Source: Erodium maritimum (Eukaryota > Streptophyta > Magnoliopsida > Geraniales > Geraniaceae). Taken from it: a stretch of DNA of 64,000 nt. A model generated the notes under the pieces. The model did not search any database. It was not told the DNA's origin and was given only the letters and a program-made list of their open reading frames with translations. Location of the stretch: the NCBI GenBank assembly GCA_963921825.1, contig OY997596.1:4407001-4471000 (forward strand). The letters run 5' to 3'. Positions within the stretch are counted from its first letter, which is position 1; every line of letters begins with the position of its first letter. Both the position numbers and the translations under genes were made by a program. This document shows, piece after piece, positions 1 through 64,000 of the stretch.

Positions 1-31
1 AAAACACAATAATTAAAAAAAGATAATTAAC

Positions 32-320
32 CTAATTTGTAACGGTTCCAATGTGTAAACGCCACTTCCCATCGTCTTTGAGAATCTCCCACACAACACA
101 TTTTGTCCATAGCCCATGTCGGCTTTCATAATCACTCACGGTTGCATTATAGATTTCCTCCTCGGTTGCGCTTTTCCTAAGGTCGTTGAGACGTCCCCGG
201 TAAATATTATCGAAAGTCTTGCACTTTTTCCTCATCATTTGGAAATAATCCTTGACTTGCTTCTCCGTCCTCTTTGGCCACGCTTTATCTCCGGTTTGAA
301 CGAGAGAGTTTGAGAGAGAG
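32..320 (-). pseudogene. 5'-lost SANT/NAM-associated ORF1-like gene remnant
   Basis: The frame starting at the Met codon at 238 encodes 68 aa, and the same frame stays open upstream to about 310. Its layout (WPKRTEKQVKDYF, then KCKTFDNIYRGRLNDL, then VVWEILKDDGKW) matches the second half of the plant NAM-associated/SANT-like domain seen in PIF/Harbinger ORF1 proteins and their domesticated relatives. In the neighbouring copy (584-1648) the equivalent parts are the HWHRSNKSVTKFQEKY and YVWKIVRAQPKW motifs. The SANT start is missing. A TATAAATA lies upstream on the same strand at 362-369, followed by a CT-rich leader, so a short transcript is conceivable. I infer a truncated relative rather than a working gene. 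The window edge is close, and the stop codon lies near base 32. Confidence 0.5.
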
Positions 321-361
321 AGATTGAGAAATGTGTGAGAATTTGAGGGAGGAGTGAGTGA

Positions 362-369
362 TATTTATA
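362..369 (-). promoter_or_regulatory. TATA box of the truncated SANT-like remnant
   Basis: Read on the minus strand the sequence is TATAAATA, about 125 nt upstream of the Met codon at 238, followed by a CT/TC-rich leader. This spacing and leader composition resemble a plant core promoter. Whether it is used is unknown. Confidence 0.35.
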
Positions 370-410
370 GGAAGGGAGAGTGAAGGGGTCGACGTGACAA
401 CCACGACCCA

Positions 411-441
411 CACGGTTACTATTCCAAAAATAGTAACCGTG
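411..441. repeat. Perfect 13-bp inverted repeat (hairpin)
   Basis: CACGGTTACTATT at 411-423 is followed by a 5-nt spacer and its exact reverse complement at 429-441. It lies about 40 bp upstream of the minus-strand TATA box at 362-369. It could be a palindromic regulatory site or a transposon remnant; nothing decides between them. Confidence 0.6.
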
Positions 442-583
442 CACGAAGACCGAGGCACCGAGAATCCGATAAAAAACAATTTTTAAATTTTTTTTTATTA
501 AGTAGAATAAAACCTAAACTACAACAAAGCAACTAGATTAATTTTTTTATTATATAGAATAAAAACAAAAATAAAGAGACTCC

Positions 584-1648
584 CTAAATCGACTTTGAAC
601 GTCTCTCCAGGCTTTCAATGAGTGCACGACGAGTCTTCTTATCCTCCTCGGATATGTCGGTGGTGTCTTGGCTAACCACTTTTTCCAACATCTCCATGAC
701 TTGCACCTGCATCTTCATTCTGGTATCGACGAGATTCTGTTTCTTCGTAACTATCATCGATTCCCGCTCAACATACTCGTTCAGAAACTGCATTTACTCG
801 GGTGGTAACACTGCCGGCTGGGGTGGGGGGTCCACTTGTTTTCCTTTGCCTCGAGCCTTGGCCTTGGCTCTTTTCTGGCCGATCGGTCGTTCGTCCCTTG
901 CAAGCGAGTTCAACTCTTGATCGCACCCGTCGCCCGAAGTGTAGTTGCGAGACTCGTCCAACCTTGTCCGCTTGCTTGCTTCACTTTCTACGTCGAGGTT
1001 GCAGTCAAGCTCAATGTCGATGTCACATTGTGGAACCTTCTTATGTTGCCACTTCGGTTGCGCCCTCACGATCTTCCAAACATACTTGAGGTTGAACTCG
1101 TGGTCTTCCTCCTTCCTATACGCTCTTTCAGCGGCTGCAATGACATCAGCCTCGCTCCTCCCGCTTTTGAGATCGTTCTCAAAGCTGGTGTACTTCTCCT
1201 GGAATTTTGTGACGCTCTTGTTGGACCGATGCCAATGGTCCTTGCGAGCAGTCCACTCCCGAAGTGGGTTGTCTAGCTGGCGCGTCGACAGAACTCGACA
1301 TGTATTTTTTTCAGTACATGTCATTCCTCTGGTTCTTCCCGGTGATAGGGTCCAGCGAATTGTTGAGCCACGAACTCGCCAATCTATCCTCCTCCACGAT
1401 GGACCACTTCAGCTGCGGAGGTGCTTTCGTCGATGTAGATGCAGCCTTCTTCCCCTTCCCCTTCCCCTTCCTCCTCAATTGCGTGGTCGGAACGACTGAG
1501 AAGGTTGTGTGGCCGAAACGGATTGAGAAGGTTGCACGTTGGGGAATTGCGACTCTTGCCATTGGGAGTAGTGGGTAGGGTTGTATGGGGGAAGCGGCGA
1601 TGATTGGCTCGAGTTGATTAGGTTGGTGTATGACGCGATATTGGCCAT
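584..1648 (-). pseudogene. Broken SANT/NAM-associated (PIF/Harbinger ORF1-like) gene
   Basis: The chosen start is the first Met after a minus-strand TATA, at 1648. The frame begins MANIASYTNLINSS and then changes near 1500-1560 into one carrying a basic GKGKGKKA stretch and the SANT hallmark WSIVEEDRLASSWLN. It changes again near 1311-1324 into a frame with HWHRSNKSVTKFQEKY and YVWKIVRAQPKW (NAM-associated domain). An in-frame TAA at about 791-793 splits off a C-terminal coiled segment ending LIESLERRSKSI. Known: such proteins are DNA-binding partners of PIF/Harbinger transposases or host genes derived from them. Inferred: at least two frameshifts and one stop make this copy non-functional. 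No DDE transposase is visible nearby. Confidence 0.6.
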
Positions 1649-1827
1649 GACGTCTTCTTCGATGTGGTGAGAGTCGGCGTCGTTCAATGACTCGGATACG
1701 AATTGGAGGCAGTGATTCTCGTCTATTGTGAATCGAAGAAAAAAACGAGAGAATTTGGAGAAGAATAGAATGAGAAAGGGAGCTTGAACCAAGTTAGGGA
1801 GTGAATTTTTGGGTTGAGGTGAATATG

Positions 1828-1835
1828 TATTTATA
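1828..1835 (-). promoter_or_regulatory. TATA box of the broken SANT/NAM gene
   Basis: The minus-strand reading is TATAAATA about 180 nt upstream of the Met at 1648, in the same arrangement as the paralogous remnant near 362-369. This supports the view that the two are copies of one gene type, each with its own core promoter. Confidence 0.35.
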
Positions 1836-2383
1836 ACAAATTTAGGTTTTTTTTTAATCGGCACCAACATTTGTCGGCTTCTCACTGACTCGCCGACTAG
1901 CCGTTGAGGTTGCCACGACGCGACGCGTCGTTGCAGGATGCTGCAACGACCTCTTAACACGCCGCCCCTGACACGACGCCTTGACACGGCCGTTGTTGAT
2001 GCTCTAATCTTGCAATTAATTCAAAATGCATTTGACCAATAAAGATGTCACGTTCATCTATACGATGTCGTTTACATGTATGCAACTAAATTCTATTTAT
2101 TCGGCCTTTTCAAAACCCATCCTTTTTTCATCGTATTTTCCGCTTTCTCGCGTTTCTGTTCATTTTCCTCCTCCTCCATCTTCCTCCTCCTCCATCTTCC
2201 TTCTGCACCCCCACGAGCTCTCCCCGACCACACTCGATCTCTTCTCGATCTATCCTCCTTAGGGGTAAACATTTCCTTTTCGTTTTCCCGTACGGTTTTG
2301 TATTCGGATTCAGTGTTTGGATCTGAGAGGAGCCGAGGCCGATCTGCAAGGTCTGAGAGATCGGAGAGATTAGGAAAGAGTCT

Positions 2384-5330
2384 ATGGCGAATAGGGTCGA
2401 TCACGAGTACGACTATTTGTTCAAGATCGTCTTGATCGGGGACTCCGGTGTCGGCAAGTCCAACATTCTTTCCCGGTTCACCAGGAACGAGTTCTGCTTG
2501 GAATCCAAATCCACCATCGGGGTAGAATTCGCCACCAGAACTGTCCAGGTTTCGATCTTTCTTCTTTCTCTGCCCTTTTTCTTAATTTAGTTATGCCATT
2601 TTTGTGAGTTCGATCTAGTTTGGTTTCAACCCAATTCGTTGTGTGCTTCAATTTTTTTTTTCTGAGGTCAGAACTTAGATTAAGAAGCTAGCGCATATGT
2701 TTCTGGATGTTGTGTGCAACTTTGGTTAATGGATGAGATCTGGATGAAATGGGTAATAGCATTTAGTGTCCCATAAAGTGAAGGGGTAACGTCATTCCTA
2801 ACCCATCAAAAGGTCATTTGCAATTCCTAACTGAGGTCGGCTTTTTGTGACAGATCATAACACAAAGGTGGTACACGTTTACAAAAAGTACCAATAGCAA
2901 TACCACATTTCTACTGCTTTTTGTAACAAACTACCACCTTTATGTTGGTTCATGTAAATTGTGCGACCTTTTAAGTTAGGAAATGTCTCGATAGCTCAAC
3001 TTCAGTTAGGAAGTAATAACTAAAGGTCACATAAGGTTAGGAAACAACGTTTTTCCTAAAGTGAAAGACGAGGTTTTTGTGGAACAGATGAAAAGTAAAT
3101 GGAACCCATAAGAATGGGTTGTGAAACTAAAAGGCATGTTCGTTGGTATTTTTGTTGATGTTCTATTTTGCTTTGGTGATTTTAGTGTAAGATGGGACAT
3201 CATAATTAAGGATGATGGTGGGTTGTGAAACTAAAGGCACATTCTTTGGTATTTTTTGTTGATTTTCTGCGGCTATCGTTGCTCATATATCGATTTTACT
3301 GGAAGAAGTGCCCCTAACCAGGCCATGGACTTTGTTTAAGGGAATGTGCATTGACAAATACGATTAGCTTTTTATTATGTTTCTTTCAGTTCTAAATCCC
3401 CAGCCATATCGTGTATATCCATTGTATGTTTATGAGTGACCATGAATCACAAGTAATTATAGGTAGTTGGAGCATGTTTAGATGTGTCTATCTACACTCT
3501 ACATACCAAAGAATGATGTATAAATGCTTTCTTCATTTAGAAAAGTGTCTAGTCGGGTAAGGGCATCATGGAGCTAGACTTTAGAGTTTAGAGCAGTACA
3601 AGATAGTACATGAGAAGCTCTTGGTGTTAGGCTGATTAAGATGGCTACTTAAAAATAGGGTAGGTTGTGCGTTGAAAGAAAAAAAATCATTTTTATCATG
3701 TGCGTGGGAGACTTCATTGTTCTTTTAGAATTGTCTTTAGACTTCAGATTTTAATTATGGTTGGAAAATCTCACTCAGCTACTCTTGAGTATGCGCCCCA
3801 TTCTCAACTAACTACCCATAAGTTAAAAAAAAAAAGATAACCCACTTAATTTTTTTGTCTCATTTCATCCAATTTCCGTCAATTGCTTAGACCATCCACA
3901 ATGCCACAATGGAGGCCAATCCACACGTCGAATCGACGTCGAAAGAAGCAAAAGAAGTGAAAAAGTTGACGTTTCGCTGACGTTTTCTCTCTCCTCCAAG
4001 TCTTTAATTTCCTTGACGTCGATTCGTATTCTACTCCCTCTCTCCTTCTCTCTATCTCTCTCTTCCCTCACACTCTCTCTCCTTTTTTGTTTCCTCTCTC
4101 CTCCCTCAACCATTCATCTTCTTCCACGTATTGATATTGGTCGGATTCGACTCACTGAATCTGACCTCCATTGCAGAATTTGCCGATTACGACCACAATT
4201 AAACCCATCGATTCGACTGGGAAAACTGCCTCAATTGTTAATGGTTTTAGGTATAAAATGACAAGAATACCCTCATGAGAAAATAAGATAGTGCATGAGA
4301 AGTTCATGGTTGGTTAGGTTGATTAAGATGGCTACTCTAAAATAGAGTAAGTTGTGTGGTGAAAGACAATTTCCTTTTTATCATGTGCATGGGAGACTTT
4401 GTTGATCTTTTAGAATTGTCTTTGGACTTGAGATGTTAATCATGGGAAAATCTCACTCAGCTACCCTTAAGTATGTGCCCCATTCTCAACTAACTACCCA
4501 TAGGTTTTATAAAAATTGACAACCCGCTTAAGTTTTTTTAATCTCATTTTAGTATTTTACCCAATTGCTGTCAATTTTTTGGGTATAAAATGACAAAAAT
4601 ACCCTCATGAACAAATAACATCAAGGGTATTTTCATTATTCCATACCTAAAAGTTATTAAAAAAAAGTTAAAAGGGGTTGTCAATTTTTTATTTATAAAC
4701 CTGTTTGTTGAGTAGCCGAGTGGATTATCCCTTTAATTATTTAGTACAATTGATTATTTACACATTTCCTTGTGGGTTTTTATGAATTAGTAGTAGGCAA
4801 TAGATTGTTGATGCTGTGATCAGTGAACATTTAAAACTTTTTGGGTACAGGTTCAAGGAAAGACAGTGAAGGCACAGATATGGGACACAGCGGGACAAGA
4901 GAGGTACCGAGCCATAACCAGTGCTTACTATAGAGGAGCAGTCGGTGCACTCCTGGTCTATGACATAACCAAAAGACAAACCTTTGAAAACGTGAACAGG
5001 TGGCTCCGTGAGTTGAGAGACCACGCCGATTCCAACATTGTCATCATGCTCGCCGGTAACAAGTCCGACCTGAACCATCTCAGATCTGTTACAGAGGACA
5101 ATGGTCTGTCCTTATCTGAAAAGGAAGGCCTCTCGTTTCTCGAGACATCGGCGCTTGAAGCGACAAATGTTGAGAAGGCTTTTCAAACCATTTTGTCTGA
5201 GATATATCATATTGTGAGCAAGAAAGCATTGGCGTCCCAGCAAAAGCCTGGCTCTGCCATTCCTGGTCAAGGGACGGCTATCAATGTTGCTGATGGAGGG
5301 GAGTCGAAAAGAGGTTGCTGTTCCTCTTGA
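2384..5330 (+). CDS. RABA2: RABA2-type (Rab11 family) small GTPase
   Basis: Two exons, 2384-2548 and 4851-5330, joined by a GT-AG intron at 2549-4850, give 214 aa. Switch and nucleotide-binding motifs are all present: P-loop GDSGVGKS (19-26), effector-region STIGVEF (about 43-49), DTAGQ (67-71), NKSD (125-128) and ETSAL (153-157). The protein ends -GCCSS, a CCXX-type geranylgeranylation signal. Known: plant RABA/Rab11 GTPases act at the trans-Golgi network and recycling endosome in secretion, cell-plate formation and polar growth. The N-terminus [14 protein letters not shown] and the late INVADGG segment fit the RABA2 clade best; the exact member is not resolved. The intron is long (2.3 kb) because it holds a MITE and an internal duplication. 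The start is the first Met giving the standard N-terminus. Confidence 0.95.
2783..3056. mobile_element. Mutator-type MITE in RABA2 intron
   Basis: The element is flanked by a perfect 9-bp duplication, TAAAGTGAA, at 2774-2782 and 3057-3065. The ends are imperfect inverted repeats: GGGGTAACGTCATTCCTAAC at the left, and GGAAAAACGTTGTTTCCTAA read inward from the right. It is 274 bp and noncoding. It shares motifs (AAAGGTCATTTGCA, TTTTTGTGACAGATC, ACCACCTTT) with the element at 8997-9313, so both belong to one family. Confidence 0.85.
3586..4580. repeat. Direct duplication inside RABA2 intron with an insert
   Basis: About 300 bp at 3586-3888 recurs at 4262-4580. Both contain GATTAAGATGGCTACT, CATGGGAGACTT-type, CTCACTCAGCTAC and CATTCTCAACTAACTACCCA blocks in the same order, with several substitutions. 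Between them, about 3889-4240 is unrelated CT-rich DNA bounded by TCAATTG on each side, which may be a separate small insertion. No coding potential is supported. Confidence 0.6.
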
Positions 5331-5422
5331 ATCGCGGCCTTGGGGTGAGAGACAATGTGTAGGATACCGTTTTACTTCATCGAGTTGTGGTCGGGAACTT
5401 AGTGAAACGAAATGGTATGGAA

Positions 5423-5686
5423 TTTTGCTTTAAACTACCCTTTTGAATCACCCACTTTCTAAAAAACCTATTTTTAGACAAATAGTGAACTTTAAACTAT
5501 CCTTTTGAATCGAACATAGGATGTGTTTCTTGATTCAAATGAATTGTGAAAATAATCAAGAGATTCGGTTCAGAACTGTTTTCAAAGTAAAGGGTAGTTT
5601 AAAGTTCACATTGCGTCAAAAGATAGTTTTCTGTAAGTGGACGATTGAGAAGGGGGTAGTCTCAAGCGATTACCCTAAAATGATAA
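5423..5686. mobile_element. MITE in the RABA2 3' flank
   Basis: A long imperfect palindrome. CTTTAAACTACCCTTTTGAA at the left pairs with the reverse complement of the right end, which reads CTTGAGACTACCCCCTTCTC. A second internal pair, GTGAACTTTAAACTA, lies deeper. The candidate target duplication (GAAATGGTA versus AAAATGATA) matches at only 7 of 9 positions, so the edges are approximate. It sits about 100 bp after the RABA2 stop and before the AATAAA near 5787, so it may be part of the 3' UTR. Confidence 0.55.
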
Positions 5687-5699
5687 CAGAAGTATTGTT

Positions 5700-8130
5700 A
5701 AATAGTACTTGAGGGTGTTCATTTTATGTTCTATTTGTTTCAATTGTAGGTGTGAACTTAGTTCTTGATTCATTTCCCAAGTATTAATAAAGCTGAAATT
5801 TTATTTCCTCAATCCTTCCAATTTTCTGTAATTCAGCACACAACCACCTTGATAATGTAGAAAGAGTGCCGTTTTGTGTTACTTCTGGGATTAGTATGAG
5901 TTTCTTGGATTATATGAATACAAATTAGCTGTGGAAGAGATTTGATGAAGAGATTAAATGCATGCCATATATTACAACACTACTCGAGATTAACTGAATT
6001 GATGGGTTCGTTAATCATGTGTGAATATATGGGTGTGTTCTTTTTCAAATTTTAGGATAGATCCGTTATTTTAAGGACAATGATCGATCTGTTTGATTTC
6101 CGACTTAGAACTATTTGGATTTGGTAGTTAACGCGTCTGTAATGCTTTTAACTGGCTCGTCATTTTGAATCTATAAACTCTTCAAAAACAACTTTAAACT
6201 CACCAAATTCAAACATGAGTTAAGCATCCAACACTAACCTCTTGATAAATAGTCATAAAAAAGTGATCAACAATATCAACTCAAGCTAATCGAACTAGTC
6301 GCTTCCCGATAATAAAAAATATATATATTATAGCTTATTGGGTTGCTCTTAAAAAAAGTATACCAAAATTACAAAGTTTGAAATTAAATTTGAACGTTAC
6401 ATTAAGAGAAACAAAATACTACAAACTTAGAGTTGAACTGGGTCAGAGGTTTAAGAGGTTTGACTCGACGTCCATGGTAGCTGAGGTGATGGTGCCTGGA
6501 GTTGGACGAGCCTCGCTCTCTCTTGAGGTTCTTTGTCCAACGGTCCGTACCTTATCTCCGTCTAAGAAGTCGCCCCTTGCACTATCCATCCGAGGGACCT
6601 GACTCCTCCTTAGCTCCAATCGAACTTGTGTATTCTTTTGGTAACTCCGAGATTTGAGAAGATGTCGATTTTTAGTGTGATTGGTATCGCTAGCATCTTG
6701 GTCTCGGCCATCATGATTTTTTTTTGATCAGCAAACCAAATTTAAATTAAAACCTCCTTTGAGGTAAAAGAGGCGTTACAAATTACAAACTAAGATCAAC
6801 CAAGAGTTAAGGGATACCATCAACCAAAAGGAACTTAAACCACCCAACTACTCAAGAAATGCAAAACCACCCAACTCCATTGGAATAGCAATGCCAGTAG
6901 AACTTCAGGAGTAATAACCAAAAATAAATTGCAACCGGTACCCATCTTTGTTGTAGTCCAAGACATCTTGATTAACATTGGTCTTTGATTGACATGGATC
7001 TTACAGGTGGATCTTCTTGACTTGTGATAAACCTTTCTTTTGTCTTGTGAGGACTTGGATGTTTGGCGTCTCTTCCGTCTGATGATTGGAAGATGTTACA
7101 TCCATGGTTGTTCTCCTTTTGGACTATGCTCAACGAGTTTTATTTGGAGGATGACTTTTCTAGGTTGACATCATTGGCCTCCTTGTCGTGTGTTGGAATC
7201 GAGATTTGTAGCTACAATTTTTGGGAAGGCTTGATTGCTTGTCACCATCCACCCTCGCTCTTTGACGCATACTTAGTCTCCCTAGGCATTGGTTACTGTT
7301 CACGTGTTGGATGTTTCAGGGTATAGGCTGGTGGTCGCCACTTGAGACCCAAGTTTTGTGTAGATGTGTTTCTCGAGACAATTTTCAAGGATTCCCTTCC
7401 GTACCTTTCCCAGACTGGAATGATAGAGGGGTTGACTAGGAATGGTGAGATGGGTAGTCCTCTAACTCATGCTCCTTGAGCGAGCCCTATCACCCTCCAA
7501 TTTTCTGTCAACGTCGTTTCTCTTTCCCCTTTCTTAATTGAGCAGATATCCTATCGGTATGCATCTACTATAACTGTTAGTGGGTCTCGGGCTTTGTCGG
7601 GAAACAATTCGGACATGTGAGCATATATAGTTTTAAATGCCACTTTATTAGACACGACCTCTATTACAAATTTGTATGATGGGCTGGATCAAACGCTAGA
7701 CTCACTTCCTGATGGGTTCCCACTTCCGTTTCCGGTTGACTTCGGGGCACTCTTTCTTAATCAGATGTCTTTTCAGGGATTTTCTCATTGTTGGTCGATG
7801 AGTGTATATGGAAGAATTTTACCCACACTGTCGCGAGGTTTGTTGAGCGCTTGAAGGTCTACTATAAAAGTGTGCCGGAGAAGGACTTTAGGAAGTTTGA
7901 ATCAGTTATGAGTCCTTGCTATAATAATAGAGGTTCTAGCGCCATATGGGTCACACAATTGTGCTTCTCTAATTATAAGATAAGTTTCGATAACAATTGT
8001 GTTTCCGACTATGTTTTGTTTGAACATTATAGTTCGTGATTTTAGTTTGCTCCTATGCAGACTGTTTTGTTCTCATTTTGAGATTGATATCTTTATAAAA
8101 CTTCTCTAATAAAAAAAAAATACCATTGAA
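5700..8130. other. Intergenic stretch with LINE-like debris
   Basis: No host gene is supported. At 6719-6960 a T-rich run followed by GATCAGCAAACC looks like the reversed 3' tail of a non-LTR retrotransposon. At 7672-8118 a plus-strand stretch, open in shifting frames, ends in TCTTTATAAAACTTCTCTAATAAAAAAAAAA, a typical plant LINE 3' end. The segment 6390-7500 has short, broken frames of the same composition. I see no intact reverse transcriptase or endonuclease motif, so these are decayed fragments only. Confidence 0.4.
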
Positions 8131-8550
8131 GACCGTGTTGGAAAGTTTCCAAAGAAAATGCTTGGACTTAAAAAAAAGCTTATGCATCCATTGGTTGCGT
8201 CTGAAGCATGACTAGACTTTGGACCATTACAAGCAAAGTTAACCATATGAAAATTCAGACAGTCTTCTACTCCTACAGAACCCAGTCACACAATTACAAT
8301 TTCAATATATAAAAATCCCCAATTTGTTCATATATTTAACAAAAATTGAAAAATACTCCTGTTGACCAATAAGGAAGAAGAGAAGAGGAAGAGCCGAACG
8401 TGAGAGGAGGAGAAAGGCCAGGTCTTTCCTCATCTGCTCCGTTCTAGGGAGCGGCGCCGTTGTCGGGTCGGTGCGATTTTCCGGTGAGTTTTGTCGTTGT
8501 TGTTGTGGGTCAGATCTGTATCTAACAGAGGGAGAAAGAGAGAGATTTGA

Positions 8551-11500
8551 ATGGCACAACAAGGGCAGGCCTCTATTGATCCTGCCGTGCTCGACGACAT
8601 CATCAATCGGCTTCTGGAGTTCCGCCAGAACCGGCCGACGAAGCAGGTGCAGCTCAGTGAGCACGAGATCCGCCAGCTCTGCGCCGCCGCTAAAGAAATC
8701 TTCCTTCAGCAGCCCAATCTTCTCGAGCTCGAAGCCCCCATCAAAATCTGTGGTTCGTTTTTTTTTCTTTCCCTTTTATTGGATTTTCTATCTCTGGGTT
8801 TTGCACTGTTAATTGGTTGATTGATGAGGCTTTTTGTGATATGGATTTTTTCTGTTTTTTTTTTGGATCAATGGGCTGTTTTTGTTTCTTTTCTCATTGA
8901 ATGATTATGTGGGAGCTTAAGATTGCTGTGAAAGCTCTAGTTAGTCTTTTAGTGAATTGCAGGAATAGGTTTTCTCTATGAGATGGGATCATTTTAGAGA
9001 AATCGTCATTTTCTAGCCCAGTTAGAAAGGTCATTTGCACATCCTAACCGTGCTCCACTTTTTGTGACAAATCCTAACTCAAAGGTGGTATTTTGTTACA
9101 AAAAGTAACATAAGGTAGTATTTTGTTACAAAAGTAGCATAAGTAGTATTTTTTTTTACAAATCCTAGCCTCCTTTTTCATAATTATTTTACACGTGATT
9201 GGTACTTTTTGTAAACGTGTACCACCTTTGTGTTAGGATCTGTCACAAAAGGTGGAGCACGGTTAGGATGTGCAAATGACCTTTCTGACTAGGCTAGGAA
9301 TCGACATTATCCCATCATTTTACTTTGGTTGGAGATTTTGTAGAATTGATGTTAATGTCTTTCATGAGTTGGAGATATGTTCAAGGGAAAACCCCAGATA
9401 GAGGTCATTCCGTTAAACCTTTAACGGTTTTTGTCAGTTTTTGCAAAAGCTGACGATCACCTTTGTAGAGTTTTTTCCTTCTCAAAAAACGACCCCCTAA
9501 AACAAAGGCTACTGTAAGTTTTTGCAAAAAAAAAACCTGATGAACCCGTTAGATTTAATGGAAGTCGTTGTTTATTTGATAATAAAGGTAGTGTGACGCC
9601 GTTTTTTTCAAAGGAATGACCTTTACACTTAGATTCCGCTAAAAAAGGTTGTTCGAGGGTGTGTATTTGGAGTTACCCCTATGTTTAACTCAAGTGTTCA
9701 TGGCATTGAATGTTTATGTTAAGGCATTTGCTAGTCTCTTGGAGCAAATATGTATGGCTTACTCACATGTTTATTGTTATTCTTCTATCTAGCTAAATGT
9801 TTTAGGTTTGTTTTTGCCATTGTTTCAACTTGCTCAGTGGTACTAAAAGAGCTTCTCTACATTTTATCGACTATATGGCATTTGTGTGTTGGGTATACAA
9901 TTTCACAATTGTGTTTCTATGTTTTTTTTATATAAATGGGTGTGAATGGGAGCAAGATTAAGCTGTCCTGAATTCATTTATGGATTAATTATCTTTAGTA
10001 CCCCTTTTCTATTGGTAACACTCTTTTACGCCATTTTGATGATCTGTGACCAATTCATAAGGGGTATTAAATGTTCTGCTATCAATACATAAGGGGTATT
10101 AAATGATATGTGACCTATTCATAAAGGGTACTAAATGATAGTTACCAAAACGGAGGGACTGTTATTGAACGTTACAAAACACCGGGGTACAAAAGGTATG
10201 TTACCAATAGAAAAGGGCACAAAAGTTAATTAACCCTTCATTTATAGGATAATCGGTAAAACAGCTCAGATTGTGCGAATGGTAGTAGAAAAATGTAAAA
10301 TTTGGACCTCAAGGTGAGTCTGCATCGCTGTTTTTTCTTCTTCTGATTCAGGGCTTCTATTTATCTTTTGTGGACAAAAAAGTACCCTGATGTTTTCACT
10401 TTTTGCATCTTGTAGTCCTCTTATGTGATAATTGCAAAAAAGATCCTCGAACTTGTCTTTTGTTGCACCTTGTATAAATTTGTTTAAAATGACTGTTTTA
10501 CCCTTGGAAATGTAAGGGATATGCAACTAAATAAAAAAAACCAAATTTTCACATTTTGTACTCTTTGCACGGTACAAAATGAATATTTTTGTTTTTCTTA
10601 TTATTTTTTAAATCTAAATTGTAAGGGTGAAATCGTCATTTTTATACAAATTGCAACAAAAAGATAAGTTCAGGGTACTTTTCTTCAATTATCCCTATCT
10701 TTTAATAAGTTACTTCAAACGCTCAACATCAAAATGTTGAATGGGTTTTCATATCGTCATCTTTTGAGAGCAAAGGAAAAGACTTTTGTCTATTCCTGCT
10801 TAGAAGATTCATTGGAAGTTAGATTGAATCTTGTTGGATTGCTTTTTGCTAGTCTTGATTTCAGTTTTTTCAAAGTATCTTCACTGGAAAATTTATTCTT
10901 ACGACCATTGCATTATCTTACACTTTAGTTTCTCCTCAATCCATCATCCATGAAATAGAAGCATATCTAATTTTTCTGGATTCACAGGTGACATTCATGG
11001 CCAATATGCCGATCTCCTAAGGCTTTTCGAGTATGGTGGATTTCCTCCTCAAGCCAATTACTTGTTTCTAGGTGATTACGTCGATCGTGGCAAGCAAAGT
11101 TTGGAAACAATTTGCCTTCTCCTTGCCTACAAAATCAAATACCCCGAGAACTTTTTTCTTTTAAGAGGAAACCACGAATGCGCTTCCATCAATCGGATTT
11201 ATGGGTTTTACGACGAATGTAAACGGCGATTCAATGTCCGGATTTGGAGAACTTTTACCGATTGTTTCAACTGTCTTCCTGTGTCGGCTCTCATAGACGA
11301 CAAAATATTGTGCATGCACGGCGGCCTTTCCCCTGATCTAACACATTTGGATCAGATCAGGAACTTACCACGACCGACCGATGTTCCCGATTCTGGTTTA
11401 CTTTGTGATTTGCTTTGGTCTGATCCCGGTAAAGATGTCAAGGGTTGGGGAATGAATGATCGTGGAGTCTCGTACACGTTCGGTCCGGATAAGGTATCAG

Positions 11501-12565
11501 AGTTCCTGACAAAGCAGGATATGGATCTTATTTGCCGTGCCCACCAGGTCAGTGATGTGATGTTTCCTCGTTATTTTGTGGGTTGAATGCAGATAGCTCG
11601 TACTAAAAGTCTCTTGCACATAATATCCTCAACATTAAAGCATTATAAACTTTAAAAAAATTGCATACACGTTTTTTTCGCCAAAAAATGACGAAAATAT
11701 CCTTGACCCTAACCTAAAAAAATCAATTATTTTGTCTTTCTAAATAGTTTTATCTCGGGATAATTGCAAAAAGTACCCCGGGGTATTCACTTTTTGCTAC
11801 TTGTAGCCCTGTTTAATAATTGCAAAAAAGAGCCCTGAACTTGTCTTTTTGTTTCACTTTGTCCGATTTATTTTCTTTCAAAATGACGATTTTACCCTCG
11901 GAAATTATTATAGTAATAATTAAAGAACAAAAAAAATCCAAACTTTCATATCCCTTAAAATTATTATTCTTTGTACTGAAAAAATTAAGGGATATGAAAA
12001 TTCGTTTTTTTTTTGTTTTTTACTTATTATTTTTTAGATCAAAATTGTAAGGGTAAAGTGTCATTTTTATACAATTTGCGGCAAAAAGATAATTTCAGCG
12101 TACTTTTTTGCAATTATCAAAGAAGAGGGCTACAAGTTGCAAAAAGTTAATGTCTCAGTACTTTTTGCAATTATCCTTTTTATCACAAAATATTTTTGGT
12201 AGTTTTGAAGTCTTTTTTGAGATTAGGGTGAAGGGTATTTTTGTCATTTTTTTGTAAAAAGAGCTGTATGCATTTTTTTATAGTTTAGGTGCCTGTAAAT
12301 AACGTTTTGAAGTTGGCGATAGTTATTTGCAATTAACCCTTATTTTATCCATTGCCACTCCAACAACTTATCGTGATAGTTCATTCTTCAGGTTGTTGAG
12401 GATGGGTATGAATTTTTCGCTGATCGAAAGCTTGTGACAATATTCTCTGCCCCTAATTACTGTGGTGAGTTCGACAATGCTGGCGCGATGATGAGCGTTG
12501 ATGAAAGCTTAATGTGCTCTTTTCAAATTCTAAAGCCGGCGGAGAATAAACTCAAGTTCTTGTGA
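8551..12565 (+). CDS. TOPP: Type-one serine/threonine protein phosphatase catalytic subunit (TOPP/PP1)
   Basis: Three exons (8551-8752, 10988-11547, 12392-12565) give 311 aa; all introns are GT-AG. Metal-ligand and catalytic motifs are intact: GDIHGQ (68-73), GDYVDRG (96-102), RGNHE (127-131), LCMHGGLSP and CRAHQVVEDG, then [12 protein letters not shown] near the C-terminus. Length and order match plant PP1 catalytic subunits. Known: PP1 is a Mn/Fe metallophosphatase that works with regulatory partners in nucleus and cytoplasm. The start [18 protein letters not shown] is the first Met and preserves the family N-terminus. The last exon encodes a short tail ending KLKFL. Intron 1 (2.2 kb) and intron 2 (844 bp) are mostly MITEs. 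A probable 3'-UTR exon lies near 13.56 kb. The TOPP number cannot be assigned. Confidence 0.95.
8997..9313. mobile_element. Mutator-type MITE in TOPP intron 1 (copy of RABA2-intron family)
   Basis: A perfect 9-bp duplication, ATCATTTTA, flanks it at 8988-8996 and 9314-9322. Inverted ends of about 75 bp include GAAAGGTCATTTGCACATCC (from 9025) and its exact complement ending at 9285. The interior repeats AAAGGTGGTA / TACCACCTTT. It is 317 bp and noncoding, related to the element at 2783-3056. Confidence 0.88.
9386..9648. mobile_element. Probable MITE in TOPP intron 1
   Basis: Inverted motif AGGTCATTCC near 9395 pairs with GGAATGACCT near 9613. The flanks ATGTTCAAG (9377-9385) and TTGTTCGAG (9649-9657) agree at 7 of 9 positions, which would suit an old Mutator-type duplication. 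The interior is T-rich and noncoding. Edges are less certain than for its neighbours. Confidence 0.5.
9982..10236. mobile_element. Mutator-type MITE in TOPP intron 1 with 9-bp duplication
   Basis: TTCATTTAT occurs at 9973-9981 and 10237-10245 as a perfect 9-bp duplication. The ends are about 40-bp inverted repeats sharing CCTTTTCTATTGGTAACA. The interior has three direct AAGGGTAYTAAATG-type repeats. Length 255 bp, noncoding. Confidence 0.88.
10371..10695. mobile_element. Mutator-type MITE, GATAATTGCAAAAA family, copy 1
   Basis: Flanks TATCTTTTG (10362-10370) and TATCTTTTA (10696-10704) match at 8 of 9. The inside reads AAAAAAGTACCCTGATG, CACTTTTTGCA and GAACTTGTCTTTT at the left, and mirrored GTACTTTTCTTCAATTATCC at the right. 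It shares these blocks with 11757-12177 and 13129-13506. Confidence 0.75.
11580..12339. mobile_element. Outer MITE of a nested pair filling TOPP intron 2
   Basis: Left end GGGTTGAATGCAGATAGCT and right end (read inward) GGGTTAATTGCAAATAACTA are inverted. A deeper pair, TTGCATACACG-type against complementary TGTATGCA, supports this. Flanks TTATTTTGT (11571-11579) and TTATTTTAT (12340-12348) agree at 8 of 9. The element starts 32 bp after the intron donor and ends 52 bp before the acceptor. It contains a second MITE at 11757-12177. Confidence 0.75.
11757..12177. mobile_element. Inner MITE, GATAATTGCAAAAA family, copy 2
   Basis: Starts GGGATAATTGCAAAAAGTAC and ends with the complement GTACTTTTTGCAATTATCCT. 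Flanks TTTTATCTC (11748-11756) and TTTTATCAC (12178-12186) match at 8 of 9. It sits inside the outer element 11580-12339, so it inserted later. Confidence 0.82.
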
Positions 12566-13128
12566 GGTGGTCGTTCTCTCATCAGTTGATATGGTTAGTC
12601 TTAATCTAGCTCTCTTTTGCTTAAACTTACCAGGAATTATTGGCATATTTGGGTATGACAGTGAGAAGACTAATCCTGTTCAAAAATAACGTTTAGTTTT
12701 TGAGAAGACGGCCTCATAACGTTTTTTTTTGTAGATTATGCAAAGATGAAGGTTAGTTTTTGAAAATGGAAGGTCAGAAGGGCGTGTTATTAACGTTTCC
12801 CCTATATTTAATACAAAATGAGTTTTATCGATATCTCCCCGGATTAGTCAAAATATCCTGGTTTAACACATCACCGATTTTTGGCCAATACCAAGTTTTA
12901 GAACCTAGCCCTCAAGTGTGTGTAACTAACTTAAAACTAAGGATGGTATTGAGACTTCATACACAACTAACTTCTTAAATAAGAAATAGAAAACTTATTT
13001 TAGGACATCCCATTTTAGAAACTTGGACACTATTTTGGGATGATGAGAGTATGTGTTTACCATACTTCACATTTGTGTTCTTCTCTTGACTAGCTGAGGT
13101 ACATTTTTTGGCTAGGGTTTTACGAGTG

Positions 13129-13506
13129 TTAATTGCAAAAAAGTATCTTTAGGTATTCACTTTTTGCAACTTGTAGGCATCTTTTTCAATAATTGCAAAA
13201 AAGAGCCTGAACTTGTCTTTTTGTTGTGTGTTGTATAATTTTGTTTCAAAATAACGATTTTACCCTTGAAAATTCAATTTTAAAAATAACAAGTAAAACA
13301 TCCCATAGATTTCTTGCTCTTTGTACAATACAAATAAGTTTGGATTTGTTTGACTAATTATTTTTAAACTTGAATTTTCAAGGGTAAAACGTCATTTTGA
13401 TACAAAATTCAACAAAAACACATGTTCAAGACACTTTTTTGCCATTACCAAAGAGCAAGAAATTGGAAAAAGTGAATACCTCAAGGTCCTTTTTTGCAAA
13501 TTTCCC
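13129..13506. mobile_element. MITE, GATAATTGCAAAAA family, copy 3
   Basis: Shares TTAATTGCAAAAAAGTATC, GTATTCACTTTTTGCAACTT and GAACTTGTCTTTTTGTTG with copies 1 and 2, and ends with the complementary CTTTTTTGCAAATTTCCC. No clear target duplication was found. It lies in the presumed 3'-UTR intron of TOPP. Confidence 0.7.
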
Positions 13507-13562
13507 TTGCAACAATAAGAGCAAGTTCCAAGAGTCTGATCATGATGTTGAACCTCTTGCAG

Positions 13563-13800
13563 GATCTTGGTCTGGTGGGTTTTGTGGAGACGGTGCATAC
13601 AAAACTGCAGGCAGCATTATGAGTTACTCGTTGGGAAGCAGAGTTTGGATGGAGCGTTGCTGCTTGTGGGACATAACATATATGGCAAAGGCCTGAACTT
13701 TTAATTTTGGCTTATGGTATTGAATTGTTAAGTTTCTGGTGTATATACAATTGATTCTGTAAATGGGTGCTAGCAAACTGCAGAATATGAGCTCATTACT
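13563..13800 (+). other. Probable 3'-UTR exon of TOPP
   Basis: CCTCTTGCAG at 13553-13562 is a good acceptor, and GATATG|GTTAGT near 12592, shortly after the TOPP stop, is a plausible donor. The stretch is non-repetitive, unlike what precedes it, and is followed by AT-rich terminator-like sequence. This is inference from splice signals only; transcript data would decide. Confidence 0.35.
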
Positions 13801-14625
13801 GTTGATCTGCTTATCATTTGTGTGCCATTTTTAGATTTCAGAGTTCTATCCAATAATAACCCATCTTGTGTTGAAATAAGTGTGCATTTTTGTTGTTGTA
13901 AGAGCATCTCCATACATTAACTATTTCGTCGGCTGAAAGAGGAGGCTGATAGAATAAAAGACTAATAAATTTCGTATCAATAGGCTGATATGAATTTTTT
14001 TAGCTGTCACGAGAATGAAAAGGCATTTTCTTCAATTTTCTTGTTATCCGCTAATGCCTAATCGCCAGCGATCTATTGGCGTTTTGCTTCTTGTTGTCGA
14101 CGTTTTGGTTCAGTCAGTGACCAGAGATGCTTTAAGAATTGTGGATTATGGTGGTCCATTAGGGCGGACTTGGTCAAGTGACCTCCCTCACATTTTGTTG
14201 AATGCTAGTCACTTGTTTGAGAGTAGGTGTGTGGAGAGGGTTAGATTTAAGGGCTAACATTTTGCTATTGTACATAGACATGCTAATGGGGCGGGTACAA
14301 GACATGGTTCTTGATCTTTGGTCTTGTCTCGTCCTGTCCTGTCCTCATCCCATCGGGATTTTCTTAAACATGTATCGAATTCCGAGAACATAAATGTTGT
14401 ATTTTTATTTCTAAATTCTTAACTCTATCAAGGCGGGAGTGTACTCCGTCCTGCGAAATGAAAACCCCCACCCTGATCTGGTCGGGAACAACGATTCCCA
14501 TTGGGGTCGGTTTGTTTTGCCATCCATAATTGTATGTGAGATTGCAGGACAACTTGTTCGTGGCAACTCAAGAGTTTATAGCGACGTTACTTTTTGATCC
14601 TCCAACTTATCCTATCGCTTTCATT
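13800..14625. other. Intergenic stretch, no gene seen
   Basis: AT-rich, with short chance frames. 13,900-14,010 carries AGAGCATCTCC-like and GGCTGATA repeats often seen at MITE ends, but paired ends could not be defined. 14,325-14,345 is a small CTGTC/CTCGTC tandem. I see no RNA gene. Confidence 0.4.
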
Positions 14626-14630
14626 GTTAT

Positions 14631-14694
14631 TGGGCCTAGGTTAGCAAGTCGTAGTTGGGCTTCTATTTACCAATCGATCCGATATCTCGGCCCA
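14631..14694 (+). promoter_or_regulatory. Three site-II (TGGGCY) motifs upstream of RPB7
   Basis: TGGGCC at 14631-14636, TGGGCT at 14656-14661 and GGCCCA (reverse TGGGCC) at 14689-14694 lie 160-220 bp before the RPB7 start. Site-II elements are known TCP-bound motifs enriched in plant housekeeping and growth-related promoters. Confidence 0.55.
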
Positions 14695-14812
14695 CAGAAC
14701 CGTAACTCGGAGTCTCGGCACGAAAATCCGATTTGTCGGCCTTCTACCAAACATATAGTTCGGAACACAATTTCTCAGATTTTGCATTACTCGATCGGAG
14801 CTCTGTGAAGCG

Positions 14813-14821
14813 AAACCCTAA
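14813..14821 (+). promoter_or_regulatory. Telo-box in RPB7 leader
   Basis: AAACCCTAA, followed directly by ACCCG, lies 32 bp before the ATG. Telo-boxes close to the start together with site-II motifs are characteristic of plant translation and transcription machinery genes. Confidence 0.55.
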
Positions 14822-14852
14822 ACCCGAAGCCCTCTTTCCTCGAAGAAGAAGG

Positions 14853-17435
14853 ATGTTTTTCCACATAGTGTTGGAGCGGAACATGCAGCTCCACCCTCGC
14901 CACTTCGGCCGCAACCTCCGGGAGAATCTCGTCGCCAAGCTCATGAAGGACGTCGAGGGAACTTGCAGGTTTGGCTTCCCTTTTCCCGAGTTTTCCTGTA
15001 GAATTTGTTTGGTTCGCTAGAATTCCTGCAAATTCATGTTCGGAAGTGGAAGTCTGGAATTCTCGGGGCTTGCCCGTGAAGGTGTAAACGTTCTGGCATT
15101 GCTGGGGATTGAAATTGGGTTTTGATTTCCGTTGAATTGGCATTTTTTCCCGTTGATTCTTGATTGGAAGAGAAAAGTTGGGATTTGATTGGAGGGTTTG
15201 GGTTCATCTAAATTAGGTTAGGTTTTGATTTCAAGTAAATTCGAAGATTATGGAGTAAACTGAGGTTGGTCTAGGATTGGCTGATAAATTTTGGAATTTT
15301 AATTTGTTGGAGGGTATTGACTCATTAAAAATCTGACAGGACTTTTGACTGGAAGTTGAAACTGGGTTTTGATTTCAAGTAATTTCCATCGAAGGTTATA
15401 GTTTAAACTTTCAATGGTGCTCTCCAAAGCCTTACTTGCCTAGACTCCTTTTTTACTATTTAGAGTGTTTTTCTGGAGTCACATGTCTTTTTTTTTCGTG
15501 TACCCATATTTTGCGCCATACATTTGTACCTTGATCAGGGACCTAGCTTTGATTGATGATGCAAGAAATTTGAATATCTAAAATTAAAAAAGCCGGCTTA
15601 TTCCTTATCCTGCAGTGGGCGACATGGCTTTGTGGTGGCAATTACTGGCATAGAAAATGTAGGGAAAGGATTAATACGTGATGGAACGGGCTTTGTAACA
15701 TTTCCAGTGAAATACCAGTGCGTTGTATTCCGGCCATTCAAAGGAGAGATATTAGAAGCTGTTGTAACCATGGTAAACAAGGTAACCATATGATATTCTC
15801 TTAGCTTTCAAGTGATTTGTTCAACAACAGGAGAGTTCTTGACTATGTTTTGGATGCTTAAAGATGGGATTTTTCGCGGAAGCTGGACCCGTGCAGATTT
15901 TCGTATCAAACCATGTAAGTTTTTGCTCTATATTTTTGTTGTGGTGTTATTGGTTACCAAAAATATATATTACACAATCCTACCCTTTGTTTAATGCAAG
16001 AAGGTTGAAAGCAAAACTAAAAAGCATTGGATCATACTTCTACTGTCTTTTTGGACAATGTAGTTTGACTTTTCTGTTACATTTAGTGTAAGTTAAGGAA
16101 AGGAAACCCTCAAATTTCATCTGAGTTTCCTGTTATTGTCCTGGTGTTTGTTTATATATGAATTTCCACGACAGTTCAGCGCAGCAATATCCTGTTAAAG
16201 TATTGGTCATTTCTGCTGCTTGCTTGATTTTTATTTCCATTCCCCACGTGTTATCCTTTATTGGGACTGTGAGCACATCAACCGAATCTATTGCATTCCT
16301 GATAATCCCTTCATCTTTTGTTCCAGTTGATACCAGATGACATGGAGTTTCAGTCTGGTGACATGCCAAATTATACAACTTCAGATAGTTCAGTATGTTT
16401 TGGTTCCGACTATTACTTTTGCTCTCATCATCTCCCAGAGTTGTTTCTGGAAGGTATCATATATATGCTTGAAATTGATATCTTGGTGTTATTGCAGGTC
16501 AAGATTCAAAAAGATAGTGAAGTGCGATTGAAGATTATAGGGACTCGTGTAGATGCCACTGAAATTGTATGTCCCATTTTTCATATAAAAAGTTTGACAA
16601 GCTATTTTTTCTTTTCTTTTGTCAATATGTTTACTTTAGACTATTCCAGTCCACAACCTTAAGCCATTCCAAGTCTTAACTACTAGCTCAGTTATAGCGT
16701 TCAAAAGCATGAATTAAGTTGATGAAATTCTAATGTCAGTCGAAATAGAGGAATAATGTCATCTCTGAGACTATATTTCTTATGAGAAGATTATACGTTT
16801 TGCTTAATTCAACAAATACTTGTAACATTATGCACATCCCATATTATTCTTTATCGTAGGTTTGGTGTTCATTTGAATCTTGATATCAAATGAACGATTC
16901 ATATAGTTATTAGGCAATCATGACGTGTTTTCTGGTGATAAATTTTAGGGAAAACGTTATTTACACCCCCTCAACAACCTTTGATTCTCAAAATCACCCC
17001 CTAAAGGTGAGGGGTTATCAATAACACATTGTCACCTTTTGTTATTAATCAAAAACCCCAGGTTCACACTAAATAGGTGAGGGGGTTATCAGGAACACAC
17101 TGTCACCTTTCTCATTTATTAGTGTTTTTTTGGAACATCATGTTTGTTTTTGATGAAAAACGAAAGGTGAAAGTGTGTAACTGATAACCCCCTCACCTTT
17201 ACCCCTTGTATTTGAGAATCAAAGGTCGTCGGAGCTGTGTTAATAAAGTTACAATTAAATTTTAAATTTCCAGCTTTGTCAGGACATTTTTGTGGTGATA
17301 AGCTTTTGAATTGTTGCTTTGTCAATTGATGTCATTTTTCGTGTAATAATGTTTTGGTCTCTTTTTTGGCAGTTCTGCATCGGTACCATAAAAGATGATT
17401 TCTTGGGTGTGATAAACGATCCTACAGGAGCTTAG
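14853..17435 (+). CDS. NRPB7: RNA polymerase II subunit RPB7
   Basis: Six exons (14853-14968, 15616-15781, 15864-15914, 16327-16392, 16498-16566, 17373-17435) all splice with GT-AG and give 176 aa, the usual length of plant NRPB7. The N-terminus [19 protein letters not shown] and the segments [43 protein letters not shown] and [11 protein letters not shown] are diagnostic. Residues 1-80 form the tip/RNP-like half and 82-170 the S1/OB-fold half. Known: RPB7 pairs with RPB4 to make the stalk of Pol II, near the RNA exit, acting in initiation and mRNA fate; plants also have Pol IV/V paralogs, but this sequence fits the Pol II form. Intron 5 holds a 308-bp MITE. Site-II and telo-box motifs upstream suit constitutive expression. 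Confidence 0.96.
16948..17255. mobile_element. Mutator-type MITE in RPB7 intron 5
   Basis: A perfect 9-bp duplication, TAAATTTTA, flanks it at 16939-16947 and 17256-17264. Inverted ends share CCTTTGATTCTCAAA. Internal inverted/direct units of GTGAGGGGTTATCA and ACACACTGTCACCTTT occur several times. 308 bp, noncoding, between RPB7 exons 5 and 6. Confidence 0.87.
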
Positions 17436-18570
17436 TCAACGACCTCTTGGCATGGGAATTACTTCTCTTGTTTGTTGGTGTAACCCGTGTTTCTAAAACT
17501 TAAAGCTGTGATGCCTTATATACTGTTAGTTTGTAACATTGTGATGTCGTCACACAGATTGACATTTGCAAAAAACCTTAATCCTTGATTGGGTCCATAC
17601 TTTTGTACTTCCGGGCTATGTTTTACTGTAAATCAAGTGTAAATTTTGGTCCTGTCATGTAATCCCGCAGTTTAATTTGTTCAGTTACTTGGAGTGCTTA
17701 TATATTTAGTCGATAGCCAAAGCAATGGTGACGATTCATCATTTTGACGGGTTTTCATTCATGTCAGAGCTCACACTAGTGGGTAGTGATAATATGACAA
17801 TGTGTGAGCTTTAGCCTCTCATTAGAAATGCTATTATGACATATAGTGCTAAAATTCACATCATGAAGTTCTTATTCCGTATTCCCGTTACAATATTAGT
17901 GTTGTTAGACGAGTCACGTTAGAGTCAGTAATAGTTATGTAACCACACAGTAAGGATGCCTAATAAACCGTATGAATAATAAGGGTTACATGTAAATAGT
18001 AAATGTCATTTGTTGATTATAAGGATCAAACTTGATGAGCTGGTTTGGCCGTCTTTGACGAGTTGGTTTGGCGTATGTGGGCTGTCTTCCGTCTTGGTTA
18101 ACAATTTCTGGTGTGAGGGCTCTGTGTTGGTAAAGTGTGTTGAAAATTGTCCGATATGATAGGAGAAGAATTGAGACCTGGTGGTGACGCCACTACCCTG
18201 GACGGGGTAATCGTGAAGTATCGACCCAACCATTCCCCCAAAGGTATTCATTCGAATATGCGAGGGTGATTCCGGCCCCATGCCTATTGCACCAGATCCA
18301 TATCTTCCGCTAATGTGCCACCTAATAAGTGGGTCTCTTCATGCCCTGTTGGCATGAAGACATACACTACCCACCATAATGAGGACAAATACTTTAATCC
18401 CTGACGTTTCTAGCTTTATCTTGAACCCCCCCCCCCCTACTTGTCGGGAGCAATGTGTTTTCCTTAGGCTCTGAACTGGTAGTTTTCACAGTCTTGATGG
18501 GACAAGCTGAGGATTTATCCCCTTGTCGAAGTCGACTGATGGCCGACTGGAGGGAATGAGGCCCTCCCTA
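17436..18570. other. RPB7 3' flank and repeat-like DNA
   Basis: 17436-17700 is probably the RPB7 3' UTR. Beyond 18000 the base composition changes, with a C13-14 homopolymer near 18427 and broken frames resembling LINE leader DNA. No coding region can be supported. Confidence 0.35.
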
Positions 18571-19284
18571 CAGAGGCGGATTTAGGGGGGTTTAGGGTAT
18601 GCCACGGCATACCCTGACCCGAGAAAATTGTATATAGCTGTAGAGCTTTTAGATATCTTCGATTTGATATTTTACGGGCCTAAATCGGAGTTCGTATGAA
18701 GAAGTTATGGTCATTTGAAAATCTGTTGCGTGTATAACCTTATTTTACTTGACAATGCTCTTTTTACACTCCAAATGCCTATTACACTTTTTCAAAAACC
18801 TTATTCACAGTTTTTTGTACGTTGTATTTGAAAAAGTTAGATGTAAGACACAACAGTACAATGATATGCATTTATAAATATTTAGTTATTGACAATGATA
18901 TAGTTTTGACTCATTTAAAAAAAAAATCATGTCTTATATTATATCATTTACATTATCATATCCATCGTATAACTGATTATATGTTTTTTCTAGAGTTCGC
19001 TGCTCATGACGGACCAAACAATGTATGGTTGATCGTTCGACTTGCACAACCTATATGGGTTCATATATTGTATTTTATAGATGAAATTTCTTCATAAAAA
19101 TTATAGATATCTGAATTTCATTCGATTTGACATATTACGGGCCTTAATCGAAACTCATATGAGAAAGTTATGTTATTTGATAAACCGATTAAATTCAAAC
19201 ACTTCTTAAATCGAAATTGATTTTTTTATACATTTTATCATTATCGGTGGCATACCCTTAATGAACTTTCTGGATCCGCCTCTG
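18571..19284. mobile_element. Non-autonomous hAT-like element
   Basis: The ends CAGAGGCGGATTTAG and CTGGATCCGCCTCTG are inverted, the CAGRGGCGGA terminus common in plant hAT MITEs. TCCCTA flanks both sides (7 of 8 bases if the outer C/G is counted into an 8-bp duplication, as expected for hAT). Inside, GGCATACCCT occurs near both ends, and an ~80-bp motif (GATTTGATATTTTACGGGCC and its variant near 19125) is directly repeated. No transposase frame is present. Confidence 0.75.
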
Positions 19285-19485
19285 TCCCTACCCCACTCCC
19301 GACCGAAATGGCTTGGATGGGCTTTTGGGATAAGGCCAAAGACATGGGTGGTTTTCGACTGCCTGCATAGGGTGGCGGGGGCTTGACGGTCTTGGTGTTG
19401 GCTGGCGTCGACCGTTTATGCCATGTATGACTGTTACAGAGTTGGTTGGGACGAGGTCAAAGATATGACTCTTCTGTTTCTGGTG

Positions 19486-19636
19486 TGTTAGAATATGTTG
19501 TATAGGCCTAGTCCATGTGGCTCGTTAGGGTTAGCATCGGGTTTAGGAAACCCTAGTGGTTCAACACCACTATATATACACATGTACATTGTAGGTTTTA
19601 ATCATCGAATACTATACAACTACGTTATTGTTATCA
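19486..19636 (+). repeat. 5' LTR of copia copy 1
   Basis: 151 bp, TG...CA ends, with a TATATATA near 19571 that could be the element's TATA box. Confidence 0.93.
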
Positions 19637-19679
19637 TGGTATCAGAGTCTCTATCGCTCTAAATATCGCTTCCGCTTCA

Positions 19680-19687
19680 ACCGCCGC

Positions 19688-19718
<31 letters not shown>

Positions 19719-20255
19719 GCCGCCCATGCCACCGTTCACCGTTGTTGAACGCTGCTCCTCTCCAGCCGCTGCTCCAGCCGCTTGCTCCGGTCGACCACAA
19801 CACGCCGACGAGCTCCGCAGCGAGAAGATCTCTGCCCACCCACGCCGGCGAGAACGTCGCCTTCGTTTCCATAAACGACCGGCCCTGTGTATTGCCATCG
19901 TTCCTTGCTCCAGTCGCCAACGTCGACGAGCTCCGCCGCCGCCAGCGAAGGGATCCGGATCAACCCACGCCGCAGCCGCCGGCGAGAAGTTCTCCGTCAA
20001 CCACGTCGTTGCTCCCCCGGTCGACCACGCTCGACTGCCTTCCTCCTGCTCCCTGTGTCGCGAACCACGCCGGCACAACACCGCAGATGAAGCCCAGAAG
20101 GCAGAGTTACGAGCCGCCGTCGCCGCCTACAAATTTCGAGCGCACCATCGAAGACGACGCGTGCACGCCACGCGCCTGGTTCTGCCCGAGTTCGTCACGA
20201 GCCCATGCTCTAACGCGCCCACGGGCCGCTGACAGCGTGACCCACACGCGTTGAC
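19680..20255 (+). other. GC-rich segment in place of copia gag
   Basis: Between the primer-binding site and the zinc knuckle lies a GC-rich tract that begins with CCGCCGTCG-type trinucleotide repeats. Frames here are long only because the tract is GC-rich; none shows gag (UBN2-type) features. It contrasts with the AT-balanced pol region. It may be captured or expanded sequence replacing gag. Confidence 0.45.
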
Positions 20256-20312
20256 TGATGTTCCAAAAAAAAACTAATCATTTATTTCAGTGTTTTCTTT
20301 TCAGGTATTCCT

Positions 20313-23300
20313 AATGGAGAAATTTGATATCACTGCTGGTAGATCTATTGCCAAGCCCCACTGTACGTTCTGCAACAGATCTGGACATGTCTTAACTGAA
20401 TGCAGAACTCATGCTCATCACCTTTTTGCCTCAGACACCCCTCGATGGGGCAACTCTAGGCCCTCTAATAGTTTTAGGGGGGGCGTGGCTCCCGTGGGGA
20501 TTATCGGCCTTCCAACAGGCCCAATAGTACTATTGCTGCTCCACCTGCTGTGTCTGCCAAATCTCCTGACATGACTGCTCTCTTGGGTGACATACGAGCG
20601 CTTCTATCAACTCACACTGCCTCGTCAGGTAGCTCATCCACTGTTGCTGCTACACCTGCTGTGTCTGCCAAATCTCCTGACATGACTGCTATCTTGAGTG
20701 ACATACGAGCGTTCCTATCAGCTCACACTACCTCGTCAGGTAGCTCATCCCCTACTACGCAGGTAGCACATCCACGTGGTATCTTGATTCTGCTTGTTTC
20801 AATCATATGAGCCCGCAGTCAGATTTGCTCACATGTGTAACTCCGGTCACCAAGTCTCCGTCTATTCGTACTGCTGATAATTCCACTTTACTTGCCACAC
20901 ACTGTGGTACCGCAACCACAGACCAGCTATCACTACCGAATACCATGCTTGTCCCAGATTTGTCACTGAACCTTGTCTCGGTTGGTCAATTGTGTGATTT
21001 GGGTTTTGACGTTAATTTTTCTGGTCGTACTTCTTCTATTCTTGTGCTGGATCCACTGACGGGACAAATCCATGGGACAAGACGTAAAGTTGGTCGCCTG
21101 TTCGAACTCACCTCACTGGTGGTTCCCTCACCATCATCATCATCCTCGTCGACTTGTGGCGCTGTCGTCTCTGCCGATCTATGACACTCTCGCCTAGGTC
21201 ATCCATCTTCCTCTCGTTTGCGTAGTCTTATTTCTAGTGGTTTATTGGGGTCAGTTTCGCATAACTTTGGTGATTGTGTGTCTTGTCAGCTTGCGAAACA
21301 TCATACACTGCCGTTTCCCCTTAATAATACTATTTCCTCTGCACCTTTTGATCTTGTTCATTCTGACTTGTGGGGAGCAGCACCTGTTCCGACCATGGGG
21401 GGGGGGGGGGGGAGGGGGGGGTCTCGGTGGTTTGTCATATTTGTTGATGATCATACTCGTTTTACTTGGATTTATCTCATGCATAATAAATTTTGACTTC
21501 AACAAAATTTATTCTGAGTTTTCTACCATGGTTCGCACACAATTCTCTAAAGTTATCAAAACACTGCGTATGGATAACGGCATGGAACTCAAAGAGTCAT
21601 CCTTCCTTGCACAACTTGCTTCCACCGGTACTATCGTTCAGCGCTCCTGTCCTGGTACATCGCAACAAAATGGTCGAGCAGAACGCAAACGTCGCCATAT
21701 TCTTAATACGGTCCGTGCTCTCACCATTGCAGCTGCCTGTCCTGAATGTTTTTGGGGGGAGGCTGCCCTCACAGCCGTCTACATCATCAACATGGTTCCA
21801 TCCCCAGTCATAGGTAACAAAACTCCTTACGAGTGTTTGTATGGTCGTCCTCCAGTTTATGATCTTCTTCGTGTCTTTGGGTGTGTCTGTTTTGTTCATC
21901 TACAACCTCATGAACGTACTAAACTTGAACCTCGTTCTCGTCTTTGTTGCTTTATTGGGTATGGGATCAAACACAAAGGGTACAGATGTTGGGACCCGGT
22001 TTCCAAACGTCTCCGCATATCTCGCCATGTCACATTCTGGGAACATAAGATGTTTTCTTCCATGTCTTCTTTTCACATTCCTGAGTCTACTCCTTTCTTT
22101 TCTAATCTTGATATTGATCTGTTTTCTGATGGTGATGAGGGTTCTCCCATTGAGCTAACTCCTGTAGGTGCTCCGACATCTCTGCCTCCTACCGTGGACC
22201 ATGCTCCACCAGAGTATCCTGTGCTAGAGGATCCTGTGCAACCGACTCGACCACAACGTCATCGGCAACTCCCATCTCACCTCCAGGACTTTGAGGTAAA
22301 CCTACCATCTCGTGTCGCTTCCATAGTGTCCTCTGTATATGAGCCTGACACCTATCGGGAGGCTTGCACTAACCCCCTGTGGCAGCAAGCAATGACTGAA
22401 GAACTACAAGCCATGGTGACGACTCATACATGAGATCTGGTACCTTTACCTCAGGACAAACATGTGGTCGGTTCTAGATGGGTATACAAGGTGAAAACCA
22501 AGGCAGATGGTTCTATCGAGCGCTACAAGGAACGTATTGTGGCTCGTGGATTTACCCAGGAACATGGGGTTGATTATGAGGAAACATTTGCTCCTGTTGC
22601 GAGACTCACTTCTGTTCGCACCATTCTTGCTGTTGCTGCTGGTCGACAGTGGGACGTTTTTCAAATAGACGTGAAGAATGCTTTTTTAATGGAGATCTTA
22701 CATACGAGGTTTATATGAAGCCCCCGCCCGGCTATGATCATCCCCCACACATGGTTTGCCGTTTGCGCAAATCTATTTATGGACTCAAGCAGGCTCCGCG
22801 GGCATGGTACTCCAAGTTCAGTAGTGCGATGGCAGTCTTTGGTTTCGTCTCCAGTCCGCACGACAGCTCCCTGTCTGTTCGTCGGACCTCTCGGGGCCAT
22901 ACTCTCTTACTTATGTATGTGGATGATATGATTATTACTGGTGATGATGCTATCACTATTGTGGATCTTAAGCGTCATCTAAGCGACCAGTTCGAGATGA
23001 AGGATTTGGGTCATCTATCTTACTTTCTTGGTTTGAAGATTTTCTCTCTGTCCTCTGGTTATCATTTGTCCCAAGCCAAGTATGCAGCCGAGCTCATCTC
23101 TAAGGGGGGACTAACCGATAGCAAGATCGCTTCCACTCCCATTGAAATGAATGTCAAGTATCTTCCATCAGATGGTCAAGCTCTCGAGAATCCCACTTTA
23201 TATCGCCGATTAGTTGGAGGGCTGGTATACCTCACTGTTACTAGGCCTGACATTGCATATGCTGTCCACATCGTCAGTCAGTTCATGTGCGCACCTCGCA

Positions 23301-23866
23301 CTACTCACTATGAGGTCGTTCTTCGGATCTTGCGCTATGTTCGAGGCACCTTAACACAAGGACTACATTTCTCTTATGGCTCACCTTTAGTCCTACAGGC
23401 CTATTCAGATGCAGATTGGGCAGGCGATCCCACAGACCGACGATCTACCACATGTTACTGTTTCTTTCTTGGTAACTCTCTGATTTCCTGGAGAAGTAAG
23501 AAACAAACAACCATTGCCCGCTCCAGCACGGAAGCTGAGTATCGAGCCCTTGCTGATACTACTTCCGAACTCATATGGCTTCGTTGGTTACTACATGACA
23601 TGGGTGTTGTTCACAAGTCAGCCACTATCATTCATTGTGACAGTCAGAGTGCTATTCAGATTGCTCATAATGATGTCTTCCATGAATGCACCAAGCATAT
23701 TGAGATCGATTGTCACTTTGTCAGACATCTCAATCAGGACACCCTCGCTCTCCGATCTGTCTCCTCTAGCGATCAGATTACAGATATCTTCACCAAGGCT
23801 TTAATCCCAGGAAAGTTCAAACCTTTAGTTGACAAACTCAACTTGGATTCATTACCACCATCTTGA
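20313..23866 (+). pseudogene. Degenerate gag-pol of copia copy 1
   Basis: From Met 20313 the frame opens with MEKFDITAGRSIAKPH and a CCHC knuckle (CTFCNRSGHVLTEC, about 20361-20402). Then come a pre-integrase segment (HSRLGHPSS, near 21185), an integrase core (HSDLWG, MDNGME, GTSQQNGRAERK; 21360-21720), a reverse transcriptase with YVDDM (about 22917) and an RNase H with SDADWAGDP and SSTEAEYRAL, ending 23866. Breaks seen: a stop before the pre-integrase region (about 21181), a frameshift near 21490, a TGA at 22432 and a frameshift near 22685. A 13-plus G run at 21397 does not itself shift the frame. Confidence 0.88.
20534..20755 (+). repeat. Two tandem 111-bp units in copia copy 1 coding region
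   Basis: The unit encoding VSAKSPDMTALLGDIRALLS is followed 111 bp later by a near copy (VSAKSPDMTAILSDIRAFLS). Each unit ends in a Ser-rich SSGSSS linker. The period is a multiple of three, so the frame is kept. Confidence 0.8.
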
Positions 23867-23878
23867 GTTTGAGGGGGG

Positions 23879-24029
23879 TGTTAGAATATGTTGTATAGGC
23901 CCAGCCCATGTGGCTCGTTAGGGTTAACATCGGGTTTAGGAAACCCTAGTGGTACAACACCACTATATATACACATGTACATTGAAGGTTTTAATCATTG
24001 AATACAATACAACTACGTTATTGTTATCA
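23879..24029 (+). repeat. 3' LTR of copia copy 1
   Basis: 151 bp, about 95% identical to the 5' LTR by eye count, directly after a polypurine tract. Confidence 0.93.
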
Positions 24030-25460
24030 TGGTGTTTGCCGCCAACATGACGACGCCGTCTTTTGCTCTGGTGAGGAGTCGAGGGCCCAACAGGTTTTAT
24101 TTTTGTCCGAGAGTCTGGTCAATAGTTGCATAGTTTGTGGTGGTCGTTGTTGTGGACGCCAACGATGGACATAGTTGTAATTGTAGGTTGTTTACGAAGA
24201 TCTTTCTAGGCTTTTTTTTGTTGGGCCTAATTTCAAGCTCAAGTTGTTGTGATTCAATACGGTATGTTGATTTTCTCGTTGATGTTAATCGCATTGATTA
24301 ATTTTCATATCGTACATATAATAGAGATCATATGCACAATTACATGTGCAAATGTTGTCACTCATCCTTAGCTGGCCTCCATGAAGTATATAATGGTCTG
24401 TAATCATGTACTTTATGCTCTAATGGCTTCTACAATAATGTAACCTCGAATCAATTCCGGTTTTCTTTCTTTTGTTTCCTTAAATGATTGCGGACCACCC
24501 GTAACTAAACGAACCATTGATCTTTATCGCAAAATTAAAGCTCCGAATAAATAACTACTCAAAAGCAAAAGGTTAGGCGAACTCTGTAGGAACAAATCAT
24601 CCATTATTTCTCTGCTAGCAAGCGATGATCATTTTTTAACAGGAAGACAAAGATACTTGATTTAAATATTCTTAAAATGCATAAGAGTGCATCTGATAAG
24701 ATAAATTCGGATCATAATAAAACATGTATAAAATGGACCGGAACGGTGTTCTCAGCGTTTAACGCGTCAGGGATTGGTCGGGATCGAGTGCCCTCGGGTC
24801 CTCCCTCTCCTAAGTTTCCGAGAGGCCTGACGATCTTGGAAGGGGCTCATTGGATGGCGGGGGCATTGGAGGCGGAGCCAGAGGAGACCATAGAGCCGGA
24901 GGAAACTACGGAACCGAAGGAAGATTCTGGAACCAGGAGAAGATGGGCCGTGGGTGGCTGAGGTGAGCCTGCATCGTCTCAATCTTGGGCCTCAGAGGTG
25001 GGATGAGTTGGGCCTACCCATAATTTGGCCAGAACAGCCCATGCATGGATCGATAGGCCCAGGTCAAGGCTCCCGGGCCTAGGTCGGGTCGAATCAAGGC
25101 CCTCAGGCCTGGGTCGGGTCGGATTAGGGGTGGATCACCTAGGTTTTACAATCGGGTCGGCTCCACTAGATCGATAGGGGCATCACACACAACGGCGAGG
25201 GGCTCTAAACACCCTCGCCTCGCCGAATGAATCCGAGGTGACCAAATGTTGTCGGTCAACCTTAACTGGCCTCCATGAAGTATTTTATTGCATTTTTTTT
25301 ACTGTAAACACTCGTTATTTATAATATACAATCGTTCTTTAAACAAAAACCATTAGTTTTATACTCTAATACCATGCAAAATCATATAACAATTAGTAGT
25401 AGGGATCGAAATCGAGAAGTGAGAAAAGTATGTTTTACACCTCGTTATCAGTGCGTGCTC
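24030..25460. other. Intergenic DNA with 40-bp direct repeats
   Basis: No gene is supported. A 40-bp motif ending CTGGCCTCCATGAAGTAT occurs at 24350-24389 and 25244-25283, about 80-85% alike, with 854 bp between them. The enclosed DNA becomes GC-rich after 24,750 and includes GGGTCGGGTCG-type runs. This could be an old insertion between duplicated ends or a segmental duplication; the class is unknown. Confidence 0.45.
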
Positions 25461-25467
25461 TATATAA
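25461..25467 (+). promoter_or_regulatory. TATA box of the small Gly/His-rich gene
   Basis: TATATAAAG lies 44 bp before the ATG at 25505. Transcription about 30 bp downstream would skip the upstream ATG at 25481, leaving a very short leader. Confidence 0.55.
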
Positions 25468-25504
25468 AGGAAGTGAAGGTATGATTTAAAAATGCAGTAA
25501 GGCG

Positions 25505-25780
25505 ATGAAGATCCCTAAAATCTGTTCGTGCCTGAGAGGGAGCACCGACGGTTCCTCAAGCTCCAAGCATCGTCCCAAACCTCACCGGAACGACAACAAA
25601 AGCACCGGAGCTCTTCCCACCGACGGAGGTCGTGATGCTGCTGCCGGCGGTTCTGCCGTCAACGACGGCCCTACGGCTGTATTGGCTATGAGCGCCGTGG
25701 CTCATGTCTCGGCCATGGACGGCCTCGGCGGTAGCGCTCACGGTCACGGTGGCTCTGACGGCGGAGGTGGAGGCGGTTGA
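25505..25780 (+). CDS. Small single-exon glycine-rich protein, unknown function
   Basis: The 91-aa frame has a clear TATA box upstream and an AT-rich 3' flank, and its composition differs sharply from both flanks, which supports a real gene. The N-terminus MKIPKICSCLRGSTDG has two close cysteines that could be lipid-modified. Residues 17-35 are Ser/Lys/His-rich and basic, the middle is Ala/Gly/Val-rich, and the C-terminus is HGHGGSDGGGGGG. There is no signal peptide or membrane helix. Small plant proteins with a CxCLRGS start and a Gly/His tail exist, but I cannot name a function. It could also be a GC-rich chance frame; promoter placement and codon regularity argue against that. Confidence 0.55.
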   Translation: MKIPKICSCLRGSTDGSSSSKHRPKPHRNDNKSTGALPTDGGRDAAAGGSAVNDGPTAVLAMSAVAHVSAMDGLGGSAHGHGGSDGGGGGG

Positions 25781-27085
25781 TGTCTTCAGACTTGGGTTGG
25801 ATACATATAATATATATTATTTCAAGTTGTCTGTCTTTTTGTTCATCTCTATGTGGTTTTTATTATCTTTTGGTTTGAGATCTTGGAAATAAAAATATAT
25901 CTGGAGTGGATTGATTGTATTCGACTGTAACATTATGATTATATCTTCGATTATGAGTTTGAAAAATACATATTTGAAAAATTAAGTTGAAATATGATGC
26001 AATTGATGTTCTTTCATTTTCATTAAGAACATATCTTATGTTTTTTGAAATGGCATGTTTCCAAAATACATATTTATTTTTCTTGCAAGTAAGTAACGGA
26101 GATGGATATCATATGAGTAACATAATTGTTCTAAAAGTTCGTTAGATACTTAAATAATGCAAGGAGATATGATAAGATAAAAGATTGGTATATATAGTTA
26201 CATGCAGTCCCAAAGCACAACATCATGGGGCAAGTTGGAAAAAGAAATGGGGAAAGTTTGGCAAATGTCTCGGAATAATCGCCGACGGAAATTATGGGAT
26301 ATACATCCGTGAGTTGTACTTTATGAAGAAAAATTGTCAAAAGAGTACCTATGGTGGGTGGGGCATGACAGGGGTGTTACAACGTTATCGTCGCAGGTGA
26401 AACCACGTCGTTTATCATAAGGTCTCGTCGTAGGAGGTGGTGAGGACGCTGCTTTAGCGCCGCTCGCCGTAGGATCCTACAACGTCGTGCAACAACGTGG
26501 TAGGAATGATCGTAAAACCAAAGAAAAGATCTCAGTACCAGATATGACAACCATTAAGCAACATACGAGGCAACCACGACCAAGGAAACTAAGCCCAACA
26601 AGGGGCTAAAACTAAACTAGTAACAATCTATCATACTAAATACAATGAAGAAGCCCAAAACACTAAACAAATAGGTCTAATACCTAAATCCCAACCATGA
26701 AGCCCAAAACACAGCGCACCACGGAAGCACCAAGTACTTCCGAATACCACAAAATCCGACCAAGTATAAAACACCCCAAACTCATCCGATCCATCAACTC
26801 AAAGAGTCGGAAAGCTCAGACACGCCGACGGCCTACACCGCAAACGACATAGTAGGACCAGTGACGATAGTCACCGGAACTCAGTACCCAAGCTTCATCA
26901 CCCAATCGAATTCAACAAAGATCAACATATCCATAACAACCCGCCGGAGGCCAACACCAAAACCGACGAGTCCCCTAATGAACAAGAGTAGGGGCAAACA
27001 AGAAGTACGACAAGTGACTAAAACTTGGGACCAAGTAGTGTATATACTGACGAATAAAGTGGTATTAATCCTTACCAACCGGGTA
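25781..27085. other. Intergenic and LINE-like DNA
   Basis: 25781-26330 is AT-rich 3' flank. From about 26500 the plus strand is rich in AAGCCCAAAACAC and CCCAACAAGGGGC phrases, the complement of plant LINE 3' untranslated regions (compare 63,380-63,470). No reverse transcriptase frame is present. Confidence 0.35.
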
Positions 27086-27207
27086 GTGAATCACATCCTA
27101 TATGCATACTAGACACGTCCGGTTATTATTATTATAGAAATACGATTATTCTTGTGAATCACATCCTATATGCAATCTAGGACCTTTCCGGTTATTATTA
27201 TCCTATA
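27086..27207. repeat. Tandem duplication, ~68-bp period
   Basis: GTGAATCACATCCTATATGC at 27086 recurs at 27154, each followed by a TCCGGTTATTATTAT block. The second copy has several changes. Confidence 0.75.
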
Positions 27208-27499
27208 GGCGTGCTATCAACGTTATTTAAATTATCAGAAGAGTTTAGTACTTTTCCCTACCTCAAGACGATAACAACAACTGCGTCTCCTAGCTGTTGA
27301 CGTCCTGGCCTAACTCCGGTCTTCTAGGGCGAAGTCCAAGTTCTCGGGCAAAGTCCAAGTCTGGGTTAACAGGTAAAACGTCCAATAAGTCCCGGTTGTG
27401 TCCAAAAGTCCTCTGATTTGCCCAAATTGCCTTTAATTAACCATTTTAAAGTCAAATGAATTAATTTAACTAATGAATTAATTTATTTTAAAATATTTA

Positions 27500-28575
27500 A
27501 ATATTTAAAATCGGTATGACACGGATCCGACCCGAGTCCGACCCGAATCCGAGTCCAGACCCGTAACCAAATTCGGTCCGAACCCGGAACCGGTCCTGAC
27601 ACGGACCTGACCCGGATCCGGTCCGGACCCGAGTCCAGGGGTCTGGGTCTGACCCAACTCCTGATCCGGCCCGAGTCCAACTGGGCCCAAGGCCTGAGAT
27701 CCGTCCGGCCCCAAGGCCCACTTCTCGGCCCAACACCTCCCGGCCCAAAGCCTGGTTCAGACGAGTCAGGACTCGTCTTGGCTCGGGAAGGCTCCGGCGA
27801 GGTCTCTAGCGAGCACTCCGGCCTCGCTAGGGCGTCGTGGTGGCAGGGAAAGCCGGAGAATGGCTGGGCGAGGCTGAAAGAGGCGCCAGGGAGAAACGAC
27901 GGTGGCCAACGCGCGATTCAACGCCACCCCATCTCAGATCTGGCTACGGTGGAGTTTTCTCCGGCGTTGCTCCGGTCAGAAACGCTCGAATCAAGCTTAG
28001 AAAGAAGGGAAAACAGGCGCTACGAGGTCGGGGAAGAAGAGGGACGGCGTGAGAAGCACCCACCGTGCTATTCCTCTTCGCCGGCGATGGGTTGAGATCT
28101 GGAACTCGGACCCGAGGTGTATTCCGGCGAGTTCGTCTCAGATCTGAGCGTGGTGGCTCGGTTTGAGGACGGGGCGAAGCAGAAGAAGGGGAGCGAAGGA
28201 GAAGGAGGTGGAGAAGAGGCTTGGAGGAGGTGGATGGTCGGAGAAGAAGGGTGCGGCGAGGTGCGAGGGTTCTGGTTCGCGAGGTTGAGAGAGAGGGGAG
28301 TTGAGGGCGGCGTGGATTCTGTCTCGGTATGGGTGCTAGAATGCATGAAGAAGAAGAGAAGCTGTAGGGTTTGTTTTGGGTTGGGCTGGCTCTGGCTCGT
28401 GGGCCGGCGCGTGTGTAACTGATTGGGCCCAAGCTGGCCCAATCCCCAACTCAGTCCAATTTTTCTTCTTTTCTTTTTTTTTATTTTTCTTTTTCAAAAA
28501 CACTTGTTGCAAATTCCTACTCCAACGTTTCAAATTTTCAAAATATTACTCTTTTAAAATAAGCCGGGTTTTACA
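27500..28575 (-). other. GC-rich repeat, possibly an LTR or retroelement leader
   Basis: 27,500-27,700 is a degenerate run of CCCGAGTCC/GACCCGGATCC units. 27,760-28,430 is GC-rich, with long frames on both strands caused by composition. Read on the minus strand, the right edge starts TGTAAAACCCGGCTTATTTT, a form typical of a Ty3-type LTR start, but no matching CA end, duplication or pol domain was found. I do not support any protein here. Confidence 0.3.
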
Positions 28576-29440
28576 CGGGTGAAGCCTTGAACCGCTGTAG
28601 CACCGAAGAGAACTTCCGATGAGCTGCGGCCAATACCACGAATGGCCTTGTGTGCGAAGCGTTTCTTCTGCAGAAGATCGTTGGGATCCTGTATAAGCGG
28701 AACTTGTCGTTGGCTGTCGTGGTGTTGGCCCCAACTCGTCGGAAGTTCTATTCGCTGCTATAATTAAGCCCTTTAACTGTCTGTTACACTTTTAGTTGAT
28801 TGATTGAGTACATTAAAGTCGTTGTTTGATCTCATGACACCTAAAAACGCATTTCAAATCCACGTGTTTTGGCTTGGAACAACTACGAACATGATCGTTA
28901 GGTCGACCTGATCTCCGCGTCGGAATTGAACTTTTCATGCCCATCTGACAATTCTTCCACTGCCCATCATGCAATCAGGACTCCCTGAGATCCCAAAGAG
29001 GCCATGCGTTGCATTAAATTCCAATATGTTGAATACATCCGCTTCATTCAGCCTTCATAGATAGGTTGACCCAAATACATCGATGACACCCTTGCAGAAC
29101 TTTCAAATACATTCCAAACTAAACCATGGTTTCGTCCATTTGTAAGTACTCGTCAATGGAATCAGATGCGTACGGATAACATAACCGATGAATAGTTACC
29201 ACACATCTTTGGTGAGGAGAAAAGGCGGGCTCACCTAGGCCATTAGGCATTTTACGGAAGTATTGTTCGTACTCCACCAGGCCCTACATAATGCGAATGA
29301 ATACATCCTTTTATTCATTATCGACGACAAAATTATATTGTTTGTTGGTCGGTGAGATGGAAAAGTAGTCGATCGACCATAGGTCACTGTAGTAAGGAGA
29401 TTCATGAGACTTATATACAACAACTCATGTAACTAGGGCT
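28576..29440. other. Intergenic stretch, no gene seen
   Basis: Short broken frames only. No repeat structure or RNA gene recognised before the copia LTR at 29441. Confidence 0.35.
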
Positions 29441-29867
29441 TGTTGGGTTATTTTATAATCCAACGTGTGGGCTTACAAATTGGACAAATATATTTGGGGT
29501 CAATGATTCGTATTGGGCTACTAGTTGGGAAACCCAATTTAAAACATTAATGAGTATGGGCTTTGTAATGTGTGATACTCATATAAATCTGATTAGAGTA
29601 ATGTGCTTTATTCAGATTCTATATATAAAGGCACATTAGGGTTTGGTCTCCAAGTTCAATTAGCCGTCTCTATTTTCTCCTCCATCCCCATCTGTAGAGC
29701 GAGAGCATATTGAGGAGAGCATAAGGGATTGAACTGTGGAAGGTTAAACCGATCTTGTTCTCGAATCAACAATGGAGTCAGGTACGCTTTCTATGTTGAT
29801 TTATGTTTAAATCCCGATTGTTTGACTAAGCGTTGGATTCTTAAGGGATTCGATAAAATAACTAACA
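29441..29867 (+). repeat. 5' LTR of copia copy 2
   Basis: 427 bp with a TATATATAAAGG promoter motif near 29620 and the primer-binding site two bases after its end. Confidence 0.92.
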
Positions 29868-30583
29868 AGTGGTATCAGAGCCACGCTTCAATCAAATTAT
29901 TGGGATTTATTTTGATGCTTTTGTTGGATTAATTATGATTATGTCGTTCGGCATGAAAGGCTTCAAAGTACGAACTGATTTTCGCTGCTTACTCACGGTT
30001 TACATGCTTTGATGCATCATATGCATATGGCTTGAGTTAAATCTTGGTTTAGACGTGTTCCTACTGTTTTGTATTGGTTCTGCTAATGGCATATTGGTTA
30101 ATCTTTTTTTTTCCACCGCCATATGTTTATGATAATATTTTCTTTTTCACGCCATATGTTTATAAGTACATTTATATGATTTGTTTCAACATGCTTGATT
30201 GATATATACATATTGAATGAGCATGTCTTTTTCTTTATATATGTATACATGGAATTGGTGTGCTACAGATTTGGTTGATTCAAGGGTCTTATGCTTTATC
30301 ATGATAGAATTAATCGGTTGATTATTTGATTTAGATCAAATACATGATTTGGTTATCCCGTGAATTGTTCTTGGCTTGATAAGCATGTGTGTAATATATC
30401 CTTTTCATGTTGGGTTGAGTTGAGTAATTACCGTGCATATATGTAGTAATACATGCATGTATGTCTTGTACCCTTGCATATTGTTTTGATGTGCGGTGAC
30501 TATTGATAAAAAATGCATGATCAGTGTATATTGTTATATATATATAAAGTTGATTCATGATTTATTTCGTGGATTTAAATAGG

Positions 30584-31195
30584 TATTTGAAATTATTTTA
30601 AACTTTTGATATTTGATATCAAAATTTTAGCTTTAGGCATTTACTTAAATTATTTTGCCCCTTATTTCTAAATGAGTAAATCGATACATAAAGTTGCCAA
30701 AGTAACCTCTTGTGTGTAGGTTCATTTATTTTAAAATAACGGGATATGTGTGCTCATTGTTCATGCGGTCAATGTATCGGCCCAAAGGAAGGTCATTGAT
30801 TGGCCGAACAAGAAATACACGTGTGGTGATATATTTGAATGATAATTACAGTGACCACTTGGGATATATATTTAATTGTTAATATGTTTGTATTTATGTG
30901 TATTGATGCATACTGGTACTGTATATTTGATTCATATATCTGATCAGTAAGTGTTTGAAATAATTTCACTTTTGATATTGATAATCAAAATTTCAGTTTT
31001 GGGCACTTACTAATATTATTTTTGTCCCCTATTTTAAATGAGTAGATCGATGCATAAAGTTGCCAAAGTAACCTCTTGTGTATAAGTTTATTTATTTTAA
31101 AATAACGGGATGTGTGTGCTCATTGTTCATGCGGTCAATGTATCGGCCCAAAGGAAGGTCATTGATTGGCCGAACAATGAACACACGTGTGGGAA
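30584..31195 (+). repeat. Duplicated leader segment of copia copy 2
   Basis: About 250 bp beginning near 30584 recurs near 30953. Both contain GTTGCCAAAGTAACCTCTTG, TTCATGCGGTCAATGTATCG and CCCAAAGGAAGGTCATTGAT in order. A third partial CGGCCCAAAGGAAGG lies at 31233. It is untranslated leader, not coding. Confidence 0.8.
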
Positions 31196-31505
31196 TGGTG
31201 TGTGACGATTGTAAAGTTTTCATGTGGATTACATACCGGCCCAAAGGAAGGATGTTATTTGACCGAATTTATCGTCAGCACTTGATTTCTGCGTGCAAGA
31301 GTACCACTTACGAATTAATGATTATATCCAAAGATAGACATTAATGTTGTGCTAGGTATCTTGGTTGTATGAGCCCATCACTTCGGTTGATTGAAAATTG
31401 TGTATCACATGAGAATTGTTTGCTTATTCTTGATGTGTTATAACATGATTTTCAATGTTTGAGCTTATGTATTTATTTGTTCTGTATTGATAGTTATTGT
31501 ATATG

Positions 31506-34381
31506 CTGCTAATATCACTACCAACATGAATTCAATTCATGTGCTTAACGGCACAAAATTTAGGAGTAGTGTTCCAGAAACATTTAGGGGCGGTATACCA
31601 AATGAGGTCACTGTAAGGAGTTTCCTTTAAGAAATTGTAAGTCGTTTTGCAAAGAATGAAAGGGTTGAGACAAGTAAGCTTTTAGCTGACCTTGTCCAGA
31701 TAAGGTATAAAGGAAAAGGAAACATAAGGGAGTACATTATGGAGATGTCTAACATTGCTTCAAAACTTAAAGGGCTCAAGCTTGATCTGTATGATGACTT
31801 GCTTGTGCATTTGGTCCTAATCTCACTTCATGCACACTATGGTCAGCTTATAGTTAGCTATAATGCTTATTAGGACAAATGGACTCTTAATGAGCTCATT
31901 TCTCATTTTGTGCAAGAAGAGGATAAGTTGAAGCGTGAAAAGACTGAAAGTGCTCATGTTGCAATGACCTCAATGGGCAACAAAAGAAAGAGGATTAAGG
32001 ATAAGGTAACTGCAGTGGGAAGTTCACATTTATACTTTGACTTTTGCCAAATTTCTAGAGGAGTGCGGAATCGTCCCGCAATACACCATGCAAGGGCAAC
32101 CTCGCATGAATGGTGTCGCGGAGAGGCGAAACAAAACTCTTAAGGACTTTGTGAGAAGTATGATTAGTCATTCTTCTTTCCCGGAATCACTCTAGGGAGA
32201 GGCAGTTAAAACTGCGGCTTACATACTGAATAGAGTACCTAGTAAAGCGGTAGCTAAAACCCCTTATGAATTATGGACGTGAAAAGGCCTAGTATTAGGC
32301 ACTTGCACATTTGGGGTTGTCCAGCTGAGGCGAGGCCTTACAGGCCACATGAGAAAAAAAACAAACTGGATTCTAGAACGGTTAGTCGCTACTTTGTTGG
32401 GTATCCTAAATGGTCGAGGGGTTTTAAATTTTATGATCCCTCAACTAAGTCCTTTTTCGAAACGGGAAATGCGAGATTTCTTGAGGATGTTGTGTTTGAA
32501 AGGGGAGAGAGTATTAGGAGTGTTGTCTTCGAAGAGGAATTCGTTCCTCTACCGGATGTTGCTATTGACAATGTTCAACCTGTTGACATTGTTCAAGACA
32601 CAACAGAAGACAACAATGAGGATTCTCCTCTACCACTCCCTGATCAAGTTCAAGAGGTTGTTCCCGAAGAGCAACCACAAATACCTCAAGAGGAAGTGCC
32701 ACATAGGCGATCCACTAGAGACAGAAGGAGTGTAATATCTAGTGATTATATTGTATTCCTTTAGGAACACGAGTTTGACACAGGGACAATGGAAGATGAT
32801 CCAATCAACTTCCACTAGGTCAAACAAAGTGTTAACTATCAAAAGTGGATCGATGCTATGAATGATAAGATAAAATCCATGCATGATAATGGCGTTTGGA
32901 AACTCGTCAAGTTGCCTGAATGTGCGAAGCCCATTGGTTGCAAATGGATATTTAAAACCAAGCGGGATTCGAAGGGCAATGCTGAGAGGTATAAAACGCG
33001 TCTGGTTGCAAAGGGTTTTACTCAAAAGGAAGGAATTGACTATAAAGAAACTTTCTCTCCGATATCATCGAAAGATTCTTTTAGGACAATAATGTCACTT
33101 GTAGCTCATTTGGATTTAGAGCTGCATCAGATGGATGTTAAGACGGCTTTTCTCAATGATGAAATTGAGGAAACCTTATATATGACACAACCAGAAAACT
33201 TTGTATCATGTGATCCAAAGTCTATGGTTTGTGAACTCAAAAGGTCCATCTACGGTCTCAAGCAGGCTTCCCGTCAATGATATCACAAGTTTCATACTAT
33301 CATTACCTCGTATGGATTTGAGGTCAATGTAGTGGATAATTGTGTATATCATAAGTTTAGTAGGAGTAAATTCATCTTCCTAGTGCTGTATGTCGACGAT
33401 ATTTTGTTGGCAAGTAGCGATATAGGTTTGTTGCCTGAAACCAAGAGATTTTTTAACGAAATATTTTCAAATGAAAGATCTTGGTGATGCAACTTTTGTG
33501 TTAGGAATCAAGATACATCGAGATCGCTCTCGTTGTATTCTTAGATTATTACAAAAGAACTATATCGAAAGGGTTCATGCCAGGTTTGGCATGAAAGATT
33601 GTGCACTAGAAGATACACTCGTCGCTAAAGGAGACAAGTTTAGTCTCAAACAGTGCCCCAAGAATGAATTAGAAAGAAATGAAATGCTTAAGACTCCATA
33701 TGCTTCGGTTGTTGGGAGTCTTATGTATGCTCAGGTATGTACCCGTCCAGATTTGGCATACATAGCCGGCATGTTGGGCAGATACTTAGTGACCTTGGTA
33801 TGGATCATTGGAAAGCAGCAAAAAGGGTCATGAGGTACTTATAGAGAACAAAGGAATACATGCTCACATATCGGAAGTCAGAAAATTTGGAGATCATTGG
33901 GTATTCTGATTCTGATCTTGCGGGTTGTCAAGATACTAGGAGATCCACCTCTGGTTATGTTTTTCTATTGTCAAGAGGAGCTATATCTTGAAGAAGTGCT
34001 AAGCAGACACTTATAGCTCATTCCACCATGGCAATAGAATTCATAGCTTGTTATGAGGCAACAAATCAGGCTATATGGCTGCGAAATTTTGTCACCGGGC
34101 TGCGGGTTCTGAATGGAATCGAAAGACCTCTAAAGGTCTATTGTGACAACCTTTCTGCAGTCATGTATTCGAATAACGACAGAAGCTTGTCAAAGTATAA
34201 ACACATTGACGTTAAGTTTCTGGTTGTTAAAGAAAGAGTTCAGGGCAAAATAGTGTCTATTGAGCATATAGGAACAAACTACATGCTAGCGGACCCACTA
34301 ACTAAGGGCTTAACACCTAAAGTGTTTCATGAACATACTGCTCATATGGGTGTTGTCTTAATTGACGATATGCGGTTTTAG
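31506..34381 (+). pseudogene. Degenerate gag-pol of copia copy 2
   Basis: A gag-like stretch (31527-31990, with RYKGKGNIREYIMEMSNI) runs into a truncated integrase end (MNGVAERRNKTL near 32100). Most of the protease and the integrase catalytic core are absent, an internal deletion near 32030. Reverse transcriptase follows (MDVKTAFLND, YGLKQASRQ, YVDDIL; 32850-33470), then RNase H remnants (GYSDSDLAG near 33900) to the stop at 34381. Many in-frame stops (for example about 31628, 31872, 32280, 32764, 32818, 33280) and a frameshift near 33470 disable it. Confidence 0.87.
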
Positions 34382-34828
34382 TGGGAGTTTGTTGCCTATG
34401 TTTGCTATTCGGAATGACACTATACTTGTTAAGTATTCTGCAGAATAAAGTTGATGATATTATAATCATTGTTGCTCTGAATGTTTTGTCTTTCAATTGC
34501 GGTTAGCATAAGGTTTGAAAGACTAAATATTGATCTCACTTAAGCATTAAGGACCAAGTGGAAATAAGCATGAATGAAATCTCATTGCATGAAATTTCCA
34601 GTCACACATCCATACTTGATCTATGCATTGAATGTATTTGGCATGGTGATCATTGATGGGTCTAGTTACGATTGTTGTAGCAAAGGCCGCTTTGGTCTCA
34701 TGTTGGTACAAGAGATGGACAAGATTGACTAAGGGGGAATGTTTTAAGAATATTGACCATTTTGTGCGCACATACAGTTTTCAAATATAATTGTCATTAG
34801 GAATCGATTTGTAGCCCAAGTGGGAGAT

Positions 34829-35255
34829 TGTTGGGTTATTTTATAATCCAACGTGTGGGCTTACAAATTGGACAAGTATATTTGGGGTCAATGATTCGTA
34901 TTGGGCTACTAGTTGGGAAACCCAATTTAAAACATTAATGAGTATGAGCTTTGTAATGTGTGATACCCATATAAATCTGATTAGAGTAATGGGCTTTATT
35001 CAGATTCTATATATAAAGGCATATTAGGGTTTGGTCCCCAAGTTCAATTAGCCGTCTCTCTTTTCTCCTCCATCCCCATCTGTAGAGCGAGAGCATATTG
35101 AGGAGAGCATAAGAGATTGAACTTTGGAAGGTCAAACCGATCTTGTTCTCGAATCAACAATGGAGTCAGGTACGCTTTCTATGTTGATTTATGTTTAAAT
35201 CCCGATTGTTTGACTAAGCGTTGGATTCTTAAGGGATTCGATAAAGGTTCTAACA
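34829..35255 (+). repeat. 3' LTR of copia copy 2
   Basis: 427 bp, same strand as the subtilase gene that starts 310 bp downstream. It retains TATATATAAAGG near 35010, so it could act as an outward promoter. Confidence 0.92.
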
Positions 35256-35316
35256 GGACTAAGCTTCCCAATGACTGACATATGTGGATAGAAAAAGTGT
35301 TGAAATATCTGTTATA

Positions 35317-35404
35317 AATGTGTTTGATTCTTGTTTATGAATGTGTTTGATTCTTGTTTATGAATGTACAAATATTATAAATGTATTTGATTCTTGTTTA
35401 TGAC
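35317..35404. repeat. Minisatellite, ~23-bp unit
   Basis: ATGTGTTTGATTCTTGTTTA occurs twice head to tail and a third time as ATGTATTTGATTCTTGTTTA after a 20-bp spacer, in the subtilase upstream region. Confidence 0.75.
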
Positions 35405-35564
35405 TCTAGGAATTGAATATGACATAATGTTCATTGGCCTTTAGAAAGGGAAGAAATCAGGAACATTTAATACATTCCCATGCGAATGCTACTATGTATA
35501 TTGTCTCCTTTCTTTGAATTGAGCACTGCACCACTTCTCCTCTCTTCATTTTGAGCACTCCACC

Positions 35565-43202
<7,638 letters not shown>

Positions 43203-43307
43203 GTCCTGGTTGCCATGTTAATTTATGAGTTGATCAATGAGGTTGTAATAATGTAAGCAATAGTTGTTATGGTTTGTTTCTTCTACTTTTTATGGAGCAA
43301 TAAATCA

Positions 43308-43358
43308 AGAACATGGCTTCAAGGTACTAACATTACCACATAGTTCTTTGTTCCTTTG
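43308..43358 (-). pseudogene. 51-bp shard of an LRR receptor kinase gene
   Basis: About 47 of 52 bases match 57021-57072 of the LRR receptor kinase in the same orientation. Its minus-strand frame reads NKELCGNVSTLKPCS, the post-LRR cysteine pair region. It lies about 105 bp after the subtilase stop and immediately before Ty3 sequence. It is too short to be functional. Confidence 0.75.
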
Positions 43359-43514
43359 CCTTGCAAAAACCATTTGAGGATGGAAGAGACTACAGAGCAC
43401 TGAAGGAATTCAGACAAAGAACAAATGGGCTTGGTAAAACACCCAGGCCCTTACAACTTAAAACTAACACATGATCCGGCCCAAAACGAGCTGTGATCCA
43501 CAAGCGATCCATTA

Positions 43515-44098
43515 CATTACCCCTTCCTTAGGGACTTCATGTCCTAAGGAAGTCATTGGAAAGCTAGGAAAGTCTCTCTGAATATCGAACAAAAAATCCC
43601 ATGTTACAGATTCTGCACCTGCGTCACTCCACTGAATCAATAGTTGTGTAGCAACACAATTAACCCTCGTGGTAATTCGACGATCCAGCACCTTGATTGG
43701 AACTTTTGCAATCAATCCTTCTGAGGTGATCGCCGACAAGGGACATTATTACACCACTTCTCCTTTGTGAGGCTTCAGCTGCAAGGCGTGGAAAGTTGGG
43801 TGAACCTTTGAGTCTGCTGGAAGGTCCAGGGTGCAAGAGACCTTGTCCAATTTCCTCAGTATCTTGAACGAGCCAAAATACCTGGGACTCAACTTCTAGG
43901 AAGCCCGACGCACCACAGAGGTCTGTCTGTAAGGCTGAAGTTTAACGTACGCCCAATCTCCAACCTGGAACTCACGACTAGAGTGTTTGCGATCAGCTTG
44001 GTTCTTCATTCTGTCCTTAGAGCGTTGCAAATGGAATTTCAGTAACCTCGTTACTTCCTCTCGAGCCGATAGACTGTGATCAACAATGTCCACTGAAG
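43515..44098 (-). pseudogene. Ty3 integrase C-terminus and chromodomain
   Basis: SAREEVTRLLKFHLQRSKDR and QADRKHSSREFQVGDWAYVK are the conserved integrase C-terminal region. KVLDRRITTR then LLIQWSDAGAESVTW is a chromodomain, known to steer Ty3 elements to particular chromatin. Stops at about 43,750 and 43,898 break the frame. Confidence 0.82.
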
Positions 44099-44343
44099 AT
44101 ATCAATTCTCCATCGTTGGATGATGATTCTCCTCTTGTCGACTTTCTAAAGAAGAAAAAGAAAAATCCCAAGAAACTCGGTCGCCCCAAACGCCCCAATC
44201 TTGCTCTTACAGCCAAACCTCCTAACAGGTCTCTTCCCAAAAAGGCGGAAGCCAAGAGCTCGTGGGAGCTCGCCAAATCTTTGGGGTTCACTGCAAATTT
44301 TTGCGAAGACGAAGTGATTAATATGTTCGAGAACGCCCTGTAA
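44086..44343 (+). pseudogene. LINE ORF1-end-like fragment (85 aa)
   Basis: The frame reads a Lys-rich KKKKKNPKKLGRPKRPN, then SSWELAKSLGFTANFCEDE, a form common just before ORF2 in plant LINEs. Its apparent ATG lies inside the duplicated Ty3 target DNA, so it is not the native start. Confidence 0.55.
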
Positions 44344-44387
44344 TTCTAGAGTTCGTCGGCTTATGATCGCTTTCGTACTGTTGTTAG

Positions 44388-44840
44388 TGAAAGGAATTAA
44401 ACCCTAATTCCTGTCCCCGAAGAACGGTGAACAATAAAAAGACGATAAAAGAAATAACACCAGAGATTTATACTAGTTCACTCCCAGAATAGGAGCTACG
44501 TCCAGTTGCCACCTGTAAAGCCTTTTTCACTAAAATCTCCAATGGAGTTTGAATACAACACTCAAACTCACATCTCTCCTTTCTTCTCTCACGTCTGTAC
44601 CTCACACCCCTTTCTGTTTCTACACGATTTGTGCTCCTGATGCTATTGCACAATTGCTACTTTGCTCTAATGAAACACACGGCTACACATAGCCTTATAT
44701 AGGCAAAAATATTCAGCAATTCAAAGATAGGTGAAAAGTAGGTGAGGTGGGGCCCATGAGAATGTGAAGGGTTAGTCCTTAGTGGGTGAAGTGGGGCCCG
44801 CCAGCAGCCCATGTGTTTTAATTAGGATTCACACCTAACA
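44388..44840 (-). repeat. 3' LTR of copia copy 3
   Basis: 453 bp; read on the minus strand it starts TGTTAGGTGTGAATCC and ends CCTTTCA. Confidence 0.93.
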
Positions 44841-44906
44841 ATCTCCCACTTGAAGACTAATCTCGATCACCTGTCTTTATGTATTTACAAGCGGCGGCTC
44901 ATCTCT

Positions 44907-47900
44907 TCACTCGGCTAAGCCCACTGAAGTTGCACACAACTTCAGCTTCTCATTCGGCACGACCTTTGTGAACATATCTGCAGGATTCTCATTTCCTGCG
45001 ATCTTCTTGAGAACTAGCATCTTGTTCTCCAAAGCCTCTCTAATGAAGTGGTAACGAAGCTGTATATGCTTCGTTCGAGCATGGTACGCCGGGTTCTTCG
45101 CCAAGTGTATGGCGCTCTGGCTGTCGCAGTAAAGAACACTGACCTCCTGATTATACCCCAGCTCCTGTAGAAAGGACTGAAGCCAAATCATCTCCTTTGT
45201 AGCCTCAGTCACGGCCACGTACTCAGCCTCGCAACTAGAAAGAGTAACAATCTTCTGCAACCTTGAAACCCAACTGATTGCAGTACCTCCGAATGTGTAG
45301 ACATAATCGGACGTACTCTTTCTACTATCGATGTCGCCACCGTAGTCTGCATCAACGAACCCTTCAAGTCCCGAATCGGACTTCCTGAAGCACAGTGCCG
45401 TACTTGAGCTTCCTTTAAGGTACCTGAAAATCCACTTCACGGCTTCCCAATGTTGTTTGCCCGGATTACTCATAAATCGGCTCACAACTCCCATTGCATG
45501 TGCAATGTCCGGTCTCGTGCATACCATAGCATACATAAGACTTCCGATAGCTGAGGCGTATGGAATCTTATCCATGTACGCCATATCCTCTTCTGTCACG
45601 GGCGAGTCGCCTTTAGACAACCGAAAGTGAGTGCCTAGAGGAGTTCCAACAGACTTGGCATCGTCCATGTTGAACCTTTTCACGACCTTCTTCACATAAT
45701 CTTCCTGTGACAGTTTCAGCCCATCTTTGCTCCGTGTAATCCTCATCCCGAGGATTTGTTTTGCAGTCCCGAGATCCTTCATCTCGAACTCCTTCGACAG
45801 CCTCTTTTTCAATTTCTCAATCTCAGTGAGATCTGCTCCTGCTATTAACATGTCATCAACATATAACAGTAATATCAAATACGAGTTACCAAGTTTCTTG
45901 AAGTAGCAGTAGTGATCTGCCTCACACCTCCTAAACTCGACCTTCTTCATGAAGCTGTCGAACTTCTTGTACCACTGGCTTGGAGCTTGCTTTAAACCGT
46001 ACAAACTCTTTTGGAGCCTGCACACCATCTTCTCCTTGCCTTTGACCTCAAAACCCTCTGGTTGTTTCATGTAGATCTCTTCTTCTAGCTCGCCGTGAAG
46101 GAAAGCAGTCTTCACATCCATCTGTTGAAGGTGTAGATCTTCTTTTGCCACTAACCCAAGAACTGTTCGAATAGTCACCAGCTTAACAACTGGGGAGAAA
46201 ATTTCGGTGTAGTCAATACCTTCCTTCTGCTGAAAACCCTTGACTACCAGCCGCGCTTTGTAGCGCTTGCTTCCATCGTGCTCTTCTTTGATCCGATAGA
46301 CCCACTTGTTTTCTAACGCTTTCTTGTTAGCCGGAAGCTCAGCTAGCTTCCATGTTCGGTTTGACAACAATGAGTCCATCTCATCCTTCATCGCCAGCTC
46401 CCACTTGCTCGATTCCTCAACACTCTTTGCTTCATCATAGCATTCAGGCTCACCTCTGTCGGTAAGCAAGATGAAGTCCAGCGACGACGAGAACCTTTGC
46501 GTCGGCCTTCTTATCCGAGAAGATCGGCGTACGTCGGTGGTCGGCGTTTGTTCTTCGACTTCCGGGTCGCTATCTTGCTGAATCTCTTCTTGAACTTCAA
46601 GTTCATCTTCTTCCGACATATCCCGCTCTGGTTCGTGTGTAGAAATCTCTCTCAAGTCAACCATAGCTGATTTTTCATTTCCCGACTCTCGACTCTCCGG
46701 AGCCTGTTGCAGTTTGTCTTTGTAGAGCACTTGTTCATTAAAGATGACATCCCTACTTCTGATGATCTTCCGGTTTTGATCGTCCCAGAAACGATAACCA
46801 AACTCGGAATCACCATAGCCAATAAAATAACACTTCTTAGACTTTGCATCAAGTTTACTTCTAGAAGCGGCATCAATATGAACGTAAGACAAACAACCAA
46901 ATACTTTCAGAAAAGATAAGTTTACCTCTTTTCCTCTCCACACCTCTTCTGGAATTCGGAAATTCAAAGGAACGGACGGTCCTCGATTGATCAGATACGC
47001 CGCAGTGTTAACCGCATCAGCCCAAAACGTCTTCGGTAGCCCAGAATGTAGTCTCATACTTCTTGCACGCTCATTCAGCGTCCGATTCATCCTTTCTGCT
47101 ACTCCGTTTTTCTGAGGTGTCTTTGGAATGGTTTTCACCATCTTGATCCCGTTCTGAGCACAATATTTCCTGAAGGGACCATCAATGTACTCTCCACCGT
47201 TATCGGACTTTAGACTCTTTATCTTCAGGCTTGTCTCGTTTTCAACCAAAGCTTTCCAGGTCTTGAAAACATTGAACATATCAGACTTGTGTTTCATAAA
47301 ATACTCCCATACCTTTCTGGTTGAGTCGTCTATGAACGTCACATAATAATGTGACCCTCCCAGGGAAGCTACCAGGGCTGGTCCCCATACATCGGTATGG
47401 ACCAATGCCAATTTCTCCGTCTTCAGCTCCCTTCTTCCGGTTGAGAAACTCACTTTCTTCTATTTCCCAAGCACACAACTCTCACACAAATGGAGATTCA
47501 CCAATTTCAACTCTGAAATCGTTCCCTCCTTGACGAGAATATTCATACCTTTCTCGCTCATATGCCCAAGTCGTTGATGCCACAACTCGGTCTTCTGGAT
47601 ATAGTCCACAACAACTGCTGAGTCAGGGCAGCTTGTCGTCATGTAGAGGGTGCCGGTTTTCTGACCACGAGCAACCACCGTTGCTCCCTTTTCCACCTTT
47701 CACTTACCTTGGCCAAAGGTAATGTTGTGACCTTCATCATCAAGTTGACCAACAGAAATCAAATTCCGTTTCAGCTTCGACACATGTCTCACCTTCTTTA
47801 TCTTCCACGTGCGCCCGTTCGGCATCTTCAAGGTGATGTCTCCGTGACCGACAATAGGTAGAGGCAAGCCATCGGCTAGATAGACCTTTCCAAGATCACC

Positions 47901-48852
47901 AGCAACATAATTGTCGATCGGACTGTCGACGGACAGTAGCAACGTATCCTTGGAGTTTCCAACTGTCGCTGCAACGATTTCTTCAACGCTGCATTTCTCC
48001 ATGACAGAGTCTTTTGGGCAATCCGCCCATGTGAGCAATGCGTCACCAGTCTCATCGGTTGTCGCATTAACTGCATTTCCCAAAATTTCTCTCTTGGGAG
48101 CCTTGCAATTCTTCTTCACGTGACCTGTCATACCACAATTCCAGCACTCCACTGTTCTTCCGAATCTGGATGGGCTTCTACCGTTTCTTGACTTTGACCT
48201 GTCCTTGTTCCTGTTGAACCTTCTCCCTGTTCCTCTGCCCCTGTGTTCCACATTCAAGGCAGAATTGGAAGAGCTCTCGCCTGCATCGGTCCTTCTGACT
48301 TCCTCGGCCAAAACACGATCTCTAACATCTGTGAATTTTAATTTTGCATTCCCAACGGAATTGCTTACCGCTGCCCTCATTGGCTCCCAACTCGGTGGTA
48401 GAGACGCCAATAAAATTAGGGCACGAATCTCGTCATCAAAGTCAATTTCCACAGATGACAATTGATTAACAATTGTATTGAAATCATTCATATGTGCAGC
48501 AACAGATCCACTTTCTTCCATTATCAAATAAAAAAAGCTTTTTCATAAGAAATACCTTATTATTTGCAGAAGGTTTCTCGTACATGTCGGACAGTACCTT
48601 CATCATGCCTGCAGTGGTCGTCTCCTTCGCCACATTGTGTGCGACGTTTTTCGACATGGTTAATCGCACAACCCCCAGAACTTGTCGATCCAAAAGAGCC
48701 CACTCAGCATCATCCATCTTTTCCGGCTTCTCCGTCAGAGGCACATGTAGCTTTTTACCGTATAGGTAATCTTCCATTTGCATTTTCCAGAATGCAAAAT
48801 CGGTACCGTCGATTCTCCCGATCCCGTGAGCAGAACCATCGTCGCCAGCCAT
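44907..48852 (-). pseudogene. gag-pol of copia copy 3, nearly intact
   Basis: Gag starts at Met 48852 (MAGDDGSAHGIGRIDGTDF). A frameshift near 48530 interrupts it. A CCHC knuckle (CWNCGMTGHVKKNC) lies near 48110-48150. The protease catalytic DSG stretch is absent: SVDSPIDNYVAGDLGKVYLA joins the segments normally on either side of it. Stops at about 47700 (W codon position) and 47460 follow. Pre-integrase (WHQRLGHMSEKG), integrase (HTDVWGP, SDNGGEY, PQKNGVAERMNRT), RT (YVDDMLIAG) and RNase H (VDADYGGD, SSCEAEYVAV) are otherwise complete to 44907. Confidence 0.9.
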
Positions 48853-48896
48853 CGTCTTCTAAATCGTGAACACAAACCCAGAGCTCTGATACCAGT

Positions 48897-49349
48897 TGAA
48901 AGGAATTAAACCCTAATTCCTGTCCTCGAAGAACGATGAACAATAAAAAGACGATAAAAGAAATAACACCAGAGATTTATACTGGTTCACTCCCAGAATA
49001 GGAGCTACGTCCAGTTGCCGCCTGTAAAGCCTTTTTCACTAAAATCTCCAATGGACTTTCAATACAACACTCAAACTCACCTCTCTCCTTTCTTCTCTCA
49101 CGTCTGTACCTCACACCACTTTCTGTTTCTACACAATTTGTGCTCCTGATGCTATTGCACAATTGCTACTTTGCTCTTATGAAACACACGACTACACATA
49201 GCCTTATATAGGCAAAAATATTAAGCAATTCAAAGATAGGTGAAAAGTAGGTGAGGTGGGGCCCATGAGAATGTGAAGGGTTAGTCCTTGGTGGGTGAAG
49301 TGGGGCCCACCAGCATCCCATGTGTTTTAATTAGGATTCACAGCTAACA
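48897..49349 (-). repeat. 5' LTR of copia copy 3
   Basis: 453 bp; minus-strand primer-binding site follows immediately at 48895 and below. Confidence 0.93.
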
Positions 49350-49498
49350 GTTAGTTGGCTTCGTTCCTTGTTCTTGTCCTAGTGACCTTTGTTAGTCGCT
49401 CTCTCTGCCCTCTCTGTATCATCTCCTTGAGATCTCTAGTTTGGGTTGATTAAAACTGTTTTTTTTTTGCGGATAAAAAAAACAATGTCTACTGAAGT

Positions 49499-50201
49499 TG
49501 ATCAAACCAAATATGGAAAATACGTCGGTGATGGTTGACCACAGACGGCCTGAAAAGGAGTCGTCTGGATAGTAGTATGGTATGTGGTATTATACCAGAC
49601 ATCTGCCACAGGTAGCCATTTGACCTAGTCTTTTGGGGAGTCCGAGCACATGCACCTGAGATAAGTCTCTAGGGCCTTGTTCACAATCTCAGTTTGACCA
49701 TCCGTCTATGGACGTTAAATAGGTGAAACTTTCTAGGTAATATGTTGGAGACGGCAGAGCTCGTACCAAAATGAGGATACGAAATCCTTGTCACGATCGC
49801 TAACAATTGAGGCTGACATACCATGAAGATGGAAAATCTGATCGAGAAATAGCTGAGCCACCCCAAGAGGTGTTAATGGGTGCTTCAGAGCCATAAAGTG
49901 GATTGTTTTAGTCAAGCGATCAACCACGACAAAAATCACTTCATAACCATGCGATTTGGGTAACCCCTCGATGAAATCCATCGAGATGTCTTGCCACATA
50001 GTAGAAGGAGTGCTCAATGGTTGCAGAAGACCAGGAGAAGTTGCCAAGGCAGGTTTGTGGGACTGACAAACTTGGCACATCTCTACCTACCATAGTGGTG
50101 ACATCCTTCTTAAGCTTCCTATAATATAAATGAGCTGAGATCCTTTTGTATGTGGCATGTCTACCTGAATGACCCCCCGTAGCCCCCGTATGGAAATATG
50201 A
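49499..50201 (-). pseudogene. Ty3 integrase zinc region and catalytic core
   Basis: HTGATGGHSGRHATYKRIS with a following CQVC forms the zinc-binding part. DISMDFIEGLPKS, VVVDRLTKTIHFMAL and IVSDRDKDF carry integrase core residues. A stop after RLQHIT and frameshifts near 49730 break it. Confidence 0.85.
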
Positions 50202-51059
50202 TAGAAGTTTGGGAAAATTTTATTTTAATACCCTGTCAAACATTTAATTTTACTTTAATATATTGACATAAATTTTTTGCATTTTCATACCTAAATCAAA
50301 CATTTAATTTCACTTTAGTACCCAGCAGTTAACTTTCTGTTAGTTTTGATGGAAAAAGGTAAAAAGACCATAATACTGCTAACTATTATTCAAATTTTCA
50401 AACTAATGCCATTGGTTCAGAATTTGAAAATAAGTGAAATGACAATAATACCTTTCATTGTTAGGGTGTTAAAATGAAAATTTCACTATATTTCAAATAA
50501 AATCAGTTTATTTTCTATAAATTTAGTTTTTATTTATGAAAATTATTTTTATTTTTATAAAATTCAATTTATTTTTTTATGAATTCATTTTTATTTATAA
50601 AAAATATATGTATTTTCAAAAATTCAGTTTTTATTTTTATAAATTTAATTTTTATTTATGAAAAATATTTTTCCTTTCAAAAATTCAAATTTTAATTTTA
50701 GAAATACATAAAAATTAAATTTTATTTTAAAAAAACATAAGAAAATCAGTTTTTAATTTAATTAATATTTTATTATATTTGTTTTTTTAAAAAAAATTTC
50801 ATTCCTGTACCCAATCTTCCCGTCTTTCTTCTCGTCATAGTCTCTCTCCTCCATTTTCAATACAAGACCTTGAATCAACAAAACTACTTGAAGAAAACAT
50901 TGGTTCCATTGTATTTCACACCCTATTTTCACAGCCAAAACTACTTGCAGAAACCAATTTCAGAAAGCCCCCAACCCATTCCAAAATCAATTTTGGAAAC
51001 CAATTTACAAATCTGAAAACATCAATTTCATTACTTGCAAAAACCAATTTCAGAAAGCA

Positions 51060-51415
51060 CCCGACTACTTGTGTCGTCGACGGAGACGAACACGACGCCG
51101 GCCGTGTCGCACGCGGTACTCATGCTGAGGTCGTCGGAGTGATCTGGGACCGGATCTCGCGGCAGGCCACCAAGGCGGCGCTGGGGCCGCAACCGCGTGA
51201 AGGCGGTGGAGGCCGATGCGACGGCGGCGATGGTGGACGTGCTCCAGCGAGATGGACGAGATGCCGCTGGTGGTGCTGGATTTGTTGAGCGTATGCGCGG
51301 AGGGGAAGTCGGACCTGGTGGGATCTGGTTTCATCTTCAACGAGATGGAGAAGATGGTTCTCACACTCATGTCCAGACTTGGTTCTCTCTGGAACTCATA
51401 TATCTTAAATAATTA
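51060..51415 (+). pseudogene. Captured fragment resembling a U-box E3 ligase (PUB22/23/24-like)
   Basis: In shifting frames the segment reads RISRQATKAALG, then NRVKAVEADATAAMVDVL, then LVVLDLLSVCAEGKSDLVGS. These match the ARM-repeat half of plant U-box ligases of the PUB22/23/24 group (known immune and drought regulators), where QATKAAL, NR-K/I-KAVEAGAV and LVVLDLLC-CAEGRAEL occur in that order. At least one stop (about 51144) and two frame changes are present, and the U-box is absent. It is a non-functional captured piece. Recognition is by eye; the segment after NEMEKMVLTL is unplaced. Confidence 0.6.
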
Positions 51416-51549
51416 ATAATATTAATTTTACAAGAAAATCTGGAAACTACTTTTCTTTAATTTTTGGAAATAAATCAAAGAGAAAATTAAATATGATATA
51501 TATATATATATATATTTTTTGAGGATAACCAATGCAATTGAATTAGATC

Positions 51550-52170
51550 ATAATAGGATGGTTTGGTGGGTACTTAAACCGTACACCACCTACATAAGCA
51601 AAAACCAACTTTGGTGGGCATCTAACCATACTCTACCTATATAAACCAAACCAACTAGTAAACTGAAATGAAACGAAAGCAAAAATCGGCTCTAGTGAAA
51701 GGTTGCGGACGAAGGGGATATCTGCGGTAGCGTCTGGTGACACTGATACAGCATGCTTCTTCCAATTGGGACGAGGCGAAGCCAGCCACGTTTAGGGGAA
51801 CACTGGTGGACCTACATCTCCCCCGGTATGTCAGCGTGCGTCGTCCTCCCTTGATTGATAATGGTAGGGCTCCTGAACGCGGGATTGCTGACTCCGGACT
51901 GGTAGGGGAGACAGTTATCGACTGAAGATGGAACCGTCGCCATCTATCCGCTGGGAAGGGGTCAAAGTCGACCCACCCCTCCCCAGGCCACCTCAAACTC
52001 ATTCCTGTAGGTGAGGGTGCTTGTAGCCCCCCGCCGCTGCTGCGTGTGATCCACTCGCATCCTACATGAGCCCATTCGTGCAGCCCATCCCATCCCCACG
52101 GCCCAGAGTCGGCCCATTAGGGTTAGGGTTCCCGTGCAGTACCCCCTTGCCCTGACTTCTTCGCCTAACT
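51550..52170. repeat. Repeat copy A inside the MULE
   Basis: Shares GCGGTAGCGTCTGGTGACAC, ACAGCATGCTTCTTCCAA, GTGGACCTACATCTCCCCCG and GGCCCATTAGGGTTAGGGTT with copy B at 61655-62395, in the same order and orientation. It lacks about 150 bp present in copy B (62,115-62,270). The identity of the repeat is unknown; it may be part of a LINE. Confidence 0.75.
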
Positions 52171-52339
52171 ACCGCCGCCGCCGACGAGAATTCCATCACC
52201 AGCCCCAAAGCCGCCGCCCGCGCCGGCGCACGATCTCGTCCAGAACCTTGCTTGGCCCGCTCGCTTCCACCCCGGCCATCACCCACCGATCGCCGGACCG
52301 AGGAGAACACAAGGGACGACTCCTTCTCCTCCCCCGGCG

Positions 52340-52740
52340 ATGACAGATCCAGCGCAGCCGACCTCCTCTGCCAAGACGCTGCCGCCGTTCCTGACCTCTG
52401 AACTTCCCCGTCACGAGCTCTCCTCGCCGATCCCCGCCAGCCTATCTTCCCCTCCTGGCACGCCGGAATCCATCAAATACAGTTTCGGATACACGATCCC
52501 CATGGTGGACTCCGACGGCGAAAACCCCCTCGGGAGCCACCGTCCCCCACCTACGACAAGACCCCCTCGAGAGCCGCCGCTGAACGCAAAGCCCTAATAG
52601 GGTTGCGTCTGCTACCCAAGCTATTCCAAGGAGTAGCTTCTCCATAGATGGTGGTTGCTTCGAAACTCGGAAGCATCATCATGGCTAGAACCATGGCCTT
52701 GATCATGGCCATGGTCCTTCCTTCCACTCTGTGCGGCGCA
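52340..52740 (+). other. GC-rich frames of possible captured origin
   Basis: 52340-52597 reads MTDPAQPTSSAKTLPPF and onward, Pro/Ser-rich, and ends in a stop. 52649-52735 reads MVVASKLGSIIMARTMALIM then MVLPSTLCGA, which looks like a signal-peptide-type hydrophobic start before running into a TA microsatellite. Either could be a captured exon or a LINE leader; no family assigned. Confidence 0.3.
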
Positions 52741-53439
52741 TATATATATATATATATATAGATATAGAAATCTGACTTATAAGTATATATTTTTTAAATA
52801 AATGATTTTTATATTAATTTTTAAATAAAAATTGAATTTTTAAAAGTAAAAATTGAATTATTAAAAAAATATTTTTAAATAATAAACACGAAAACAAAAA
52901 GTAAATAAATTATATATAAACTGATTTTTTAAATAAAATCTGGTTTTTTAGAATTTTTTTAATTAAAATCTGAATTTTTGAAAATAAAAAATAAATTTAT
53001 AAAAATAATTTTTGAAAATAAAAATAATTTTCATAAAAAACTAAATTTATATAAAAAAAATGATTTTATTTTTAAAATAGTGAAGTTTTCATTTTAACAC
53101 CCTAACAATGAAGGGTATTATTGTCATTTCACTTATTTTCAAATTCTGAACCAATGGCATGAGTTTGAAAATTTGAGTAATAGTTAGGGGTATTATGGTC
53201 TTTTTACCTTTTTCCATCCAAACTAACATAAAGTTAACTGCTGAGTACTGTTGGGTACTAAAGTGAAATTAAATGTTTGATTTAGGTATGAAAGTGCAAA
53301 AAATTTATGCCAGGGTATCAAAGTGAAATTAAATGTTTGACAGGGTATTAAAATGAAATTTTCCCTAGAAGTTTAGAGAGAAGAGCCTGATCACGACCCA
53401 CCACCTGTTTGCCCTTTCTAAATAACTGATCGTTGACTC

Positions 53440-54690
53440 AAGCATAATGAGAAGAGGAACGCCCATCTTGAATATCAGGAAGCTTACTATCTATCTTAGG
53501 GTCAGAGTGCCAGAAAGAATGAATATGCTCCAACAACAAAGAAGATATAGAAGTTAAGGCCAAAAGGGAGAAGGTAGAACCTGAATCAGCCAAAACAGAG
53601 TCGGCAAACTTGTGAGACAAGGCATCTGACACCACATTTGTTGAACCCTTTCGAAATTGAATTTCGAAATTGTAACCCATCATTTTGATTACCCAAGTGA
53701 GCTGAGCTGGTGTGAAAGTTTGTTGATCCAGCAAAAAGCGTAGACTTTGGTGATCATTCTTAATAACAAAGTGACGACCAGTTAGGTACGAGTTCCAATG
53801 CTTTGTAGCAAGGAGCACAACGAGCATTTCCTCTCATAAACTGAAAGAGATCGTTTCCTTGGCCCCAATGCCTTGCTGAAGAAGGCGATTGGTTTTCCTG
53901 ACTAAGATAGAACAACCCCCAACTCGGTATTGGATGCATCAGTTTCCAACACAAAAACCACCTGAATATCGGGAAGGCCAAGCATAGGTGCTGAAGTCAT
54001 TGCCTGTTTAAGCTTCTCAAATGCGATATCAACTTCAGATGTCCATGTGAACGCATCCTTCTTCAGTAATTCTGTAAGAGGCTTGGCAATAGAGCCATAA
54101 TTTCGCACAAACTTACGATAATAACCTGTTAGGTGCAGGAACCCTCGAAACTTCTTGATTGTTGCAGGTAAAGGCCAATCCAATATGGCCGAAATCTTCC
54201 TCTAATCCATCGCCACACCCTTCGAGGATGACATGTCCCAAGTACTCGATCTTAGTGGCAGCGAACACACATTTGGATACCTTGAGGAATAGATGCTTCG
54301 CTTTGAGTATTTCAAAAACCAATCTGAGATGGGTATAGTGGTAAGCAAAAGAGTGTGAGTAAATCAACACATCATCAAAGAAAATCAGAACGCAAACTCT
54401 TAATAAGGGCCTGAATATGCTTTGCTGATAAAAAAAGTGCCTGAATATGTCGTTCATCAACGACTGGAAAGCGGACAGGGCGTTTGTAAGGCCAAAGGGC
54501 ATAACGAGAAACTCACAATGACCCGAGTGAGTGCAGAAAGCCGTTTTGTAGACATCCTCAAGCTTCATCATGATCTGGTGGTACCCTGCACGCAGGTCTA
54601 GTATAGTGAAACATTCGGCATCGTGAAGTTCATCGAGGAGCTCCTGTGATTCTAGCATTTCAGAGACAATGTGCTCTATCTCAGCCTGCC
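53440..54690 (-). pseudogene. Ty3 reverse transcriptase and RNase H
   Basis: ILDLRAGYHQI, FLVMPFGLTNA and FFDDVLIYS are RT motifs. [10 protein letters not shown] and [13 protein letters not shown] mark the linker, and VIKNDHQSLRFLLDQ with ALSHKF the RNase H. The N-terminal RT segment normally between EMLESQ and ELLDELH is deleted, a short duplication lies near 54,400-54,440, and frameshifts occur near 54,150 and 53,850. Confidence 0.85.
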
Positions 54691-55084
54691 AAAATAACAT
54701 TAACATCAAAGTGTGTACATCATCAGCTAAGCAAAAGAAAGACAAATATTGACACTCTGTTGAAATAGAGTCCTCGTTCATTTTTACAATAACAAGTTTC
54801 ACGCTCCGTATGCTACACAGAAATGTTATTTATCCGATGAAACGAAAAGGATTGATCAGTAATGAAAGTTTCATTACATATCAAGTTTGTAAAAACTAGT
54901 AATGTATTAACTTCATCGACTACCTAATTTCTTGTCGGACTAAATTTTAAGTTACTTAATAAGTCATTTCCACCTTCTTAAATACTCAAACACTAACTAT
55001 ACAAACTCTTGTTTAAAAGTAAAAATAGTGTCACATGTAATAAAAATAAAATCAAACTCTTGTTTGAAAGAGTGGTTCTTTTTA
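54691..55084. other. AT-rich intergenic stretch
   Basis: No gene or repeat structure recognised between the Ty3 edge and the NHL-like promoter. Confidence 0.35.
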
Positions 55085-55085
55085 A

Positions 55086-55095
55086 TATAAATAGA
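55086..55095 (+). promoter_or_regulatory. TATA box of the NHL-like remnant
   Basis: ATATAAATAG, about 100 bp before the ATG at 55191, followed by a CT-rich leader (CTATCTCTCTCGG), which is a good plant core-promoter layout. Confidence 0.45.
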
Positions 55096-55190
55096 GTCCA
55101 CCAACGCGTCCTCGCATTATAGTTAACACAAAAAGAATAACCTAGCAGCTACTATCTCTCTCGGTTTTTCTCTCCTCCACCACCACCACT

Positions 55191-55358
55191 ATGACAAACT
55201 GCGGCAAGCACGGAAAGAGCCAACGGTACCTCTGTCGACGCCTGTTCTCGACAGTCGTAGTCTTCCTCTTCATCCGCTTCCTGGTGATCTTCATCAGCCG
55301 ACGAAACCGAGGTTCGTCCTCTAAGATGTCACAGTATGGACAAATTACTTCTAATTAA
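55191..55358 (+). pseudogene. Truncated NHL/LEA2-like membrane protein start (55 aa)
   Basis: The frame reads MTNCGKHGKSQRYLCRRLFS followed by a 15-residue hydrophobic helix (TVVVFLFIRFLVIFI) and a basic RRNRG, then stops. The NCGKHG start, basic pair and single N-terminal helix resemble NDR1/HIN1-like (LEA_2) proteins, which continue for another ~150 residues absent here. The upstream TATA and leader make a genuine promoter plausible. It could instead be a small membrane peptide gene. Downstream DNA is repeat-derived, suggesting loss of the 3' part. Confidence 0.4.
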
Positions 55359-55419
55359 TATTTTTGAAGATAACGGGATTTGAACCCATGACCGTAAAAT
55401 ATCAGATCTGGTGTTATAT

Positions 55420-55803
55420 ATATTTTTTTGGATAAAAATATTATTAAGAGAATTTTTTCGAAATGGAAAAAAACGAAAAGACAAAACAACGATTACCAAA
55501 ATGCCCGATCTACGGGAGCTTCACACGGAAAAAGCCCGTAACCATAGGACTAAAAAGTCATGAAAAAAGTTCTCAGATCAAGGAACCACATATCAACAAC
55601 CAAGGCCTATACTTCTCCGTACCACTGGCCATCAGAAGACTGATCGTTGAAAGACTCGAATCAAAGGGCCTAACACTACAAGACGAGCCAACCTTTGAGG
55701 CTCAACACTTGTCTTGACCAGAGCAGGATCAACCTTCTTCTTCTTCGGTGCACCAGAACTAGCCGCCACAAATCCCGACCTGGTCAGAGTTTGGCAAACC
55801 CGA
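55420..55803 (-). mobile_element. LINE 3' tail next to the receptor kinase
   Basis: Minus-strand text ends TTTCGTTTTTTTCCATTTCG, TCTTAATAATATTTTTATCC, AAAAAAA, a LINE-type 3' end. It starts just after a possible splice acceptor (GTGACAG at about 55808). It may have replaced the kinase's second exon. Confidence 0.4.
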
Positions 55804-55910
55804 GCTCTGTCACATAACAATGAGACAAGTTACAAAAATTTATCAACAATAAAGAAGTAAATCGAACACAACTCTAACGTAGGAGGTGCACGAGAAAGTG
55901 ATTCATTCAA

Positions 55911-56211
55911 GGGGGAACCATGGGTCCTGACATGCTTTGACCTTTGTTTTGACGATCTTAACTGGGCTTGACCTTTATTTGTACTTCCAACTGTGACATT
56001 TCCATTTTTTGCACAAACTATCATTTACCGTCTGTTTTGACGATTCCGTTAGTTTTTTGGACATGTGTTGATCACGTGCACAGTAGCATGACGGTAAATG
56101 ATAGTTTGTGCAAAAATTGAAAATGTCACAGTTGGAAAGTGCAAACAAAAGTCAAACCCAATAAATACGCCAAAACAAAGGTCAAAGCAGGTTAGGACAC
56201 ACAGTTTCCCC
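55911..56211. mobile_element. Mutator-type MITE in the receptor kinase intron
   Basis: A perfect 9-bp duplication, TTCATTCAA (55902-55910, 56212-56220). The element is almost one palindrome of 301 bp: GCTTTGACCTTTGTTTTG, CAACTGTGACATTT and GCACAAACTATCATTTACCG each recur as complements. Confidence 0.9.
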
Positions 56212-56272
56212 TTCATTCAAATTCGAACCCATGGCCTAAAGGAGGTGATAGGAAAGCAAATTAGTAGCATAC

Positions 56273-58667
56273 CTGGTGCTATGTACCCGAATGTGCCAGC
56301 AACTACAGTGAATTGGGAGGAGTCTTGATTCAAAAGCTTAGCAAGACCGAAATCAGAAACCCGAGCCTCGAATTCAGCATCAACCAACACATTGCTGCTC
56401 TTGATGTCTCTATGAACAATTGGTGGCACACAATCATGATGCAAGTAGGACAAGGCGTGAGCAACTTCTTTAATAACATTAACCCTCTTGCCCCAATCGA
56501 ATTCCTTAGCTATGTCATCGCTTCTCAAGATCGTCGCCAAGCTCCCCCTTTCGAGGTACTCGTAGACAAGAAACGAGTGAAGGGAATGAGAACAAAAACC
56601 GTAGAATCTCACAATGTTTCGATGCCTTACTTGTGTCAATACCTTAACCTCATTTACATACTCTTGTGGGCATGTCATCTCAGCAGCATTATGCAGTCTC
56701 TTGACAGCTACAAACTCTCCGGATGATAAACTCGTCTTGTAAACTCTCCCTTGTCCTCCCTCCCCAATACAATACTTGTCATCAAAATTTTCGGTTCCTT
56801 CCATGATTTCTTGGTACACAAGCTTTCCATCAAAACCCAATATTGCAAACAATTCTTTAAGTTTTTCTTCACCTTGTTCTTCAGGTTGGACTGCCTTTCT
56901 TCTTCTGCTTCTCATAACACAGAATACTCCAAACAAGACGGATGCAACTAGAACGAATGCCACGAGAGAATAAATTATGGGAAGCAAAACAGAATGGTGT
57001 TCTGTTATCCGAAACAGAGAAGAACATGGCTTCAATGTGCTAAAATTACCACATAGTTCTTTGTTCCCCTGCATTGGAGCATCTTGAAATGCTATGTTGT
57101 TTGGAATAGGGCCTTGCAATTCATTGTAGGAGATGTCAACAAACACCAACCCTCTCGTTTCCTCAAATGACGATGGAAGGGAGCCTGAGAGATTGTTGTG
57201 GGAGATGTTCAACGTTTCCAAGCTTTGCATGTTGATGATCTCTGAAGAAATCTCACCACTGAGTGAGTTGTAACTCAAGTCTAAGAGATTCAATTGTTTT
57301 AACTTCCACATGTGAACTGGAATCTCTTGACTAAGTTGGTTGTGACTCAAGTTCAAGTAAATTAAAAGCGACAAATCCCCAAAATTGTATGGAATGGAGT
57401 TGATAAACTTGTTGGAAGACAAATCTAGACTTTCAAGGCGGTCCAATAACCCGAGTTGAGGAGGTATGGAACCAGAGAATTGGTTTCCTTGCAAAGAAAG
57501 TTCCAATAAAGAGGCTAACTTGGTGATTTCTTTTGGAACTTCACCACCAATGTGGTTGAAAGAGAGATCAAGCTCTTGTAAATTGGTTGCATTTCCAATC
57601 TCAGGTGGTATGTTACCTGTGATATTGTTATTTGCCATCTTCAAAACAGCAAGTCTTGTACAGCTTCCCCAATTACGAGAAATCTCCCCGTAAAACCTAT
57701 TTTCACTTATGTCTATGTAATTCAAATTTGGCAAAACTCCAAAAGCATCCGATATATTTCCAGTCAGTAGGTTTCCTTCAAGACGAGCTCGTATTAAGCT
57801 CTTGCAGTTTCCCAAGTCTTTTGGGATGGAACCTGTTAGATAGTTGCTTTGCAGTGACAAACTCTGAAGTAGCCCACCATGACAAATATTTGGTGGCAAA
57901 GTGCCATTTAGTTGATTGTATGCCAAGGTTAACTTAACAAGAGATTTCATATTTCCTATTTCTCGAGGGATGGAGCCTGAAAGTTCGTTATCATACAAAT
58001 ACAACTGGGAGAGGTTTGTTAGGTGACCAAGGGAAGCTGGAATGGGTCCACTAAGATTATTCGAGCTGAAGTTTAAATGAACAAGAGATTTCATATTTCC
58101 TATCTTTGGAGGGATGGAGCCTGATAGCTGATTTGTGTGCAAGTACAATGTGGTAAGAGTTGTTAGGTGACCAAATGAAACAGGAATGAGCCCGCTAAGA
58201 TTATTGGAATTTAACTGTAAAGCAATAAGAGACTTTATATTTCCTATCTCTCGAGGGATGGAGCCTGAGAACTGGTTTGCATGCAAATACAATACGGTGA
58301 GTCTGGAGAGGTAACCTATCTGAGGTGGGATGGTACCAAAAAGTTGATTATCCCAAAGATGAAGAGATGCAAGATTAGGGAAAGAAGTGAAGGAAAATCC
58401 ATGAAGAGTACCTTGTAAATCCAGTTGAGAAAGATCGATTCCGATGACACTTGTGTTCCTTGAGTTGCAAGAAATTCCATGCCAAGTGCAAGAACCAAGG
58501 TTTGATGAAGAATTGGCCCATGAAGAGAGGTAGGATTGGGATTGAGATTCAAGGGTGCTCTTCCACTTTAGAAGGGCATTAGTTTGAGCTACAAGAGAGG
58601 TTTTGGAAGCAGCATAAAGTGAAAGACATAACAAGGTTAAATAGAAAAGAAAAGAGAAAATCATCAT
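56273..58667 (-). CDS. LRR receptor-like kinase, MIK2-like, first exon only
   Basis: The exon encodes 798 aa plus one base. Parts in order: signal peptide (1-20), LRRNT_2 cap with CTWHGISC (about 27-66), about 18 plasma-membrane-type LRRs (LSGSIPPEIGN pattern, 70-520), cysteine pair ELCGNFSTLKPC, transmembrane helix (about 561-585), basic stop-transfer RSRRRK, and kinase N-lobe with GEGGQG (635-640), VAVK (K about 656), HRD (752-754), DFG (772-774) and GTFGYIAP at the end. The donor CAG|GTATGC splits the Glu codon of APE, where this family normally has its intron. Known: MIK2-type receptors sense peptides at the plasma membrane. The expected second exon (C-lobe) is not found in the window, so the gene is probably broken. 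Confidence 0.85.
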
Positions 58668-58710
58668 TTGGAGTTGTGTATTGCTGTGAAATTGTTACAC
58701 AACATGTTCA

Positions 58711-58718
58711 TATATATA
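58711..58718 (-). promoter_or_regulatory. TATA box of the receptor kinase
   Basis: TATATATA on the minus strand about 44 bp before the start codon at 58667. Confidence 0.5.
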
Positions 58719-58719
58719 G

Positions 58720-60790
58720 TATATTCCTTGTATTGGGAGAGGAGACTTGACTTGGTAATGTTCAACAGACTTGTCCTAACTATTCATGATGTGATTTGTC
58801 TTTAGCTGTCCACCAATTGTTATACAAGTCTTAGGAAAATTCAAAGGCTAGACGCATGTGGTCCTCACATTTAGGTATATACGTATTCACTTTATAATTC
58901 AAAAGTATGATAGTAGGGCACATTTGACCGTCTGTCTTAGTTGGTGTCCTCTATTATTTGTTGATGTAAAAGTATGGGCTGCGATTCTTCAAGAGGGGGT
59001 CCATAACTCTGATTATAATGGATCAAAACGTGAATAACCGAAGAAGGTCCTCGTGTTGACGATGTTGGAGGAGAAAGTATTAAAATTGTAGTTCCTAATC
59101 GAATAAAAAGGTCAAAATCATTATATGTAAGTATTAAGCGGACATTAACTTTTGGGGGGAATTTGGATTGTCAGAAATGCTCTGGTGTGGAACGAGATTA
59201 TCCCAGCAGTTTTACGGGTCGTCTTCATTATCACTGTTACCCTCAAAGTGTGGAGAGAGGCTATTATACATATCCATACTGCGTTGACCATTAAGATGGG
59301 TTCCACCTCCAACTGACACCCTGACTATCAACGTTGATTATCCTGACTATCGATTTTCTTTTGTGTATTATTCATTATTATCAATAATACAAGGTTCCTT
59401 TTGTCTAAAAAAACTGACATTCAACTGAGAAAACTACGAATGTGGTGGTAGGAACTTAGCCCTCAACCATTTGGACGAGCTTTCCACGATCAGCATACAG
59501 GCACGGAAACTTCAACCTGCTTTCTGTTCACAGCTCACGTGACAAGAATGGGACTCATGCCTGTATCTTTCTCGGCCTTCTGCCCGTCGTTGCTTTCCGG
59601 TTAGGATGTATACTGCAATATTGTATCTCATTATAAAAAGAAAGCAACCAATGTAAAGAGGTCAAGAAGGAAGTGATCCACCTGCTCAATGTGAGTCTAA
59701 ACCTAAGGTGAACCATGTTGTATATGATCCGTTATAGACGACGTCTAAGGTTGTTTCCTCTCGCAACCTAAAAGATGCAAAAGAGGGTCGTGTCAAGGGA
59801 GTTACAAATGTGGGATGCGTTAAGGGAGATCGATATGGGAAGATGGTCTCCAGTTCAAAATCGCTATTGTCCGCTGTATATCCAAATTCCCCTGTTCCGA
59901 GAGAGGTGAAATAAAGCATCTTCACTTCGACATGAACGAAGGCTACACAGGTTGGCTCGGATATGATTCCTTTGCATAAGGTCGTCCAGACTCTTAACCT
60001 GCAACTCTGGAGGGATAAAAACTAGGAGCAAGAAGAAATTTTTCCAGAAGAACTTATCTGCGTCTCTGATCGTCGGGTGGAAATTCCGCAGACGAATATC
60101 GCGGGTATGAATGAGCGCAATCCTCTTGATTTCATTGCCATTTCAGAAACCAATCTAGAATCAGATCATGTGATCTCTGGTTTGAATGCATCAGATTCAG
60201 ATGCAAAATTGGCGCAGACGATGGCCGAGATGCAATCGGCTGTGAAAAGGGAGAGGCGTTAAAAGGGCTCTAGGGCCCAGTGGACATCGTGGAAGTGGGC
60301 TTGATAAAGGCCCAACTTGAACCCATAGTGGATGGGAATACAATTGTATCTAGTCCAGATGTTGCTTGTGTGGATGAGCCTGCCCAAGTGGAGGTGGAAC
60401 TCACACAGTCTAATCCTTGTTTGTTTGATGTTGGAGGACAGGTTGGAGACTGTAGGGATAATCAAAGGGATTATGGGGAAAAAACACTCGACCTACAACA
60501 TTCAAACTTGAACTGCAACTCAAAGCGAACAAGAAATGCTAGCAGCGAAAGAGATTTGGAGACAGTTTGTCACCACAGGGAAGTTGGCGACTGAGTGAAC
60601 TTTCTCTACCATCTTTTCCAAAGGTGTCTGTTAAGATTTCTGTTTTGAGATTGGTTTGTTTTTTTGCCTGTCGTTAGAAGATCGTTTAAGTTGTGGGACG
60701 ATCCTCTTTCGGGAAGTCCATTCCCATCTTTGTAATTTATCTCAAATTTCAAAGATTAATAAATTTCATCGATTATAAAAAGAGGAACTT
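58720..60790 (+). other. Intergenic DNA with LINE 3' fragments
   Basis: About 59,160-59,415 ends with TATTATCAATAATACAAGGTT and TCTAAAAAAACTG. About 59,690-60,785 ends with TTTGTAATTTATCTCAAAT and AATAAATTTCATCGATTATA. Both are plant LINE-style 3' tails. Only short frames (for example 60077-60594) remain; no RT or endonuclease. Confidence 0.4.
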
Positions 60791-61650
60791 CTAACTCTCA
60801 CACTCTCTAAGTCGTGAGCCTCTCTCTTTTTAGATACTGATCTAGTCCTAATCTTAGCCTTTGTCATGCTGTTTGCTCTGTCGCCTGACTATTCCTTGAT
60901 TGTCGTGCCACCGCCAATTGCCCTCGACATGTCCCCTCCACCATCTATTGAGAAGCACTTCTCTACCCCCTTCATAATGCCACTGAAACCCCCATCTAGT
61001 TTTGTACGCCCAATACGGGTTAGGATGAAACTCAATCCTAAAGCGTCCTCCTCTGTATCGCGGGCCACGCCGCCTTCATCATCGGTCCTGCTTCTCCCAC
61101 TTAGCTTTCAATCGACAACCAAGACGACGATAGTGGTTTTCGCTCTTAGGATTGCACCACCAGACACGACCCCAGCGAACCTGAAGCGTGTTCATCCTCT
61201 GAAGCCTCTCGGCCATACACTATCACAGGTGCTGATTGTGCCGTCTCCAACCCCTGATGGTCCTATTTCATGGGTCGAGGTGAATCCTAGGGGCTCCAAC
61301 TCAACCTATCCAAATGGCGCTGGTGGACAAAGTTCTGATTAAGGCTCCAACTCCACCCGTCCCGTTGTCGCCGCTGGGGGATGTCCCGGAACTAGTGAGA
61401 ATTACCCTTACGTGCTAGTCTATAATAATCCCCACCGGAGGAGGTAGGGAAGTGGGTCAATAATTTTTTCACAACTTCTTACGTGCCAGGTTCTAATTTG
61501 AGCGATAAATTCCAACAATAGCATATCTAATAATCACTAAATGGGTAGTTGATACAAAATTCAAAATAGCAAATAGTATACTGAATTGAAATGTGTACAG
61601 ATCAAAATTCAAGTAAATTGTTTTTTGTTTTTAGAATAACAATTGCAATA
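60791..61650 (+). other. LINE-leader-like DNA, no firm gene
   Basis: A 158-codon Pro/Ser-rich frame at 60866-61342 (MLFALSPDYSLIVVPPP start) resembles unstructured leaders of LINE ORF1. No domain is recognised, and composition alone could open the frame. Confidence 0.3.
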
Positions 61651-61654
61651 GTAT

Positions 61655-62395
61655 TAAAATATAAGAAGATAGTTTGGTAGGTACACAAACGTATCCCACC
61701 TACATAACCAAATCCAACTAACAAACAGAAATGAAACGGAAAGCAATAAATTCGGCTCTGGTAATTGGGGGCGGACGAAGGGGATATCTGCGGTAGCGTC
61801 TGGTGACACCGATACAGCATGCTTCTTCCAAATGGGACGAGGCGAGCCAACCAAGTTTAGGGGAATACTGGTGGACCTACATCTCCCCCGGTGTGTCAGC
61901 GTGCATCTTCCTCCCTGAACTGATAATGGTAGGGCTCCTGAACGCGGGTTTGCTGACTTCGGACTGGCAGGGGAGACAAATATCAACTGATGATGGTGTC
62001 GTCGCCATCCATCCGCCGAGAAGGGGCCAAAGTTGACCCACCCCTCCCCGGGCCACCTCGGACTCATTCCTGCAGGCGGGGGTGCTTGAAGCCCCCCGCC
62101 GCTGCTGCCTGTGACTCCTCATCAGACGCTGTCAAGTCCTCTGACTCGAGCTGATCCTCCTACCTTTCTAGGCGTTTCTTCCCAGATAGTGTCAGACTCA
62201 TCTCCTTCTACACCCATTCAGACGGAATTGCATCTGACCCCGTCTCATAGGTCTCCTCCGCCGCTGCTACATCATCCTGCATGAGCCCATTCGTACAGCC
62301 CGTCCTATCCCCAAGGCCCAGAGACGGCCCATTAGGGTTAGGGTTCTGTAGCAATATTCCTGTGCCCTTGCATCTTCGCCAATCTACCGCCGCCG
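61655..62395. repeat. Repeat copy B, shared with the MULE interior
   Basis: Homologous to 51550-52170 over most of its length, including the GGCCCATTAGGGTTAGGGTT end. It contains an extra segment at about 62,115-62,270. Orientation is the same in both copies. Confidence 0.75.
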
Positions 62396-63029
62396 ACTCC
62401 TCCGTCGTGGCCTCCGTGTCCGAGGACACCTCCACCACCGAGAGGACCTCATCGTCCTCCATAGCTTCGTCCTGTTCCGCCGCCTGGGTCACCCTCTCCG
62501 ACTCCCATCCCGATTCCTCCTCGGATTCGACCTCCTCCCCCGAAGGCAGTGTCGTCTGCACGTCCTCCCCCGACCCCGATCCCGTACGCTCGCGATCACG
62601 GCCCACGTCGCCGGCCTGCACAATCTCTACCAACCAACCCACCTGGAGTACAATACTTGACGGGAAGGGGTTACAACGAGCAGCGGAAGGATCCAGTCTA
62701 CTCCAAAGCAACAATCGGTATACTACAACCGATGTGAAGATTCCCAATTGAAAAATCAGGATTAGGACGACGAAAAGGGACACGAGATTACCTTCCCTAC
62801 GCCGTCGAACGACCTGGCTTGCGAGCCCTCCTCCTGGTGTGCCACCGCCGGTCGGCCTTGACGGCGGTGGCGACGAGCTTCCCTCCATGTGATGGCCGTA
62901 CAGGTAGCCACACCACAACACCATACACAACACCCTCATATTGAACAAGCTCAAGGGCACCATGGATTCACCATTGGCGGCGAAAAAGGGAAGTAGCAGG
63001 GGCGGAAGCCCTAATCGTAGCGGCGGCAT
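62208..63029 (-). other. 273-codon minus-strand frame, doubtful
   Basis: Begins MPPLRLGLPPLLLPFF, has a hydrophobic patch (VSLFVVLILIFQLGIFTSVV) and an acidic EEVESEEESGWESE region. It overlaps repeat copy B at its end. No family is recognised and the region is repeat-rich, so I treat it as unproven. Confidence 0.25.
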
Positions 63030-63164
63030 ACTCGCACACCCCTAGATAAAAGGCAAGGATGTTTGAACATTAATTAACATACACACAAGATATTGTGGTT
63101 AAGTAAATTGTAGTATACTCATATAAATGTGTAAGATCAAAATTCAAAAAACAATAGTACATTC

Positions 63165-64000
63165 ATTTTTTTTTTTGATCAACAATTTTTTTTATATAAA
63201 ATCCGACTGCTACAAATTGTAGCAGAAGGATAAGGCATAGCCTCAATACAAACAAGAGTACAATCGTAACTGTCTCGGAACCAATACCCAACAAGGGGTG
63301 ATAACAAACACCAAACTACAACAAGGTCAGTTACCCAGAAAATACATGAAGTACAACAATGAAAGCTTAACGCTCAACCAACAAACAAAACAAACCCAAC
63401 AAGTGGGCTAACAGGGCAAACAACAGGCCCAACAAAGGGCAACCAGGCCCAACAATAAACAGAAACTAAAAAGCGAGAAAAAAAAACCATGCCAAAACCC
63501 TCGCCCTCCTCGAGCCCCGCGCGAACCCACTCGGAACAGGGAAACCGAGACCGAACTCCAAGCGCAACACCGAAGAGAATCGACCAACAACCAAAAACCA
63601 CAGAAACACCACGAGTGAAGCGAAGAAGACGATCCAAAATGCCCCAAACCAGCACCGCCGACCACCAGAGCAAAGCTCCTCCACCCAACTCTCTACACCA
63701 CACCTCACTCGGCTCCTAGTGACAGAAAATCCAAACAACCTCCCCAATACAACACCAACCAATAACCCAGAATCCATTTTAATGAAATTCCAGAACAACT
63801 CCCCCTTACCCTAAGGAACCGAACCAAACTCAAAGTCCCTAATCCTCCAATCTTCCAAGCGCCGTTAGGCTAAACCCGACTTGGCCAACACCAGAAGTTG
63901 GGCCCCGTCCCCCATGGGAACGAGAGGAAGAAGAATTAGAAAATAAGGGAAAGAGATGGGATGGTCAGATCCATAGAAATGACGGGGAAGAAGAAATACA
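63165..64000 (-). mobile_element. LINE 3' region on the minus strand
   Basis: A T run at 63,169-63,177 followed by GATCAACAATTTTTTTTATA is the complement of a LINE A-tail. The following 300 bp carry CCCAACAAGTGGGC and GGCCCAACAAAGGGC phrases seen also near 26.6 kb. The frames to 63,800 are not assignable. It runs off the window edge. Confidence 0.45.

Follow-up and report, generated by a model that had tools for sequence, protein, structure and literature searches.

A probable Pack-MULE in Erodium maritimum with a broken fragment of a U-box E3 ligase gene and a nested poly(A) retroposon

The window analyzed in this study is a stretch of 64,000 nucleotides (contig C9, positions 4407001–4471000) from the 763-Mb, 40-contig genome assembly of Erodium maritimum. 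Among its long open reading frames (ORFs), those within 36482–43202 on the plus strand are presumably subtilase-like pieces, while two on the minus strand, 44907–48527 and 56217–58667, recall a Ty1/copia polyprotein and an LRR receptor kinase, respectively, which we take to be their nature from the sequence. A transposable element spans positions 50211–53365 and is flanked by two identical copies of a 9-bp target site duplication (TSD), TAGAAGTTT, at 50202–50210 and 53366–53374. The element starts with a left terminal inverted repeat (TIR) at 50211–50564 on the plus strand, whose first bases are GGGAAAATTTTATTT, and ends with a right TIR at 53007–53365 on the minus strand. The two TIRs are 89.8% identical over 364 aligned columns (K2P distance of 0.075; 25 mismatches at 350 sites in an ungapped count). 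At about 354 bp and 90% identity, they exceed the 100 bp from which the TIRs of a Pack-MULE count as long. A reading of the sequence alone (hereafter, the sequence-only reading) had described a complete long-TIR Mutator-type element with a perfect 9-bp duplication, which the TIR alignment and the identical TSD copies bear out.

Inside the TIRs, AT-rich arms (50565–50814, with a weaker inverted repeat, and 52760–53006) surround a GC-rich centre. The GC content falls to 0.09 in 250-base windows of the arms and reaches 0.667 at 51059–51325 and 0.571 at 51515–52739, with an AT-rich dip of 0.254 in between. The contrast between centre and arms noted in the sequence-only reading is therefore real, with the GC-rich part consisting of two blocks split by the dip. 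A low-copy stretch at 50815–51058 precedes the first block, and an end junction followed by more of the original element's DNA, mostly AT-rich, occupies 51326–51495.

The element is inserted in a Ty3-type retrotransposon, as indicated by a reverse transcriptase domain (RVT_1) at 54113–54802 on the minus strand and by integrase matches to the left of the element, of which Integrase_H2C2 scored above the cut-off and rve below it. In all five related Ty3 loci that we fetched, the sequences corresponding to the two flanks are contiguous and lack the element (69–73% identity per flank). These empty sites, together with siblings on other chromosomes that have their own TSDs, demonstrate that the element has been mobile.

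The larger GC-rich block, 51515–52739, is a 1225-bp retroposon lying on the minus strand. Its poly(A) end is seen as a T run at 51515, the family's first 27 bases are missing from it, and it is bordered by (AT)n target duplications at 51496–51514 and 52740–52759. The family is of high copy number, with at least 3333 first-look candidates; the 40 scored, which include the window copy, were 92–100% identical, and the 39 other copies were 92–98% identical to the query (51690–52200). A stretch of 9–16 bases was common to both sides in 14 of the 18 copies with an intact 5' end, a count made without a chance control. A poly(A) tail and a target duplication of variable length are thus both present, as in poly(A) retroposons. 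No Pfam domain was detected in the retroposon, and kinship with LINEs is not supported by a domain match. When the retroposon and one (AT)n copy are subtracted, about 1.9 kb of the element is left, and five siblings measure 1.56–2.03 kb.

The nested retroposon also accounts for two features that had been proposed as captured gene pieces. A signal-peptide-like open start (52681–52740 on the plus strand, with its ATG at 52681) is antisense to the 5' end of the retroposon and is not captured gene DNA. A repeat shared with the 61.7-kb region of the window is real (87.9% identity over 423 columns, or 87.5% over 449 when the query is a family member); it is not a separate captured piece, since it is part of the nested retroposon, and the copy at 61.7 kb is a diverged relative. 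Both candidates were rejected as captured genes because they fall within one high-copy insertion.

We also observed a peculiarity of the 5' ends of this family. Among the 30 copies read (L010–L038 and the window copy), 18 have a conserved 5' start, and in 13 of the 14 among them with a target duplication, 13–44 non-family, copy-specific bases separate that duplication from the conserved start (again without a chance control). These leaders end in G in 10 of the 13 copies, and in one of them (L022) the leader is 43 bases long, and its first 32 bases have no second occurrence in the assembly, even when up to two mismatches are allowed. The leaders possibly derive from upstream transcription starts or from host RNA joined to the retroposon.

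The smaller GC-rich block contains the remains of a gene. The sequence-only reading had likened 51060–51415, read in order, to the ARM region of PUB22/23/24-type ligases and had called for a search for parental genes. A derivation from a PUB-type (U-box/ARM) E3 ligase gene was substantiated. A DNA search of this piece against its own genome gave 12 matches, itself included. The sibling transposon L002 (E = 6e-92, 81%) and the intact PUB genes L004 (E = 2e-38) and L005 (E = 5e-26) were among them, the latter two being the same places as L050 and L048 in the protein search described below. The others were L003, which is a PUB fragment without TIRs; pieces of 36–57 bases in the TIR elements L006, L007, L008, and L046 (C1:23.30 Mb); two pieces at C8:59.17 Mb, which fall in the PUB gene L049; and another piece next to the L005 match. 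In a tblastn search against a small set of six sequences, the piece matched in three frames, in order through the ARM region (E = 6e-10). The protein search of the genome returned 53 PUB-like matches with E up to 1e-10, some genes being counted in pieces. The donor-type genes L050, L048, L049, and L051 are intact ORFs of 394–412 aa, so the host gene whose fragment the element contains is represented elsewhere in the genome, as expected for a Pack-MULE. Two of seven PUB ORFs, L050 among them, were scanned with Pfam and showed both U-box (E = 7e-22 and 3e-21) and ARM_PUB (E = 4e-77 and 1e-87) domains. The window piece itself gave a non-significant ARM_PUB score (E = 0.13), and its assignment to PUB is based on the DNA and tblastn matches. 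The label PUB22/23/24 for this donor type comes from the sequence-only reading and is a putative subgroup assignment.

The best seven ORFs were compared with the cargo, and L050 (C7:70.07 Mb, 394 aa) was the nearest of them. The cargo and L050 share 17 blocks of at least 9 bases, and nine of these lie on one line from coding sequence (CDS) position 577 to 880 (577–588, 667–714, 745–794, 811–820, and 839–880). The collinear set holds all six blocks of 12 bases or more, and the other eight, of 9–11 bases, lie off the line or beyond it. The reversed piece shared one block of 9 bases with L050, and 200 mononucleotide shuffles shared 1.93 on average, a control of block number in which lengths are not kept. 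A chance match to PUB was excluded by these counts and by the E-values. In direct alignment, the cargo follows L050 CDS 667–895 with the frame broken by two skips: 26 bases between CDS 714 and 745, and 17 bases that are missing at one point or two from CDS 794 to CDS 839. The cargo probably also includes the upstream CDS 577–588, about 64 bases then being skipped ahead of CDS 667; this part, within the first 70 cargo bases, is a single 12-base block that was not placed by a gap-tolerant global aligner. These comparisons demonstrate captured host DNA over about 51059–51325 on the plus strand.

L050 may not be the direct donor, because the cargo differs from it by 13% and shares residues with the fragment L003. 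When three blocks of codons (54, 48, and 72 nt) are set against L050, the differences number 6, 5, and 12, respectively (23/174 sites in total), which exceeds the difference between the interiors of the window element and L002 (49/562). The cargo residues MDEM and DLLS are closer to L003 than to L050. L003 is located around positions 3952–4096 of L042 (C1:77.57 Mb), has cargo-like residues that are absent from L050, and showed no MULE TIR or spanning inverted repeat within the 9 kb read. The direct donor may therefore be a lost or unsampled paralogue of L050.

The siblings mark the order of events and one end of the capture. L002 (C4:22.28 Mb) matches the window element in its TIRs, in the subterminal stretch 50815–51058, and in the PUB cargo; the interiors are 91.3% identical, with 156 gapped columns, and the flanks and target duplication differ from those of the window locus. 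The 26-base skip and the upstream junction recur in L002; the 17-base skip does not, and 19 additional bases stand in its place. Because one skip is common to the two elements and the other is not, the rearrangement took place partly before and partly after their separation. Between L067 (C3:54.24 Mb) and the window element, identity is 86% over element positions 2 to 848 (window position 51058); beyond that point L067 has other cargo, for which two further matches exist in the genome. This break coincides with the start of the PUB piece and thus marks one end of the capture. L044, L045, and L046 contain only the end of the PUB piece with the junction (51287 or 51294 to 51339).

The TIRs belong to a large family. 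A 270-bp TIR query gave at least 3671 first-look candidates, and the 40 scored yielded 43 matches, all at 90% identity or more; these counts are lower bounds for matches, and each element has two TIRs. Six elements (L060–L065) were chosen solely because they had two nearby, inward-facing TIR matches among the matches listed, and all six have GC-rich centres, of several kinds. Perfect 9-bp TSDs flank five of them, and L061 matches at 8 of 9 positions. Over 12 elements (the window element, L039, L043–L046, and L060–L065), nine TSDs are perfect, two are imperfect (L039 and L061), and one element (L044) has none. L061 and L065 have a common cargo, part of which is also present in L064, and the cargos of L060, L062, and L063 had no match among the other five of the six elements at E = 1e-8. 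Overall, the siblings have swapped and mixed cargo. The L062 cargo recurs in the TIR elements L080 (95%) and L081 (93%) and partly in L084, and it matches, at about 92% and minus 101 bases, a 283-codon frame open from stop to stop in L082, which forms a tandem pair with L083. We considered whether this gap was an intron lost through capture from RNA; the 101 bases belong to the donor's open coding frame, and the explanation was discarded. Donor coding stretches are thus missing inside both cargos that were traced (PUB and L062). The cargo frames of L062, L044, L065, L063, and L046 (three to five of the six frames each) gave no Pfam match above the cut-off.

MULE transposase domains are abundant in the genome (1627 first-look candidates; all 150 scored were above the cut-off). 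None of them was linked to these TIRs, and no autonomous element with these TIRs was identified. Three arrangements of TIRs were noted in passing. At C2:49032999–49034079, four matches lie head to tail at 90–91% identity to the query, with a spacing equal to its 270-base length. This group resembles the tandem-TIR MULEs in the available part of PMC3310237, and spacing by the query length does not fix the true repeat unit. In the 3.1-kb L065, an L061-like element seems, by eye, to enclose another MULE that has TIRs and an inverted-repeat cargo of its own. At C1:85.83 Mb, a TIR pair points outward.

Taken together, we are highly confident that the element is a non-autonomous Mutator-like transposon, namely a Pack-MULE, with a captured PUB piece and with the following history. 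An ancestor with the long TIRs of this large Erodium maritimum family would have copied part of the CDS of a PUB-type ARM-repeat gene, L050 or a close paralogue, between its TIRs. The internal donor parts that are missing may have been lost by template switching during repair or replication, and later deletion is also possible. The loaded element then transposed, giving rise at least to the sibling L002 with the same cargo, and the window copy entered the Ty3-type retrotransposon with a 9-bp duplication, its movement presumably supplied in trans by a MULE transposase. The poly(A) retroposon came later, landing in an (AT)n run next to the cargo, and most of the GC-rich centre now consists of it. 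The donor genes, siblings, and empty sites uphold the proposal of a Pack-MULE with a U-box ligase fragment. The further proposal that this copy is a chimeric mosaic of unrelated gene pieces is not supported: the pieces traced come from one gene, the 1225 bp being a nested retroposon, and a chimeric Pack-MULE contains pieces of two or more unrelated host genes.

The stretch at 50815–51058 is set aside in that count, as it may represent another captured gene piece in addition to PUB, which would make the element a true chimera. It is of low copy number (30 genome matches reported), is common to L002 (86%) and L067 (85%) despite their different cargo, and is matched in part in the TIR element L071. 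However, no gene donor was seen when the best six of the 30 matches were fetched (four of them, L067 and L069–L071, were compared; the remaining two are the window itself and L002), most matches are short, and the stretch may be mere subterminal DNA of the subfamily. We consider the second capture unlikely, while leaving it an appreciable chance.

Much less probable is a regulatory role, in which transcripts of the element would give rise to small RNAs that match PUB genes and silence them in trans. A small chance of such action is left because positions 51188–51215 (plus strand) are identical to L050 CDS 745–772 at 28 of 28 bases, which is long enough for small RNAs of 21–24 nt. In the part of PMC13317346 available, gene-piece transposons including Pack-MULEs are described as siRNA reservoirs that affect donor genes in maize. 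On the other hand, this is the only identical block exceeding 20 bases, frameshifts and skips interrupt the cargo, and 50000–53700 gave no Rfam match at gathering scores. If the idea were true, the transposon family would be a dispersed regulator tuning U-box ligase donor genes, given that the cargo is present in at least two transposons.

A protein product is still more doubtful. Pfam gave no match at E = 0.1 for any of the four element ORFs that reach 80 aa, and with no transposase match in any of the four, the element is non-autonomous. Between the window and L002, the sense PUB blocks differ at 4, 3, and 8 of 58 first, second, and third codon positions, respectively, a third-position excess on too small a number of sites to carry weight. 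The cargo might instead code for a novel protein; a candidate is the 101-aa ORF on the minus strand at 51065–51370, whose frame is open in the window and also over the L002 cargo, where a 36-base length difference keeps it. Against this, the window–L002 differences by its codon phase are 10, 8, and 5 of 92 each, without a third-position excess, which led us to reject protein selection on this ORF; it also lacks a Pfam match, and the antisense of the donor gene is likewise open for 353 codons. We regard a new protein as very improbable. No sign of coding function was found in the element by Pfam or codon-phase comparison, and in all likelihood the PUB piece is passenger DNA in decay, without a protein product.

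Finally, that the GC-rich centre is solely a high-copy repeat without any gene capture can be practically dismissed: it holds for the 1225 bp of 51515–52739 but fails for 51059–51325, where the PUB stretch lies outside the retroposon and has the 12 genome matches, intact PUB genes among them.

Gene-fragment capture by a Pack-MULE, the reading that we prefer, is confirmed in the Erodium maritimum genome by donor, sibling, and empty-site evidence, and a large TIR family with varied cargo makes this plant suitable for studying how MULEs copy host DNA. The locus also calls for caution, in that GC-rich blocks of Pack-MULEs may be nested retroposons and not captured genes. Pack-MULEs had been called less well documented in eudicots than in rice. 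This is fair, yet the portions of the reports available give 46 in Arabidopsis and 220 in tomato, besides 2853 in rice and 276 in maize (PMC3310237), and 1,447 in sacred lotus (PMC4053705). In the literature accessible to us, the sole match combining "U-box" and "Pack-MULE" concerns a PIF-like element of Phalaenopsis.

The following comparisons draw on the accessible portions of the cited works. The gap-filling and FoSTeST models for Pack-TYPE and Pack-TIR elements (PMC8277862, PMC8903248) propose the same template-switching origin of the captured pieces, and multicopy forms tend towards GC-rich pieces, as here; the cases in PMC8277862 are from animals, unlike this plant element. SaTars, which are microsatellite-targeted non-autonomous MULEs (PMC5907723), are likewise inserted with (TA)n flanks. 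In our element, by contrast, (AT)n flanks the nested poly(A) retroposon, while the MULE has an ordinary 9-bp TSD. The closest likeness is to the Pack-MULEs of Jiang et al. (2004), as cited in later work: the build of a non-autonomous MULE with long TIRs and a 9-bp TSD is the same, as are the host-gene fragment with its donor elsewhere, the GC-rich cargo, and the siblings with other cargo. Both cargos traced here lack short stretches of donor CDS, leaving aside how usual this is elsewhere, and, unlike those Pack-MULEs, the element owes most of its GC-rich centre to a nested retroposon.
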